From assembly GCA_021817145.1 (NCBI GenBank), contig JAKAVV010000010.1, positions 1-64,000 on the forward strand: a DNA stretch of 64,000 nucleotides, in the 5' to 3' direction. The stretch's first letter is position 1; every line of letters begins with the position of its first letter. The translations under genes were made by a program, and so were the position numbers. Shown here one piece after another: positions 1 through 64,000 of the stretch. Source of the DNA: a bacterium. GTDB taxonomy: Bacteria > Vulcanimicrobiota > JABDET01. The notes under the pieces were generated by a model, which saw only the letters and a program-made list of their open reading frames with translations, searched no databases and was not told the origin of the DNA.

Positions 1-40
1 TAATTTTCTGCCAAGTATAGATGGTAATCATCCCCTTTCA

Positions 41-62
41 TTCCTCCTTTCATAAGGAGGAA
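41..62. repeat. Perfect 9-bp inverted repeat (hairpin) TTCCTCCTT-TCAT-AAGGAGGAA
   Basis: Direct reading of the sequence. Confidence 0.8.
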
Positions 63-70
63 ATTCGCTG

Positions 71-127
71 TTAAGGGGGGGTCATTTTTTAATGATCGCA
101 GGGGGTCAAATTTGATGATCGTCTACA
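71..127. mobile_element. Probable terminal region of an IS21-family-like element (rest lies left of the window)
   Basis: Two adjacent repeats GGGGGTCATTTTTTAATGATCGC (77-99) and GGGGGTCAAATTTGATGATCGT (101-122), ending ...GTCTACA; on the reverse strand this reads TGTAGACGATCATCAAATTTGACCCCC, the style of IS21 multiple terminal repeats. Confidence 0.5.
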
Positions 128-1469
128 CTACAGCACAGCCATCGGCAGAGGAGACATTGCTGTTGGTGGTCAGGCAATAACTCAAGCATCCATTCAAACT
201 AATGGAAATATCGCTATTGGAAGTTCAACAAGTGTTGTTTCTGGCAGCTCTGGTGGAATCCTCACCACTGCAAATGGAGGGAACAGCATTGCCATTGGCA
301 CAGGAACCCAATCCACAGGCAGCAATTCCATTGCCATTGGGGAAGGGGCGAACGCCTCAGCCACCAATTCCATTGCCATTGGAGCAGGAGTCACGAATAG
401 TGTTTCTAATTCCGTATCCTTTGGCTCTTATGATGTCAATACCACTGGCTCTCTTACCACTGGCAGCATTACCTCCACCGGCAGCGCCACTATTGACGGC
501 AGCCTCACTGTCAGTGGCTCATCCACGACCAATGGCATTACTAATACCGGAACTATCACCTCCACAGGAAACATCACCTCTAATGGAACGGTGCAGGGAG
601 TCACTTTATCCGATGGAGCGGGAACCACCATCACTGGCGGAAACATCACGACAAATGCGATTAATTCTGGCAATATCACTTCGACTGGAACCATTACGGA
701 TGGAGGATTATCTATCACCAATAATGGCAACCTTTCCACTGCTGGCAGCATCACTTCCAATGGAGCCAACTTCCAAAACAATATTGTGACAGGGATCGCT
801 TCTGGTTCTGTTACGGCAACCAGCACTGATGCTGTCAATGGCTCCCAACTCTACACCCTCCAGCAAAATCTCGCTAATGTCCAAACCGCTGTCAATGGAC
901 TTATCGCCTCCGGCCTCTGCACCACCAACAATGGTAGAATCCTCTGCGGCAGCGGAGCGCAGGCAAAATACCCTGATTCTCTCGCCATTGGCGCCAATGC
1001 TCAAGCTTTAGGGGATCCCACTGTAGCCCTGGGGGCAAACTCTCAAGCTATTGGAAATAACTCAGTCGCTGTAGGTTACAATGCTGTCGCCAATGGAACC
1101 AACTCCGTGGCTTTAGGAGCCAATAGTGTCGCCAATCGAGCCAACAGTGTCTCTGTTGGAGATTCTGCCTCAGGTCTAGTCCGACAAATTACCAATGTCG
1201 CTCCAGGAACTCTTCCCAATGATGCCGTTAATATGACCCAATTACGAGGAGTGGGGGCTATGGCTCTGGCTGCAGTAGAAGCCACAGGACAAGCACAGCC
1301 AGGAAAAACGAGTTTAGGGTTCGGAGTCGCTACTTTAGGAGGCCAAGAAGGGATTGCTGTTGGATTAGCTCATACCCCCAAAGGAATGCGCAGCCTAACC
1401 TTGCGGCTTTCCATTGAAAGAGGGGGGAATCAAACTGGGGTTGCAGGAGGGTTCAGCATCCAATTCTAA
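96..1469 (+). pseudogene. 5'-truncated trimeric autotransporter adhesin (YadA-like head repeats, neck and C-terminal membrane anchor)
   Basis: Frame 3 is open from 96, upstream of the listed ORF 591-1469. It encodes repeated AIGxxA/SxAxG motifs, an NxVTGIASGS...DAVNGSQLY neck and the ...AVNMTQLRG...GGFSIQF anchor. No ATG precedes the head region. Confidence 0.7.
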
Positions 1470-1557
1470 ATCCTAAAATTAAAACATAGACTGCTTTGGT
1501 GAAAAGAGAGTGGGTGAGCGAACAAAACCTGATCGCATTCACCTTAAAACCAGGATT

Positions 1558-2334
1558 ATGGTTGAAGTTTTAGAATCTTTTTCTGTGATCGTAAAATTTT
1601 TGGTTATTTTTTTTCTCTGTTTTTCAAGCTTGATTTTGACTGTTTCGGCGAAATCGCAGTTTCAGATCGTCCATCAAAAAGCGGATCAATTGGAATACGA
1701 TGATAAAAGTAAAATTATGCGCCTGGATGGTCATGTTGTGATCTGGCAGGGGAAAATGATTTTGAAGTGCAGTCATGCCACGTATTATTTGAAAAGCCAG
1801 GAAGCCACTGCTTATGGACGCTTAAAACTGATCAGCCCTCATGGGATTATCACGGGGAAAAAACTGCGCGTTTATTACAATAAAAAAATAGCTTTTGTTT
1901 ATGGGAATGTGGTTTTAGTTTATCACCCTAAAAACAAAAAAGGGGAACAAAAGGGCCCAATTACTATGACTTCCAACAGTCTGGAGTACGAATGGGGGAA
2001 AAAAATCGCGGTAGCAAAAGGAGATGTTGTATTGACCCAAAAGGGCAGAATTGCAAAAGGGGATCACGCGATTTTTGAAAAGAGATCGGAGACTTTGATA
2101 ATGGATGGACATGTTTCTTTGTTTCGTCCCCCTAAGAATCGTTTGTTGTGCGATCATCTGATTTATCATTTAAAAACAGATTCTGCTGTAGCCAAAGGGA
2201 ATGTTCAGGCTGTTTTTCTTGTTAAAAAGGAGAGTAAAACCGCTGCCATGGATCACAGAGTTCAGTCTGACAAAAATGCTCCTGCTGTTCCCCAAAAACC
2301 TTTTCTGGATGATCGCGCCTGGTCTTTTAGTTAA
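1558..2334 (+). CDS. LptA/OstA-like LPS transport periplasmic protein
   Basis: Signal sequence then OstA-type repeats (ADQLEYDDKSKIMRLDGHVVIWQG..., ATAYGRLKL, GKKLRVYY). Confidence 0.7.
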   Translation: MVEVLESFSVIVKFLVIFFLCFSSLILTVSAKSQFQIVHQKADQLEYDDKSKIMRLDGHVVIWQGKMILKCSHATYYLKSQEATAYGRLKLISPHGIITGKKLRVYYNKKIAFVYGNVVLVYHPKNKKGEQKGPITMTSNSLEYEWGKKIAVAKGDVVLTQKGRIAKGDHAIFEKRSETLIMDGHVSLFRPPKNRLLCDHLIYHLKTDSAVAKGNVQAVFLVKKESKTAAMDHRVQSDKNAPAVPQKPFLDDRAWSFS

Positions 2335-2357
2335 TCCACAGGGAGTTTAATTGCTGC

Positions 2358-3191
2358 ATGAAAGAAAAAATCAGCCTTTTACCAACAGAGAAGTCAAATC
2401 CAAAAACCAGAGATTTAGATTCTTTATCTACCCTCAAGATTTTGCAAATCATGAATCAAGAAGATTTAAAGGTCCCTAAAGCTGTCAGACTTATTCTTCC
2501 CGAAATTGCTCGATTTATTGATCAATCGGCTCAAAAGATAATGCAGGGGGGCAGACTTTTTTATTTAGGAGCAGGAACCAGCGGAAGGCTTGGGATTTTG
2601 GATGCCTCTGAATGTCCACCCACTTTTGGCACTCCTGTTGATCTGGTTCAAGGAATTATTGCCGGTGGATTTCAGGCTGTTTTCCAGGCTGTAGAGAAGG
2701 CTGAAGATAATGAAAAAGCGGGTGAATCTGCATTAAAGGAAGTGAACCTGTCAAAAAAAGATTCTGTTGTCGGGCTGTCGGCAAGTGGAAGAACTCCGTA
2801 TGTGATCGGAGCTTTGAAATATGCAAAAAAAATAAAAAGTTTGACAGCAGGAGTTACCTGTAATCCTGAAGCCAGACTCCTTCAGTTCTGCGGTTTTCAT
2901 TTTGCGGTTGATGTTGGGGCAGAGATCATTGCAGGGTCAACCCGATTGAAATGCGGAACTGCGCAGAAACTAATTTTAAATATGATTTCCACTGGAATCA
3001 TGGTTCGCCTTGGAAAAGTAAAAGGGAATCGGATGATTGACCTGGTTCCTAAAAGTCAAAAGCTTTGGGAACGAGCAAAAGGGCTTGTGATGGAAGAGTT
3101 AGGGATAGGAGAATTGAAAGCGGAGAAACTTTTAAGGTTATCACAGGGTAATCCAAGAAAAGCAGTAGAATTGGGAGCCCTGAAGCGATAA
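2358..3191 (+). CDS. murQ: N-acetylmuramic acid 6-phosphate etherase
   Basis: SIS domain with LGAGTSGRLGILDASECPPTFG and AGSTRLKCGTAQKLILNMIST. Confidence 0.93.
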   Translation: MKEKISLLPTEKSNPKTRDLDSLSTLKILQIMNQEDLKVPKAVRLILPEIARFIDQSAQKIMQGGRLFYLGAGTSGRLGILDASECPPTFGTPVDLVQGIIAGGFQAVFQAVEKAEDNEKAGESALKEVNLSKKDSVVGLSASGRTPYVIGALKYAKKIKSLTAGVTCNPEARLLQFCGFHFAVDVGAEIIAGSTRLKCGTAQKLILNMISTGIMVRLGKVKGNRMIDLVPKSQKLWERAKGLVMEELGIGELKAEKLLRLSQGNPRKAVELGALKR

Positions 3192-3215
3192 TGAGATGAA
3201 GTGATAAGGAGATAA

Positions 3216-4166
3216 TTACCTTGGCAGCTCGAGAATTTTTTGGGTTAAGGATACATCTTCTTTCATTTTTTCAATCAGATCTTCTGCTGATGCGAACTTT
3301 TCTTCATCACGAATCCGCTTGATAAGTTCAATTTCTATTTTTTCTCCGTACAAATTCCCATTGAAATGGAGCAAATAGACTTCTACAACAATCTGGTCTC
3401 CATTAAATGTGGGGCGTTTCCCAATACTGACAGCAGCTCCCCATTCCTTATTTAAGGGTTTATTTTTGATTCTGGCGGTCCCAGCATAAATTCCAATTTT
3501 AGGGAGCAGTTTTCTTGAGGGGATTTGAAGATTAGCAGTTGGAAATCCAAGGGTTTTCCCCCGTCCTTCCCCTCTTGTAACAATTCCCGATATGCTGTAA
3601 TTTCTTCCTAAGAGTTCAGCCGCTTTTTCTACTGAACCGGCGATAAGCAAATTCCGAATTCGAGTGCTTGAAACAGGTTCTCCATCCATCATCACCGCGT
3701 TGACCACAGATACGGGGAATCCTAAAGTTTTCCCCTCTTTTGAAAGAGTTTCCACATTTCCTTTATGATTTTTTCCGTAGCGATAATTGAATCCAGTAAC
3801 AACATATTGGGGTTTTAATTTTTCAGAAACAATGTTTTTCAAAAAATTTCCAGGGGGTAATTTTGAGATTTCTTCATTAAAGTCTCCAATTAAAAGGAGA
3901 TCAATCTGACGCTTTTCAAGCAGTTCGATCTTTTCTTCAAGAGTGGTCAGCAGAAAAGGAGCTCGCTCTGGGTTTACGATTTCTAAAGGGTGTCTGTTAA
4001 AAGTGTAGAGTAAAAGCGAAGGAGAATCATTTAACGTGGAAGAAATTTTTTCTGCTTCTTGAATTAAAGACTGATGTCCTTTATGAATCCCATCAAAAAA
4101 GCCGAGGATGACAATTTGATTCTGGTCTTTTTCCGATATATTTTCGAGTCCGTGGATAATTTTCAT
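3216..4166 (-). CDS. ribF: Bifunctional riboflavin kinase/FAD synthetase
   Basis: GFFDGIHKGHQ, SSTRIR, TRGEGRGKTLGFPTANL motifs. Confidence 0.95.
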   Translation of the reverse strand: MKIIHGLENISEKDQNQIVILGFFDGIHKGHQSLIQEAEKISSTLNDSPSLLLYTFNRHPLEIVNPERAPFLLTTLEEKIELLEKRQIDLLLIGDFNEEISKLPPGNFLKNIVSEKLKPQYVVTGFNYRYGKNHKGNVETLSKEGKTLGFPVSVVNAVMMDGEPVSSTRIRNLLIAGSVEKAAELLGRNYSISGIVTRGEGRGKTLGFPTANLQIPSRKLLPKIGIYAGTARIKNKPLNKEWGAAVSIGKRPTFNGDQIVVEVYLLHFNGNLYGEKIEIELIKRIRDEEKFASAEDLIEKMKEDVSLTQKILELPR

Positions 4167-5068
4167 TAATCGAATATTTTTACGGGCTGGAAATAATATG
4201 GTCTTTTTTCCCCTTTTATGGTTCCAAGAGCGATGAGCTCTTCTTCTTCATCATAAAGTTGGATTAAATTTTTCCCTGGTTCTGTGTCTAAAGGAAGGCG
4301 ATTAGCCCGAAATAGAAGAGTTTTCTGCTGCTCTGATATGGATATTTTTGGGATGTGGGATAAGACTCTATCTCCTTTTAATAAAACAGTTCCTAACTCC
4401 TCTTGAAGAGCTTTTTCTTTTACTTCTTCAAGGGTATAAGCGTCTTCAATTTTGAAAGGTCCGCTTTCTAGTCTTACAAGAAAGGAAAGAAAAGCCCCTG
4501 TTTCTAATTTTTCTCCAAGATCTCTTGCCAGAGCCCTCATGTACATTCCTGGACTTGATTTGACATCCAGAATCACTTTTGGAAATTCCCCTTCCATGAA
4601 TTTTTTTATAACAATGTTTTCGATCCTCACATTTCTCGGCTCAAGCTCAACTTTGACCCCTTTTCTTGTCCATTCATAAGATCGTTTGCCTTTAAAGTGA
4701 ATGGCTGAAACCTGCGGTGGAATTTGTTGAATTTCTCCTATAAACAAAGGGATAATTTCCTCAATTTTTTCCTTTGTAATCCAGGAAGCCTCTTTTTTTT
4801 CGAGGATATCCCCTTGAGCATCATGACTGGTCGTGGAAATGCCAAAAGTAATTTCCCCTCTGTATAATTTGACGCTTTCCTGCAAATACTCAAACAGTTT
4901 GGTCGCCCTTCCTACGGCTAGCGGAAGGACCCCTGAGGCTCCTGGATCCAGAGTCCCTCCATGTCCGATCCTTTTTATTCCAAAGACTTTTCGAGCTTCA
5001 TCCACGAGATCATGGGAAGTCATTCCAGGGGGTTTAATCAGATTTAAAAATCCAAATGGCTCTTTCAT
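4166..5068 (-). CDS. truB: tRNA pseudouridine(55) synthase
   Basis: GFLNLIKPPGMTSHDLV, GHGGTLDPGASGVLPLAVGRATKL. Confidence 0.95.
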   Translation of the reverse strand: MKEPFGFLNLIKPPGMTSHDLVDEARKVFGIKRIGHGGTLDPGASGVLPLAVGRATKLFEYLQESVKLYRGEITFGISTTSHDAQGDILEKKEASWITKEKIEEIIPLFIGEIQQIPPQVSAIHFKGKRSYEWTRKGVKVELEPRNVRIENIVIKKFMEGEFPKVILDVKSSPGMYMRALARDLGEKLETGAFLSFLVRLESGPFKIEDAYTLEEVKEKALQEELGTVLLKGDRVLSHIPKISISEQQKTLLFRANRLPLDTEPGKNLIQLYDEEEELIALGTIKGEKRPYYFQPVKIFD

Positions 5069-6063
5069 GTAAAAAATGAGTCCAATTCTTGAATCACTTT
5101 TTGCTCTGCTTCTTTAAGGGTGGACTTTATTTTACATCCTGCTGCTTGAACATGTCCACCTCCTCCAAAAAGGGAAGCGATCCGGTTAACAGGGAGATTA
5201 TTTCTGCTGCGAAGGCTTATTTTAATAATCCCGTCTTTCATTTCTCGGAAAAGAGCAAAGACATGAACTTCTTTTAGAATGTCCAACTGTTCCACCATTT
5301 TGTCCCCTTCGTCTTCTGCTGCTTCAGCAGCAGCAAAATCTTCTTGTGATAATGAACTCCATGCTATTTTCCCATCATGCTTTTTTTTAAGGTTTGAAAA
5401 CATTCTTCCAAGCAGTTTTGCGTAAGGGTAAGAATAACTTGCATACAGCTGCCGGGCGATTTTCCCATTATCAATTTTTGTTTTTAAGAGAGAAGAAGCG
5501 ATAGAATAAGTCGAATCCGTAACATTCGGATATCTAAAAATTCCTGTATCAGCCATGACTGCTGTTAAAAGACAGGATGCTATGTCAGGGGTTATCTCCC
5601 AATTTAAATGGGTTAAAATTTGAAATATGATTTCTCCTGTTGAAGCTGCTTCAGGCAGAACACAATTGATCTCTCCAAATCGATCATTATCAGGATGATG
5701 GTCAATGTTAACGATCTGTTTTGCAATTTTTCCCCATCCCCTTTTATCCCCGTCAAACAGCAATCTAGAGGATCCTGTATCCATCACAACCATGACATCT
5801 AAAGGGGCAGCAGGGAGTTCTGAAACAACTGCATTCTTTCCTGGGAGAAAATTCAAATTTTCAGGCACGGGCTCTGGAAAATAGAGAGAAGCTTTTTTCC
5901 CGTGATTCTGAAGAGCTATGCCGAGCGCCTGCATGGAACCAACAGAATCTCCGTCAGGAGAGGCTGTTGTTAAAAAGAAAGAGTTCTTTTCTTTAAAGAC
6001 TTGTTCAATTTGCACTTTGTTTTTTCTCTTTCGCTTCAATTTCATCAATGAGATGAAGCACAT
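5065..6063 (-). CDS. DHH/DHHA1 phosphoesterase (NrnA-like oligoribonuclease/pAp phosphatase)
   Basis: SPDGDSVGSMQALG, NIDHHPDN, FGGGGHVQAAG motifs; position between rbfA and truB. Confidence 0.9.
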   Translation of the reverse strand: MCFISLMKLKRKRKNKVQIEQVFKEKNSFFLTTASPDGDSVGSMQALGIALQNHGKKASLYFPEPVPENLNFLPGKNAVVSELPAAPLDVMVVMDTGSSRLLFDGDKRGWGKIAKQIVNIDHHPDNDRFGEINCVLPEAASTGEIIFQILTHLNWEITPDIASCLLTAVMADTGIFRYPNVTDSTYSIASSLLKTKIDNGKIARQLYASYSYPYAKLLGRMFSNLKKKHDGKIAWSSLSQEDFAAAEAAEDEGDKMVEQLDILKEVHVFALFREMKDGIIKISLRSRNNLPVNRIASLFGGGGHVQAAGCKIKSTLKEAEQKVIQELDSFFT

Positions 6064-6370
6064 GTTCTACTTTTTGACTGGTTTCATCTTTTACAAAAGC
6101 AATTTCAGGAACGTGCCGCAGTTGAATTCTCTCGGCGATTTTTGAACGGATAAAACCAGAAGCATGTTCTAAAGCTTTTAAGGTTTCTTTTTGTTCCACT
6201 GCTGTTCCCATAATACTGACGAAAATTTTGGCGTATTTTAAATCAGGAGATAATTGGGCATGAGTTAAAGTGACAAACCCAATCCTGGGATCTTTCAAAT
6301 CCCCTTTTAAAATTAAGGAAGCTTCTTTCAGCAGCTGTTTTTCCACACGGCCCAGTCTTGTTAGATTCAA
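6005..6370 (-). CDS. rbfA: Ribosome-binding factor A
   Basis: Short protein with [16 protein letters not shown]...[10 protein letters not shown]; adjacent to infB. Confidence 0.92.
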
Positions 6371-8901
6371 TTTCTGGCAGCCTCGATTTTGCTTTTTAAT
6401 TCTGTTGGCCGCACTTCTTCCATGATAAAGGCTTCGATCACGTCTCTTTCTTTAAGGTCATTGAATTTCTCAATTCCGATTCCACATTCATAACCTGACT
6501 GGACTTCTCGCGCATCATCTTTAAATCTTTTTAGAGACGCCAGGTTCCCTTCATAAATGACAGCTCCATCTCTGAGAAGTCTAACTTGAGCTTCTCGAGA
6601 AATTTTCCCTTCTGTGACTCGGCATCCCGCAATCGTTCCAAGTTTTCCGATTTTAAAGATTTTTAAAATTTCCGCTCTTCCCATCACCTTTTCTTGATAA
6701 GATGATTTCAGCAGTCCTACCATGGCTTGAGTGATGTCTTCAATGACTTGATAAATGATTCGATATAATCGAATATCCACTTTTTCTCTTTCGGCAATTT
6801 GTTTAATATGGAGTTCAGGTCTTATGTTGAATCCGATGACAACCGCATTGGAAGCCGCTGCTAAAAGAACATCGGATTCTGTAATTGTGCCAACTCCTGT
6901 GTGAATCACTCGCACTCGAACTTCATGGGTGTTCAATCTCTCCAGAGCGTCTTTCAGAGCCTCAACAGAACCCTGCCCATCAGCTTTGATAATCAAATTT
7001 AAATCTTTAATTTCTCCTTGTTTAATCTGTTCATAAAGATCGTCTAAAGTAACTCTTTTCAAAGAAGCAAGCGTTTCTTCCCTCACATGCAGAGCTCGAG
7101 CTTCTGCGATCTGTCGGGACATTTTTTCATCTGACAGCACCTGTAGAAGATCTCCTGGTTCAGGGACGCTGTTTAACCCAATCATTTCAACAGGGCAGGA
7201 GGGTGGAGCTTCCTGGATTCTTTCTCCTCGATCATTCAAAAGCGCCCGGATCTTTCCATAAACCTGACCTGCTACCACTGCATCTCCGACCTTCAATGTT
7301 CCTTCCTGGATCAAGACTGTTCCAACAGGTCCTTTCCCTTTATCCAGTTTGGCTTCTATAATGGTTCCTTTGGCGAACTTTTCAGGATTGGCTTTTAATT
7401 CAGCAAGATCTGCGACCAGCAAGATCATTTCCAGCAACTCTTCAATCCCTGTTTTTTGTTTAGCTGAAATAGGAACGAAAACCGTATTTCCTCCCCATTC
7501 TTCAGGAGTCAATCCATAATCGCTCAACTGCTGTTTAACCCGATCAACATTGGCATTGGGTTTATCTATTTTATTAACCGCCACAACGATTGGGACATTG
7601 GCTGCTTTCGCGTGATCAATAGCTTCAAGAGTTTGAGGCATGACTCCATCATCAGCAGCAACGACTAATACGGCAACATCGGTGATTTTAGTTCCTCGGG
7701 CTCTCATGGCTGTAAAGGCTTCATGTCCTGGGGTATCTAAGAAAGTAATCTTTCTTTTGTTCAGTTCAATTTGGTAAGCGCCGATTCGCTGAGTGATCCC
7801 CCCTTCTTCACTTGCCGTAACATTGGTTTTGCGAATCGAGTCTAAAAGACTTGTTTTGCCATGGTCAACATGTCCCATCACAGTAACAACAGGAGGTCTT
7901 GGTTTTAAAAGAGACGGGTCTTCTATCTCTTCTTTTGTTTCCTCAAGAGCGAGCGGATCGACGACTTCAATTTCACAGCCAAAATCAAGAGCCAGCTGTT
8001 TGGCGAATTCTTCATTTAAATGTTGATTAATCGTGATCATTTTCCCCTGCAGCATTAAATGCTTAATCAATTCATTAGTGCTTCTATTTAATTTTTGAGC
8101 CAGTTCTCCAACAGTTAAAGGAAAAGTGATCTGAACTCGGGATGGATATTCAGAGGCAGCAGGTACAGCAGGAGCGACAGCTGGGGATGATACGGCTTCA
8201 AGAATAAGTTTCTTGGCTTTCCCTGGGAGAGCTTTTTCTTCAGGTTTCTCTTTTCGCGTCAGTTCTTTTTTAGAGATTGGCTGCTCCTTTTGTATGGGTT
8301 GTTCTTTTGGTGGAAGAGGAATCTGCAAAGGGGAAATCGTTTGTTCTGGAGGGGTGACAGGAGGCAGGGAAGATTCAGAAGTGATAGGGGTGGTTTCTTG
8401 ATGGATCGATTCTTTAGGAGAGGATGGTTCATAAGATGGCTGGAGTTCATGAAAAGTTGCCAGAGGCTCCTGGATGTCAGCGCTCTTGTTAATCGTTTGA
8501 GTCAGTTTATCTTCTTGCTCTTTCTGCTTTTGCGCCCATTCTTCTTCCTGCAGCCGCCTTTCTGCTTCCCTTGCTTCTTCTTCTGCTTTCCGTTTTAAAA
8601 CCTCTTCTTTTTTTACAATTTCAACTTTGACCACTTTTTTTTCGATAACTGTTTTCTTTTCAGCAGCAGCTTTTTTTTCGACAGCCGCGACCTTATTTGA
8701 TTTTACCGCGATTTTTTTTGCTGCAGGTTCCTTTTTCTCGGCATTTTTAGCTGATGCCGCGGTTAAAGGTTGTTTGATTTTCCCTTTATCCTGAGCTTTC
8801 GTTTTAACTTCGATTCTAGGCTCTTTTGTTTTTCTGGCTGAAGAGCTTGTTTTCTTTTCTTTTTTGGGTTTTTCTTTTATGTTTGAGCGTTTTTCTGCCA
8901 T
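6367..8901 (-). CDS. infB: Translation initiation factor IF-2
   Basis: [41 protein letters not shown], Lys/Glu-rich N-terminus. Confidence 0.98.
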
Positions 8902-9155
8902 TGTTCTCCTCTTTCAATCTCTTTCCAGAAGCTCTCAGACGCAGAGACTTTCAATTTTTTTTCAAGCCTTTTCTCTTTTTTCGCTTTTGCAAGACAACTT
9001 TCTTCCTTGCATAAGTAAGCGCTTCTTCCTTCTATGTGACCTGTTTTCCAGGGTAAAATATTCCCCTCCCTTTTTTTAATAATGCGAATTAAATCATTTC
9101 TATCAAACATTTTTCTGCACCCCATGCACTGGCGGAATGTACCTTTTTTTTTCAC
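8877..9155 (-). CDS. ylxR: YlxR family RNA-binding protein
   Basis: [18 protein letters not shown]; between nusA and infB. Confidence 0.85.
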
Positions 9156-10219
9156 GTTGTTGGCGAAGTTTTCACTTCAAATTGAGATTCGCTTTTGATG
9201 TCAATTCTCCATCCTGTCAGTCTTGCTGCCAGTCTTGCGTTTTGTCCTTCTCTTCCAATGGCCAGTGAAAGCTGTTGATCAGGGACCAGAACAAGAGCTG
9301 TTCTATCATTGGAGTTAGAGATAATGACTCTGGAGACTTTTGCCGGGCTCAAAGCTTTTGTAATAAATTCAGAGGGGTCATCGCTCCAGGGAATGATGTC
9401 AATTTTTTCTCCTCTCAGCTCATCTACAATGGCTTGAATTCTTTGGCCTCTTGAGCCAATACAGGCTCCAATCGGATCAACCCTTGGATCTCTGGACCAT
9501 ACCGCTATTTTCGAGCGAAAACCTGGTTCTCGAGCCACTGCTTTCAGCTCTACAATTTTACTTGCAATTTCAGGAACTTCTAACTCGAACAGTCTTTTGA
9601 GGAAGTTAGAGTGGGTTCGGCTCACCAGAATCTGCGCTCCTCGAGAAGTTCTGCGGACTTCGGTAAGATACACTTTGATTCTTTGTCCTGACTTTAGATG
9701 GTCTCGAGATACTTGGTCGCTTGGAGGCAGATAAGCTTCCGCTCTTCCTATATCCAGATAAATTCCTTTTCCTTCAAAGCGATTGGCGACTCCGCTGATA
9801 ACATCATTGACTCGAGATGAAAATTCTTGATAAATCAGGTCTCTTTCAGCTTCTCTAAGTTTTTGCGCAAGAACTTGTCGGGCTGATTGAGCAGCAATTC
9901 TTCCAAATCCATGGGGAGTTACTTCTATTTTAATTTCATCCCCTTCTTCAACTTCAGGAGCGTATTCTTTGGCATCGTTTAAAGAAATTTCAAGTTCAGG
10001 GTCAGTCACTTCTTTAACCACTGTTTTTGTTCGAAACACAGAAGGATCTCCTGTTTTACGATCTAGTTTCACATCAATTCTAGCCAGGCTGGAAGGTCCT
10101 AAAAAGTCTCTGTGATAGGCAGAAGCCATTCCTGATTCGATAAATTCAATCAATTTTTCAAGAGGAAGATTTTTTTCTCGAGCAATTTGCTCAATGGCAT
10201 CAAATAATTCTCCTTTCAT
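9152..10219 (-). CDS. nusA: Transcription termination/antitermination factor NusA
   Basis: S1/KH domains: DPIGACIGSRGQRIQAIVDELRGEKIDIIPWSDDP, AIGREGQNARLAARLTGWRIDI. Confidence 0.96.
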   Translation of the reverse strand: MKGELFDAIEQIAREKNLPLEKLIEFIESGMASAYHRDFLGPSSLARIDVKLDRKTGDPSVFRTKTVVKEVTDPELEISLNDAKEYAPEVEEGDEIKIEVTPHGFGRIAAQSARQVLAQKLREAERDLIYQEFSSRVNDVISGVANRFEGKGIYLDIGRAEAYLPPSDQVSRDHLKSGQRIKVYLTEVRRTSRGAQILVSRTHSNFLKRLFELEVPEIASKIVELKAVAREPGFRSKIAVWSRDPRVDPIGACIGSRGQRIQAIVDELRGEKIDIIPWSDDPSEFITKALSPAKVSRVIISNSNDRTALVLVPDQQLSLAIGREGQNARLAARLTGWRIDIKSESQFEVKTSPTT

Positions 10220-10237
10220 TTTTATCCTCCATCCATT

Positions 10238-10522
10238 TTAATCTTTAACCTTTATTCCCTTGCTCATCACTTCAAGGGAATAAGATCCTGGAATGAGATC
10301 CTGAGCATCCAGTTCATTCTCAACAGCTCGGCTTACTCTCTCGCAGTCCTGAATTCCAGTTCCTTCTTCTCGATTAATCACAATCCTCAGGATCGATCTT
10401 TTTCCCGCTTTTTTATATTCCACTTTTATCAGTTCTACTCCTATGGATTCTGCTTTTATTCGCGCGATTTCGCGGACTTCTTCTAACCAATCTTTCATTC
10501 TCTGCAAGCCCTCAAAATTCAA
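10238..10522 (-). CDS. rimP: Ribosome maturation factor RimP, apparently N-terminal domain only
   Basis: GVELIKVEYKKAGKRSILRIVINREEGTGIQDCERVSRAVENELD...GSYSLEVMSKGI; 94 aa, position upstream of nusA. Confidence 0.8.
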   Translation of the reverse strand: MNFEGLQRMKDWLEEVREIARIKAESIGVELIKVEYKKAGKRSILRIVINREEGTGIQDCERVSRAVENELDAQDLIPGSYSLEVMSKGIKVKD

Positions 10523-10549
10523 AGCGTGGGAATCCCCACGCTTTTTTTG
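10523..10549 (+). terminator. Intrinsic terminator-like hairpin GCGTGGG-AATC-CCCACGC followed by T-run
   Basis: 7-bp perfect GC-rich stem and T7 on the plus strand; biological orientation uncertain because both flanking genes are on the minus strand. Confidence 0.5.
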
Positions 10550-10616
10550 GCTACTTTATTTCTGGTAATTTTATTCTCTTCTTAAGGGGTATTCCCTTTT
10601 TTATTTTGGCAAAAAT

Positions 10617-13391
10617 TTACCTCCCTGCCTGGTAAGCGCCCATATCAGAATAAGAAAGGGTAATATATCGGTCCAGAAAATTTCCTGTCTGCCAATTTTG
10701 GAAATTGCTGCCCACAGAAGGAAAAAGAGGAGGTTTTTGATTGATTGAGCCAGGACTTACCTGTTCTTCCGCATATCCGATGTCATTGTTATTATTGTTG
10801 TTAATGGTGTTGACCACATCTTGGTAAGGAGCATAAATCGAACCTGTAAGATTGAATGACCAGTATTCCTGCTGCCCATTGGCATTTGTTGGCTGAGAGA
10901 AAAGAGGGGAGGAAGCAGATAATCCGCCTTCCTGACTGTTTGCTCCTGATGGGTACCCGTACCCTGTTCCATTCCATGCTCTTGTATCTCCATTGATAAA
11001 TGTTTGCTGCGGGTTCGTGGCATCCCCTTGTGTCAGCGCTTCCCACTGCACACTCTGATTGGCTGAAATAAGGTCTGCCTGAACATTGAAATTGTATTTG
11101 CCATTATTCGCATTATTATTGGCATTGAAATCATTTAAAAGGATGTAATTCTGCGCCATTAATCCAAGCCCATAAGGATCTGAAACAGAACCTGAAATCG
11201 TTAAGTTCCCTTCAGATTCTTGATATTGATTGGCATAAAAGAGATCTGTCACATCTGTCCCTGCCCAGGTCGTGCCATTGCCTGCGCTGCCATTCACCAG
11301 ATCATTTACAGCAGATGCTCCTGGATAAGGGAAAACCCACTGGCCGCCGATTTGAGTTGGCTGCGTAATTCCTGTGTACTTGCCAGTTGATGAGTTATAG
11401 GTTGGAGGAGGAGCAAAAATTGTTTGCCCCTGATTTGCGGGTGAGCTTAAACTGCATCCTGAATTGAGCCCAGAGCAGGAGATATTCAATGTATTTGGCT
11501 GTCCATTGACATTATCAATAGCGTATCCTACTGGGTTTCCTGAAGGTCCGCTTGACCCAGAAGGCGGAGTGTAAGAGCTGTAATAAGTTCCATCCACCAA
11601 ACAAGGGCCACAGGGTTGAGTGGGGGGAGAAGGAGTAAAGGCCGATGGGGAACATCCGGGTTGTCCACTCTCACCGCATGCATTTGGGATCCAGTAGTTT
11701 GTCTGATTCCCTGCAGCATGATCGGCAAGGCTGCTGTTAAATCGCTCCGCATTTGCCAGAGTAGGGGTAACAGTTCCTGATCCCGTGTTATCAGAAGCGA
11801 CGCAGCTTGTGGAGTTTGAGTTGATAGGCTGTCCTGCTGAGTTGAAAAATTCATCTCCCTGGTTAGCTGCTACTGTTAAGCCCACAGAGCTTAGGTTTCC
11901 ATGGACACGCACATTCCCCCCTTGAATATATAGAACCGCTCCTCCAGGGGATTGAGATAGAGTTTGAAGTTGAGAGGGGGTAATGGTTTCACTGTAAAGC
12001 TCTGCTCCTGAGTAATATCCATAGCGATTAATTGTAACTGAGTTGTTCGAGTTCAGTGTTATATCTGTAACAGCATACCCGGGTTTGGTAACAGCAGGAT
12101 CAGTTGCAGTATAATCATTGGGAACCTCGACCTCATATCCTGAACCACCAGGATTTCCAACCCCTATATTATTTGATGCATCTATAAAAACCGTTTGAAC
12201 ACCACCTGGACAATTCGAGGCTGCTTGATTATAAGCATTCAGCATGTTCCCAGGAGCAGTATTGGGGTTTGGAGAACCGGAAGAGGTTGTGGCAGGTCCC
12301 CAGGGTGTCCCCATTGGGGAAGAGACTGCATCTCCTGTGTTTTGGGATTCAGAACCATTGACCTGTCCAGTAATTGGAGTCCCAGAAGCATTTGTAAAGG
12401 AAACCGCTCCATTAGCTTGCACTCCTCCATTTAATTGAGGATTTATTGTTGGACATCCATTACATCCTGAAGAGCCATCCTGGAGAGAAACCGCTCCATT
12501 GGTATCTGTGCCATAAGGGCTTTCTGATGGATTTGTCAGGTATCCATAGGTTGAGTTGTTCGCCGTGTTAGGATCAGCCAGGGAAAAGATTGTCCCATTG
12601 ATGGTTTCCCCATTTCCAATATAAGCATCTGTTTCTGTTCCTTCCACATAGTTGGGGGGATCTCCGCCAGGTCCCCCATTCCATGATGATTCTCCTGGAT
12701 AATTCAAAGCAGAAGTTGAAAACCGCGCCCCTGTCCATTGAATTTCTCTTGTTGCTAAAACTGCTCCGGCAGCGTTTTCTACTTCTGCCACAATATCAAT
12801 CTGAATTGATTGAAGAGCAGCTGCATTTTCGGATCCCTCTGCATTTCCGCAAACTGTATCTGTTCCTTGGGCTCCAGGGGTAAGAGGGTAATAGAGAATA
12901 TTGATCACATTGTGTCCTGCAGCTAGATTAGGGATCACCAGGACTTTCCCGCCTGAATTCGGAATAGGGATCTTATTGATAAAATTAAAAGCGTATTGAT
13001 TCTCATCCATTGCCGGATTAGCATTTGGAACAGCTTGATTAAGGGTGACCTGTGTAATTTCAATGGGATAAGGCAGAGGATTTCCGCCATTTTCAAGAGC
13101 AGCAGTGTCCCCTGGACAGATAGCAGTTGGAGGGGAGGCTGTCCCAGAGGCTAAAGTAAGGGCATCATACCAGTCATAAGTTGTGTTTCCAAAATAATTC
13201 ACAATCATGTTTAAAGCTCCATTGGCTCCTTGTAAAGCCAGCTGTGAGTCAACAGAATCAGTGGCAGTTCTGCTTTTGTTAAGTTGATCCGCGATAAAAA
13301 AAGTGCCAAGGGCAGCTAAAATGACTGTAAGATAAAGAGCCATGATCAAGGCGACTCCCTTTAGTTTCCATTGATTCCTTTTTTGCGCCAT
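10617..13391 (-). CDS. Large PilX-like type IV pilus-associated protein with N-terminal prepilin-like TM segment
   Basis: KGVALIMALYLTVILAALGTFFIADQLNKSRTATDSVDSQLALQGANGAL followed by about 880 aa Asn/Gly/Ser-rich extracytoplasmic region; downstream of PilV/PilW-like genes. Confidence 0.65.
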   Translation of the reverse strand: MAQKRNQWKLKGVALIMALYLTVILAALGTFFIADQLNKSRTATDSVDSQLALQGANGALNMIVNYFGNTTYDWYDALTLASGTASPPTAICPGDTAALENGGNPLPYPIEITQVTLNQAVPNANPAMDENQYAFNFINKIPIPNSGGKVLVIPNLAAGHNVINILYYPLTPGAQGTDTVCGNAEGSENAAALQSIQIDIVAEVENAAGAVLATREIQWTGARFSTSALNYPGESSWNGGPGGDPPNYVEGTETDAYIGNGETINGTIFSLADPNTANNSTYGYLTNPSESPYGTDTNGAVSLQDGSSGCNGCPTINPQLNGGVQANGAVSFTNASGTPITGQVNGSESQNTGDAVSSPMGTPWGPATTSSGSPNPNTAPGNMLNAYNQAASNCPGGVQTVFIDASNNIGVGNPGGSGYEVEVPNDYTATDPAVTKPGYAVTDITLNSNNSVTINRYGYYSGAELYSETITPSQLQTLSQSPGGAVLYIQGGNVRVHGNLSSVGLTVAANQGDEFFNSAGQPINSNSTSCVASDNTGSGTVTPTLANAERFNSSLADHAAGNQTNYWIPNACGESGQPGCSPSAFTPSPPTQPCGPCLVDGTYYSSYTPPSGSSGPSGNPVGYAIDNVNGQPNTLNISCSGLNSGCSLSSPANQGQTIFAPPPTYNSSTGKYTGITQPTQIGGQWVFPYPGASAVNDLVNGSAGNGTTWAGTDVTDLFYANQYQESEGNLTISGSVSDPYGLGLMAQNYILLNDFNANNNANNGKYNFNVQADLISANQSVQWEALTQGDATNPQQTFINGDTRAWNGTGYGYPSGANSQEGGLSASSPLFSQPTNANGQQEYWSFNLTGSIYAPYQDVVNTINNNNNNDIGYAEEQVSPGSINQKPPLFPSVGSNFQNWQTGNFLDRYITLSYSDMGAYQAGR

Positions 13392-13416
13392 GGTTCACGC
13401 CTCCTTTTTGATTTTT

Positions 13417-14460
13417 TTAAGGACCAGAAACAGTTCCTTCTGTTTGAACAGTGGAAGAAAGTACTGCTGACGCAAGAGGAGTATTGGGATTATTTGAAAT
13501 GGCAGCTCCTCCAGCAGCCACAGTTATTGTAAACAGATTGGGTGAATAAGCAGGAACATTGGTTAATCCTCCTTGATTGCTGGGTGGAAGATCTCCTGGT
13601 GTTGGCTGGTGAGAAACCATAATCCACAACTCATCAGAAGGGCTGGTAAGAGAAATAATTGCAGGATTTGTATTTCCATTTGCCACTTCATTAGAATTGG
13701 CAGGAACAAAATATGAATAATTGATGTTCCAACCTCCCATCCCACTGCTTAACCCGCAGATTGGACCTGTTCCCCCTCCTGGACAGTTTCCACCTTGAGG
13801 ACCAGCAGGGAAAGTGTATCTTACTAATTCAGCAGGTTGAGTTTTTGTAGAAGGAGAGACTTGATACATGACCCATTCGTAATTCGCTGGATTGTTCAGG
13901 TATTCAGGTTCTCCTGCTGCCCCTGGATTGTTGGGAGCTGAGATCAGTTCAGAGAAAATTAAGAATCCATTCCCTTGTTCGTACTTATTTTGATAAGCAT
14001 TAGGTGAGCTAACTTGAATCCCTGAATTGAATGGACAGGTCTCATTGCCTTGCTTATCAACAACACAGTTTCCATTGTTAAGGTTCCCTCCTCCGCATCC
14101 AATAGAAGATCCGATTTCTGTATTTTGATTCAATTCTTCAGATCCAGACTGATCAGTAATCGTGTAAGTTGAGAGATACCCCCCTGGCCCAGGGAGAATG
14201 ACTGCTGAAGAGAGATACCCTGTCCCATCAGGATTTGGAAGAGGGACAGCCTGTCTCAATTCATTTGTCATGGCGCTTAAAGCGGTTTTTGCATCCTGTT
14301 GAATTTGAGCGGAAAGGGTTCCAGTGTCAGTGGCTTTAATCCCCCAGAAGAGCAAATAATAGCCGATTAAACCAACCATCACCAGTAAGGCGCTCGCGAT
14401 GATAATTTCGATGAGGGTAAATCCTGTTTTTGTGAAGCCTGTCTTTTGACTCATGTTCAT
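13417..14460 (-). CDS. Type IV prepilin (PilW-like)
   Basis: Prepilin cleavage motif KTG-FTLIEIIIASALLVMVGLIGYYLLFWGI. Confidence 0.8.
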   Translation of the reverse strand: MNMSQKTGFTKTGFTLIEIIIASALLVMVGLIGYYLLFWGIKATDTGTLSAQIQQDAKTALSAMTNELRQAVPLPNPDGTGYLSSAVILPGPGGYLSTYTITDQSGSEELNQNTEIGSSIGCGGGNLNNGNCVVDKQGNETCPFNSGIQVSSPNAYQNKYEQGNGFLIFSELISAPNNPGAAGEPEYLNNPANYEWVMYQVSPSTKTQPAELVRYTFPAGPQGGNCPGGGTGPICGLSSGMGGWNINYSYFVPANSNEVANGNTNPAIISLTSPSDELWIMVSHQPTPGDLPPSNQGGLTNVPAYSPNLFTITVAAGGAAISNNPNTPLASAVLSSTVQTEGTVSGP

Positions 14461-14482
14461 TCCTTTTCTGTATTTTTAAATT

Positions 14483-15061
14483 TTATGGAGCTAAGTTGTA
14501 GCTTGTCCATGTGCTTAAACTCATATTTTTTTCGATCATTCCTCCATTTACTGGTTCTTTCCATTCCAAGTTAATTGTGATTTCTACTGTTGGATTGCAG
14601 GTATCTGGCTGAGCGCAGCTCAAAGTATATCCAAGTCCTCCTGTTTGTCCTGAAAGAAAGACGATTTTGATCCCAGGGTTGTTTGAATTCGAGGATGGCA
14701 GCTGATATTGATATGATTTTTCCATAGATGGGTTCTGGTCTTCAAACTGTGTAAGAGCGGTTGGAGTCCACTCATCATTGGCGCACTGATTGTCAGGAGG
14801 ACACTCATTTGTCCAGGAGAGAAGATTGTTCAAAGAATCTCCAACACCTGTTGTGCTGGAGTAAGCCGGCTTTCGCGCAATTTCATTCAAGATGGACTGA
14901 CCAAGGGATACGGCTTGGTCTTCTCTGAGTGTTTTAGAATTCAGAGAATAGCCGCTTGGGAAAACCATGGCAAAAGTAGCCACTGACATCATGAGAATCA
15001 GCATGGCGAATAAAATCTCCAGAAGGGACAACCCTTTCGGAAGAATTTTTCGTTTTACCAT
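14483..15061 (-). CDS. Type IV prepilin (PilV-like)
   Basis: KG-LSLLEILFAMLILMMSVATFAMVF prepilin motif; start at MVKRKILPKG preferred over the ORF-track start 15094. Confidence 0.78.
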   Translation of the reverse strand: MVKRKILPKGLSLLEILFAMLILMMSVATFAMVFPSGYSLNSKTLREDQAVSLGQSILNEIARKPAYSSTTGVGDSLNNLLSWTNECPPDNQCANDEWTPTALTQFEDQNPSMEKSYQYQLPSSNSNNPGIKIVFLSGQTGGLGYTLSCAQPDTCNPTVEITINLEWKEPVNGGMIEKNMSLSTWTSYNLAP

Positions 15062-15426
15062 TCTTCCTCCTCTTCCATCTTTTTCTTTCTCCACAGAAAA
15101 GCGGCAAGTCCTCCTAAAATGAGAATGGCAAAACCTCCCCCTCCAATCACAAAATAAGAGAGCCCGCTTTTCTCAGAAATCTCTTGGCTCGGGTTTGCTG
15201 GGAGCTTTCCAAATGCTTCAGAAGCAGGCGCTTCTGATTTTTGATTGATTTTGCGAGAAGCAGTGCTTGCTGCAGCCCCTGAATTTTGATATCCCGCATT
15301 TTTTTTCTTGTAATCAAAAACATAATGCCCTCTCATGCCGGGGAGAATCCTTCCTGAACCAGCATAAACCGGTAAAATTCCTAAAAAAACGAAACATAAA
15401 ATCCAGAAAAGGGGTAGAAATTTCAT
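15055..15426 (-). CDS. Small secreted/membrane protein with signal peptide and C-terminal TM plus basic tail
   Basis: MKFLPLFWILCFVFLGILPVYAG... and C-terminal YFVIGGGGFAILILGGLAAFLWRKKK; first gene of the minor pilin operon. Confidence 0.6.
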   Translation of the reverse strand: MKFLPLFWILCFVFLGILPVYAGSGRILPGMRGHYVFDYKKKNAGYQNSGAAASTASRKINQKSEAPASEAFGKLPANPSQEISEKSGLSYFVIGGGGFAILILGGLAAFLWRKKKMEEEEEW

Positions 15427-15432
15427 GTTTTT

Positions 15433-15462
15433 ATTATACCATAAAAAGCTTTCCAAAATCAA
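15433..15462 (-). promoter_or_regulatory. Sigma70-like promoter TTGATT-N18-TATAAT with +1 predicted at the ATG (15426)
   Basis: Reverse-strand reading TTGATT ttggaaagctttttatgg TATAAT aaaaac ATG. Confidence 0.55.
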
Positions 15463-15519
15463 GTGAAAGGAGGTAGGGGATGGAGAGCGAAAATCTCTTT
15501 AGCAGTACAGGAGGTTTTT

Positions 15520-17064
15520 TTGTCTGAATTAGTCCTTTACCGAAAATGGAGATCCCAAAGTTTTGATGAATTGGTGGGTCAGCCTCATGTTACCGAAACA
15601 CTTCGGAATGCTGTTAAAACTGGGAAGATAGGGCATGCCTATTTGTTTTGCGGACCGAGAGGAACAGGGAAGACCAGCGCCGCTAAAATTTTAGCGAAAG
15701 CTTTGAACTGCGAGAAAGGGATGACTCCTGATCCCTGTGGGGAATGCGGGATCTGCCGCGGCATCCAGAATGGAAGCGCTCTGGATTTTATCGAGATTGA
15801 TGCTGCTAGCAATCGAGGAATTGATGAGATTCGAGATTTGAAGGAAAAGATCAAATTTCCTCCTACTCTGTGCCGGTATAAAGTCTATATCATTGATGAA
15901 GTTCACATGTTAACTCCTGAAGCCTTTAATGCCCTTTTAAAAACACTTGAAGAGCCCCCTCCTTCTACGGTTTTCATTCTCTGCACAACAGAACCTCATA
16001 AGCTGCTCCCTACCGTTGCTTCCCGATGCCAGAGATTTGATTTTAAAAGAATTAGTCAGGCAGTTGTGGAGAAGCGCTTAGAGGAAGTAGGGAAAGCTGA
16101 GAATTTAATCATTGAGCCAGGGGTGCTGCCCATGATTGCTCGTTCTTGCGATGGAAGTTTGAGAGACGCGCTTTCTCTTTTAGATCAGCTCCACTCTTTT
16201 TGTGGACAGACAATCCAAAAGGAAAAAGCCGAACTTATTTTAGGACAAACTCCTGAAGAGGTTTTATCTCGATGTATCCATCTCCTGGATTCGAAAGATT
16301 TAAAGAATCTATTGATTTTCCTCCATGAAACTTACTCTTCTGGGGCGGATCTCTCTCAACTGGTTCGCGATCTCATGATACAGCTTCGCCAGATTTTACT
16401 TTTCAGAATTTCTCCTGAAATTTTAAGTTTGCTTCCCGAGGAAAAAGAAAGAATGAAAGCCTTTTCTTTTTCCTCTGAGGAACTTTATCGTTTTTTAAGA
16501 GTGCTTTCTGATTTAAGAAATGAGCTTCGCTCCAGCCCGCATCCTGGAATTGCCGTAGAGCTGGCTTTTATTCGGATGCTCAGAATCCAATGGGAACCCT
16601 CTTTAGAAGGTTTGAAAAAGAAGATCGAACTCCTGGAAGGGAAAATACAGAAGAATCTTGCAGAAACTCCTATTTCTCCAGAACCTCACCCTGCTTTAAA
16701 GAAAGAGAAGGAGGTTTTGGTGAAAGCTGCTCCTCATGTCTCCAGCTTGTCTCTTGATTTTATCCGAGATACATGGGGTGAAATGATCGAAAATTTGGCT
16801 GCTTCCCGAAATTCTTTGTTTCCCACTCTCCAGCAGACTACCCCTTTAAAACTGGAAGGCGCAGTATTATTCCTTTCCGTTCCAAATTTAATTTTAAAAT
16901 CCAGGCTGGACCAGAAGAAGGAAGAAGTGCAGCTGTTTTTGAATCAAACATTAAACTCTTCTCTTCAGATTGAGATTGAAGCGCATCCCGTGGATCCCGA
17001 TCTCCTTATAAGAGAAGCAGAAAAAATTTTTGAAGGGGCGGTTTTAAAAGAGAGCGATGGATAA
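15520..17064 (+). CDS. dnaX: DNA polymerase III subunit gamma/tau
   Basis: YRKWRSQSFDELVGQPHVTETLRNA, CGPRGTGKTSAAKILAKALNC, zinc-binding Cys cluster; TTG start at 15520 preceded by AGGAGG. Confidence 0.95.
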   Translation: MSELVLYRKWRSQSFDELVGQPHVTETLRNAVKTGKIGHAYLFCGPRGTGKTSAAKILAKALNCEKGMTPDPCGECGICRGIQNGSALDFIEIDAASNRGIDEIRDLKEKIKFPPTLCRYKVYIIDEVHMLTPEAFNALLKTLEEPPPSTVFILCTTEPHKLLPTVASRCQRFDFKRISQAVVEKRLEEVGKAENLIIEPGVLPMIARSCDGSLRDALSLLDQLHSFCGQTIQKEKAELILGQTPEEVLSRCIHLLDSKDLKNLLIFLHETYSSGADLSQLVRDLMIQLRQILLFRISPEILSLLPEEKERMKAFSFSSEELYRFLRVLSDLRNELRSSPHPGIAVELAFIRMLRIQWEPSLEGLKKKIELLEGKIQKNLAETPISPEPHPALKKEKEVLVKAAPHVSSLSLDFIRDTWGEMIENLAASRNSLFPTLQQTTPLKLEGAVLFLSVPNLILKSRLDQKKEEVQLFLNQTLNSSLQIEIEAHPVDPDLLIREAEKIFEGAVLKESDG

Positions 17065-17476
17065 CGTAAGCGGGAATGAAAAGATTCTAGTGGTGGATGA
17101 TGATCAAGCCATTGTTGATTCAGTGTGGCAGTATTTGCGTCTGGTTGGGTTTAACTCTTTAAAAGCTCACAGCGGGAAAGAGTGTCTTGAAATTGTTAAA
17201 TCCGAAAGACCTGATCTTATTCTTTTGGATTTGATGATGCCTGAAATGGATGGGTTTGAAGTGATTGAGAAGATTAAACAAGAAAAAGGGCTGGAACATA
17301 TCCCTGTTATTTTTGTAACGGCTAAAACTTCTGAGGCGGATCAGTTGAAAGGATGGCAGAAAGGCGCCTCTCATTATATTACAAAGCCGTTTGACATGGA
17401 TGAGCTGGTCAGCGCGATTCACCTTGCTCTGTATGAACGGAAACGGCAAATCAATCAGAAAATTTATGAAATTTAA
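17057..17476 (+). CDS. Single-domain response regulator (CheY-like receiver)
   Basis: KILVVDDDQAIVDSV, DLILLDLMMPEMDGFEVI, VIFVTAKT, ITKPFDMDEL. Confidence 0.92.
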   Translation: MDNVSGNEKILVVDDDQAIVDSVWQYLRLVGFNSLKAHSGKECLEIVKSERPDLILLDLMMPEMDGFEVIEKIKQEKGLEHIPVIFVTAKTSEADQLKGWQKGASHYITKPFDMDELVSAIHLALYERKRQINQKIYEI

Positions 17477-17487
17477 AAGAGGAAAGT

Positions 17488-17799
17488 ATGTTTAATCAAA
17501 AACAAATGATGAATCAGATAAAAAAAATGCAGGAGTCTGTTATAAAGATCCAGGAAGAATTAAAAAATGAGAAAGTGGATGGAAAATCAGGGGATGGAAA
17601 AGTAACGATTACTTTGAATGGCCATTCAGAAGTGCTTTCCGTTAAACTGGACCCATCCCTTTTAAATCCAGAAGACGCGGAAATGCTGGAAGATCTGCTG
17701 GTCCTGGCTTTTCGGGATGGCTCTGAAAAAGCCCGCGAACTTTCGGTAAAGCGATTGGGCCCCTTAACCGGCGGCATGAATATTCCCGGTTTATTTTAA
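17488..17799 (+). CDS. YbaB/EbfC family nucleoid-associated protein
   Basis: MFNQKQMMNQIKKMQES...LTGGMNIPGLF; between dnaX and recR. Confidence 0.92.
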   Translation: MFNQKQMMNQIKKMQESVIKIQEELKNEKVDGKSGDGKVTITLNGHSEVLSVKLDPSLLNPEDAEMLEDLLVLAFRDGSEKARELSVKRLGPLTGGMNIPGLF

Positions 17800-17808
17800 T
17801 CTTTTGTT

Positions 17809-18402
17809 GTGGTCCCAGAACCTTTAGCTGAACTTATTGATGAATTAACAAAGCTTCCTGGAATTGGCCCTAAAACCGCGCAGCGCCTTGCTTTTTATAT
17901 CCTTCAAATTCCGGAACAAGAGGTTAAATCTCTGGCAGATGCTCTCCTGTCAGCAAGACAGAGCTTGCGGCAGTGCAGCATTTGTTATGCCTTGACAGAC
18001 TGCAATCCCTGCGAAATTTGCCAGAATGAAAAAAGAGATTCTTCTCTAGTTTGCATAGTGGCTGACCCTAAGGACATGATGGCTATTGAAAGAACAGGGG
18101 AATATCATGGGTTGTTTCATGTATTAGGTGGTTTGATTTCTCCTTTGGATGGAATAGGACCGGATCAATTAAAAATTCGGGAGCTGCTGCTGCGGCTTCA
18201 AAATGGCGCGGTTAAAGAGATTATTCTAGCAACCAATCCTTCAGCAGTAGGGGAGGCAACTGCTCTTTATCTAGCAAAATTGATAAAACCTCTTGAAATT
18301 AAAATAACCAGGTTAGCTATGGGACTCCCAATGGGAGCTGATCTGGAATATGCGGATGACATTACTTTAATTAAAGCTCTTGAAGGAAGAAGAGAGGTTT
18401 GA
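17809..18402 (+). CDS. recR: Recombination protein RecR
   Basis: KLPGIGPKTAQRLAFYIL, Cys4 zinc finger, TOPRIM ...GEYHGLFHVLGGLISPLDGIGP. Confidence 0.96.
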   Translation: MVPEPLAELIDELTKLPGIGPKTAQRLAFYILQIPEQEVKSLADALLSARQSLRQCSICYALTDCNPCEICQNEKRDSSLVCIVADPKDMMAIERTGEYHGLFHVLGGLISPLDGIGPDQLKIRELLLRLQNGAVKEIILATNPSAVGEATALYLAKLIKPLEIKITRLAMGLPMGADLEYADDITLIKALEGRREV

Positions 18403-18427
18403 CAAAGGGCCTGATTTCTGTTATTAT
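18399..18427 (+). promoter_or_regulatory. Near-consensus sigma70 promoter TTGACA-N17-TATTAT of the TA operon
   Basis: TTGACA 18399-18404, 17-bp spacer, TATTAT 18422-18427; -35 overlaps the recR stop codon. Confidence 0.75.
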
Positions 18428-18432
18428 GGATA

Positions 18433-18448
18433 TAGTCTAGACAGACTA
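18433..18448. promoter_or_regulatory. Palindromic putative antitoxin operator TAGTCT-AGAC-AGACTA
   Basis: 6-bp inverted repeat overlapping the predicted transcription start. Confidence 0.6.
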
Positions 18449-18471
18449 GACCGATTTTCAGGAGGCGCTTC

Positions 18472-18723
18472 ATGAGAAAAATTTGGCAGCTTCAAGAAGC
18501 AAAAAATAAATTCAGCAGTGTGGTTGAACAGGCTCAAAGCGAAGGACCTCAAATCATTAGCAAACATGGAAAAGAAGCGGTGATTATTTTATCCATTGAA
18601 GATTATAGAAAAATCATGAAGCCTGAGGGAAATTTGTTTCAATTTATGCAGAAATCCCCTCTTCATGGCGTAGAACTGGATATTTCCAGAGATAAAACAG
18701 CTCCCAGAAATATTTCTTTATGA
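18472..18723 (+). CDS. Phd/YefM-type antitoxin
   Basis: MRKIWQLQEAKNKFSSVVEQAQSEGPQIISKHGKEAVIILSIEDYRKI. Confidence 0.88.
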   Translation: MRKIWQLQEAKNKFSSVVEQAQSEGPQIISKHGKEAVIILSIEDYRKIMKPEGNLFQFMQKSPLHGVELDISRDKTAPRNISL

Positions 18724-19139
18724 GATATCTCTTGGATACGTGTATTGTCTCAGAGCTGGTTAAAGTTTCTCCTGAAAAGAAAGTCGTAGATTGGATAATA
18801 CGTCATGATGAAGAAAATTATTATCTGTCTTCATTGACATTTGGGGAAATCTATAAAGGAATCTTTAAATTGCCGAGATCAAAGAGGAAAGAAAATCTTT
18901 ATCACTGGCTGGAGCATGAGCTAAAAGTGAGGTTTAAGGATCGAATTCTCTCTGTTGATTTGAACGTTGCCAGGATATGGGGAGAAATCCAAGGAGCATT
19001 AGAAGCGAAGGGCCAATTGCTCCCAGTGATCGATGGTCTTATCGCTGCCACAGGAGTGGCTTATGATTTAACGGTTGTTACTCGAAATACGGAAGATATG
19101 GAGTCCAGCGGAGTTTTGCTTTTTAACCCTTGGGATTGA
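18720..19139 (+). CDS. PIN-domain toxin (VapC/FitB-like)
   Basis: MRYLLDTCIVSELVK..., VIDGLIAATGVAYDLTVVTRNTEDM; overlaps antitoxin by 4 nt. Confidence 0.88.
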   Translation: MRYLLDTCIVSELVKVSPEKKVVDWIIRHDEENYYLSSLTFGEIYKGIFKLPRSKRKENLYHWLEHELKVRFKDRILSVDLNVARIWGEIQGALEAKGQLLPVIDGLIAATGVAYDLTVVTRNTEDMESSGVLLFNPWD

Positions 19140-19995
19140 GCAGCCCCTTTACAAAATAAACTTTATAAATTAAAGCCTGCCAGAAAGTAGATACTGGATG
19201 ATGGGGCTTCATTCGGGGTATTTTTCTGTTCACAATTGGGGCTAATAGTTTCCCTGGCAGTAGATTGAGTGGATGATACCCGCAGCTGAACCAGGTGCGG
19301 AGACAAGGATGTTTTTGATACAGTTTAGCAGCTGCTTTCCCATCAGCTAGCGCGGTTTCTGTCAACTGTGTTAAAGATGATTCTGGTTTCAGATGGAAAA
19401 CAACAGCAGGCAGGATGAATTTCATTTTCAGCCCCAGGCTCCTCAGTTTAAATCCAAGCTCAGCATCTTCCCATCTTTTGAAAGATTCGTCAAACAATCC
19501 CGCTTTTAAAAGCCGATCTTTTTTAACAGAAGCATTGCTGGTGCAGAAAAAGTTCATGGAGAAATCAGAAATTGAAGATTCTTTTATTGACAGATCTTTT
19601 GTTTTAACCTCCTCTAGAGATTTTACAATGACAACAGGTCCTCGAACAACGAACTCTTTCTTTTTATTCGCGTATTCGTGGGCTCTCCAGTGAAGATTGA
19701 GTAAATTAAAGGAAGGATAACAGTCATCATCTGTAAAAAGAATGACTTCGCCTCTGGCTTCTTTTATTCCAAGATTTCTGGCTTTTGCCGCTCCGCCATG
19801 CTGCTGATAAAAAGCGCGAAACTGAAAAGGGAATTTTTGCGATTCAAGCCAGCTTTTGGTCTCATCTGTTGATCCATCATCAATGACCAGAACTTCGAAA
19901 TCTTCTTCCTTAAAGGTTTGTTTGGACAAAGCTTTAAGTGTATTTTTCAAAAGCGAAAGACGGTTATAAGTTGGAATGACCACACTGATTTTCAT
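19123..19995 (-). CDS. Family 2 glycosyltransferase
   Basis: MKISVVIPTYNRLSLLKNTLKALSKQ, VLVIDDGSTDET, ILFTDDDCYP; start at 19995 preferred over 20097. Confidence 0.88.
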   Translation of the reverse strand: MKISVVIPTYNRLSLLKNTLKALSKQTFKEEDFEVLVIDDGSTDETKSWLESQKFPFQFRAFYQQHGGAAKARNLGIKEARGEVILFTDDDCYPSFNLLNLHWRAHEYANKKKEFVVRGPVVIVKSLEEVKTKDLSIKESSISDFSMNFFCTSNASVKKDRLLKAGLFDESFKRWEDAELGFKLRSLGLKMKFILPAVVFHLKPESSLTQLTETALADGKAAAKLYQKHPCLRTWFSCGYHPLNLLPGKLLAPIVNRKIPRMKPHHPVSTFWQALIYKVYFVKGLLNPKG

Positions 19996-20062
19996 CGCCT
20001 TATTTCCTATGCAGATTTTCTGTTTTGTTTTTATATTCCTCTTTAAACAAAGAATGATTCTT

Positions 20063-20373
20063 CTACGGGATTGTGAGTTTACCATGTGAAATCCCAAGAG
20101 AGCGCTGTACAGTTTGTTTCCATTCTTCTATAAGATTTTTAGGGAATTCTAAATATTCTGTTCCTTTTGCCCATTTCGCCAGACTCACACTGGCGATTTT
20201 GTTTAAACCTACTTGATTAAGAAGCAAGTCGCTTTATAGTGATCACGACCTGTCTGAGAGAGAATTTTTCCTGCTGTTGGAGCCCATTCAGGGGCTGTAG
20301 CAACTGCCGCTGTTCCAAGAGTAAGAGCCCCAGCAGTAATCTGGGGTCCACTTGTCGAGAATTTTGTCAGGTC
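20063..20373 (-). pseudogene. Frameshifted remnant of a secreted/polymorphic-toxin-like protein
   Basis: Minus strand encodes GPQITAGALTLGTAAVATAPEWAPTAGKILSQTGRDHYKATCFLIK*, then in a shifted frame SDLLLNQVGLNKIASVSLAKWAKGTEYLEFPKNLIEEWKQTVQRSLGISHGKLTIP*. Confidence 0.4.
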
Positions 20374-20934
20374 TCAGTCATTTGATTGAAAGACATCTTC
20401 CAGAACAAGAGAAAAACCAGGCAGCAGAGGGGATTCTAAAACTTGATTTCTCTTATATATCCCTTTCTCTTGAAAAAGTTCCCCTTCTAGAATAAACACA
20501 GAAATGGTTTCAGTGTCAGGATCCACGATCCAGTACTCTTTTACTCCATATTTTTCATAGATTGCTTTCTTTTTTACAGTATCCCGCTTCTTATCTCCAG
20601 AGGAAAGAATCTCAATCACAAGGTCAGGAGCTCCTTGAACATTGGCTTCTGTCAGGATTGATTTTCTTTCGTATGAGATGTAAAGGAGATCGGGCTGAAC
20701 AACATCATATTGAGATAAGACCACATCAAAAGGGGCATTATAGATTTCTCCACGCCGATTTTCTTCCACCCACTTTCCAATGGCAAATTCAATTCTCCAG
20801 GAAATTTTTTGATGTTTTCTGAAAGGGGAGGGGGACATTAGAAGTTCTCCATCCAGAACCTCTGCCCGAACTTCATCAGGGAGCTGACAGTAATCCTGAT
20901 AGGTGTATTTCTTTTTTTCATGAAGAACTCTCAT
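20374..20934 (-). CDS. Uma2 family (DUF820) putative endonuclease
   Basis: YTYQDYCQLPDEVRAEVLDGELLMSPSP, VQPDLLYIS, GAPDLVIEILSSGDKKRDTVKKKAIYEKYGVKEYWIVDPD. Confidence 0.9.
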   Translation of the reverse strand: MRVLHEKKKYTYQDYCQLPDEVRAEVLDGELLMSPSPFRKHQKISWRIEFAIGKWVEENRRGEIYNAPFDVVLSQYDVVQPDLLYISYERKSILTEANVQGAPDLVIEILSSGDKKRDTVKKKAIYEKYGVKEYWIVDPDTETISVFILEGELFQEKGIYKRNQVLESPLLPGFSLVLEDVFQSND

Positions 20935-21020
20935 TGGTTTTCATCTCCTTTCTATCTTAACAGGCCCTTGTCAAATATCTGTCAAATTTTCCACTTTATT
21001 CTTCTCTTATCTTATCATAA

Positions 21021-21284
21021 AAGAAATGGAAACTCAAGGGAAAAACAGGTTTTTTCCCCTACTGCAAAAATCAAAACGGATATTCCCCAACATCTCCACG
21101 GCGAGTAGAGGTTGATCCTAAAACAGGTGAGATCGTAGTTTTCGATAAAACACAGGGGAATATATATCATGGTCATGTGGTCAGCTGGAAAGGGTTGAAT
21201 GGACAAGTGAAAAAAGCTCTTGAGAAAGCAGGATTGGTTAACAGCCATGGAAAGTTTTGGTTAGGTGAGGAATGCAGCTTATGA
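21021..21284 (+). pseudogene. Truncated C-terminal toxin domain (polymorphic toxin type 17-like), no start codon
   Basis: Open frame without ATG encoding SPRRVEVDPKTGEIVVFDKTQGNIYHGHVVSWKGLNGQVKKALEKAGLVNSHGKFWLGEECSL*. Confidence 0.55.
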
Positions 21285-21480
21285 AAGATTAGGAAGTTTT
21301 ACCTATTTTGCGCCGTGAAGCCGAGCAGGCACTAAATTCTGAAAACCCTGACATTGTTGTTCCTCTCCTAGGCCAGATGTGAAACGACCCTGCCATTGGT
21401 GGGAGAGCAGAAGATACTCTCTCTTGAATTCCAGCCATCTCAAGGGAAGGAAATTGAAATGAGATATGGGAGGAAATAAT

Positions 21481-22035
21481 ATGGAGGCAGTAAACAAACA
21501 GAGTAGATTTCATTTTCTCAAAGAAGTCACCAACTCGATTTTACTCCAAAAGTTTTCCCTTTTTGTGAAAGATTTTATTGAAGAAGAAGGCTGGTATCTT
21601 AGACCAGAAGCAGTTAAATCCCGCGGATGGGAGATTGTTCCTGTTGAAAAAGGAAGGCATCTTGAGCCAGCGGAAATCGCTATTTTGGTAAAAGGTTTGG
21701 TAAAACACGGATATAGGAAATGTTATGCCCCAATGTTTATTGAAAAAATTGGAGACGATCCAGACTGCCTTGAGGTTCCGGTTACAGAGGAAGGATTAGA
21801 CGAGTTTTCTAGAAAACTCGCAGGTATCAACATCCCTCTTATTTCAGAAGATTGTTCTTTTATCCTTTTGTTCACCTCAGAAGAGTGGAATCTTTATGCG
21901 GGACAAAAGTCATTTATAGAGGATGTTCTTGGTAAAACGATCAAAGAAGCAAGAGCAGAATTTGATGAATTTGCATCGGATCTATATTGGGAAGGAAGAC
22001 TTGAAAAATTAGCAAACCGTTACAAATTTCTTTAG
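21481..22035 (+). CDS. Hypothetical protein, possible immunity protein for the upstream toxin remnant
   Basis: Intact 184-aa ORF with SD GGGAGG; position downstream of the toxin fragment; no recognised domain. Confidence 0.45.
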   Translation: MEAVNKQSRFHFLKEVTNSILLQKFSLFVKDFIEEEGWYLRPEAVKSRGWEIVPVEKGRHLEPAEIAILVKGLVKHGYRKCYAPMFIEKIGDDPDCLEVPVTEEGLDEFSRKLAGINIPLISEDCSFILLFTSEEWNLYAGQKSFIEDVLGKTIKEARAEFDEFASDLYWEGRLEKLANRYKFL

Positions 22036-22068
22036 AAGGCTGCAATTTGGCACATCAAGATTTGTTTA

Positions 22069-23805
22069 TCATTGTTGGGCAGCAAGGCTTATCCTTACAG
22101 TGGCGTTTTTGTATCCAAGAAGGATTAAGGCATGAGAAATATCCCTCGCCAATTTTTTTTCGTGGAAAGGTCCTATCCAAACCTGATAAACACGGGTTCC
22201 ATTGATTTGCGCTCTGGATATGGAGCTGTTGTACCCATTTGCATCCAGTTTTTTATGAAATTTATCAGCATGTATTAAGCTTTGAAACAATCCTACTTGC
22301 ACGATAAATAATTGAGAATTAGTTGTTTTTGAAACATGAATTTTCTTGTGAAGTTTAGATAAACCGAATGGTTGACTCAAAGAAGACAATTTCTTAACCT
22401 GGATGACTTTTACTTCATGAATATGCTCTGTATTGATATACCACTGATGATTCAACTTGATTAAGGATACAGCGCCCCTGTAAATTGCTGTCTGAAGGGA
22501 AGGAAATGGAATTTGAACAAGATCCTGAGATTTTAACAAAACAGACACTACTGACGAGTTAATATTATAAGAATAAACTTGATCGTTTTGCAATTGGACA
22601 TATATGTTTTGCGGGCTCACTGCCCAAATTTTATAAAAAGCGCTGTAAGGGTATGTATTGTCTTCCTGTGGATTTCTCAAATGATAGGCGGCTGCGTACC
22701 TATGTTTATCAAGGAGATCATAATATTCTTTAATAACATTTAATATTTGTCTTTGTTCTCTAGCAGTGTTTGGCATTTGTGTTTGGTTTTCCAGAGATGA
22801 TGACAACTTATTATGAGGAAACTGAAGATGCAATTTCTTACTCTTTTTTAAGGATTGGTGTTCTAATAAGGGTTGGTGTTCTAAAAAGAAAAACTTTGAT
22901 ATTATCATGGATATTATAACGAATAAAATAAAACTTAAACCAATAATTGTTTTTGGATTTTTAAAAAATAAAAATATTTTTTCTCGAAAAGTTTGAGGAT
23001 GTTTTAGATTTGCCTGTGTGTCAATTAATGCGGCTTGGCTGTCAGGATTTTCTGCAGGGAGCCGTTGAATAAGATCATTAGTTCCTGTGTTTTTTAATTC
23101 GACGCTGATTTTTTCATAAAGTTCTGGAAGCTGGATGTGGTGTAGGAGGAAAACTCCTGTTGCCTGTGCAAGCTGCTGTGCTGCAGTGGTATAAGAAGCT
23201 GTGCTTACAACACAGGCAAAGTCCGCTTTTTCGAATTCTCTTCCAGAAATGGCTTCTTGAACAGCATCATTACCAACAGGGTGAGAATATTTTTTGCATT
23301 GTAGAACAACTTTCAGACCATCACGTTTTGCAATGATATCAATCCCTTGATCACCTGATTTTCCTGTGGTTCTGACCTCCCACCCATTTTGTCTTAATAT
23401 GTCTGCGCAAAAATGTTCATATAAGGTAGGAGAAAAACTGGCTATGTCTTGATTTTCTATTTTTGGGGATACAGGAGATTCAGAATAATGTTCAATTAAC
23501 TTATCAACTAAAGAATATATCTCTGATCGAGAAATTTTTTGTTTTACAGGATCAATTTCTTTACAGATAACATTTTCAAAAAAATATTCTTTTTCATCAT
23601 CCCACTTTTTTGTAATGATATTACCATAAGGGTCAGTACCTATTAATTGCTTTTTTCTGGTCAAAAGAGTCTGGGAATGCTTAAGGATAATATCCTCTAT
23701 TTTCTTGCGAATATTTCGATTCTCTCTTTTTTTTAAAAGAAAAGGAATTGCTGCTAATGTAAACAACAACAACCCAATAATGAATAAGATGTACAGCGGA
23801 TGCAT
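22069..23805 (-). CDS. Membrane protein: N-terminal TM, Mrr-type restriction endonuclease domain, second TM, extracytoplasmic region, C-terminal SPOR domain
   Basis: Mrr core SPTLYEHFCADILRQNGWEVRTTGKSGDQGIDIIAKRDGLKVVLQCKKY; TM segments at residues about 4-24 and 286-304; SPOR-like LFIVQVGLFQSLIHADKFHKKLDANGYNSSISRAQINGTRVYQVWIGPF. Confidence 0.8.
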   Translation of the reverse strand: MHPLYILFIIGLLLFTLAAIPFLLKKRENRNIRKKIEDIILKHSQTLLTRKKQLIGTDPYGNIITKKWDDEKEYFFENVICKEIDPVKQKISRSEIYSLVDKLIEHYSESPVSPKIENQDIASFSPTLYEHFCADILRQNGWEVRTTGKSGDQGIDIIAKRDGLKVVLQCKKYSHPVGNDAVQEAISGREFEKADFACVVSTASYTTAAQQLAQATGVFLLHHIQLPELYEKISVELKNTGTNDLIQRLPAENPDSQAALIDTQANLKHPQTFREKIFLFFKNPKTIIGLSFILFVIISMIISKFFFLEHQPLLEHQSLKKSKKLHLQFPHNKLSSSLENQTQMPNTAREQRQILNVIKEYYDLLDKHRYAAAYHLRNPQEDNTYPYSAFYKIWAVSPQNIYVQLQNDQVYSYNINSSVVSVLLKSQDLVQIPFPSLQTAIYRGAVSLIKLNHQWYINTEHIHEVKVIQVKKLSSLSQPFGLSKLHKKIHVSKTTNSQLFIVQVGLFQSLIHADKFHKKLDANGYNSSISRAQINGTRVYQVWIGPFHEKKLARDISHALILLGYKNATVRISLAAQQ

Positions 23806-24037
23806 GATATTTATCTGTTTTATATAAGTGATTTTTTTTAAATTTTCTCAATTAACAATCTTTTCCCTTTTAAAGAAGTAACAATTATTACGTAGAAAAA
23901 CTTTTAGAAACAACAAACACGTATGATAGATTTTCATATTCATTAGAGCTATCGTTATAAGGCGAGACAAGATACTTATATGCTTCTTGTAGTAAAAGAT
24001 AAAGACGGGTTAGAAATTAGAAACAGTAGAGAATAAC

Positions 24038-24235
24038 ATGGCAAAGAGTGATTTTATCTGCAAGATTTGCAAAAAAGTAAAAGGGGCAAATTTTTTGTCT
24101 GGGAAAGGAAAATATAAGTGCCCAAAGCATAAAGACATCTGCGGAGATCATGTAACTTTATTTAATGGATGTAGGGAATGCAGTAGTAAAGTCATGGTTT
24201 ATAGATTTACAGGAAAACGCTGGGAAAAAGTGTAG
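24038..24235 (+). CDS. Small Cys-rich (putative zinc-binding) protein
   Basis: 65 aa, FICKICKKVKGANFLSGKGKYKCPKHKDICGDHVTLFNGCRECSSK; three CxxC/Cx4-6 clusters. Confidence 0.6.
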   Translation: MAKSDFICKICKKVKGANFLSGKGKYKCPKHKDICGDHVTLFNGCRECSSKVMVYRFTGKRWEKV

Positions 24236-24271
24236 CGGCTGAGCATTTAAAAAAGTAAAGGAGGAAAAATA

Positions 24272-24379
24272 ATGGCTGGAAAATCAAAGAGCAAGGGGAA
24301 ATCCTCCAAAAGCAAAAAATCTGGAATACTCGGTAAGTTTAAAAAGAAGGTGGGCCGTAAACTCCTGTTTGGAAAATAA
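24272..24379 (+). CDS. 35-aa strongly cationic peptide MAGKSKSKGKSSKSKKSGILGKFKKKVGRKLLFGK
   Basis: ATG with AAAGGAGG SD, 13 Lys and 1 Arg; not in the ORF track because it is below the length cut-off. Confidence 0.5.
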   Translation: MAGKSKSKGKSSKSKKSGILGKFKKKVGRKLLFGK

Positions 24380-24527
24380 GGCGCATTTTCCTAAATATGT
24401 GTGAGAGGGTATGAAAAACGAGCTTATCAAGTTTTTAGTTGAAACTGCCCTGGTTGGTCTTAGCTGTAGAGATTTAATTTGAGAGGGAATAAGGATTCCC
24501 TTTAGAGATATGTGGTGTTGGTGACCT

Positions 24528-24935
24528 TCATGATTTGAGTTGTGGCTTGATGATCAATGCTGCCTTGCTTGCCAATTGAACAGCAAATTTTAGGTCTTCC
24601 AGATCCTTTTCCTCCCAGCCTGTTATGTTGGCGTGGCGGTAGTGTCGCGTTGGTTCAGGTTTCACTTCAAGCTGCAGGTCAAGGGCATCCTGGCAGATCA
24701 GGTCTGCGCGTGCCTTTGTTTTGCGTCTTTCAGTTTCCACGTTCTCAACTGCAAGCTGCCAGATTTCATATTCTTGAAGGCTGTCAACTCTGTACACGGA
24801 TAGCTCATAGGGGGATTGCTTTGGTGGGATGAATGTCCCATACTTCACTCTGTTATTCAGGGATGAAAAATGACTGCTGGAAAAAATGAATCGTGATAAC
24901 TTCTCTGAGGGGGCAACTTGGGCGGGAAGAGACAT
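24528..24935 (-). CDS. Hypothetical protein, third gene of TIGR04255-like cassette
   Basis: 135-aa ORF, tightly spaced with the upstream gene. Confidence 0.6.
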   Translation of the reverse strand: MSLPAQVAPSEKLSRFIFSSSHFSSLNNRVKYGTFIPPKQSPYELSVYRVDSLQEYEIWQLAVENVETERRKTKARADLICQDALDLQLEVKPEPTRHYRHANITGWEEKDLEDLKFAVQLASKAALIIKPQLKS

Positions 24936-24938
24936 GTG

Positions 24939-25430
24939 CTAGTTCTTGAAGTGGTGGGCTAGGATTTGCATAGCGATTTCGGGGATTGTCATCCCCGCAG
25001 CACTTGTCCCGCTTATCTTCTTCCCGCTGCTTAACAGGGCGACATAATTCAATTTTCCTTCCCCGGATGGCTCTAACACGAAAGTTGAACCTTCGCGCGT
25101 GTGCCATTCTAGTCCTAGCCTTCCGACAGGCGTCGGGACAATTTCTGGAGTTTGAATCCATAGTGGAAGCTGCATGACAATCGTTATGATGGATTTTACT
25201 GCTTCCATGGAAATAGCCTTTGCCCCATAGCCATCCCATCCTTCGACCGAGCACTCACGGTAAACCTCTCCTATTTGTTGGAAAAAGTTTCGTTGCCAGA
25301 GGGTCCGTAGGCGCTCCCAAAGCAAAGACAATTCGCTCTCCAGTTTCTTTGACTGGTCGCTAAAGAATTGTACAGCAACGGGTCGCGCCATTTCGGCTGA
25401 AGGGGGAGGACTCAAGGTAAGCTGGCTCAT
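24939..25430 (-). CDS. Hypothetical protein with GWDGYGAKAI motif, second gene of cassette
   Basis: 163-aa ORF overlapping the upstream gene by 4 nt (ATGA). Confidence 0.65.
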   Translation of the reverse strand: MSQLTLSPPPSAEMARPVAVQFFSDQSKKLESELSLLWERLRTLWQRNFFQQIGEVYRECSVEGWDGYGAKAISMEAVKSIITIVMQLPLWIQTPEIVPTPVGRLGLEWHTREGSTFVLEPSGEGKLNYVALLSSGKKISGTSAAGMTIPEIAMQILAHHFKN

Positions 25431-26161
25431 CTATATTCCTCCACAGCTTTTTCTGTGATTATACCAAAGAATATATTATTTTTCAATACCCTAAACTTCT
25501 CCAAAAGTCCCCACAAATCTTTCTCGGATAAAGGGCTTGAGAAAAATTTAAAGATTTCGGTGTCAATGATAAGAGGCAATTTAACGGCATTTGGCGGAGG
25601 GGCGAGTGACAGGGTCAGCAGGGTTTCCACCCCTGTGCTTGGTTCCAGAAGCCGCTGCTGGTTCAGGAACGCGGTAAGATTGGACGGTCCTCCCTTAATC
25701 GCTTTGGGAGGGTTCTTGATGAAATCGGAGATCGGCAATCCAACGGGAATTTCAAGCAGATCGACGTAGCGGAGCGCCAACCTATTCAGGCTCTCAATTT
25801 TGCAACCCTCGCAGTAAATTTGCCACAACTTTCGCGCTGTATCCCTCAGCTTTTCCCATGTTTCGTAAGGTTTGAGGCGGCTAAAAGTAAACCCATTGAG
25901 CCGATATTGCACAACTTGACGCTCATCTTGGGAGAAGAACGAATACCCAACCGCATCGAAATTTGTGGCAGCTCCCAAGTCACCCTCCTTTTGACCGAAG
26001 CTTACTTGAAAGCGTGACATGGTTCGTTTGGTGGGAAAGTCAGCTCTGATCTTTTCGTGAAGGAGTTCCAGGGTTTTTGCATTCACGCCTGAACCAGGTG
26101 TTACGTTGATATCGATGAGCGCTTCTGTTATCGGAGATTTTCTAAGGTGAATTTTTTTCAC
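25427..26161 (-). CDS. TIGR04255 family protein
   Basis: LRKSPITEALIDINV..., RLNGFTFSRLKPYETWEKLRDTARKLW, LNRLALRYVDLLEIP. Confidence 0.75.
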   Translation of the reverse strand: MKKIHLRKSPITEALIDINVTPGSGVNAKTLELLHEKIRADFPTKRTMSRFQVSFGQKEGDLGAATNFDAVGYSFFSQDERQVVQYRLNGFTFSRLKPYETWEKLRDTARKLWQIYCEGCKIESLNRLALRYVDLLEIPVGLPISDFIKNPPKAIKGGPSNLTAFLNQQRLLEPSTGVETLLTLSLAPPPNAVKLPLIIDTEIFKFFSSPLSEKDLWGLLEKFRVLKNNIFFGIITEKAVEEYR

Positions 26162-26257
26162 TGCTTTGATAGTTACATCGGCAAGGAACTTTTCCTGCTA
26201 AAGCGCTCTTGATGTTATTCCCAAGCAATTATTTCATGGGTAAACTACCAAGCGAAA

Positions 26258-26535
26258 ATTTCACCCCCCTCTGGGTTTATACAAAGTATTGATTCCGAAT
26301 TCTGACAAGATTGACACAGACTGCTCCTGCTCCAGAGATCTCCTCCTCCGTGGTATTCATGAGATAACATGTTATTCCTGAAAATTCATGAATTACATGT
26401 TATTCAGTTAAACACAGGTACCCAGGGGTTTCCCGAAGGAATTGACTGCTGCGTGTATTCTGGCAATCATACCTTTCTGTATTTTTCGGGCTAAATTTAG
26501 GGAGGCGGGGTGGGGAGAAAAAAGGGGGGTGAAAT
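26258..26535. mobile_element. MITE-like non-coding element bounded by 13-bp perfect inverted repeats
   Basis: ATTTCACCCCCCT (26258-26270) and AGGGGGGTGAAAT (26523-26535); no ORF of note inside. Confidence 0.35.
26355..26412. repeat. Two degenerate 29-bp tandem copies, each containing ACATGTTATTC
   Basis: attcatgagataacatgttattcctgaaa / attcatgaattacatgttattcagttaaa. Confidence 0.6.
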
Positions 26536-26583
26536 AATCTCTTGCGAATGTAAAAGGGGAACTGAATCACCGCTTTCCTCCCT

Positions 26584-27606
26584 TTATTTTACCAGATCCA
26601 GGGCTGCTTCCACAATTTTTTGAGGTGAAAGAGCTTGATAGCATTTAAAATCCGAACAGGTTTCTTTCGTGCACCATGGTCTGCAGGGGAATTGGGAAGG
26701 GCGCGCAATTGCGCTTTTACCCCCCCATGGTTTCCATCGGTCAGGGAAATCTTTTTGCATGGCAAAGATCGCGACAACAGGGGTCCCTACTGCTGCAGCC
26801 AAATGCATGGGTCCGCTGTCAGGACAGATGACTACTTTCGCCTGCTTTAAAAGAGCGGCAAGAGTTTGAAAATCGGTTTTTCCGGCCAAAGAGAAGGCTG
26901 GCAGATTCATCTTTTTTATAACAGCTTCCACTAAAGGGATCTCTTTTTTGCTGCCTGTAAAGGCAACTTGAAATCCTGCTCTTGTGAGTTCATCCCCTAT
27001 GACTGCGAATAAATCAAGGGGCCATCCCCGATGGATCACATTTTCTCCTTTTCCGCAGTGGATGACAGCAGCGGGTTTTTGAGTATTCAGTCCGGATTCC
27101 TGCAGCAGTTTGGCTGTGTTTTCAATCGCTTTTTGAGTGGGATTAATGCGAATTTGTTTGTTGGTTGGCTCAAGTCCAAGAGAACGGGGGTAATCCAGCA
27201 GAATCTCCACCCAGTGTGTTTGAGTATCTCCTTGAGCAGAGCGAATCTTTACCTTATGGGTAAACAAAAAGGAGGAGAGGAAGCGGTCCCCTTGCCCAAT
27301 TCGAATCGGAATGCGATTGAGATATAAGAGCCAGGCGATTTTAGAGGTTGTCCATAAGCAGCAGGCGATTTTTATTTCGCCTTTTTTAACCTTATTCATT
27401 AGAAATTGTCCTGAGATAAAGCCGGCTTTTAAAGGAAGAGCTTCTTGAACAAAAGGGTGGGCTTTAATCACTTCTTCCAAGCCAGGAGGAGTGATATAAA
27501 CAATCGAGTGGTCTGGAAAAGCGTCGTGAAAGGTTTGGATCACAGGGTAAGAGAGAATTAAATCCCCCATTCCTCCATGAGGATGAAGAATCAAAATTTT
27601 ATTCAT
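26584..27606 (-). CDS. Family 9 glycosyltransferase (ADP-heptose:LPS heptosyltransferase-like)
   Basis: ILILHPHGGMGDLILSYPVIQTF, VICPDSGPMHLAAAVGTPVVAIF; start MNKILIL at 27606. Confidence 0.88.
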   Translation of the reverse strand: MNKILILHPHGGMGDLILSYPVIQTFHDAFPDHSIVYITPPGLEEVIKAHPFVQEALPLKAGFISGQFLMNKVKKGEIKIACCLWTTSKIAWLLYLNRIPIRIGQGDRFLSSFLFTHKVKIRSAQGDTQTHWVEILLDYPRSLGLEPTNKQIRINPTQKAIENTAKLLQESGLNTQKPAAVIHCGKGENVIHRGWPLDLFAVIGDELTRAGFQVAFTGSKKEIPLVEAVIKKMNLPAFSLAGKTDFQTLAALLKQAKVVICPDSGPMHLAAAVGTPVVAIFAMQKDFPDRWKPWGGKSAIARPSQFPCRPWCTKETCSDFKCYQALSPQKIVEAALDLVK

Positions 27607-28816
27607 GTTGAATTCTCGCAAGAATTTCCGCTGCTCCAGGCTTAAAATCCTGATATAAAACTTTAAGTTTCTCTCGTATCCACTCTCTTTTCTTTTGGTT
27701 CTGCAGCAGATCAATAAGGGCATCAGCTGTTTTTTCAGGGGTTAACTTTTCCACCAGTTCAGGAACAATTTGTTCTTTTGCCCAAAGATTGGGCTGGGCA
27801 GTGAACTTTAATTCTGGCAGATAGCTCAGCAAAATGAACCTTTTCAGCATTTTTCCGACAAATGGTATTTTTTCAATCAAATAAGGGATTCCTGGATAAG
27901 GGATCTCTTCAGGACGATTGGTTGGCAGAGTGACCAGCATAGGGGTTCCTAAAAATCCTGCTTCAGCGCATTTGGTTCCAGGGATGGTTAGAATACAGTC
28001 AGATTGTTTCATAAGGGAATAAGAATGCCCTTGTTCAACAAGAATTTCCGCTCCTCGAGCTGTTAAGATGAATTTTTGCTTTCCGTTTTCAACTAAAATC
28101 CCAGAACTGGATTCTAAAATGTGCTTTCTATCTTTATCAATCACAAAACAGATCTCTTCATCTTCTATAAAAGGGGAAAGAGATAAGTAAAAGGTTGTGT
28201 CAGGGAGATTTTGCTTCGTGATCTCAGCGACTTTCAAATAAAATGGCAGGATGTGTTTCAGTTCTGCCATTCTGCTCCCAGGGAAAAGAGAAACGAGATA
28301 ACCTTTTTTCTCTAATGATAAATTTTCCGTTCCAGAAAGTTCCAGTTGGACAGCGTCTAAAACGAGATCTCCTGTAATATGGATTTTTTTTTCTGGAATT
28401 TTTCTGCTGATTAATAATTGTTTTTGTTTTTCATGAGGAACGAAATATTCCTGGAAAGCTGAATCCCATCTTTTTTCCCCCCATTGATAGGCGTAATTTT
28501 TCGTTTTTAATCTTTTCGCCAGCAGAAAAGCGTAAAAAAGATCCCCTCCTAAATGAATGACGATTGGTTTTTTCGGAGAGAAATTTTCGGGTTTTCTGCC
28601 TAGAAAAAGATACTGCAGAGAAGTTTTAGGAGAATATACAAACTGGATCCCTATTTGCTCTCGCGCGATTTTCTCTTCTTTTCCTGTGGCATAAGCGCAG
28701 GGGAGCAGAAAGAGGGAAAAGATCGTTTCTGGCTTTTGTTTTCGAATCGTTTGCACCAGGGGATTGATCCATCCCCAAAGCTCACCCGGACTGTTTCCTG
28801 TTAGAACAATTTCCAT
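27599..28816 (-). CDS. Lipid-A-disaccharide synthase-like glycosyltransferase (LpxB family)
   Basis: TGNSPGELWGWINPLV, LFPGSRMAELKHILPFYL, CILTIPGTKCAEAGFLGTPMLV. Confidence 0.75.
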   Translation of the reverse strand: MEIVLTGNSPGELWGWINPLVQTIRKQKPETIFSLFLLPCAYATGKEEKIAREQIGIQFVYSPKTSLQYLFLGRKPENFSPKKPIVIHLGGDLFYAFLLAKRLKTKNYAYQWGEKRWDSAFQEYFVPHEKQKQLLISRKIPEKKIHITGDLVLDAVQLELSGTENLSLEKKGYLVSLFPGSRMAELKHILPFYLKVAEITKQNLPDTTFYLSLSPFIEDEEICFVIDKDRKHILESSSGILVENGKQKFILTARGAEILVEQGHSYSLMKQSDCILTIPGTKCAEAGFLGTPMLVTLPTNRPEEIPYPGIPYLIEKIPFVGKMLKRFILLSYLPELKFTAQPNLWAKEQIVPELVEKLTPEKTADALIDLLQNQKKREWIREKLKVLYQDFKPGAAEILARIQHE

Positions 28817-29282
28817 GGGTTAATTTTTCTAAAAGTATGGTTGTAGAACGACCTGGGGAATAAGAAAGAATTTTGACTTTTCCTCCATAAGAAATGACGG
28901 TTTTTGTTTCAGGCAGTTCTGATGCTTTGTAATCTCCCCCTTTGACATGCCAGTCAGGCTGCAGCAGAAGCAGGAGCTGGTTCGGGGTTTCTTCTTCGAA
29001 GATTGTAACGAAATCCACACATCCAAGAGCAGCTAAAACTTCTGCTCTCTCTTGTTCAGGGATAACAGGTCTTCCTTCTCCTTTTATTTTTTTTACGCTT
29101 GCATCACTGTTAATCCCAATAATTAAAATATCTCCGAGTTCTTTTGCTTCTTCTAGATAGCGCACATGCCCGACATGCAGCAGATCAAAACAGCCGTTGG
29201 TGAAAACTACTTTTTTCCCTTCTTCATGGAAAGATTGAACCAGTTCAGCCAGCTCTTTTTGGGGGAGAATTTTATCGATCAT
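28782..29282 (-). CDS. D-glycero-beta-D-manno-heptose 1-phosphate adenylyltransferase (RfaE domain II)
   Basis: KVVFTNGCFDLLHVGHVRYLEEAKELGDILIIGINSDASVKKIKG. Confidence 0.93.
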   Translation of the reverse strand: MIDKILPQKELAELVQSFHEEGKKVVFTNGCFDLLHVGHVRYLEEAKELGDILIIGINSDASVKKIKGEGRPVIPEQERAEVLAALGCVDFVTIFEEETPNQLLLLLQPDWHVKGGDYKASELPETKTVISYGGKVKILSYSPGRSTTILLEKLTHGNCSNRKQSG

Positions 29283-29298
29283 AATCTTTTCCTCATCC

Positions 29299-30294
29299 TT
29301 ATAGAAGCTCTTCCAGTTCTTTTAAGGTGGCAGTTGCTGTTCCCACTTTTCTCACCACAACTCCTGCAGCTAAATTGGCAAGAAAAGCCGCTTCATGGAA
29401 AGTGGCTCCTGAGGAAAGGGCAAGAGTTCCGACCGCTAGAACAGTATCCCCTGCTCCACTGACATCATAAACTTGTGTTTCAGCAGCAGGAATGGAAGTC
29501 ATTTTCCCATTCGATTCAAAAAGAGCCATTCCATGCTCTCCTCTGGTTATGAGAAGAGCTTTTACTCTATATTTAACCCTTAAAGTTTCCCCTGCTTTTT
29601 TCAAGTCCGCTTCACTTCTAATGAGTTTCTGGACTGCCTGTTCTGCTTCTCCTTGATTTAAAACAAGAAAAGTGGATCCCATAAAAAGCGGGAGATTGGC
29701 TGGTTTTGGACCTGAGGCAATGATTTTTCCTTTTTTAACTTCTAATTGGATCCACTGCTGAAGCGGGATGGAATCGAAAATTCCTTTATTGTAATCTGAA
29801 AAAAGAAGAACATCACATTCATTCAGCAGTCGAGCTGCTTGAGAAATTAGTTTTTGAGATTGGATCTCATTCAATTTGCCTGTTGTTTCCCAGTCTGTTC
29901 GCACAATTTGCTGCTGATGGGCAATGATTCTTGTTTTTAAACTGGTGTGTCTTCCTTTGATCGTTAGAATACCAAGTAAATCTGCCCCTTTTTCTTTGAG
30001 CTTTTTTTTTAGAATTTTCCCTGGTTCATCCTGCCCTATAATTCCCGAGACGATCGTTTTCGCTCCAAGAGCTAAAAAATTGGCTGCCACATTGCTTGCC
30101 CCGCCAGGAGTAAACGTTCGTTTTTCTGCCTGGACCACAGGAACAGGAGCTTCAGGAGAAATACGGGTTACTTTTCCCCAGATCCATTCATCTAGAATTA
30201 AATCACCTAAAACAAGAATTGTTTTTTGGGAGAATTTGGCTGCCAGTTCTTTAAATCGCTTTTTCGTCATCTGCCGCATCGAACTAGGATTCAA
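29299..30294 (-). CDS. D-glycero-beta-D-manno-heptose-7-phosphate kinase (RfaE domain I, PfkB family)
   Basis: LVLGDLILDEWIWGKVTRISPEAPVPVV, DVSGAGDTVLAVGTLALSSG. Confidence 0.93.
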   Translation of the reverse strand: MNPSSMRQMTKKRFKELAAKFSQKTILVLGDLILDEWIWGKVTRISPEAPVPVVQAEKRTFTPGGASNVAANFLALGAKTIVSGIIGQDEPGKILKKKLKEKGADLLGILTIKGRHTSLKTRIIAHQQQIVRTDWETTGKLNEIQSQKLISQAARLLNECDVLLFSDYNKGIFDSIPLQQWIQLEVKKGKIIASGPKPANLPLFMGSTFLVLNQGEAEQAVQKLIRSEADLKKAGETLRVKYRVKALLITRGEHGMALFESNGKMTSIPAAETQVYDVSGAGDTVLAVGTLALSSGATFHEAAFLANLAAGVVVRKVGTATATLKELEELL

Positions 30295-30405
30295 GGAAAA
30301 AGCATGATTGTCCTTTCTTCATGCCCTTTCAATGAATTTCGCTATTTAGTGATTCATGTCATGAAGTAGAAAAGGGGAATATTTTAAAAAACAGAATACG
30401 ATTTT

Positions 30406-30900
30406 TTGATGAACGACCAGATTCTGTTTTATACTTTAGCCGTTCTCGTCGTCGCGAGCGCTTTAGCCGTTGTTTTTGTTCGAAATATCTTCCATGCTGG
30501 TTTGTTTTTGATGGTTACGTTTTTAGGAGTTGCAGGAATTTACATAACTCTTTTCAATTATTTTTTAGCTGCTGTGCAGGCTCTTGTTTATTCAGGAGCG
30601 ATTACTGTCCTGATTTTGTTTGGGGTGATGTTAACACAGAGGCATTATAAAAAAGAAGCCCCTTCCCATAATGCTTTTAAATGGATTGCTCTTGCTGTTT
30701 CAACTGCCATTGCCGGATTTTTAATTGTCACTTTCAGAAGAGTAACCCCTGGTTTTATCCAACCAGTTCCTCATCTTTTCCATCAAATTGGGATGATCCT
30801 GATGCAAACAGACGTGATCCCGTTCGAAATTATTTCACTCCTCTTATTAGTGGCTTTGATTGGAGCTTTTGCTCTTGCCAGGGAAAAGGAGGATTTATGA
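30406..30900 (+). CDS. nuoJ: NADH-quinone oxidoreductase subunit J
   Basis: [61 protein letters not shown]. Confidence 0.95.
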
Positions 30901-31208
30901 TTGGAATTTTCCATTATCTAGCCTTATCAGTAATTTTATTTTGCATCGGGTTGTATGGTGTTCTAACCCGAAGAAATGGGATCGCTGTTCTCATGTCCAT
31001 TGAGTTGATGTTCAATGCGGCAAATATCAATTTCGCGGCATTCTCTTATTATTTTAAAGGCGCTTCTTTTGTTTCAGGGCAGACCTTCCCCTTATTTGTC
31101 ATTGCTGTGGCCGCTTCAGAAGCAGCTGTTGGCTTGGCGATTGTTCTGTCCCTTTATCGGAATCGAAAAACGGTAAATGTGGATGAGGCAAATCAATTGA
31201 GAGGATAA
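30897..31208 (+). CDS. nuoK: NADH-quinone oxidoreductase subunit K
   Basis: [33 protein letters not shown]; start 30897 overlaps nuoJ stop (ATGA). Confidence 0.95.
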
Positions 31209-33181
31209 TGGACAGTCTTAAATTCGCTTACCTTATTCCTCTGCTTCCTCTAGCCGCTTTTCTCCTTATTGTTTTTGTTACTCGATTTTTTAAAGGGTCA
31301 AGAATTAGTTCATACATCTCGATTTTACTGAACACTGCTGCTTTTGTTCTGTCCTGTTTTGTTTTTTGGAAAATATTAAACTTGGAAAACACAGGCGCCT
31401 ATTCAGGACCGATTCAGTTCAGCCTTTCCTGGATTCATCTTCATTCAGTCTCAGGAATCATTCCGCTGCACCTTCAAATTGGAATTCTGCTGGATCCTTT
31501 ATCAGTCATTATGGCTTTGATGGTAACCTTTGTTTCAACGTTGATTATGATTTATTCGATTGGATATATGGAAGGGGACCCCGGTTTCTCCACTTTTTTC
31601 GCTTATATGTCTTTGTTTGTCATGGCTATGCTGATTCTGACTCTTTCGAACAATTTTTTGCTGACTTTTGCAGGTTGGGAATTAGTAGGATTGTGTTCTT
31701 ATCTTTTGATTGGATTCTGGTATAAAAAGCCGTCAGCAGCAAAAGCCGCGATTAAAGCTTTTGTTGTCACCAGAACAGGAGATGTCGGATTTTTAATTGG
31801 AATGATCACCCTGTACTGGAAAACAGGCACCTTTAATTTTGTTCAGATTTCCCATTTAAATCTTCCCGCTCTTTTGTCGGGCTGGCTGCTGTGGGGGATT
31901 CCTCTTTTGATTTTCTGTGGAGCGGTTGGAAAAAGCGCGCAGTTTCCGCTTCATGTTTGGCTTCCTGATGCCATGGAAGGCCCTACCCCTGTGAGCGCTT
32001 TAATCCATGCCGCAACAATGGTGGCGGCCGGGGTTTATCTGGTTGCCCGCACTTACTTCTTGTTTGTTATCTCTCCAATCGCTTTGTTGACAGTTGCCTG
32101 GATTGGGGTGTTTACAGCTTTTATCGCAGCTACCATGGCTCTTGTCCAATGGGATATTAAACGAGTTTTAGCTTATTCAACAGTCAGTCAGTTAGGTTAT
32201 ATGATGTTAGGGCTTGGAGTTGGTCCAATCGGATTTGTGGCAGCTATTTTTCTCTTGCTGACCCATGCTTTTTTTAAATCTCTTTTGTTTTTGGGAGCTG
32301 GTTCTGTATCTCATCCTTTCCATGAAGAAGAAAATCCCTTTGACATGCATCATTATGGAGGGCTTAAGAAAAAAATGCCGCATACTTATTGGACTTTCCT
32401 CTTTGCCACTTTAGCGATTACAGGCTGCCCTCTTTTTGCCGGGTTTTTCAGCAAAGATGAAGTGATTGCCGCTGCTTTTCATTCTCAGATCTTAACTCAT
32501 GAGGCATTATGGGGGATCGCTTTATTCACCGCTTTTCTAACAAGCGCCTATATGTTTCGCATGTTTTTCCTCACTTTCCATGGAACGAAAGAGCCTGATC
32601 CTCATGTTCATGAATCCCCTTATGTCATGCTTTTACCGCTCATGATTTTAGCTGTTTTTTCTTTAATTGGCGGATGGTTCGGGATTCCTGGGGGATTGTT
32701 GGGGATTCCAGATTGGATTGCGAATTTTATGACCCCTTATCTTCACCTCTATCACGTCCCTGTTTCTCATTCTGTAGATTGGTTTGGAATGAGTTTAGGA
32801 ACCCTTGTGTTTGCTGCGGGATTTTCTACAGCCTGGGTCTTGTACGCAAAAGGGCTCAGATTTGCTTCAATCTTAAAAAATCCAATCATAAAACCGTTCC
32901 ATCAACTTTTTGCTCAAAAATGGTATATGGATGATCTTTGGGGCTTCATTTTAGGCGCTTTTGGGTTCGGGCTCTCCAGCATCGCTTCCTGGGTAGATAC
33001 CAACCTGTTTGATGGGTCTGTTCGAGGAGTAGGGATGGGAACAGGATGGCTCGGATTAAAAATTCGCTCCATTCAAACAGGTTTTGTCCAGCAGTATGCC
33101 TTTATTATTTATCTGGCAGTATTAATCTTAATTATCTTTGTTGTTTCAGGAGGATATCTGTGGACCGCGCGATTTTTCTAA
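31208..33181 (+). CDS. nuoL: NADH-quinone oxidoreductase subunit L
   Basis: Long polytopic protein, GWELVGLCSYLLIGFWYKK, PLHVWLPDAMEGPTPVSALIHAATMVAAGVYL. Confidence 0.97.
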   Translation: MDSLKFAYLIPLLPLAAFLLIVFVTRFFKGSRISSYISILLNTAAFVLSCFVFWKILNLENTGAYSGPIQFSLSWIHLHSVSGIIPLHLQIGILLDPLSVIMALMVTFVSTLIMIYSIGYMEGDPGFSTFFAYMSLFVMAMLILTLSNNFLLTFAGWELVGLCSYLLIGFWYKKPSAAKAAIKAFVVTRTGDVGFLIGMITLYWKTGTFNFVQISHLNLPALLSGWLLWGIPLLIFCGAVGKSAQFPLHVWLPDAMEGPTPVSALIHAATMVAAGVYLVARTYFLFVISPIALLTVAWIGVFTAFIAATMALVQWDIKRVLAYSTVSQLGYMMLGLGVGPIGFVAAIFLLLTHAFFKSLLFLGAGSVSHPFHEEENPFDMHHYGGLKKKMPHTYWTFLFATLAITGCPLFAGFFSKDEVIAAAFHSQILTHEALWGIALFTAFLTSAYMFRMFFLTFHGTKEPDPHVHESPYVMLLPLMILAVFSLIGGWFGIPGGLLGIPDWIANFMTPYLHLYHVPVSHSVDWFGMSLGTLVFAAGFSTAWVLYAKGLRFASILKNPIIKPFHQLFAQKWYMDDLWGFILGAFGFGLSSIASWVDTNLFDGSVRGVGMGTGWLGLKIRSIQTGFVQQYAFIIYLAVLILIIFVVSGGYLWTARFF

Positions 33182-34686
33182 ATGCTTTTCTCTTCTCACC
33201 CCTGGCTGCAGCTCTCCTTATTTTAATTTTCTGCCCAAAAGGGAACCCTGTTTTCGCAAGAGCTGCTGCTCTCGTGTCTGGAATTCTTGGGTTTGCTCTT
33301 TCTATTTATATTTTTACACATTACGATCCGGGCGGATCCCAATTTCAATTTCAAGCCAATGCCAACTGGCTTCCTGCTCTTGGGATTGGTTATCATATTG
33401 GGATTGACGGAATCAGCGCTGTGATGGTCCTTTTAACTGGAATTTTAAATTTAGCCGCTGTTTTAGCCTCTTTTGCCATTAAAGATCGGGTGAAAGAGTA
33501 TTTCATTTTTCTTCTGCTGGTTGAAGCAGGAGTGGCAGGGTCTTTCATTACCTTAGATCTATTTTTCTTTATTGTGTTTTATGAATTAGCCAGTATCCCT
33601 ATGTATTTTTTAATTGGAATGTGGGGATCTGATGGGCAGCAGGCTTCAAGGAAATGGGCCACTAAAAAAGAGTTTTCAGCCTTAAAATTGATCCTTTATT
33701 TGCAGTTAGGCGGAGCTTTTATACTGGTCAGTTTTTTTGTTTTGTATTTTTTCTCTGTAAAAGCAGGACTTCCTCATCGAACATTCGATTTTGTGGAGCT
33801 CCTGCAAGCTCATTTTTCTCGGATTCCTGAACTCCCGAAGATTTTATTCCCAATTTTATTTATTGCGTTTGGAATTGAAGCAGGGCTTGTTCCTTTTCAC
33901 ACATGGCTGCCAGATGGACATTCTGCCGCTCCGACAGCGGTCAGTATGCTGCTTGCAGGGGTTCTGCTGAAAATGGGGGCTTATGGAATGATCCGATTTG
34001 CCTGTGAGCTTCTGCCCAGCGGCGCAAAACTCTGGCTGCCTCTTTTTGCTGTTATAGCCGTTATTAACATCCTTTATGGGGCTTACTGCGCTCTTAAGCA
34101 GTACGATATTAAATATATTATCGCGTATTCCAGTGTCAGTCATATGGGGATTGTTTTTTTAGGACTTGCCACCCAAAATATTATGGGATGGACAGGAGCT
34201 TTATTCCAGATGTTTTCTCATGGGATTATCACAGCGCTCTTGTTTATGATTGCAGGGACAATTTACGAGAAAACCCATACACGCAATATCTTGCAATTGG
34301 GTGGACTTGCAGCTAAAATGCCTTTTTTAGCGGTGACTTTTGTTCTGGGAGGATTGGCTTCTCTTGGTCTCCCTGGAATGAGCGGATTTGTGGCTGAATT
34401 TTTGACTTTTATGGGAACTTTTGGATTTGAAAGGATTTTAATGGTTCTTGGATTATTAGGATTGATTCTGACCGCTCTTTATATTTTGTTAGCTGTTAGA
34501 AAGATCTTTTTCGGGGCTGATAATCCTTCTTTGAATCCAGAAGATGCCCATGCATGGTGGGAAAAAATACCTGTTGCAGCCCTTATAGCCTGCACTCTTT
34601 TGTTTGGGATTCTTCCGGGAATTATCACTTCTATTTCTCAGAATTCTTTAATTTCAGTGATTCATTTAATGAAAGGAATAGGATAG
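33160..34686 (+). CDS. nuoM: NADH-quinone oxidoreductase subunit M
   Basis: PFHTWLPDGHSAAPTAVSMLLAGVLLKMGAYG; GTG start at 33160 with AGGAGG SD. Confidence 0.95.
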   Translation: MDRAIFLNAFLFSPLAAALLILIFCPKGNPVFARAAALVSGILGFALSIYIFTHYDPGGSQFQFQANANWLPALGIGYHIGIDGISAVMVLLTGILNLAAVLASFAIKDRVKEYFIFLLLVEAGVAGSFITLDLFFFIVFYELASIPMYFLIGMWGSDGQQASRKWATKKEFSALKLILYLQLGGAFILVSFFVLYFFSVKAGLPHRTFDFVELLQAHFSRIPELPKILFPILFIAFGIEAGLVPFHTWLPDGHSAAPTAVSMLLAGVLLKMGAYGMIRFACELLPSGAKLWLPLFAVIAVINILYGAYCALKQYDIKYIIAYSSVSHMGIVFLGLATQNIMGWTGALFQMFSHGIITALLFMIAGTIYEKTHTRNILQLGGLAAKMPFLAVTFVLGGLASLGLPGMSGFVAEFLTFMGTFGFERILMVLGLLGLILTALYILLAVRKIFFGADNPSLNPEDAHAWWEKIPVAALIACTLLFGILPGIITSISQNSLISVIHLMKGIG

Positions 34687-34687
34687 G

Positions 34688-36187
34688 ATGAAGATTTCTC
34701 ATCTGATTATTTTCGCCCCTGAAATAGCGGTTCTTTCTCTGGCGCTGCTGCTCTTAATTTTAGATTGGGTGACTCCAAAAAGGAAGAAAGTTTGGATTGG
34801 ATATTTTTCAGCGATTATGATATTGGTTTTTATGGGTGGATTTTTATGTCTGGCAAAAAATCGGTTTTTTCCGTATGCAGCCAGTTTTCATGGATTTATT
34901 TTTGATGCGTTTGCTCTATATTTTAAGGAGCTTTTTCTTCTTGTGGCTTTTCTTGTCACTCTTTTTTCCGTGAATTTTTTTAAACAAGAGGATGAAGGAC
35001 AGGGGGAGTATTATGCTCTTTTACTGTTTGTTACTCTTGGCTGCTTTCTGCTGGTGAGCTCTGCGGATCTTTTAATGCTTTTCCTTTCTTTTGAAATGAT
35101 GAGCATCCCGCTTTATGTGATGTGCGCTTATGCAAAAAAAGATTCGAAATCCAGTGAATCAGGATTAAAGTATTTTCTGATTGGAGCGATTACATCCGCC
35201 CTTCTGCTTTACGGGATCAGCCTGGTCTATGCGGCAACTGGAACAACGAATCTGCATCTTTTTATTGATGGGCTTGTTTCAGCCAATAAACTGGCATATA
35301 ATCCAATTTTGCTGCTGGGAGTGGTTTTAATGTTATGCGCTTTTTCCTTTAAAATCGCGGCAGTTCCCTTTCATATGTGGGCTCCTGATGTTTATGAAGG
35401 AGCTCCTGCTCCTGTTGTGGCTTTTTTGGCGGTCAGCCCTAAAATTGCGGTGATTGGATTGATGACTCGATTATTTTTGGCGGGAATGCAGCCTCTGCAG
35501 CCGCTTTGGGTTTTTCTTTTTGCTGTTTTAGCGGCTTTAACCATGACAGTCGGGAATTTAGCCGCTTTGTTTCAACAGAATTTAAAAAGGCTTCTGGCTT
35601 ATTCAGGAATTGCTCAAATGGGGTATATTTTAGTAGGTTTTGCTTCTATTCAACCTTTTTTCAAGAATATGCCGACCCTTCAAATAGGGTATCAAGCCAT
35701 TTTGTTTTATCTGGCAGCTTATTTATTCTCTGACCTGGCTGCCTTTGGAATTGTGACGTATCTCTCTGCCCACGGAATCGAAGAGATTAAGTCTCTTAAA
35801 GGGCTTGCCGAAAAAAACCCAATGCTTGCCTTTCTATTTTTGATTTCCCTTCTTTCTTTAGCAGGGGTTCCTCCACTGGTTGGATTTGTTGGAAAGTTTT
35901 ATTTGTTTCTAGCCGCTGTTTCAAGTAAGCTGTACTGGCTTGCAGTTTTAGGGGTTGTTAACAGCGTTATTTCTCTGTTTTATTATTTACGAGTGGCTCG
36001 ATCCATGTATTTTGAGAAGGAAGAGGGGGTCTCTATACCTTATCCTTCTTTTTCAATGCAGGTTGCTTTACTGGTCGCGATTTTTGGGATTCTTGCCGTT
36101 GGAGTTTATCCTTTTGTGATCACCCACCTCAGTATTCAAGTGCTGACTCCGCTTTCAAATGTCCCCATTTCACACGCGATGAAGTGA
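34688..36187 (+). CDS. nuoN: NADH-quinone oxidoreductase subunit N
   Basis: FHMWAPDVYEGAPAPVVAFLAVSPKIAVIGL, RLLAYSGIAQMGYIL. Confidence 0.95.
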   Translation: MKISHLIIFAPEIAVLSLALLLLILDWVTPKRKKVWIGYFSAIMILVFMGGFLCLAKNRFFPYAASFHGFIFDAFALYFKELFLLVAFLVTLFSVNFFKQEDEGQGEYYALLLFVTLGCFLLVSSADLLMLFLSFEMMSIPLYVMCAYAKKDSKSSESGLKYFLIGAITSALLLYGISLVYAATGTTNLHLFIDGLVSANKLAYNPILLLGVVLMLCAFSFKIAAVPFHMWAPDVYEGAPAPVVAFLAVSPKIAVIGLMTRLFLAGMQPLQPLWVFLFAVLAALTMTVGNLAALFQQNLKRLLAYSGIAQMGYILVGFASIQPFFKNMPTLQIGYQAILFYLAAYLFSDLAAFGIVTYLSAHGIEEIKSLKGLAEKNPMLAFLFLISLLSLAGVPPLVGFVGKFYLFLAAVSSKLYWLAVLGVVNSVISLFYYLRVARSMYFEKEEGVSIPYPSFSMQVALLVAIFGILAVGVYPFVITHLSIQVLTPLSNVPISHAMK

Positions 36188-36219
36188 GAAATTACCCCTA
36201 AATTTTAACATTTTATTCA

Positions 36220-36248
36220 TTGAGCCTATCTCCAGGTTATTCTATAAT
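36220..36248 (+). promoter_or_regulatory. Sigma70-like promoter TTGAGC-N17-TATAAT with +1 predicted at ATG 36255
   Basis: TATAAT 36243-36248 then 6 nt (ATAAGT) then ATG; no SD visible. Confidence 0.6.
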
Positions 36249-36254
36249 ATAAGT

Positions 36255-37307
36255 ATGAATCTGATTCAGGATATACAGACGATTTTCCAAAGAGGTTCGG
36301 GTAAAGGGGATTCCACGGTTTCTCTTAATGAATATCTTCAAAAAGATCCTTGTTATCAAAATATTGGCAAAGATGAAATTGCGCAAGATTTAGGGTTTTT
36401 TACACAAGTGGAAAGACGTATGGGATTTCCTTATCATCCCTATCAGCCAGCAGAAAATGGTTCTTCAAGAAAGCCAATTTCGGACCAGGAGGCTTATCAG
36501 AGACTGCTTCAAGGAAAAGCGATTGAACTGGATCCCATGAGAAAAGTAAGCATTGATTTTTCTGCGGGGGAACTGCAATCTGTCGCTTCTTTGGTGAACC
36601 CGATTTCAGCAGTGGCAAATGCGGCAGCAGCGGCTTCCAATGCCAATTTCGGAGTTCAAGCCCTGTCTCGAGAAGTGAAAAATGGGAAGCCTGTTCTAAT
36701 ACCGAATGCCTCTTATTTAAAACTTCTTTACGAGCTGCACAGTATGGATTTCCCTAAGGAAACGAATGGAGAGGTTGCCAGCGCAGCGAAAAGTCTTTCT
36801 TATTTTACAGCAAAAGCAAAAATGACGAATCATCCCTGGAGTTTTTATTCCCCTGACAAAAAACTGTGGCCGACGATAAAAAATGTTTTTAAAGGCATTG
36901 TCAAAGATGGCTGTAAGGCGGGAATTGCGGGAGCTGCCGCAGGAGCTTTAATTGGAGGTCCTGTTGGAGCTCTTTTAGGAATTCATATTGCCAGCCTTTT
37001 AAGCGCCGCTCTTTTCAGCGGGGCAGCCGGTTTCGCGGGCGGAAGCATTTATGGAGCAGCTCAGCCCATAAAAACAAAAGACGGAGAGCAGTACGATGAA
37101 CTTGCAGCTTTGGCGCATCTGTTGAAAAATCAGCCTGTTAATTTTCAGCAGCAGGGACTCCATACATTTAATCTTCCGTTCTTCGGAAATTTTGGGTGGA
37201 AAAGCGATTATGGAATTCCCAGCACAATCCATAATGTCAGCGAGTTGGCTGATTTCTCTAAGATGGAGAACGCCTCAACTCCTGCTCCATTGAAAAGCAG
37301 CGCTTGA
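36255..37307 (+). CDS. Hypothetical protein with glycine-zipper/TM segment
   Basis: Intact 350-aa ORF; GIAGAAAGALIGGPVGALLGIHIASLLSAALFSGAAGFAGGSIYG. Confidence 0.6.
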   Translation: MNLIQDIQTIFQRGSGKGDSTVSLNEYLQKDPCYQNIGKDEIAQDLGFFTQVERRMGFPYHPYQPAENGSSRKPISDQEAYQRLLQGKAIELDPMRKVSIDFSAGELQSVASLVNPISAVANAAAAASNANFGVQALSREVKNGKPVLIPNASYLKLLYELHSMDFPKETNGEVASAAKSLSYFTAKAKMTNHPWSFYSPDKKLWPTIKNVFKGIVKDGCKAGIAGAAAGALIGGPVGALLGIHIASLLSAALFSGAAGFAGGSIYGAAQPIKTKDGEQYDELAALAHLLKNQPVNFQQQGLHTFNLPFFGNFGWKSDYGIPSTIHNVSELADFSKMENASTPAPLKSSA

Positions 37308-37360
37308 TCTGAATCAAACACAAATTCGAAATTCGAAAAAGGTAGGGAAGGGTATTCGAT

Positions 37361-37570
37361 TTGTCGAAGTTCCATTTTATGGGTATTGCCAGTCCGCAGT
37401 TTATTGTTAACCAAAAAGGTAAAAGAACCGCTGTTATCTTGGACAAAGAAGAGTACGATGCCCTGCTTGAAGATTTGCACGATCTCCTGATCATCGCAGA
37501 AAGACGAAGCGAGCCTACTATCTCTTTTTCGAAGGTAAAACGAAGATTAAAAAAAGATGGACTTTTATGA
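37361..37570 (+). CDS. Antitoxin (Phd/RelB-like)
   Basis: PQFIVNQKGKRTAVILDKEEYDALLEDLHDLLIIAERRSEPTISFSKVKRRLKKDG. Confidence 0.8.
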   Translation: MSKFHFMGIASPQFIVNQKGKRTAVILDKEEYDALLEDLHDLLIIAERRSEPTISFSKVKRRLKKDGLL

Positions 37571-37823
37571 AATTGTTTGGAAGCGTTCTGCAGAAAAAGA
37601 GCTTCGCAAAATTGATGTTTCTCAAATCTCAAGAATAGTAACGGAAATCGAGTCCTTATCAAAAAGTCCATATTTAATAGGATGTCGAAAACTGGCAGGT
37701 GGGGAGACAGCTTTCCGCATTCGAATAGGGGATTACCGTGTAATTTATCGTGTTGATAAAACGTTGAAAATTATCACTATTGAACATATTCGACATCGAA
37801 AAGAAGCATATCGGCGAACATGA
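37557..37823 (+). CDS. RelE/ParE-type toxin
   Basis: YEIVWKRSAEKELRKIDVSQISRIVTEIESLSKSPYLIGCRKLAGGETAFRIRIGDYRVIYRVD...IRHRKEAYRR. Confidence 0.9.
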   Translation: MDFYEIVWKRSAEKELRKIDVSQISRIVTEIESLSKSPYLIGCRKLAGGETAFRIRIGDYRVIYRVDKTLKIITIEHIRHRKEAYRRT

Positions 37824-37836
37824 AAGGAGAGGAGTG

Positions 37837-39609
37837 ATGACATTGTCGCAGCAAGAAATTCCTAAAGGGGGAAGTTTTCTGCTTCAAGAAACTGAACCCA
37901 TCTCAGTTTTTACCCCTGAAGATTTTACCGAAGATCAAAAGTTAATTGCCCAAACCGCAAAAGATTTCATGGAACGGGAAGTCCTGCCGAAAGTAGAACA
38001 AATTGAAAGCCAGGATTGGGGAATAACCCTTGGATTGATTCGAAAAGCAGGTGAGCTTGGGCTTCTTTCCATTGATATCCCTGAACAGTATGGAGGGCTA
38101 GGGTTGGATAAAACCAGCTCTGTTCTGGTTTCTGAGAATATGGCAAGAGTTGGGTCGTTTGCTGTAACTCATGGAGGACATACAGGTATTGGAACTCTGC
38201 CTATTGTTTATTTCGGCACAGATGAACAAAAGAAAAAATTTCTACCTAAATTTGCGACAGGAGAATGGATCTCTTCGTATTCTTTGACTGAACCTGATTC
38301 GGGTTCTGACGCTCTTTCTATCAAAACAAAAGCCGCTTTATCTCCGGATGGGAAAACCTACCTTTTGAATGGTTCGAAATCATTTTTAACGAATGCGGGA
38401 ATTGCGGATGTTTATATCACTTTCGCAAAAATTGATGGAGAAAAAATGACGGGTTTCATTATTGAAAAAAAATTTCCTGGGATTCAATTGGGAAAAGAGG
38501 AAAAAAAGATGGGGATTAAGGGGTCTTCCACTCGAACTATGATTTTGGAAAATGTCCCTGTTCCTGTTGAAAATGTGCTGGGGGAGATCGGGAAAGGGCA
38601 CAAAATTGCGTTCAATATTTTAAACATGGGAAGATTTAAACTTGGAGCAGGGGTGATTGGAGGAGCTAAAAGCGTTATTACAGATTCAATTCAATATGCT
38701 AAACAAAGAAAACAGTTTCAAAAAGCGATTTCCGAATTTGGCATGATCAAAGAAAAGCTGGGTGAAATGGGAATCCAAGCTTTTGCTGGAGAAAGCATGG
38801 TGTATAGAACCGCAGGATTAATTGACCAGATGTCCGGTTTAATGGGGCTTGGAAAACCAGAATCTTCTCTTAGAAGTTTGGAAGAGTATGCTGTCGAGTG
38901 TTCGATTGTTAAAGTTGCCGCAACAGAGATTCTAAGTTTTGTGGTGGATCAAGCCGTTCAGATTTTTGGAGGATATGGATTTATGGAAGAGTATCCAGTA
39001 GCTCGACCTTATCGGGATTCAAGAATCAATCGAATTTTTGAAGGAACGAATGAAATCAATCGTTTGCTTATGGTGGGGATGCTTTTAAAAAGAGGAATGG
39101 AAGGGAAGATTCCTCTTATGCAAGCCGCTCAAAAAGCGGCAGATGAAATGACATCTGGGACTTTTTCTGAAGAGTCTTCAGATTTACTTGCTCATGAGAC
39201 ACAGCTGCTTCAAAATTTTAAGAAGCTGCTGCTTTTTTCCGCCAGCCTTGCCTTCCAAAAATATGGAACCCAACTGGAAGAAGAAGAGGAACTGATTGAA
39301 AGGTTAAGCAGCATGCTGATAGAGATCTATGCTGCAGAGAGTTTGCTTTTACGGGTTAAAAGAGGGATGGCAAAGTGGGGACATAAAGAGCCTCTTTACA
39401 CCGCTCTTGTCCAATCTTTTTTCAATGATTCTGTTTTTCGGATGGAAGCTTTAGGAAAGCAGATCTCTGCCGCTGTGTCAGAAGGGGATATGCTGCGAAT
39501 TTCCCTTTCCGCTCTGCGCAAATGGTTGAAACACAATCCCATTAACACCATTCCACTCAAAAGAAAGATTGCGGATGCTTTAATCGAAGCAGGCGGATAC
39601 TCTCTTTAA
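37837..39609 (+). CDS. Acyl-CoA dehydrogenase family protein
   Basis: YSLTEPDSGSDALSIKTKA, YAKQRKQFQKAISEFGMIKEKL, QIFGGYGFMEEYPVARPYRDSRINRIFEGTNEINRLLM. Confidence 0.95.
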   Translation: MTLSQQEIPKGGSFLLQETEPISVFTPEDFTEDQKLIAQTAKDFMEREVLPKVEQIESQDWGITLGLIRKAGELGLLSIDIPEQYGGLGLDKTSSVLVSENMARVGSFAVTHGGHTGIGTLPIVYFGTDEQKKKFLPKFATGEWISSYSLTEPDSGSDALSIKTKAALSPDGKTYLLNGSKSFLTNAGIADVYITFAKIDGEKMTGFIIEKKFPGIQLGKEEKKMGIKGSSTRTMILENVPVPVENVLGEIGKGHKIAFNILNMGRFKLGAGVIGGAKSVITDSIQYAKQRKQFQKAISEFGMIKEKLGEMGIQAFAGESMVYRTAGLIDQMSGLMGLGKPESSLRSLEEYAVECSIVKVAATEILSFVVDQAVQIFGGYGFMEEYPVARPYRDSRINRIFEGTNEINRLLMVGMLLKRGMEGKIPLMQAAQKAADEMTSGTFSEESSDLLAHETQLLQNFKKLLLFSASLAFQKYGTQLEEEEELIERLSSMLIEIYAAESLLLRVKRGMAKWGHKEPLYTALVQSFFNDSVFRMEALGKQISAAVSEGDMLRISLSALRKWLKHNPINTIPLKRKIADALIEAGGYSL

Positions 39610-39616
39610 AAAGTAA

Positions 39617-40615
39617 ATGCCGATTTATTTAGATCCCTGGAACCCTGAGTTTTCTTCTTCTCTTCAAGCTGAACAGCCTGAAGAGGGTTCTTCTCCTGAT
39701 ATTCGCTTAGATGTAGAATCTATTGAATGGAAAGCGGTAAAACCAGAACTTATCCCTGCTGATTTTATTTTTGTGGATGGGGTTAGACGAGTGGAGTCCA
39801 GAGTTATTTATCAAAACGGAAAGCTCTTCTATGGAGTTTTTGGCTCTGCCGCAGCAGGCGGGATTTGGATGAAAAAAGCTCAGTTGAACTTGACGCAGAA
39901 CAGTTTAGTAAAATCTCTTGTGCGGCGATACCTGATTACAGGTGGAGGAATTCTCCCTTTTGACCATGAGATTTCCATGAAGGGGTTAAACTTTCTTCCT
40001 GTTTCTATTCCTGATGAGGATCATGATTCTCCTGTCCAAAAACTTCAGCAGCTGATGAGAGATCAGGAAGGTGAAGTGATTCATGAGCTGGCAGAGAAGA
40101 ATTTAGACTCTCTTTTAATTGCGGATGGTCCTCTGCATTTTCCATGGGCAAAAAAGAATCCTGTTTTAGGGTATATTAAATCTTTCCATGAATGGTACCT
40201 GCCAGCTCCTTATCTGGGTCTATTAACAGAATTAAGGGTTTCAGAAAGGACTCCTATTTTTTTAATTTCCGGTCAAACTTCTCGATTTCCCGATCGGTTT
40301 TCATGGTTTGTCCGTTTGTCAAAACCAGGATCTGGAGATTCTCCTCTTTCAGGATTGGCAAGGCTGGAAACCTCTTGCGATTTTGGGCTTGAAAAAGCTC
40401 ATCTGCTGGCAAATTCATCCTGTCTGCTTTCTTTTTATGGAGCCAGCAGAGAAAGAGATCCTCGTTCACCTCAAAACCTTCTGCCAATCGGGATTCTGGA
40501 AGGGCAGTTAAAACATCTGCTGGGAGATTCAGGAATCGTAAAGAGATCGATTCATTCCTGGATCTTTATTTCGGCGCAGAAATCCCCATCTGCTGCCACA
40601 CATTCTGCCATTTAG
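39617..40615 (+). CDS. Conserved hypothetical protein, possible NurA-like nuclease family
   Basis: FIFVDGVRRVESRVI, LLIADGPLHFPWAKKNPVLGYIKSFHEWYLP, RDPRSPQNLLPIGILEGQLKHLLGD; family recalled by pattern only. Confidence 0.5.
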   Translation: MPIYLDPWNPEFSSSLQAEQPEEGSSPDIRLDVESIEWKAVKPELIPADFIFVDGVRRVESRVIYQNGKLFYGVFGSAAAGGIWMKKAQLNLTQNSLVKSLVRRYLITGGGILPFDHEISMKGLNFLPVSIPDEDHDSPVQKLQQLMRDQEGEVIHELAEKNLDSLLIADGPLHFPWAKKNPVLGYIKSFHEWYLPAPYLGLLTELRVSERTPIFLISGQTSRFPDRFSWFVRLSKPGSGDSPLSGLARLETSCDFGLEKAHLLANSSCLLSFYGASRERDPRSPQNLLPIGILEGQLKHLLGDSGIVKRSIHSWIFISAQKSPSAATHSAI

Positions 40616-41732
40616 CAGCTCCTGGCATACTGACATAAGGATCTCCGTTTGCTGGCAGAACCAACTGCCCCTTCGAATTTTGGGCATATTTTGTTAAAAG
40701 ATTAACCATTGCTTTAAAGGCGCTTTGTCCTGTCATTCCCTTGCTTCCTCCGCCTGCTAAAGCCGCCACCTTTTTAGCAAGCGCAGGATTTTGCTGGGCG
40801 AGAGAGGCATAAGTGTCTCCAAGGGTATCAGAACCTGCCTGCCAGATCTGTTTCATTGAGAGGCCAAGATAAGAATTCAAGAATCTTAAGAACATAACAC
40901 CACATCCATTTCCTCTTGTGCTCTGGTCAGTCATTGAATTGTCATTGACATAATCAGTATGTCCTTTGCTCCACCAGTACTGAGATACTCCGTTATTGAA
41001 TCCTGAAACCTGATCAATTGGGGAGTTTACCTGGCTTCCAATTAAAAACGCCATGAGTCTGCTCATGGCTTCTCCATTGGTGTTTCCGCAAGCCCATCCT
41101 CCATTTGCTGTTCGATTCGGATGAGCATCATTCCAGAAGGCTTCATAAGATTCCGTTAATTCAGCAGCAAACAAAGCAGGAGCTAAATATCCGCCGGCTC
41201 CTGAAGCAGCCCCTTGTACCGCTGCTTTTGCTGTTTTTCCCGCTGCAGCCAGATAGGATCCATTATTTTTTAAACTGTCCAGAACGAATTCAGTATCATG
41301 ACATCCAAAATGATAAGCTCCATAAGCTCCCTGGGAACCCCCTCCTGACACATAAACAGGATAAGGTTTGTAAGGGTTTCCAGTGTTCGGGTTATTTTGA
41401 TTTCTTGGGATTTTAACTCCAGAAACCTGTGAAAGAATAGAATCAATTAAAGCTCCTGACTGCAGCAGCTGCAGAGCTGCCGGTTTTGCGTCCCCATTGG
41501 GACCATTTGGGTTATAGTACACGTCTGCAATCGGGCTGCCTGCGGCATTTGTGATTGTTCCAGCTGAAGCCGCCCCTGATGGAGGCACATTCCCAGGAGT
41601 CTGCGGAAGAGAAACTTGCTTAAGCGCTTTTTGGAGAGCTGACCCTTTTAATCCGATAAATTTGCTGTTAATAGGTGAAAAAGTCCCCATTCCACAGCTG
41701 CTTCCAGAATTCTTTACTGCTTCCATAACCAT
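40566..41732 (-). CDS. Hypothetical protein
   Basis: 388-aa ORF with SD GGAGG; no recognised domain; tail overlaps the converging ORF by 50 nt. Confidence 0.6.
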   Translation of the reverse strand: MVMEAVKNSGSSCGMGTFSPINSKFIGLKGSALQKALKQVSLPQTPGNVPPSGAASAGTITNAAGSPIADVYYNPNGPNGDAKPAALQLLQSGALIDSILSQVSGVKIPRNQNNPNTGNPYKPYPVYVSGGGSQGAYGAYHFGCHDTEFVLDSLKNNGSYLAAAGKTAKAAVQGAASGAGGYLAPALFAAELTESYEAFWNDAHPNRTANGGWACGNTNGEAMSRLMAFLIGSQVNSPIDQVSGFNNGVSQYWWSKGHTDYVNDNSMTDQSTRGNGCGVMFLRFLNSYLGLSMKQIWQAGSDTLGDTYASLAQQNPALAKKVAALAGGGSKGMTGQSAFKAMVNLLTKYAQNSKGQLVLPANGDPYVSMPGAAKWQNVWQQMGISAPK

Positions 41733-41839
41733 GACCTCCTTTTACACAACCCTCTTAAGTATAGAATACCGCATTTTACCTCAACTGGCTAGTGGGAAAT
41801 TGTGAACGTATTATTACCTGTTCTACAGATGTGAAAGGG

Positions 41840-42361
41840 TTAAGAGTTTTCTTTGGGTTTGTTTATTGGCGCGTTCTGAGAGGAGTCCTGTGGAAGGTTC
41901 AGATGGTTTAAAATTTTTAAAATCAGTTCGTTTTGATATTCCAGGTGATGCAAAATCAATTCGACTTCTTGTTCCGCTTTTTTGTTGACTTCGAAATCCG
42001 CTTCAGCTCTCTGCTCTGCATGCCTGCCCTGCAGGTTTTGTCCCAGCATGATTAAAGGCATCAAAAATAACTGAATCATATTGGACATGAAAAGCCAGAG
42101 AACAAATCCTGGATAAGGATCAAATCTTAATGGTTCTGGACCCAGAGTATTCCAGGCAAGCCACAATATTGTCCAGATAAAAACGATGAGGAAAAAGCCC
42201 ATTGTTCCGATATGCTCTGTGATCCAGACAGCCAGCTTTTCAAGGTTGGATAAGCTTTTTTCATATTCTTCATTGACGTTTCTGATGGCTTTTCTCTGGC
42301 TTTTAAATTCTTTTAGAGACAGAGGCTGCCAGTGATTACTCTGAACTGAATTTGTAGGCAT
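41840..42361 (-). CDS. DUF1003 family membrane protein
   Basis: LAVWITEHIGTMGFFLIVFIWTILWLAWN...PYPGFVLWLFMSNMIQLFLMPLIMLGQNLQGRHAEQRAEADFEVN. Confidence 0.9.
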   Translation of the reverse strand: MPTNSVQSNHWQPLSLKEFKSQRKAIRNVNEEYEKSLSNLEKLAVWITEHIGTMGFFLIVFIWTILWLAWNTLGPEPLRFDPYPGFVLWLFMSNMIQLFLMPLIMLGQNLQGRHAEQRAEADFEVNKKAEQEVELILHHLEYQNELILKILNHLNLPQDSSQNAPINKPKENS

Positions 42362-42430
42362 CGCCGACTACCATCCTTTCTGTTTCTTTATGTGGATTCT
42401 AACTAGTGGTTAGGAAGACCTCCCACTTCA

Positions 42431-44503
42431 CTACGTATTCGTGTATTTGGGATAAGGATGACGCGCTTGAAGGATCGCATCCAATTTTTGATCTGCCATC
42501 AGTAGAGAAGGATCTTCTTTCTCTCTCAAGATTTTTTTTAACTCCAGGAGCTCATCTCGATAAGCAGCCGCTTTTTCAAATTCCAGATTTCTGGCTGCTT
42601 CTTTCATTACGGATTCTATTTCGCCAATCATGTTTAAAATTTGCTCGCTTTCCAGCTTTTCTTTGTTTTGCGTTTTATAGACAGTTTTCGTTTCTTTTAA
42701 TTGAATCACTTCCAGGATATCTTTTACGCTTTTGCGAATCGTTTCTGGAGTGATTCCATGCTCCTTATTATAAGCGATCTGGATTTTTCTCCTCCGTTCG
42801 GTTTCTTGCAGAGCTTTTTGAATCGAGTTTGTCATTTGATCCGCGTATAAAATCACTTGACCTGAAACATTTCGAGCAGCTCTTCCCATGGTTTGAATCA
42901 AAGTTGTTTCAGAGCGCAGAAACCCTTCTTTGTCAGCATCTAAAATGGCCACAAGGCTGACTTCTGGAAGATCAAGCCCTTCCCTGAGGAGATTGATTCC
43001 AACCAGACAGTCAAATTCCCCTAGACGCAGATCCCTTAAGATTTGTATTCTATCCAGAGTTTCGATTTCTGAATGAAGATATCGCACCTTTAATCCTATC
43101 CCAATCAGATAATCTGTCAGATCTTCAGCCATTTTTTTCGTCAGGGTGGTTACCAGGGTTCTTTCTTTTTTGGCGACCCGATTTTTAATTTCTCCGATTA
43201 AATCGTCAATTTGTCCATGAGTAGGGCGAATGACAACTTCAGGGTCAATTAATCCTGTAGGACGTACGATCTGCTCCACAACCTGCCGCGAGTGTTTTAA
43301 TTCGAATTTTCCAGGAGTTGCTGTCACATAAACTGCCTGGTGAATTTTCGCGTAAAATTCATCCCATTTCAAAGGCCGATTATCCAGAGCTGAAGGAAGG
43401 CGAAATCCGTTTTCAATCAGAGTCCGTTTTCTAGCCTGATCCCCTTCATACATTCCACCCAATTGCGGGATGGTTACATGAGATTCATCAATAAAGATCA
43501 AAAAGTTTTTAGGAAAATAATCAATCAAAGTATAAGGAGGTTCCCCCTGGTTTCTGAGAGATAAGTGCCGCGAGTAATTTTCAATTCCGCTGCAGTATCC
43601 GATTTCTCTCAGCATTTCCAGATCGTATTTCGTACGTTTCTCAAGTCGTTCCGCTTCCAGCAGCTTCCCCTCTTTTCTGAATTTTTTTAATTGTTCTTCC
43701 AGTTCTTCTTCAATTCGTTTGAGAGCAAGGTTCGCTTTTTCTTCAGGGGTAATCCAGTGCTTAGCGGGATAAATGACAATGTCATTTCGTTTTTCCAGAA
43801 TTTTCCCTGTGATGGGATCTAGAATCAGAATGTTTTCAATGGTATCATCAAACAAACTGATTCGAATGATAATTTCCAGGTCTGCGGGGGAGATCTCGAT
43901 CAAATCCCCTTTTACTCTGAATTTTCCTCTGGACAGTTCTGTGTCATTTCTTCCAAACTGCATTCTAACCAGCTGCTTGATGATCTGAGCTCGGTTTATT
44001 TTGCTGGTTTTTTCTAAATAAATCGTCATGTCCAGATAATCCTGGGGATTTCCGATTCCATAAATACAGGAAACGCTTGCCACAACAAGAGTGTCAGCCC
44101 TCCGTAAAATCGCCTGTGTGGCAGAATGTCTTAATCGATCGATTTCATCATTGATGGATGCGTCTTTTTCAATATAGGTGTCGGTTTGAGGAATATAGGC
44201 TTCAGGTTGATAATAGTCATAGTAACTGACAAAGTATTCGACCGCATTTTCCGGAAAAAATTCTCTGAACTCTGAGCACAGCTGCGCAGCCAGTGTTTTA
44301 TTGTGGGAAATAACAAGGGCAGGTCTTTGAACTTCAGCAATCACAGATGCCATAGTAAAAGTTTTTCCTGAACCAGTGACCCCGAGCAGGGTTTGCTCCT
44401 GATAATCTTTATTAATTCCATCAATCAACTGCCGAATAGCTTTCGGCTGATCTCCACGAGGAGCAAAAGGGGCTTTTAATTTAAACTGTTTCACTGTGAT
44501 CAA
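42431..44503 (-). CDS. uvrB: Excinuclease ABC subunit B
   Basis: [44 protein letters not shown]-terminal UVR motif. Confidence 0.98.
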
Positions 44504-44622
44504 TTTTTAAAATAGATAGAGATAATATTCTCCTTTTCGCTCCTGGTTTAATCTTTTCCCCTCTTTTTCGCAGGAATTAATTTTGTTTAAACGAAACAAA
44601 ATTTGTTGGAAATTGATATCTA

Positions 44623-45744
44623 ATGGCTGATTTACTGCTGGATCTTCTGAAGTTGATGTCGAAGCAAGGAGCTTCTGATTTGTATTTAAAAGTAGGAAGC
44701 TCTCCCATGCTCCGCATCGAAGGGGAAATGGTGTCAGTAAAAGTGGATAAATTGACACCGGATCAAACCCAGGGAATAGCCAATGAATTAATGAATGAAA
44801 TTCAAAAAGTAAAATTTGTAAGGAATCCTGAAATCAATCTGATCCACAGTGTTCCCGGCACAGGTAGATTCAGAGTCAATATTTATAAGCAGAGAGGAAG
44901 TGTGGGGATGGTTTTTCGCCAGGTAAAAGAAGAGATTCAAACCCTGGATGAATTAGGGCTTCCTCATATTTTAAAAGAGCTTGCTTTAACCCCTAGAGGA
45001 TTGATTTTGATAACAGGCCCCTCAGGCTCTGGGAAGTCCACCACTCTGGCCGCCATGATTGACTGGATTAATGAGCAAAAAGCAGGGCATATTATTACCA
45101 TTGAAGATCCGATTGAATTTCTGCATCGAGACAAAAATTGCATTATCAGTCAGAGAGAGATTGAATCCGACACGAACAGTTTCAGCGATGCTTTAAAAAA
45201 TGTGGTTCGCCAGTCTCCTGATGTCATTTTAATTGGAGAGATGAGAGATAGAGAATCGGTTTCATCTTCTGTTTTTTTCGCTGAAACAGGCCACCTTGTT
45301 TTAAGTTCTCTCCATTCAATAAACGCCAATCAAGCCCTTGAGAGGATCATTAATTTTTTCCCTCCTGACGTCCATCGCGAACTTTTTGTTCAACTGTCTT
45401 TAAATATGAGGGGGATTGTTGGGCAGCGTCTTCTTCCTCGTCAAGATGGAAAAGGGAGAATCCCTGCAGTAGAAGTTTTATTGAATAATGCTCGATTTCG
45501 CGAACTTTTAAAGGTCGGAGATCTGGGAACCATTAAAAGAGAAATAGATATGTTTCAAAATGACGGAATGCAGAGTTTCGATTCTTCCATTCTGCAGTTG
45601 TATCAAAAAAAATTAATTTCGCAGGAGACCGCTCTATCTCATGCGGACAGCCCCAATGATTTAAGATTGAAGATTAAAATGATGCCTCCTAGAGATTCAA
45701 CCGTTGAAATTAGGGCTGCTTCTTCAGAAGGGACGGCTCGATGA
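44623..45744 (+). CDS. PilT/PilU-like type IV pilus retraction ATPase
   Basis: ASDLYLKVGSSP, LITGPSGSGKSTTLAAMIDWIN, IEDPIEFLH, HLVLSSLHSINANQALERIINFFP. Confidence 0.93.
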   Translation: MADLLLDLLKLMSKQGASDLYLKVGSSPMLRIEGEMVSVKVDKLTPDQTQGIANELMNEIQKVKFVRNPEINLIHSVPGTGRFRVNIYKQRGSVGMVFRQVKEEIQTLDELGLPHILKELALTPRGLILITGPSGSGKSTTLAAMIDWINEQKAGHIITIEDPIEFLHRDKNCIISQREIESDTNSFSDALKNVVRQSPDVILIGEMRDRESVSSSVFFAETGHLVLSSLHSINANQALERIINFFPPDVHRELFVQLSLNMRGIVGQRLLPRQDGKGRIPAVEVLLNNARFRELLKVGDLGTIKREIDMFQNDGMQSFDSSILQLYQKKLISQETALSHADSPNDLRLKIKMMPPRDSTVEIRAASSEGTAR

Positions 45745-46031
45745 CTTATGTGATTGCCGAACCCTGCATTGGTGAAAAAAATACGGCTTGTGTTGATGTC
45801 TGCCCTGTTAACTGCATTCACTCAGATGGCAAACCTCAATATTACATTGATCCCTTTGTATGCATCAACTGCGGGGCTTGCGCCCCTGCCTGTCCTGTCA
45901 ATGCTATTTTCCCTTTACACAAACTTCCTAAAAAATGGAAGCAGTATGGGGAGATCAATAAGGCTTTTTATCTGGCTCGCGATTCAGAAGGAGTTTTTGC
46001 TGCTGAAACAAATATTTCATCCGTGTCTTGA
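45741..46031 (+). CDS. Ferredoxin, two Fe-S cluster motifs
   Basis: MTYVIAEPCIGEKNTACVDVCPVNCIH...FVCINCGACAPACPVNAIF. Confidence 0.93.
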   Translation: MTYVIAEPCIGEKNTACVDVCPVNCIHSDGKPQYYIDPFVCINCGACAPACPVNAIFPLHKLPKKWKQYGEINKAFYLARDSEGVFAAETNISSVS

Positions 46032-46055
46032 CGAATTTAAAATTTCTGGTATAAT
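46028..46055 (+). promoter_or_regulatory. Sigma70-like promoter TTGACG-N16-TATAAT
   Basis: Direct reading; -35 overlaps the ferredoxin stop codon. Confidence 0.6.
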
Positions 46056-46072
46056 AGGGGGGTGAGGGAGAA

Positions 46073-46687
46073 GTGGGAAAAAACGAAACCTTAAATTGCC
46101 CAGCATGTAAAACAGAAGCCCTTCAGGCATTTAAAGCCGGATCTGTTACAATTGAAAAGTGCCCTAAATGTTCGGGCTTGTGGTTTGATGGAGATGAGTT
46201 GGGACAGGTTGAAGATTTTCCTGATACAGAATTAACCAGCGATTTTCAAGATCAGTTAGAAAATAGCTCTGTTGCCAGCGCTTCTGAAGCTCAATCTGAT
46301 GTAAAGCCTCAGGAAATGCTCTGTCCTTTCTGCCAGAAACCAATGCTCAGATATCAGTATGATTTAAGTTCTGGAGTCTGGATTCATGGATGCCCAGATG
46401 GGGATGGAATCTGGCTGGATAAAGGAGAAGTTTTAAAAGTCCATCAACATTTACAGAATGCAGCGAAAGATCTTCCTCCGGAAAAAATGAAGGCTCTTAT
46501 GTCACAGTTAAAACAAATTCAGCAAGACGAGCAGAGAAAAGAGGATGAAGCAGTTACTTCTCTATTTGGTCATCATCAAGGAGCTGGGACTCCTGTTTGG
46601 CATTTAATGGATGGGATTTGTCTTTTCGCGTATCACGCGATTAATAAAGTAGGGGAGGAGGTGGAAAAACTCGAAGAAAAAATGTAA
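46073..46687 (+). CDS. TFIIB-type zinc-ribbon domain protein
   Basis: LNCPACKTEALQAFKAGSVTIEKCPKCSGLWFDGDELGQV and a second CPFCQKPM...GCPDGDGIWLDKGE unit. Confidence 0.82.
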   Translation: MGKNETLNCPACKTEALQAFKAGSVTIEKCPKCSGLWFDGDELGQVEDFPDTELTSDFQDQLENSSVASASEAQSDVKPQEMLCPFCQKPMLRYQYDLSSGVWIHGCPDGDGIWLDKGEVLKVHQHLQNAAKDLPPEKMKALMSQLKQIQQDEQRKEDEAVTSLFGHHQGAGTPVWHLMDGICLFAYHAINKVGEEVEKLEEKM

Positions 46688-46695
46688 TGCTGCTG

Positions 46696-46769
46696 TGTTG
46701 GCTGGACTGCGGATGCAGGGGCCAACAACCTGCGGAATGAACGAAGCAGGTTAAATCATTGGCCCTTTT
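46696..46769 (+). ncRNA. Candidate cis-regulatory leader with two mutually exclusive hairpins
   Basis: TGTTGGC(46696)/GCCAACA(46721) competes with GGGCCAA(46719)/TTGGCCC(46759), which also contains AACCTGC/GCAGGTT and ends in TTTT. Confidence 0.4.
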
Positions 46770-46863
46770 CAGTGTGAGCCTCTACATAAGATTCTTTTTG
46801 GTAATGATGAAGAAGATTTTTATGTGAAGCGCCTCCTTGAGAAGGACTTAAGGGGGGATTAAT

Positions 46864-47604
46864 ACGGTAAGAGGATTGTACTCTGCAGCCAGCGGTATGA
46901 TTGCTCAGATGATTCGCACCAATACCATTGCTGATGATCTGGCTAATGTTGACACAACTGGATTTAAAAAACAGGTTTCTATTTTTCGATCCAGCAAGCT
47001 GACACCGATTTATAGAGTCACAGGGGAATCAGGGCCTTTTATTGGGAGCATGGCAAGTGGAACTCGCTTTGTCCAAAACGAGACAAATTTTTCTCAGGGG
47101 TCTCTTCAGGAAACCAATAATCCACTGGATCTGGCAATTGAAGGTCCAGATTTTTTTTCTGTGAAGACTCCGGGGGGGGATTTTTACACTCGTAATGGAG
47201 CTTTTTTTCTAAATTCAAAAGGGGAGCTTGTAACCCAGAATGGGTATCCCGTTTTAGATATTCACAAGCACAATATTGTTCTTGGTCCTGGAACTGTGCA
47301 GATCGATCAGAACGGAACGATTGCTGTTAATGGCACACCAGTCAGCCAAATTCAGTTAGTCACCCTTCCTCAGACCCAGCAGATTTATAAAATGAGCGAT
47401 AATTTATATCGCTATACAGGAACAACAGGCAAACAACAAGGAACTGTTCGTCAGGGATTTTTAGAAAGTTCTAATGTGAATGCCATTAAGGAGCTGGTGA
47501 AATTGATTCAAGCAGAAAGAACTTATGATGCCAGTTCCAAGGCAGTAACAGAAGAAGACAATGCTCTTAAACTGGCAGTAACGAATGTTGGGACAGGACA
47601 ATGA
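46864..47604 (+). CDS. flgF: Flagellar basal-body rod protein FlgF (apparent ACG start; ORF track starts at TTG 46876)
   Basis: (T)VRGLYSAASGMIAQMIRTNTIADDLANVDTTGFKKQ; FlgF/FlgG C-terminal SNVNAIKELVKLIQAERTYDASSKAV. Confidence 0.9.
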   Translation, partial: TVRGLYSAASGMIAQMIRTNTIADDLANVDTTGFKKQVSIFRSSKLTPIYRVTGESGPFIGSMASGTRFVQNETNFSQGSLQETNNPLDLAIEGPDFFSVKTPGGDFYTRNGAFFLNSKGELVTQNGYPVLDIHKHNIVLGPGTVQIDQNGTIAVNGTPVSQIQLVTLPQTQQIYKMSDNLYRYTGTTGKQQGTVRQGFLESSNVNAIKELVKLIQAERTYDASSKAVTEEDNALKLAVTNVGTGQ

Positions 47605-47646
47605 TAATCGGGGTTGTTATCTTAAATAAGGAGGTACAAGAATAAA

Positions 47647-48441
47647 ATGGCAATGATGAATGCGCTTTTTACAGCGGCTAGCGGAATGAGCGCTCAGCAG
47701 ATGAATCTAGATGTGATTGCAAATAATTTAGCAAATGTCAGCACTACTGGATTTAAAGAAAGCCGAGTTAATTTCGAAAATTTGCTGTCACAAATGATTC
47801 GCACCCCAGGGGCTCAGGTCGCATCAGGAATTCAAGAACCATCAGGAATTTCTGAAGGACTTGGAGTAAGACCTGGATCAACAGAAAGGATTTTTACTCA
47901 AGGGACTTTAACTCAAACCAATAATCCACTGGATCTGGCAATTCAAGGGAATGGTTTTTTTCAGATTACTCTGCCAGATGGAACAACAGCTTATACTCGT
48001 GCTGGTTCATTTCAAGTTGACAGCACAGGACGGCTTGTGACTGCTGATGGCTTTCCTGTCAGCCCGCAAATTACGATTCCGCAGAACGCGATTTCTCTTT
48101 CTGTTGGAGAAGATGGAACAGTTTCAGCTCTGCTGCAAGGACAAACCACTCCTACTGTTGTTGGACAGATTACTCTTGCTAATTTCATTAACCCTGCTGG
48201 TTTGATGAATGATGGACAAAATCTTTATCTGCAGACAGCTGCATCCGGACCTCCTATTATTGGAACCGCTGGAATCAATGGACTGGGAAGTCTGCAGCAG
48301 GGGTATTTAGAAAATTCCAATGTGGATGCGGTTAATCAGCTCATCAATGTGATTCTTGCCCAGCAGGCATTTGAATATAATTCTCGAGTGATTACATCAT
48401 CCAACAATATGCTGAGCACAGTTGAGCAGATGGTGACCTGA
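47647..48441 (+). CDS. flgG: Flagellar distal rod protein FlgG
   Basis: MNALFTAASGMSAQQMNLDVIANNLANVSTTGFKESRVNFENLL, SNVDAVNQLINVILAQQAFEYNSRVI. Confidence 0.95.
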   Translation: MAMMNALFTAASGMSAQQMNLDVIANNLANVSTTGFKESRVNFENLLSQMIRTPGAQVASGIQEPSGISEGLGVRPGSTERIFTQGTLTQTNNPLDLAIQGNGFFQITLPDGTTAYTRAGSFQVDSTGRLVTADGFPVSPQITIPQNAISLSVGEDGTVSALLQGQTTPTVVGQITLANFINPAGLMNDGQNLYLQTAASGPPIIGTAGINGLGSLQQGYLENSNVDAVNQLINVILAQQAFEYNSRVITSSNNMLSTVEQMVT

Positions 48442-49142
48442 TGAAAAAGCTTAATTTTTTAATTTTAGTTTTGGCTTTTTGCGCTGCAAGCTGTGTTAAA
48501 GGTTTTACTGCCAGCATTCCAGCAGCTCTTTTACATCAGATAAAAGTTAATCTTTCTCAAAATTTAGGGGTATCCACTCGCTCTCTTTCCATTACTATAT
48601 TAAGTTCTTACCCCGAAACGTTAAGTGGAAACTTAACTCTGATTCCTGTGAAAGGTCTCCCGAAAAAAGGCGGAATTATGACTTTCCCTGTTAATGAATC
48701 AGGAAAAAGGGCTTATGTTACCATTCAATATCATGTTTTTGTCCCTGTTCTTGTTGCAGCTCATAGTATTCGACAAGGAGGAAACCTTTCAGGAAAAGTA
48801 AGACTTGAAAGAAAAGACGCGGAAATTGTCCCCTGGAATTCCTGTCATTCACTTAGAGATATTAAGAATAGAGAAACCCGCTTCTCTATTTCTAAAGGGA
48901 CGATCTTGACATTTCAAGATCTGCGTCGGATTCAACTGGTTCATTATGGAGATTTATGCAGTTTGATTGTTGAGAAAGGGTTTGTTAAAATTCAGACTGA
49001 AGCAAAAGCTCTGCAGTCAGGCAGAAAAGGAGAGATGATCTCGGCGCAGGTTCCTGGCTCTGTAAAAACAGTTTATGCAAAAGTTGTAGGTCCAGACCTG
49101 CTCGAAATTTATCTTCCTGAACAAGGAGGGAGCGCTCTATGA
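48441..49142 (+). CDS. flgA: Flagellar P-ring chaperone FlgA
   Basis: Signal peptide, SAF-like C-terminal region, position between flgG and flgH. Confidence 0.8.
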   Translation: MKKLNFLILVLAFCAASCVKGFTASIPAALLHQIKVNLSQNLGVSTRSLSITILSSYPETLSGNLTLIPVKGLPKKGGIMTFPVNESGKRAYVTIQYHVFVPVLVAAHSIRQGGNLSGKVRLERKDAEIVPWNSCHSLRDIKNRETRFSISKGTILTFQDLRRIQLVHYGDLCSLIVEKGFVKIQTEAKALQSGRKGEMISAQVPGSVKTVYAKVVGPDLLEIYLPEQGGSAL

Positions 49143-49702
49143 AAAAGATGGTTCTTCTGTTTGTTTTCGTTTTTTGTTTTGCTATTGTACGAGCAAAGCC
49201 GCTGTTTAATCTGCAATCTCCTGTTATGAATCTGTATTCTGATCAGGCAGCCCATCAGGTTGGAGATATTCTCATTGTGCAGGTTAATGACTCCTTAATC
49301 GCCAGCCAGAATGGTCAGGAGAAAACCCAAAAAGGATTTGATATTCCCTTTCCTGTTGGGGGTGGGCTTTTCCATTTTCTTGGGAATTTATTTCAAGCCC
49401 AGGGATCTGCTGGGTCCAATGCTTCCAGGCAGTTTTCAAATCAGAATTCTTTAACCACTAATTTTGCGGTAATTGTTCAAAAAGTTTACCCTAATGGAGA
49501 CATGGTGGTTTCTGGAACTCATCAGGTTGTGTTAAATAATGAAAAAGAGTTTATTACTCTTTCAGGACTGGTAAGAGAAAAAGATGTGGATGCCAGTGAC
49601 ACTGTTTTATCCAGTGATATTGCCGATTTAACCATTAATGTTCGAGGAGCAACAGGCAACAGCACAGGAATCATTCCAAAAATTCTAAGGTTTTTATTTT
49701 AA
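49139..49702 (+). CDS. flgH: Flagellar L-ring protein FlgH
   Basis: QVGDILIVQVNDSLIASQN, VVQKVYPNGDMVVSGTHQVVLNNEKEFITLSGLVREKDVDASDTVLSSDIADLTI. Confidence 0.9.
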   Translation: MKKMVLLFVFVFCFAIVRAKPLFNLQSPVMNLYSDQAAHQVGDILIVQVNDSLIASQNGQEKTQKGFDIPFPVGGGLFHFLGNLFQAQGSAGSNASRQFSNQNSLTTNFAVIVQKVYPNGDMVVSGTHQVVLNNEKEFITLSGLVREKDVDASDTVLSSDIADLTINVRGATGNSTGIIPKILRFLF

Positions 49703-49763
49703 AGGGAGGAGTTCAGTTAATGGGTGATTTAAAGGGTTTTCAAATCGTGGTAGGGAGGAAAAA

Positions 49764-50873
49764 ATGCTGAGAAAGCTGCTTTCCATCTTTCTCCTTTTCT
49801 TGTTTGCTGGTTATTCGTTTCCTGTTTATGCAGAATCTGTGCGGATCAAAAATTTGGTTACTCTTCAAGGAACAGGATCCAATAAATTAATTGGATACGG
49901 ACTTGTTGTAGGGTTGAATCAAACAGGGGACCGCTTAAAAGGGATTACCAATGAAACAATCGCTAATTTGTTAAAAAATTTAGGAAACATTACGGTTGAT
50001 CCAACTCTTATTCAAACTGAAGACACAGCTGCTGTTATTGTAACAGCGAACTTATCCCCTTATTCAAAATCAGGAGATTCGGCTGACTGCACTGTTTCAG
50101 CAATCGGGGATGCTACCAGTCTTCAAGGGGGAACACTGCTTTTAACACCTCTGAGAGCAGCGAATGGGAAGGTTTATGCCCTTGCCCAGGGACCTGTTTC
50201 AGTAGGGGGACTCAATGTGACAACTGTTGGAGTAACCGCTGTTCAGCAAAATTATGCTCTTGTGGGTCGTGTTCCAAATGGAGCCTTGATCATTAAAGCT
50301 CCTGACGCTAACATGCTGGGGATGAGCGCCTTTTCTTTTGCTCTTCGCCATCCTGATTTTGGAACTGCTGCCGCTATTGTAAAGGCTTTAAATGGGAACT
50401 TTGGAGCTGTTGCCCAGGCAACCGATCCGGCCACCATTGAAGTGGCTATCCCTCAGCAGTATCAAGGACGCCCTGTAGAGTTTATTGCAAAAGCTGAAAA
50501 CTTGGAAGTTACGCCGGATCAGCCGGCTGAGGTTGTTATCAATGAAAGAACAGGAACTGTTGTGATGGGAGGGGATATTACTTTGTCCCCTGTTGCGATC
50601 GCGCATGGAAACTTAACGATTACGATTCAAACAAAACCTGTTTTTCCTCCTACTCCAACAACTCTTATCGGCCCTCCAGGAGCTCCCCGTAGAATCACTA
50701 AAATTACCGTGATTCAGCGAAGAAAACATCTGGTTTATGTTCCTAAAAGCGCTACTTTACAAGATGTGGTAGATGCTTTAAATGCCCTTAATGTGACCCC
50801 AAGAGATTTAATTTCGATTCTTCAGGCTCTTAAAGCAGCAGGGGCGCTTCATGCCCATTTAAAAATCTTATGA
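49764..50873 (+). CDS. flgI: Flagellar P-ring protein FlgI
   Basis: RIKNLVTLQGTGSNKLIGYGLVVGLNQTGDR...LQDVVDALNALNVTPRDLISILQALKAAGALHAHLKIL. Confidence 0.97.
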   Translation: MLRKLLSIFLLFLFAGYSFPVYAESVRIKNLVTLQGTGSNKLIGYGLVVGLNQTGDRLKGITNETIANLLKNLGNITVDPTLIQTEDTAAVIVTANLSPYSKSGDSADCTVSAIGDATSLQGGTLLLTPLRAANGKVYALAQGPVSVGGLNVTTVGVTAVQQNYALVGRVPNGALIIKAPDANMLGMSAFSFALRHPDFGTAAAIVKALNGNFGAVAQATDPATIEVAIPQQYQGRPVEFIAKAENLEVTPDQPAEVVINERTGTVVMGGDITLSPVAIAHGNLTITIQTKPVFPPTPTTLIGPPGAPRRITKITVIQRRKHLVYVPKSATLQDVVDALNALNVTPRDLISILQALKAAGALHAHLKIL

Positions 50874-51211
50874 TTGGTCATCAGAATATTCAAGATCAAA
50901 TTCTTCCCCTACTCCCTGAGAGTGGGCTTAAACCCCTTCCAAACCAGTTTAAGTCTTTAGAGTCTCAACCTGCTTCAAAAAAGCAGCTGGACAAAGTGGC
51001 TAAACAGTTGGAAGGGGTTTTTTTAAGCCTTGTTATTAAACAGATGCAGGCTACAGTCCCTAAAAACCCTATTTTTAACGATCAGACCTCTCAAATCTTC
51101 GTGGGAATGTTAGATGATCAGCTAGGGAAGGTCATGGCGCAAAATCAGGGTTTTGGAATCGCGAAAGAGATTGAGCGGTCCGTGTCCCCATTTCATGGCA
51201 GAAAGATTTAA
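50870..51211 (+). CDS. FlgJ-like rod-binding domain protein (no muramidase domain)
   Basis: DKVAKQLEGVFLSLVIKQMQATVPKNPIF...IFVGMLDDQLGKVMAQNQGFGIAKEIERS; follows flgI. Confidence 0.88.
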   Translation: MIGHQNIQDQILPLLPESGLKPLPNQFKSLESQPASKKQLDKVAKQLEGVFLSLVIKQMQATVPKNPIFNDQTSQIFVGMLDDQLGKVMAQNQGFGIAKEIERSVSPFHGRKI

Positions 51212-51255
51212 GTTTGCCTTACTTTTTTCCGATAATAAATCTAGAGGAAAAGACA

Positions 51256-51564
51256 ATGACAGACGGATTGCCAATTGAACCAATCATTCAGAACCTTCAA
51301 CCTCAGTCAGTTGGGGAAAAACAGAAGACAGGTTCTTCTTCTAATTCTGAAAAAAGCAGCGGGAATTCTTCTATTCAGGAGCTGCAGCTTTCCCAGCAGG
51401 GACAGGATATCAGACAGGCTCTGCAGGCGATTCGACTGGCTCCTGATGTCAGACAAGAGAAGGTCCAGCAGTTACAGGTTAAACTGGCTCAAGGAGATTT
51501 TAAGGTGATTCCTCAAATCACCGCTCAGAAGCTTTTGGAGCAGATTTTTCCAAAAAGTCCTTAA
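51256..51564 (+). CDS. flgM: Anti-sigma-28 factor FlgM
   Basis: QLSQQGQDIRQALQAIRLAPDVRQEKVQQLQVKLAQGDFKVIPQITAQKLLEQI; start MTDGLP preferred. Confidence 0.85.
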   Translation: MTDGLPIEPIIQNLQPQSVGEKQKTGSSSNSEKSSGNSSIQELQLSQQGQDIRQALQAIRLAPDVRQEKVQQLQVKLAQGDFKVIPQITAQKLLEQIFPKSP

Positions 51565-51590
51565 ATAAATTTTACCCACAGGAGTGAAGA

Positions 51591-52067
51591 ATGACCATTC
51601 AGGAATGGATGAGTGAGAGAGATTTTGTCTCTTTGCTGGAAGATGAACTAAATCTTCTGGAGCGCCTTTCGCTTTCAGCGCGAAAGAAAAAATCAGCTCT
51701 TGTTTCCAATGACATCAAATCTTTATCTGAGATTGTTCTGCAAGAAGAAAAAGAGATCCATGAGCTGCAGAAGTTTGAAGCTCGAAGAGCTGTTCTGCAG
51801 GCAGAAAAACTTTCTCTTTTTGGAAAGAGCAGCAAGGTGGAACAGGAGTTAGATGCCAGGATTCTGGATTTAGAGAAAAAGTGGATGAAAATCGTTTCTG
51901 AATTGCGTAAAATTCAAAGCTGCAATCAGCTTTTAATTAATAAAGGGCTTAAACTTTTGGAAATTCGAAAAGGAGTTTTCAAAAAAACATTTCATCCAAA
52001 GGGATATTCTAGAAAAGGGGAACTGACGTTGTCTAACAGCGCTCTGTTTTTAAATCGGTCAGCTTGA
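51591..52067 (+). CDS. flgN: FlgN-like flagellar chaperone
   Basis: Small coiled-coil ORF between flgM and flgK. Confidence 0.75.
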   Translation: MTIQEWMSERDFVSLLEDELNLLERLSLSARKKKSALVSNDIKSLSEIVLQEEKEIHELQKFEARRAVLQAEKLSLFGKSSKVEQELDARILDLEKKWMKIVSELRKIQSCNQLLINKGLKLLEIRKGVFKKTFHPKGYSRKGELTLSNSALFLNRSA

Positions 52068-52076
52068 GGAGAAGCC

Positions 52077-53981
52077 ATGAGTTTTCCATTTGGTTTTGGA
52101 ATTTTAAATACAGCAGGCAGCGCCCTGACAGCAGATCAGGAGCTGATGGATATTATTGGACAGAATGTGGCAAATGCCCAGACACCAGGGTATGTGAATC
52201 AGCAGGGGGTTTTAACTGAGAACATCCCCTATCCTCCTTCTAATTATCCCAACCCTTCTTCTCCAGGGCAGTTGGGAACAGGGGTTCAAGTTTCTGCTGT
52301 CACACAGAGCATTTCAAACAGTTTGAATAATGCTTATCAATCAGAAAATTCAAGTGTAGGGAACTCCACTGAAACCTCCCAAATTTTGCAGCAGGTTCAG
52401 TCCGCTTTGGGAGAGTCAGGGTCATCAGGAACCAGCTCGGCAGGAATTAGCACTCTGATGGGCACATTTTTCCAGTCCCTGCAGTCTCTTGCCCAAAACC
52501 CTTCTGATCTTTCTTTGCGAAATGCTGTGCTTCAAGCCGCTCAAAACCTGGTGAATGGAATTCATTCTCTGAACAGCAGTTTGTCCAGCATTGTTTCAAA
52601 TGCCAATCAATCCGTTGTTAATGATGTGCAGCAGGTTAATCAGGATTTGAATCAGATCGCCCAGTTAAATCAGCAGATTAAAGCCATTCAAGCGGTTCCA
52701 GGACAGAATGCCAATGATCTTATTGATCAAAGGGATCAACTTTTAAATCAACTGTCTAATCTGATTAATATTCAGGTTTCATATCAACCCAGCGGGTCAG
52801 CCATTGTTTCAATGGGTGGAGTTGAGGTGGTCCAAGGAAGTCAAGTTAATCTCTTGACCACTTATACAGATTCCAATGGAAATACTCAGCTTCAATTTAA
52901 GAACACCCCTTCTGTTTCTGTCCCTTTAAATAATGGGGAGCTGTATGGAATCATTAATACCAGAGATAACATTATCGGGAATATCGCGACACCTGGGACG
53001 TTGTACTATCAATTAAATCAAGATATCGGGCAAATGGCTGCCCAGGTCAATTCCATTTCACAATTGGGTTATACTGCGAATGGAACCACCAATGTCCCAT
53101 TTTTTAACTCTGATCCTGATAATGATGGGGATGTGGATGCAGGGATTGGAACGAACGCGGATTCTGGAACAGATAATATCAACTGGCTGTCAGGAATTCA
53201 AGTCGGGATCACAGATCCCAATAATATTGCGAACACTGCTGCTTTTGTATCCAGTGTCCAGAATATGAATAATGCTTCGACAACTATTGATCCCAGTCAG
53301 ATTCTTTCATCGGATCAGGCAGCCGGGGATTTTTTAGTCACCCCCAGCTCTGCTTCAGGGACCATCACGATTAACGGGGTAAATATCAATTGGAATAATA
53401 CTCAGAGCATCAATCAAATTTTGCAAAATATCACGAATTCAGGGGCAGGAGTAACAGCCACATTTGATCCAAATTCTCAGGAGATTGTTCTGGCTCGAAA
53501 TACAACCCAGAATCAAACTTATTTAGGAGCAGGAATACCCAGTCCCAATATTACGGTAAGTGACACCTCAGGAAATTTATCACAGGTTTTTTTAATCAAT
53601 ACGACTGGGAACCCCGTTCCTTTTCCCACTGCTGTAAGCGCTCCAGGAGGTTCATCTGATAATACGAATTTAAATTATTTATCAGGACTTCAGACTTCTT
53701 CTAATCCTCTGCTTGGGAATGCCAGTATTTCCCAATTTTATGACACAATTGTCTCTAATTTAGGAACCCAAACTTCGAATGCTCAAACCAACTTGAACCA
53801 GGCTCAATCTGTATTAAATCAAACCAGCAATCAAATTCAAAGTGTTTCAGGGGTAAATTTAAATGAAGAGGCAATTGCTCTTTCTCAAGCCCAGGAATCT
53901 TTTAATGCAGCTGCTAAAGTGGTTCAAGTGATCAATCAAGTCTTAAATACTTTAATTACTGGACCAGGGGCTGGATTATGA
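52077..53981 (+). CDS. flgK: Flagellar hook-associated protein FlgK
   Basis: ILNTAGSALTADQELMDIIGQNVANAQTPGYVNQ...SGVNLNEEAIALSQAQESFNAAAKVVQVINQVLNTLI. Confidence 0.96.
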   Translation: MSFPFGFGILNTAGSALTADQELMDIIGQNVANAQTPGYVNQQGVLTENIPYPPSNYPNPSSPGQLGTGVQVSAVTQSISNSLNNAYQSENSSVGNSTETSQILQQVQSALGESGSSGTSSAGISTLMGTFFQSLQSLAQNPSDLSLRNAVLQAAQNLVNGIHSLNSSLSSIVSNANQSVVNDVQQVNQDLNQIAQLNQQIKAIQAVPGQNANDLIDQRDQLLNQLSNLINIQVSYQPSGSAIVSMGGVEVVQGSQVNLLTTYTDSNGNTQLQFKNTPSVSVPLNNGELYGIINTRDNIIGNIATPGTLYYQLNQDIGQMAAQVNSISQLGYTANGTTNVPFFNSDPDNDGDVDAGIGTNADSGTDNINWLSGIQVGITDPNNIANTAAFVSSVQNMNNASTTIDPSQILSSDQAAGDFLVTPSSASGTITINGVNINWNNTQSINQILQNITNSGAGVTATFDPNSQEIVLARNTTQNQTYLGAGIPSPNITVSDTSGNLSQVFLINTTGNPVPFPTAVSAPGGSSDNTNLNYLSGLQTSSNPLLGNASISQFYDTIVSNLGTQTSNAQTNLNQAQSVLNQTSNQIQSVSGVNLNEEAIALSQAQESFNAAAKVVQVINQVLNTLITGPGAGL

Positions 53982-55216
53982 TTCGGATTAGTAATCAAAC
54001 TCTTGTGAATAATGCTGTTTTCAATATTGATCAAGAGATGGCTAACCTTGCCCAAACCCAGGAGGTCCTTTCAACAGGGAAATCTGTGAATCAGCCTTCT
54101 GACAACCCCTCAGCTTTTGCCCAAATTTTAAGCTTTTTGAATGAGCAGAACCAGAATCAAGCTTATCAGAGCAATGTTACCAGCGCCCAGGGGTTGAATC
54201 AGACCACACAGTCCGCTCTTCAATCTCTGCAGAACATTTTACAGCAGGCTGGATCTCTTTATACAGAAGGGGAAAATGGAGCTCTTTCAGCCCAGGATAG
54301 ACAGAATATTGCGACTCAAATAGGACAATTGATTCAACAAGCTGTTGGAATTGCTAATACGAATTTTAATGGACAGTATATTTTTTCGGGAAGTAATACT
54401 CAAACAGCTCCTTTTGTGTATAATGGAAATTCTGTGACTTATCAGGGGAATAATGCGGTTTTAACTCTGCCTGTTGGAAATGGAGAAAACATACAGACTA
54501 ATCTCCCGGGAAGTGAAGCTCTTTTAGGTGGGTCTAAACCCTATGGCAATATTTTCCAAACCTTAATTAATATTCAGCAGTCCTTCCAAAATTCCCAAAC
54601 TTCGAGTTTAATGGGGATCAATAATCCTCCTTATACAGTGAACCCCGCTGCTTCTATCAATTCTCAATTGGGGAATTTTGCCACTCCTCCTATTGTGAAC
54701 GCAAATTTAAGTTTTCAGATTGATGGAGTTACGATTAATTACAGCACAGCAGCAGGAGGGGACAGCGTCAATTCGATTATCGCCGCGATTAATACGAATC
54801 CTTCCCTTTCAGGAGTTGTAAAAGCCAGCTTTGATCCAACCACTCAACAGATTTCCATACAATCTTTAAATGGTAAACTGATTGATCTTCAAGATGTTCC
54901 AAATTCAACATCAGGAATAACTGGAAATTTTACGCAGTTTATGCAGCTGCAGGGGAATCTTACTCAAATTCAAGCTGCTCAGCAGTTAATTAATAATAAT
55001 GAAGCCATTGTTGGCTCTTTGTCCAATCGTTTAACCCAGGTTCAGACCAGTTTGCAGAATCAGAGCAGCAGTTTTACCCAGGCAATCTCTAATCTGCAGG
55101 CTGCCAACGTTCCACAAGAGATTACCACTTTGAGTTTGCAGCAGACAGCCCTTCAGGCTGCGCTGCAAACCAGTTCTATTGTGCTGCAGCAGACGAATTT
55201 ATTTAACTTTTTGTAA
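53978..55216 (+). CDS. flgL: Flagellar hook-associated protein FlgL
   Basis: MIRISNQTLVNNAVFNIDQEMANLAQTQEVLSTGKSVNQPSDNPSAFAQILSF, GQYIFSGSNTQTAPF. Confidence 0.95.
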   Translation: MIRISNQTLVNNAVFNIDQEMANLAQTQEVLSTGKSVNQPSDNPSAFAQILSFLNEQNQNQAYQSNVTSAQGLNQTTQSALQSLQNILQQAGSLYTEGENGALSAQDRQNIATQIGQLIQQAVGIANTNFNGQYIFSGSNTQTAPFVYNGNSVTYQGNNAVLTLPVGNGENIQTNLPGSEALLGGSKPYGNIFQTLINIQQSFQNSQTSSLMGINNPPYTVNPAASINSQLGNFATPPIVNANLSFQIDGVTINYSTAAGGDSVNSIIAAINTNPSLSGVVKASFDPTTQQISIQSLNGKLIDLQDVPNSTSGITGNFTQFMQLQGNLTQIQAAQQLINNNEAIVGSLSNRLTQVQTSLQNQSSSFTQAISNLQAANVPQEITTLSLQQTALQAALQTSSIVLQQTNLFNFL

Positions 55217-55281
55217 GGATTGACATCCGTGCCAATCCTTGTTTGGAGAGGTGGTCGGTCATCCTGACCTCCAATCCAAAC
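55215..55281 (+). promoter_or_regulatory. Two tandem hairpins between flgL and fliW
   Basis: AAGGATTG(55215-55222)/CAATCCTT(55233-55240) and GTTTGGA(55241-55247)/TCCAAAC(55275-55281). Confidence 0.5.
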
Positions 55282-55335
55282 CCAAATAACGAAATGAGTG
55301 ATACAAATTATGAGTAATAAAAAAGGAGGCGCATT

Positions 55336-55782
55336 ATGAAAATAAAAACAGAGCGTTTTGGCGAGATTGAGGTGGAAGAAAGGAAAATTCTCCGTTTTCC
55401 CCAGTCTATCCCTGGATTTACCGCCACTCAGTTTACTCTTTTAACCATTGAAGAACATCACCCCTTTCGGTGGCTTCAATCTGTGGATGATCCGAATCTT
55501 GCCTTTGTGATTCTTGATCCTTTACCTTATTTTAAGGATTACAAGCCGGTTGTTTCTAACATGGATTTAACCTTTCTTGAAATGACAGCTCAGAGTGAAG
55601 CTCTGTTATTTGTTATTTGTGTGATAAAAGATGGCCCTTCGATTACGGCGAACCTGTTGGCTCCTGTTTTGATCAATCCTAAGAATAATTTAGGGAAACA
55701 GGTTATTTTATTGAATCAGGATTATCCAATTCGCCAGCCCCTGCATCTGTACGCAAAAGCTGAAAAAGCGGAAGCTGTTTAA
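55336..55782 (+). CDS. fliW: Flagellar assembly factor FliW
   Basis: FGEIEVEERKILRFPQSIPGF...FRWLQSVDDPNLAFVILDP...NLLAPVLINPKNNLGKQVIL. Confidence 0.95.
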   Translation: MKIKTERFGEIEVEERKILRFPQSIPGFTATQFTLLTIEEHHPFRWLQSVDDPNLAFVILDPLPYFKDYKPVVSNMDLTFLEMTAQSEALLFVICVIKDGPSITANLLAPVLINPKNNLGKQVILLNQDYPIRQPLHLYAKAEKAEAV

Positions 55783-55809
55783 TCAGCAGCTTTTCCTGGA
55801 TGGCGCGCT

Positions 55810-56436
55810 GTGTATTTTAAACAAATGGAAGTGGGCCCTATGCAGAATTTTATTTATTTTGTTGGGGATGAGGAAAGAAAAGAATGTATTGTGGTAGATC
55901 CTGCGTGGAATGTAGATGCCATTTTGAAGCAGGGTGAAAAAGATGGAATGAAGATTGTTGGGGCTTTTATTACCCATGGACACCCGGATCATGTCAATGG
56001 AGTGGAAAAACTGATTGAGAAAACAGACTGCAAGATCTATGTTCAGAAAAAAGAGAAAGATTGGCTTGGATGGAAGTGGGCGGGATTAAATCCTCTTCAA
56101 AACGGGGATGTTGTGGAGATTGGGAAAGTAAAAATCCAAGTGATTCATACCCCTGGACATACCCCTGGCTCACAGTGTCTTCTGGTTGAGAATTCACTGA
56201 TTTCTGGGGATACTTTATTTATTAACAGCTGCGGAAGAATTGATCTTCCTGGGAGCAGCCCTGAAGAAATGTATCACAGCCTGGAGAGTTTGAAAAAGCT
56301 GCAGGATCAAGTTTTGCTTTTCCCTGGACACAATTATGCTGATCGTGTTAGTTCCAGTATGGGATCTGAAAAAAAGAATAATCCTTATTTGCAGTTCTCC
56401 AGTCTGAGAGATTTTCTCCGCGCGATGATGGGTTAA
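55810..56436 (+). CDS. MBL-fold hydrolase (glyoxalase II-like)
   Basis: FITHGHPDHVNGVEKLIE, VIHTPGHTPGSQCLLVENSLISGDTLFINSCGRIDLPG, LLFPGHNY. Confidence 0.92.
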   Translation: MYFKQMEVGPMQNFIYFVGDEERKECIVVDPAWNVDAILKQGEKDGMKIVGAFITHGHPDHVNGVEKLIEKTDCKIYVQKKEKDWLGWKWAGLNPLQNGDVVEIGKVKIQVIHTPGHTPGSQCLLVENSLISGDTLFINSCGRIDLPGSSPEEMYHSLESLKKLQDQVLLFPGHNYADRVSSSMGSEKKNNPYLQFSSLRDFLRAMMG

Positions 56437-56487
56437 CTCGATGGTGGGTTAATAGGAAAACCTAAGATTTCCATCGAAAAAGCCAAC

Positions 56488-56916
56488 ATGAGAGATAAAC
56501 TGACTTCAGCAGCGCGACTTTTAATTTCTCTTTTTGCCGTTTCTCTGCTTTTTGCTTCCTGCGCTAAAAAAACGCTCCCCCTTCCTAAACCTGGGCGGTT
56601 TATTGAGAAAAACAGACATGGGGCAATTGTGATGGATATTACCCCCTGGCCCCCTAAAACAGGAACGGCTGAGGTGCAGATTCGGATTTTCAGCAGGCAT
56701 AACAACCCTGTGAGCAATGCTTCGGTAAAAATGGATTTTTCAATGCCTTCTATGGGAATGCCTGGGCAAAAACTGAATCTAACTTCATCCGGAAATGGAA
56801 CGTACCAGGGAAATGTCAAGTTTACGTTTGCGACAAAATGGCAGGTTAGTGTGAGCGTAAAAATCCCTCATCACCGTTCATTATCAGGAGTGTTTAGTTT
56901 CAGGGTTCCTTACTGA
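56488..56916 (+). CDS. YtkA/FixH-like lipoprotein
   Basis: Lipobox LLFASC; GAIVMDITPWPPKTGTAEVQIRIFSRHNNPVSNASVKMDFSMPSMGMPG. Confidence 0.65.
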   Translation: MRDKLTSAARLLISLFAVSLLFASCAKKTLPLPKPGRFIEKNRHGAIVMDITPWPPKTGTAEVQIRIFSRHNNPVSNASVKMDFSMPSMGMPGQKLNLTSSGNGTYQGNVKFTFATKWQVSVSVKIPHHRSLSGVFSFRVPY

Positions 56917-58108
56917 TAGGATTTAGCTGTACTGTTCTGCTTCTAAAGAAATTGGATTCTTTAGTGAAGAGCACAATCCTATTTGTGTTCGTTCCCTTAT
57001 CGTTATTCTTGATCCCCCAGATATTTGCCGTCTTTGTGAACCGCTGTTCATTTATCAGTGTCCCAATACAGTTGAATCCGGCAGCAAGACCAATGGGAAT
57101 CACATGCTCGTCCAGTCTTATTTTTCCGTTTCGAACCTCTCCAACTTCAAATGCCACCCACCCTTCCTTTTTCGTGATTCTGTAAAGCTCTTGAAAAACT
57201 CCCCTCATAATTAAACTCCACTGCTCAACTGTCTTGACCCTTGTTATCTTTCTTGAAACCTCTGAGGAATCGATACTATTGAACCAGCATCTCAGCCAGT
57301 TGTCATCCGCATACTGCACGACATCCAGGAAGGGTGGAGAGGTAACGGTTAGATGAACAGACTCATCCTCAATAAGATCATGGGTGAGGCGAGCATCAGT
57401 CGTTAAAAATCTGGCATTAGCAGAAGCTTCAAGAAGCCGCAGCAGCAGCGGATCTGGAACATCCTTAGTCAACTGAACTGATTTTTTCATAATGATTCCC
57501 CTAACGTCCCGATATTCCGGCTTTTGTCCGAGTTTTTCATTTATTTTTATCTGGCTTTGCGGCAGGGCAGCCTGGTTGGGTGGGAGCGTATAGACAGAGA
57601 AAAAGCCTGGGGAATGCCCTGTTAAGCGATTCGTGGCAACCATGCGGATCCACGAGTCTAAATCATCTTCTTTCCCTGCTTTCTTCCTCTCACTAAGATA
57701 ATTTTTCAGGGAAACAATCTCTGCCTCTGTCTTTGGATGGAAAAACATCGAGAGATCTCTATCAGCTCTTGCGTCATAATCCATCTTAATCTCACTTAGG
57801 CGTGTCCTCAGCGCCTCCTTATCAGGGACCCTCAGTCTTGGATAGGAAAGGATTTTACTTAATGGATTGATGTCATTTGAAATTATGTTTCTCCCAAGGA
57901 TCGCAGCTTCTAAAGCTGTAGTTCCCCTGCCGCCAAAAGGATCATAAACAGTGTCTCCAGGACAAGTAAGAAGTTCAATGAAAAATCGCGGCAGCTGAGC
58001 TTTAAAACATCCCCTATAGGAGATTTCATGTAAGGAATTCGCCTGCCTCTGCCTGGATGTCCAATATTCGTTAATGAATTTTGGATACTTCTCAGCACTG
58101 GTGACCAT
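56900..58108 (-). CDS. DNA methyltransferase (probable N4-cytosine type, SPPF motif)
   Basis: DTVYDPFGGRGTTALEAAILGRNIISNDINPLSKIL and HLTVTSPPFLDVVQYADDNWLRCWF. Confidence 0.85.
   Translation of the reverse strand: MVTSAEKYPKFINEYWTSRQRQANSLHEISYRGCFKAQLPRFFIELLTCPGDTVYDPFGGRGTTALEAAILGRNIISNDINPLSKILSYPRLRVPDKEALRTRLSEIKMDYDARADRDLSMFFHPKTEAEIVSLKNYLSERKKAGKEDDLDSWIRMVATNRLTGHSPGFFSVYTLPPNQAALPQSQIKINEKLGQKPEYRDVRGIIMKKSVQLTKDVPDPLLLRLLEASANARFLTTDARLTHDLIEDESVHLTVTSPPFLDVVQYADDNWLRCWFNSIDSSEVSRKITRVKTVEQWSLIMRGVFQELYRITKKEGWVAFEVGEVRNGKIRLDEHVIPIGLAAGFNCIGTLINEQRFTKTANIWGIKNNDKGTNTNRIVLFTKESNFFRSRTVQLNPISKEP
56933..56956. repeat. Left copy of 24-bp direct repeat flanking the methyltransferase
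   Basis: TGTTCTGCTTCTAAAGAAATTGGA. Confidence 0.8.
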
Positions 58109-58166
58109 TGATCAATCTCTCATTCAATTTTAACCTTGGTATTTGCGCTTCCTTGTGGATAATTCT

Positions 58167-58190
58167 TGTTCTGCATCTAAAGAAATTAGA
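58167..58190. repeat. Right copy of 24-bp direct repeat flanking the methyltransferase
   Basis: TGTTCTGCATCTAAAGAAATTAGA, 22/24 identical to 56933-56956. Confidence 0.8.
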
Positions 58191-58256
58191 GTTGAAATTT
58201 CATCAGCTTTGAAAAATATCAGCGCTGGCAGGAAGACTTGTGGTTTTGAGAGAAAA

Positions 58257-58658
58257 ATGCTAGCAGTGAAAAAGGTTTATCTTTTTCTTTTGATTCTGAG
58301 CTTTTTATCCCCTTTTGGAAGAGCTGGTTCGCAAGCGCGCCTTTCTTGTAGAGCAAGAGGGATCTGCCCGAGCTCTGGGATGCTGTGCTGCGCCGTAAAA
58401 ATGGCTTCCATGGGGAAAATGGCATCCATGGGAAAAATGGCGTGCTGCTCGTCCTGCGCTTTATCCTCTTGCTGCTATCTTAAAAAGCCTGGAAAAAGTT
58501 ATTCCGCTTCTTCTGTGATTCATGCCTCTGGAATTGGAATTTTGTTTTATCATTTTGTTCAAGAGAGGGTTGTTCAGACTGTTGGCGATTCCCAGAGAAC
58601 GTCTTTTGCGCAGTCTCTGCCCCCTCCTTCTTTTTCAAGACCTCCACCTCTGGTTTAA
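58257..58658 (+). CDS. Secreted Cys/Met-rich protein, putative metal-binding
   Basis: Signal-like N-terminus; CPSSGMLCCAVKMASMGKMASMGKMACCSSCALSSCC; adjacent to Cus-like efflux genes. Confidence 0.55.
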   Translation: MLAVKKVYLFLLILSFLSPFGRAGSQARLSCRARGICPSSGMLCCAVKMASMGKMASMGKMACCSSCALSSCCYLKKPGKSYSASSVIHASGIGILFYHFVQERVVQTVGDSQRTSFAQSLPPPSFSRPPPLV

Positions 58659-58789
58659 CTCATTTCTTCAAAATTTGATTTCCGAGCATGAGTAGTTTCT
58701 GAATTTTTCTTGTTTCGGATTTTAATCCTGGTTGTCTGTAGTGGAGTTATTCAGATCATCCGGGCTGCATAAATCGGAGGTGATTCACA

Positions 58790-60769
58790 GTGGGAAAAAG
58801 ATTGATTGTTTTATGGGTGGTTTTTGCGGCAGTTTGTCTGACTGTTATTCCCGCCAAAAGTTTTGCCGCTGCATTTAACAGATTCGATACGCAGTCATAT
58901 ATCATTCATGTACGATTTTCCCCTGAGCCATTAAGAGTTGGAAACAACACCGCTATTGTGAGGATTAAAACTAAGAGCGGGAAACCTGTCCAGCCTTTAC
59001 GCCTTTATCTTAGAACTCTGCTGACAGGGATCCAGATACCTATGTCAAAAGGGCTGCTGCCCTGGCAGGCAGTTCAAGAAAGTAGAGGAAGATATCGGAT
59101 CCCATTTCAGGTGGGGATGTTTGGAACATGGAAATTGGAGCTGCTTTTGGATCAATCAGGTTCCTCTCGAAAAATTTATTCAATTGAGAAAACTGTCCAG
59201 TCTGAAAGTCATTTCACAAGAGATCTTTTTACTGTTCTTTTTCTGTTGGCAGTGACTGCGATTTTAATCTATTTTTTCCCAAAACAGATTTTAAGGGTTA
59301 GAACAGCCATCTCCCTGATTCTATTTTTGGGATTGATTGCAGGGGGGTATGCCTTTACAAAAACAATAAAAAAATCACTTTGGCCAGGGGAACAGGCTTA
59401 TTCAAAGATGGGGATGAAAATGAACATGAATGCTTCCAATATGGGGCTGTCAACAAGAGAGTTTGGCTCTGCTGTTCCTGTTCAAGCAGAACAGGTGGAA
59501 TTAGGTTCTCTTTCTGAGACAGTTAGTTATCCTGCTTATGTCAAACCTGATTTAATTGAGACGATTTACCCTCGTGTGACAGGATGGCTGTTGGAGATGC
59601 CGTTTTATCCAGGGATGAAAGTCCATGCAGGTGAGACCATCGGAAAATTGGATACCACTCGATTAAAGCCTCTTGTTTTAGAAGCTCGCGAGAAAGCGGA
59701 AGCCAGCGCGGAAAAAGCTCAAGCAGCAGAAATGCGGCTTTTAAGCATGAAAAACGCGGTTCAAAAAGCCGAAGCATCTCTGGATTACTGGATAAAAGAG
59801 CTTCATCGAGAGAAATATCTTGTCAGCCAGGGGGCAGTCAGCCTTGAAGCATATCAGCGGGAAAAAGCTCGGTATTTGGAAGCATTAAATCAGTTTAAAG
59901 CTCTTAAAAAATTGAAAAGGGCTGATTATTTACAACTGTTGGAAGCGGAGAAAGAGGTTCGAGCCAGTCAGGCTGTTTTAAAACTTCGCAAAAACATTTT
60001 AAGTTATTCAAAGATTAAAACCAATATTTCTGGGATTGTGACAAAGAGATTTGTCAATCGAGGAGTTTTAGTCAGTCCTGGAATGAGAATTTTACAGATT
60101 GAAAAAGATGATTTTGTTCGGGTTCAAGCTCGTGTGGCTGAATCGGATTTAAGCCGGATTCATGTTGGAACACCCGTGATACTTCAATCCCCTGTGATTC
60201 CGCATCAAACCATTCGCGCAAAAGTTACCAGCATTTTTTATACAGCGAATCTTTTAACCCACACAGGAATTGTAGAAGCCAGAGTTCCAAACCTTGATTA
60301 TCGTTTATTCCCAGGGGAATATGTGACCATGAGATTTATTTTAAACGAGAAAAGCGGAGTTTTAACTGTTCCTTCTTCAGCGATTCTCGCTTATCACCCC
60401 TTTCCCAAAACTCTAAACTCCTTTTTAAAATACCCGAAACTCCGTTACTATGTATGGATTATTGACAAACATGATTTAGCCCATCGGCAGTTTGTGATAG
60501 CAGGTTTTTCCAATGGAGAAAAGACAGAGATTGTAGAAGGTTTAAACCCAGGGGATTGGGTGGTTTACAGAGGCTGGCAGAACCTGCAGGAAATGCAGCC
60601 TGTTAAGATTGTTAATCAGATATCGCATCAACAGAGAATGAAGATGCCGAGCATGTCAGGAATGCGGAGAGCGCCAGGAATGAAGATGCCAGCCGAGCAG
60701 AAAAAGAGATCAAGCGCGCCCGGAATGAAAGAGTCTGGGGCTGGCATGAAAGGGATGAAAAGTCCATGA
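58790..60769 (+). CDS. RND efflux membrane fusion protein (CusB-like) with N-terminal YtkA-like domain and Met-rich C-terminus
   Basis: YVKPDLIETIYPRVTGWLLEMPFYPGMKVHAGETIGKLDT hairpin/lipoyl region; C-terminal RMKMPSMSGMRRAPGMKMP...GMKGMKSP. Confidence 0.8.
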   Translation: MGKRLIVLWVVFAAVCLTVIPAKSFAAAFNRFDTQSYIIHVRFSPEPLRVGNNTAIVRIKTKSGKPVQPLRLYLRTLLTGIQIPMSKGLLPWQAVQESRGRYRIPFQVGMFGTWKLELLLDQSGSSRKIYSIEKTVQSESHFTRDLFTVLFLLAVTAILIYFFPKQILRVRTAISLILFLGLIAGGYAFTKTIKKSLWPGEQAYSKMGMKMNMNASNMGLSTREFGSAVPVQAEQVELGSLSETVSYPAYVKPDLIETIYPRVTGWLLEMPFYPGMKVHAGETIGKLDTTRLKPLVLEAREKAEASAEKAQAAEMRLLSMKNAVQKAEASLDYWIKELHREKYLVSQGAVSLEAYQREKARYLEALNQFKALKKLKRADYLQLLEAEKEVRASQAVLKLRKNILSYSKIKTNISGIVTKRFVNRGVLVSPGMRILQIEKDDFVRVQARVAESDLSRIHVGTPVILQSPVIPHQTIRAKVTSIFYTANLLTHTGIVEARVPNLDYRLFPGEYVTMRFILNEKSGVLTVPSSAILAYHPFPKTLNSFLKYPKLRYYVWIIDKHDLAHRQFVIAGFSNGEKTEIVEGLNPGDWVVYRGWQNLQEMQPVKIVNQISHQQRMKMPSMSGMRRAPGMKMPAEQKKRSSAPGMKESGAGMKGMKSP

Positions 60770-63700
60770 CTCGAAAATTGATTCGTTTTTCTGTTGAACA
60801 TCCTCACATCATTATCGCTTTTTATCTGGGTGTTTTTCTCCTGTTTATTCTTGCCCTGCCAGAGCTGCCTTTACGCATGATGCCTTATGTGGAATCCCCC
60901 ATGATTGCTGTGATTACCCGATACATGGGTTTAACCCCTAGAGAAGTGGAGACTTATTTGAGCAAACCGATTGAAGAACAGATGACTAATCTGGAAGGAG
61001 TTCGGTATATTCGCTCCACCAGCATGAATGGTGTTTCTATTGTTTCCCTGCAGTTCCATTATGGATGGAATATGAGAAAAGCTTACACAGAGGTTCTTGT
61101 GCAAGTCCAAAAAGCTTTGGGAAATCTCCCTTATGATCCTGCTAATTTAAAACCACCCTGGGTGATCCCGATCGATCCCCTGAATCTTCCGACTGTTACA
61201 CTGGCTTTAACAGCAGACCACTGGGATCCAGTAAAACTCAGACAATTTGCAGCCAATACAGTTGTGGATGATTTGAAAACCATCCCAGGAGTTGAATCTG
61301 TTTACCCTTTTGGAGGGCTGATCCGACAGGCTCAGGTGATTGTGAATCGGAATAAACTGGCTGCTTATGGAATTTCGATTTTGAGCTTAAAAAAAGCTCT
61401 GGATTCCTACAATCTGGATCAATCCGGCGGAAGATTGACTTATGGCTCCAATGAAACAGATATTAAGTACACTGGACGCCTTAAAAGAGGATCTTCTTTA
61501 GACAATATTGTCATTGGACATTCAGCAAATGGATCGGTTGTTTATTTAAGAGACGTTGGGAAAGAGATCGATACTTATGCTGAACAGCGGTCATTATACC
61601 GCTTTAACGGGAAAAACGCGGTTGCCGTGAATGTCATAAAAGACCCTTCTGGATCTTCTCCTGAAATTTTTTCGAAGGTTGAAAAAAAATTAAAATCTCT
61701 GGAGGAAAAATATCCAGGGATCCATTTTGCTGAAGCTTTCAGCCGCACCCATTTTGTGGAGATCATTAAACATAATACCGAAGTTGAGCTTTTAGGCAGC
61801 GTTCTTTTAACCGCTCTGGTTTTGTTTTTCTTTTTAGGGGAATGGAGAGGAACTTTGATCGCTTTAGTGACGATTCCAACTTCTCTAGGGGTCGCTTTAC
61901 TGTGTTTTTTCCCTTTTGGGCTCAGCATGAACTCCTCAACTTTAATCGGACTTCTTCTTGCCATCGGCCGTCTTGTGGATGATACCATTATTGATCTGCA
62001 CAATATTCAACGGCATTTAAAAATGGGGGAGTCTCCGAAAGAAGCGGCAGTTGAAGGGTCTGGAGAAGTGCGAGGAGTTATTGTGGCTGTTACCTTGATG
62101 CTCATCCTGTCTTTAATCCCTTTGATTTTTGCGGGAGGGATTACCTCTGAAATGTTCATGGGGATTAATATCCCTTTTATTTTAGCTTTATCAGCCAGTC
62201 TGCTGGTTTCTTTCACTTTGACCCCTCTTTTAGCTGCTTATCTTTTCCAAGCTTATCAGGAAGGTCATGAAAATTGGTCTGTTAGAATCACAAAACCATT
62301 CACCCGATTTTTAGATGAAGTGGATGGACAATATCACAAAATGATAACCTGGGCTTTGAAGAATAAAGGACCTGTGCTTTCTGTCTGCACAGCTTTTGTG
62401 ATTATCGCCTGGATGATCTACCCTTATATTGGATCTGAAATGATGCCTTTAGCTGATACAGGGCAGGGTTATCTGGAAATGCATTTATGGCCAGGAGCTT
62501 CTCTGCAGCAAACAGCAGAAGCTGGCAAAAGGCTGGATAAGATTCTTTTGTCTCATAAAAATATTGTCAAAGTTTCAGAGCAGATCGGGAATGAGAGAAG
62601 CGTAACTTATTTTACCGGTTATGGAATGGGAGGGGTCCATACTGTCATGGACATGGTTACTTTTACAGATAAATCTCAAAGAAAAAAAACGATCTGGCAG
62701 ATCATTCATGAAGTTCGAAAACAAGCCCTTGCCACTATTCCTGGAATTCGAGCTTTAACTTTCAATTCCATGGGGGCTGATGTGATGGCAGCAGCAAGAG
62801 CCCCTATTGAAGTTGAAATTTATGGACCAAAATTAAAAGAATTATATCACCTTGCTTTAAAAGTGGTGAATCTCGTGAAATCGGATCCGAATCTGCATCA
62901 AATTTATACGAGCTGGTCCTATACACAGCCTGAATACCGTCTTCATATTCATCCCGCTTTGGCAGAAACCCTTGGATTAACTCCAAAACAGATTGTCATG
63001 CAAGCTTATTATGCTTTAAATGGGGGTTATACCAGCGAGTTTTTCAATCCCCCGCTTGTTCGGCATGATTTCTTTTTAATCCGATATGAACAAAGTCAGA
63101 GAGAAAATCCGCATGATTTGAGAAATGTTGAGATTGTTGGTCAGCATGGGAAAGCTGTTCCTCTAAAAACAATTGCGAGCATTTCAAAAACTTTTGGTCC
63201 TTCTGCTGTTGAGCATGATAATCTGCATCGAACCATCAGTGTTTTAGCCTGGTATCGAAAAGGGGGTCCTGGAACCATGGCATTAACAGAAGAAATCATG
63301 ATGAAAGCGGTTTCAAATCTGCCTTTTCCTCCTGGATACGGATTAAAAATGAGAGGGGATATGACTGAAACGACGCGCTCATTTCATCGGATGCTGGACG
63401 GCATGATGATCGCGTTGATTTTTATCTATTTAAGTTTGTCTGTTCAATTTCGATCTTTTGCTCAGGCTTTCACGATGATGGCAGCTATTCCCCTGGAATT
63501 TTTCGGATCCTTTCTGCTCTTGATTTTAAATCATCAAGATTTTTCAACGGTTTCGATTTTAGGATTTGTGTTTTTAAATGGGATTGCTTTAACCGCTTCG
63601 ATTTTAGTCGTGGAGTTTGCCATGAATTTGAGAAAACAAGGGGTTCCTCTGGAAACAGCGGCTGCAGATGCCGCTAAAATTAGACTTCGCCCTATTCTCA

Positions 63701-63936
63701 TGACTGTTGGGATCAGTTTGATCGTTTTATTTCCTGTGGCTTTTTTCCCGAAAACAGGGATGGATGCGTATTCTTCTCTTGGAACTGTGATGATCGGGGG
63801 ACTTTTAATGTCAACCCTTTTGTCTTTGATCGCTGTTCCAGTGATTTACAGTTTAATGGAAGAGTATTTGTCCTGGTTTCGCAGCTCTTTTCTAAGCAGA
63901 ATAACAGTTCAATCTAAAGGAGGGGAAAAAGCATGA
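60766..63936 (+). CDS. RND efflux permease (CusA/AcrB superfamily)
   Basis: 1056 aa; LPELPLRMMPYVESPMIAVITRYMGLTPREVETYLSKPIEEQM; GRLVDDTIIDLHNIQRHL; duplicated 12-TM architecture. Confidence 0.92.
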   Translation: MTRKLIRFSVEHPHIIIAFYLGVFLLFILALPELPLRMMPYVESPMIAVITRYMGLTPREVETYLSKPIEEQMTNLEGVRYIRSTSMNGVSIVSLQFHYGWNMRKAYTEVLVQVQKALGNLPYDPANLKPPWVIPIDPLNLPTVTLALTADHWDPVKLRQFAANTVVDDLKTIPGVESVYPFGGLIRQAQVIVNRNKLAAYGISILSLKKALDSYNLDQSGGRLTYGSNETDIKYTGRLKRGSSLDNIVIGHSANGSVVYLRDVGKEIDTYAEQRSLYRFNGKNAVAVNVIKDPSGSSPEIFSKVEKKLKSLEEKYPGIHFAEAFSRTHFVEIIKHNTEVELLGSVLLTALVLFFFLGEWRGTLIALVTIPTSLGVALLCFFPFGLSMNSSTLIGLLLAIGRLVDDTIIDLHNIQRHLKMGESPKEAAVEGSGEVRGVIVAVTLMLILSLIPLIFAGGITSEMFMGINIPFILALSASLLVSFTLTPLLAAYLFQAYQEGHENWSVRITKPFTRFLDEVDGQYHKMITWALKNKGPVLSVCTAFVIIAWMIYPYIGSEMMPLADTGQGYLEMHLWPGASLQQTAEAGKRLDKILLSHKNIVKVSEQIGNERSVTYFTGYGMGGVHTVMDMVTFTDKSQRKKTIWQIIHEVRKQALATIPGIRALTFNSMGADVMAAARAPIEVEIYGPKLKELYHLALKVVNLVKSDPNLHQIYTSWSYTQPEYRLHIHPALAETLGLTPKQIVMQAYYALNGGYTSEFFNPPLVRHDFFLIRYEQSQRENPHDLRNVEIVGQHGKAVPLKTIASISKTFGPSAVEHDNLHRTISVLAWYRKGGPGTMALTEEIMMKAVSNLPFPPGYGLKMRGDMTETTRSFHRMLDGMMIALIFIYLSLSVQFRSFAQAFTMMAAIPLEFFGSFLLLILNHQDFSTVSILGFVFLNGIALTASILVVEFAMNLRKQGVPLETAAADAAKIRLRPILMTVGISLIVLFPVAFFPKTGMDAYSSLGTVMIGGLLMSTLLSLIAVPVIYSLMEEYLSWFRSSFLSRITVQSKGGEKA

Positions 63937-64000
63937 AGAGATTCATTCTTTGTTTGATTTTATTCTTTCCGCTTTCTTCTTCAGCATTTGCTCATTCACT
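63933..64000 (+). CDS. 5' end of a secreted/outer-membrane protein, truncated by window end
   Basis: MKRFILCLILFFPLSSSAFAHS signal peptide; ATGA overlap with the upstream RND gene. Confidence 0.6.
   Translation, partial: MKRFILCLILFFPLSSSAFAHS

Follow-up and report, generated by a model that had tools for sequence, protein, structure and literature searches.

The window, the whole 64,000-nucleotide stretch of DNA that was analysed, carries on its minus strand at 22069..23805 a single intact open reading frame with an ATG start, which encodes a protein of 578 aa. In 200 trials on random 64-kb sequence of the same composition the longest open frame had a mean of 129 codons and a maximum of 191, and a frame of 578 codons is therefore far above chance. 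Based on Pfam, hydropathy and AlphaFold2, the protein consists of a first transmembrane segment (TM1, residues 4-24, 23734..23796), a helical region (residues 30-115, 23461..23718), an Mrr_cat nuclease domain (residues 122-230, 23116..23442), a second transmembrane segment (TM2, about residues 284-304, 22894..22956), an NTF2-like segment (residues 347-472, 22390..22767) and a SPOR domain (residues 496-569, 22099..22320), all encoded on the minus strand. The single frame, the domains and their borders agreed well with the sequence-only reading, in which the strand had not been given. The G+C content of the gene was low (0.346 vs. 0.417 for the window). A 189-aa orphan ORF at 21466-22035 converges with the Mrr-SPOR gene, with the two stop codons 33 bases apart, and matched no family in Pfam, NCBIfam, PADLOC or PHROGs.

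The Mrr_cat domain was assigned by a Pfam profile search (PF04471, residues 122-228) with an E-value of 1.5e-25 and 90 bits against a curated cut-off of 21. The listed residues of the domain are E130, D152, D156, Q169 and K171, and of these the PD-(D/E/Q)xK residues D156, Q169 and K171 were invariant or nearly so in alignment A2. A Foldseek search with the head model matched 1y88, MspJI (4f0p), archaeal Holliday junction resolvases and AspBHI (4oc8). MspJI and AspBHI, which the head resembles, are modification-dependent restriction endonucleases (REases). Residues 30-240 belong to an REase subfamily that extends past the Mrr domain into the helical region with its YGN...W..E signature (YGN...W..E...F in alignments A1/A2). 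Members of this subfamily are frequent in Alphaproteobacteria and Gammaproteobacteria and sporadic in other groups (308 genome stretches, of which 80 were read), and further ones were found in 52 plasmid records and on 95 viral contigs. In many of them hydropathy shows one or two N-terminal transmembrane segments. Membrane-anchored Mrr_cat REases of Methylobacterium, Microvirga, Acetobacteraceae and Methylococcaceae (L016, L017, L024-L103) share the transmembrane segment, the YGN/W..E region and the Mrr_cat domain with the window protein, at about 32-44% identity over residues 30-240, but they stop some 9 aa beyond Mrr, whereas the window protein adds TM2, the NTF2-like segment and SPOR. In this subfamily Mrr normally ends the protein: about 190 further Mrr ORFs were collected, with a median of 9 residues between Mrr and the stop codon. 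The best defence-library match of the head was the Mrr domain of ZorD (1.3e-17), and PDC-S02 and type IV REase models were also matched, by the head and by its relatives. The ZorD match mostly mirrors shared Mrr ancestry, and the number of defence-model matches is partly due to Mrr homology alone. The head can be classified as a member of a widespread accessory, restriction-like and often membrane-anchored REase subfamily and is a predicted DNase.

The SPOR domain likewise scored above its curated cut-off of 21 (PF05036, residues 497-560, E-value 1.8e-7, 31.8 bits with the full protein; 36.4 bits when searched alone), which confirmed both domain calls of the sequence-only reading. The FtsN equivalog TIGR02223 of NCBIfam was matched with 22.1 bits, below its cut-off of 107.65. 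The AlphaFold2 model, for which 31 sequences were used as input, contained a SPOR-like b-a-b-b-a unit at residues 502-562 in a part of moderate confidence. The top six Foldseek matches of this tail model were solved SPOR domains (best E-value 2.5e-3, probability 1.00), and the proteins represented were CwlC, DedD, RlpA, DamX and FtsN. Q503 and F507 sit at the positions of RlpA Q270 and F274, which are conserved glycan contacts (PMC6895207); R531 and R538 lie near the basic-patch (NAM-contacting) site in an alignment that is too loose for assignment. SPOR domains bind glycan that is stripped of peptides and enriched at septa (PMC6895207), and the SPOR domain of the 578-aa protein is predicted to bind denuded glycan and to target the septum. 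FtsN, DamX, DedD and RlpA also combine a transmembrane or lipid anchor with a C-terminal SPOR domain with conserved Q and F, but carry division or wall-enzyme parts and have no nuclease. The own genome encodes three SPOR proteins, two with the shared tail described below and a third that is a TM-SPOR protein, as well as two Amidase_3 proteins that could make denuded glycan. A genome of the same genus (G001) has the third of these SPOR proteins, but neither the head nor the shared tail.

For the segment between TM2 and SPOR the proposed NTF2-like fold (residues 353-470) has support below curated thresholds: the window protein had no Pfam match here, and the assignment comes from sub-threshold matches of relatives. 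One of these (L146) matched MecA_N 'NTF2-like' at an E-value of 0.0018; this family, the best match of the relatives, stayed below the cut-off, which supports but does not prove an NTF2-like domain. Profile matches of the segment (alignment A4, seven sequences) were RsgI9 and PBP5 with E-values of 0.06-0.25, and its model was of low confidence. Distant relatives of the tail's middle part occur in other genomes (22-26% identity; L145, L146, L147, L150 and L153); in these the same kind of domain stands C-terminally after a transmembrane segment, with neither SPOR nor nuclease. Their heads include a zinc-ribbon and, on visual inspection, the last part of a protein-kinase-like domain. In L153, L146, L147 and L150 the C-terminal domain is found on transmembrane proteins that also have zinc-ribbon, TPR/FG-GAP and, by eye, kinase-like parts.

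Hydropathy analysis (threshold 1.6) detected exactly two transmembrane segments, at residues 6-24 (mean 2.84) and around residues 280-303; the best window of the latter, 280-298, reached 1.62 and was barely above the threshold. AlphaFold2 predicted a long helix at residues 3-42 (pLDDT about 90), a confident Mrr head (pLDDT mostly >85) and a helix at residues 284-308, and both membrane segments named earlier (about 4-24 and about 286-304) were recovered. The linkers around TM2 were mostly unstructured (pLDDT <50 at 260-271 and 308-345). The charged stretch KKRENRNIRKK follows TM1 and REKIFLFFKNPK precedes TM2. As these charges fit the positive-inside rule, the N-terminus of TM1 would face out, the nuclease would be cytoplasmic and the tail periplasmic, in line with the topology first suggested. 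The host has an outer membrane, as judged by LpxB-like, heptosyltransferase, LptA-like and YadA-like genes in the window (partly by inspection). The C-terminal part of a YadA-like trimeric autotransporter at 591-1469 lies beside the LptA-like gene (1510-2334), both recognised by inspection.

The tail from TM2 to SPOR (residues 267-578, 22072..23007, minus strand) recurs in the own genome on contig C30 (246-1154) behind a different, incomplete head. Over window 22156-22558 the two copies are identical (403 bases), and their match ends about one base beyond the stop codon. Their first halves have diverged: non-synonymous change amounts to 12% in residues 267-340, and neither copy contains a frameshift or a stop. 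The combination of 403 identical bases and a diverged first part suggests that the tail was duplicated or exchanged and that its second half was then gene-converted. The dN/dS of the duplicated tail was about 0.6 overall and about 0.3 in residues 341-415, which points to weak constraint. The C30 gene (1-1157, L002/L015) is truncated in its head, as the contig begins inside it; this head had no Pfam match and, besides contig C13, only marginal matches in relatives (E-values 0.005-0.007). On C13, a stretch with 82% identity to the C30 linker stands behind a transmembrane segment and a J-domain (PF00226, E-value 2.1e-7) in a broken gene, and the homology of this relic to the tail family stops at the start of TM2. 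Parts of a single tail family have therefore become attached to at least two and probably three heads in the own genome. Since the C30 copy has another head and its linker also follows the C13 J-domain, the tail looks like an exchangeable envelope module. The broken TM-J-domain gene with its C30-type Pro/Ser-rich linker (C13:3400-3970, L014) shares its short contig with transposase genes. Synteny of the C30 locus with G001 resumes only at a Nudix gene, at about 2.3 kb; in G001 it stops at this gene and no tail is present at that position. The window has short dispersed repeats in common with C13 (31-128 and 26494-26539, 84-90% identical), and 77 bases at 55210-55286 are 81% identical to C30:2178-2254, probably as a dispersed repeat.

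The Mrr-SPOR gene lies in a hypervariable interval (20098..26583) bounded by a glycosyltransferase gene (19123-20097) and a heptosyltransferase gene (26584-27723). The flanks, dnaX-recR-glycosyltransferase and heptosyltransferase-nuo, are syntenic in G001, where the interval holds unrelated genes instead, among them genes for small nucleotidyltransferases such as occur in toxin-antitoxin pairs. Because of this replacement the Mrr-SPOR gene is an accessory gene. The interval of the sister species (L137, G001:C30:22000-38000) contains, at 3.9-10.7 kb, two genes for small nucleotidyltransferases and one retropepsin-like ORF, and is a hotspot of integration or turnover. In the window the interval also holds a Uma2 gene and a TIGR04255-family gene, and no recognisable partner gene was found among the flanking genes. 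The TIGR04255-family gene belongs to a three-gene group at 24528-26161, of which the two small genes match the defence candidate PDC-M32 only weakly. A Phd/VapC toxin-antitoxin pair (18472-19139) lies between recR and the glycosyltransferase gene, just outside the interval, and is absent there in G001.

The domain combination, which had been called unusual, had no second example among the head relatives and genomes searched. An NTF2-like or SPOR tail was found in none of about 190 other head-subfamily ORFs, with profiles built from few sequences that distant tails could escape. Searches of 388 genomes with the NTF2-like segment and of 198 with the full protein gave no other example of the fusion, and the genome contig, plasmid, phage and viral-contig collections searched contained no full-length homologue. 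In 149 genomes of the phylum the tail search returned only the two copies of the own genome and ordinary SPOR proteins. No description of an Mrr-SPOR or nuclease-SPOR fusion was found in the part of the literature that was searched. A phage origin was rejected, as phage records encode the Mrr part at most and a viral-contig scan with the full protein was empty. Two TM-Mrr-TM-tail proteins of the phylum (L005 and L004) were discarded as relatives of the fusion, their tails being disordered or absent and not SPOR. The PADLOC matches of the tail (PD-T4-6 and PDC-M16B) were weak and judged to be chance. New with respect to the sequence-only reading are the duplication of the tail on another head, the head subfamily that normally ends at Mrr and the variable accessory setting.

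In function the closest parallel is type I Zorya (ZorAB with ZorCD), which also brings a peptidoglycan-binding periplasmic part, a membrane part and an Mrr-like nuclease domain together at the envelope. Defence by Zorya requires that its periplasmic ZorB binds peptidoglycan, and this binding brings nucleases to where the phage attacks; the Mrr-like domain is part of ZorD (PMC11890865). The window protein differs in being a single chain with no MotA/MotB-like motor and no helicase. No ZorA, ZorB or ZorC gene was recognised among the adjacent genes scanned, and as the motor genes are missing there, the gene is not a Zorya member; the mechanism considered most likely resembles a one-chain counterpart of that system.

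We tentatively favour the reading that the protein is a membrane-tethered Mrr DNase that is concentrated by SPOR at denuded wall and cuts invader DNA. At its simplest it would be a restriction-type nuclease that the wall positions within the membrane. A restriction-like membrane-tethered Mrr nuclease would have gained a peptidoglycan-binding tail, with the nuclease kept at the cytoplasmic side of the inner membrane by TM1 and TM2. Displayed by the NTF2-like domain, the SPOR domain would bind the peptide-stripped glycan that septal amidases produce, so that the enzyme would accumulate where the cell divides and where wall is otherwise remodelled. Here the nuclease could cut foreign, possibly modified phage or plasmid, DNA near its entry point at the envelope. 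This reading is backed by the domains, motifs and fold, the presence of the head subfamily on plasmids and viral contigs, the type IV REase and defence-model matches, the retained SPOR contacts Q503 and F507, the two Amidase_3 proteins and the further TM-SPOR protein, the hypervariable interval with its Uma2 and TIGR04255 genes and the Phd/VapC pair just outside it, and the precedent of Zorya. Against it stand the occurrence of the fusion in one genome only, the weak constraint on the duplicated tail, the lack of a recognisable partner among the flanking genes and the fact that the SPOR proteins known to date work in division or morphogenesis (PMC6895207).

The fusion may be a recent chance product, and it is a real if rather unlikely alternative that recombination added a copy of the tail from a division-type or J-domain protein to an already existing TM-Mrr gene, with the fusion expressed but under no selected function. 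The single genome, the near-identical tail elsewhere in it, the broken same-family relative on a transposase-flanked contig and the low G+C would fit such a by-product. However, 578 codons are in frame with all motifs kept, and the diverged first tail halves without frameshift or stop indicate that the arrangement is not brand new. Unlikely as well is a sensor of wall damage, in which the SPOR and NTF2-like parts would sense abnormal denuded glycan upon phage entry or lysis and switch on the nuclease, killing cell or invader. The NTF2-like relatives, with the domain C-terminally behind a transmembrane segment and cytoplasmic zinc-ribbon or kinase-like (by eye) heads, have the layout of transmembrane sensors, and detection by Zorya is proposed to need peptidoglycan binding (PMC11890865). 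Yet there is no obvious signalling helix, the linkers around TM2 are mostly unstructured, and a simple switch would misfire, as all dividing cells contain denuded glycan.

A housekeeping nuclease that cuts trapped DNA at the septum, for chromosome clearance or as a division checkpoint, is distinctly improbable. Septal targeting by SPOR domains (PMC6895207) and a nuclease that faces the cytoplasm by hydropathy and model would suit this function, but it predicts conservation, whereas the gene is absent from G001 (98% complete) and the head family is plasmid- and virus-borne. The position in a variable accessory interval favours defence over septal DNA clearance. Hardly credible, finally, is an assembly or binning artefact that joined two genes: the genome is a single draft of 42 contigs and repeats the tail, but the only repeat of a length that could confuse assembly (403 bp) does not reach beyond the shared tail, and a wrong join within it could not yield the fusion. 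The junction from Mrr to TM2 and the first half of the tail are copy-specific and run without a break in one 88-kb contig, and synteny with the sister species holds on both its flanks, which makes misassembly unlikely; of the earlier concern about a single-genome misassembly, what stands is that the fusion is found in one genome only.

A bolder reading is a one-chain, peptidoglycan-gated nuclease, a counterpart of Zorya with an exchangeable tail that the own genome also places on other heads, in which SPOR on the outside would sense denuded or damaged wall and license Mrr on the inside; we consider this quite unlikely. A SPOR-nuclease would be a first link between the SPOR address tag and DNA cleavage. 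It would offer a single-gene means to test whether septal or wall-damage placement of a nuclease improves defence, and the occurrence of one tail behind different heads hints at a modular 'envelope address' that can be attached to cytoplasmic effectors in evolution.
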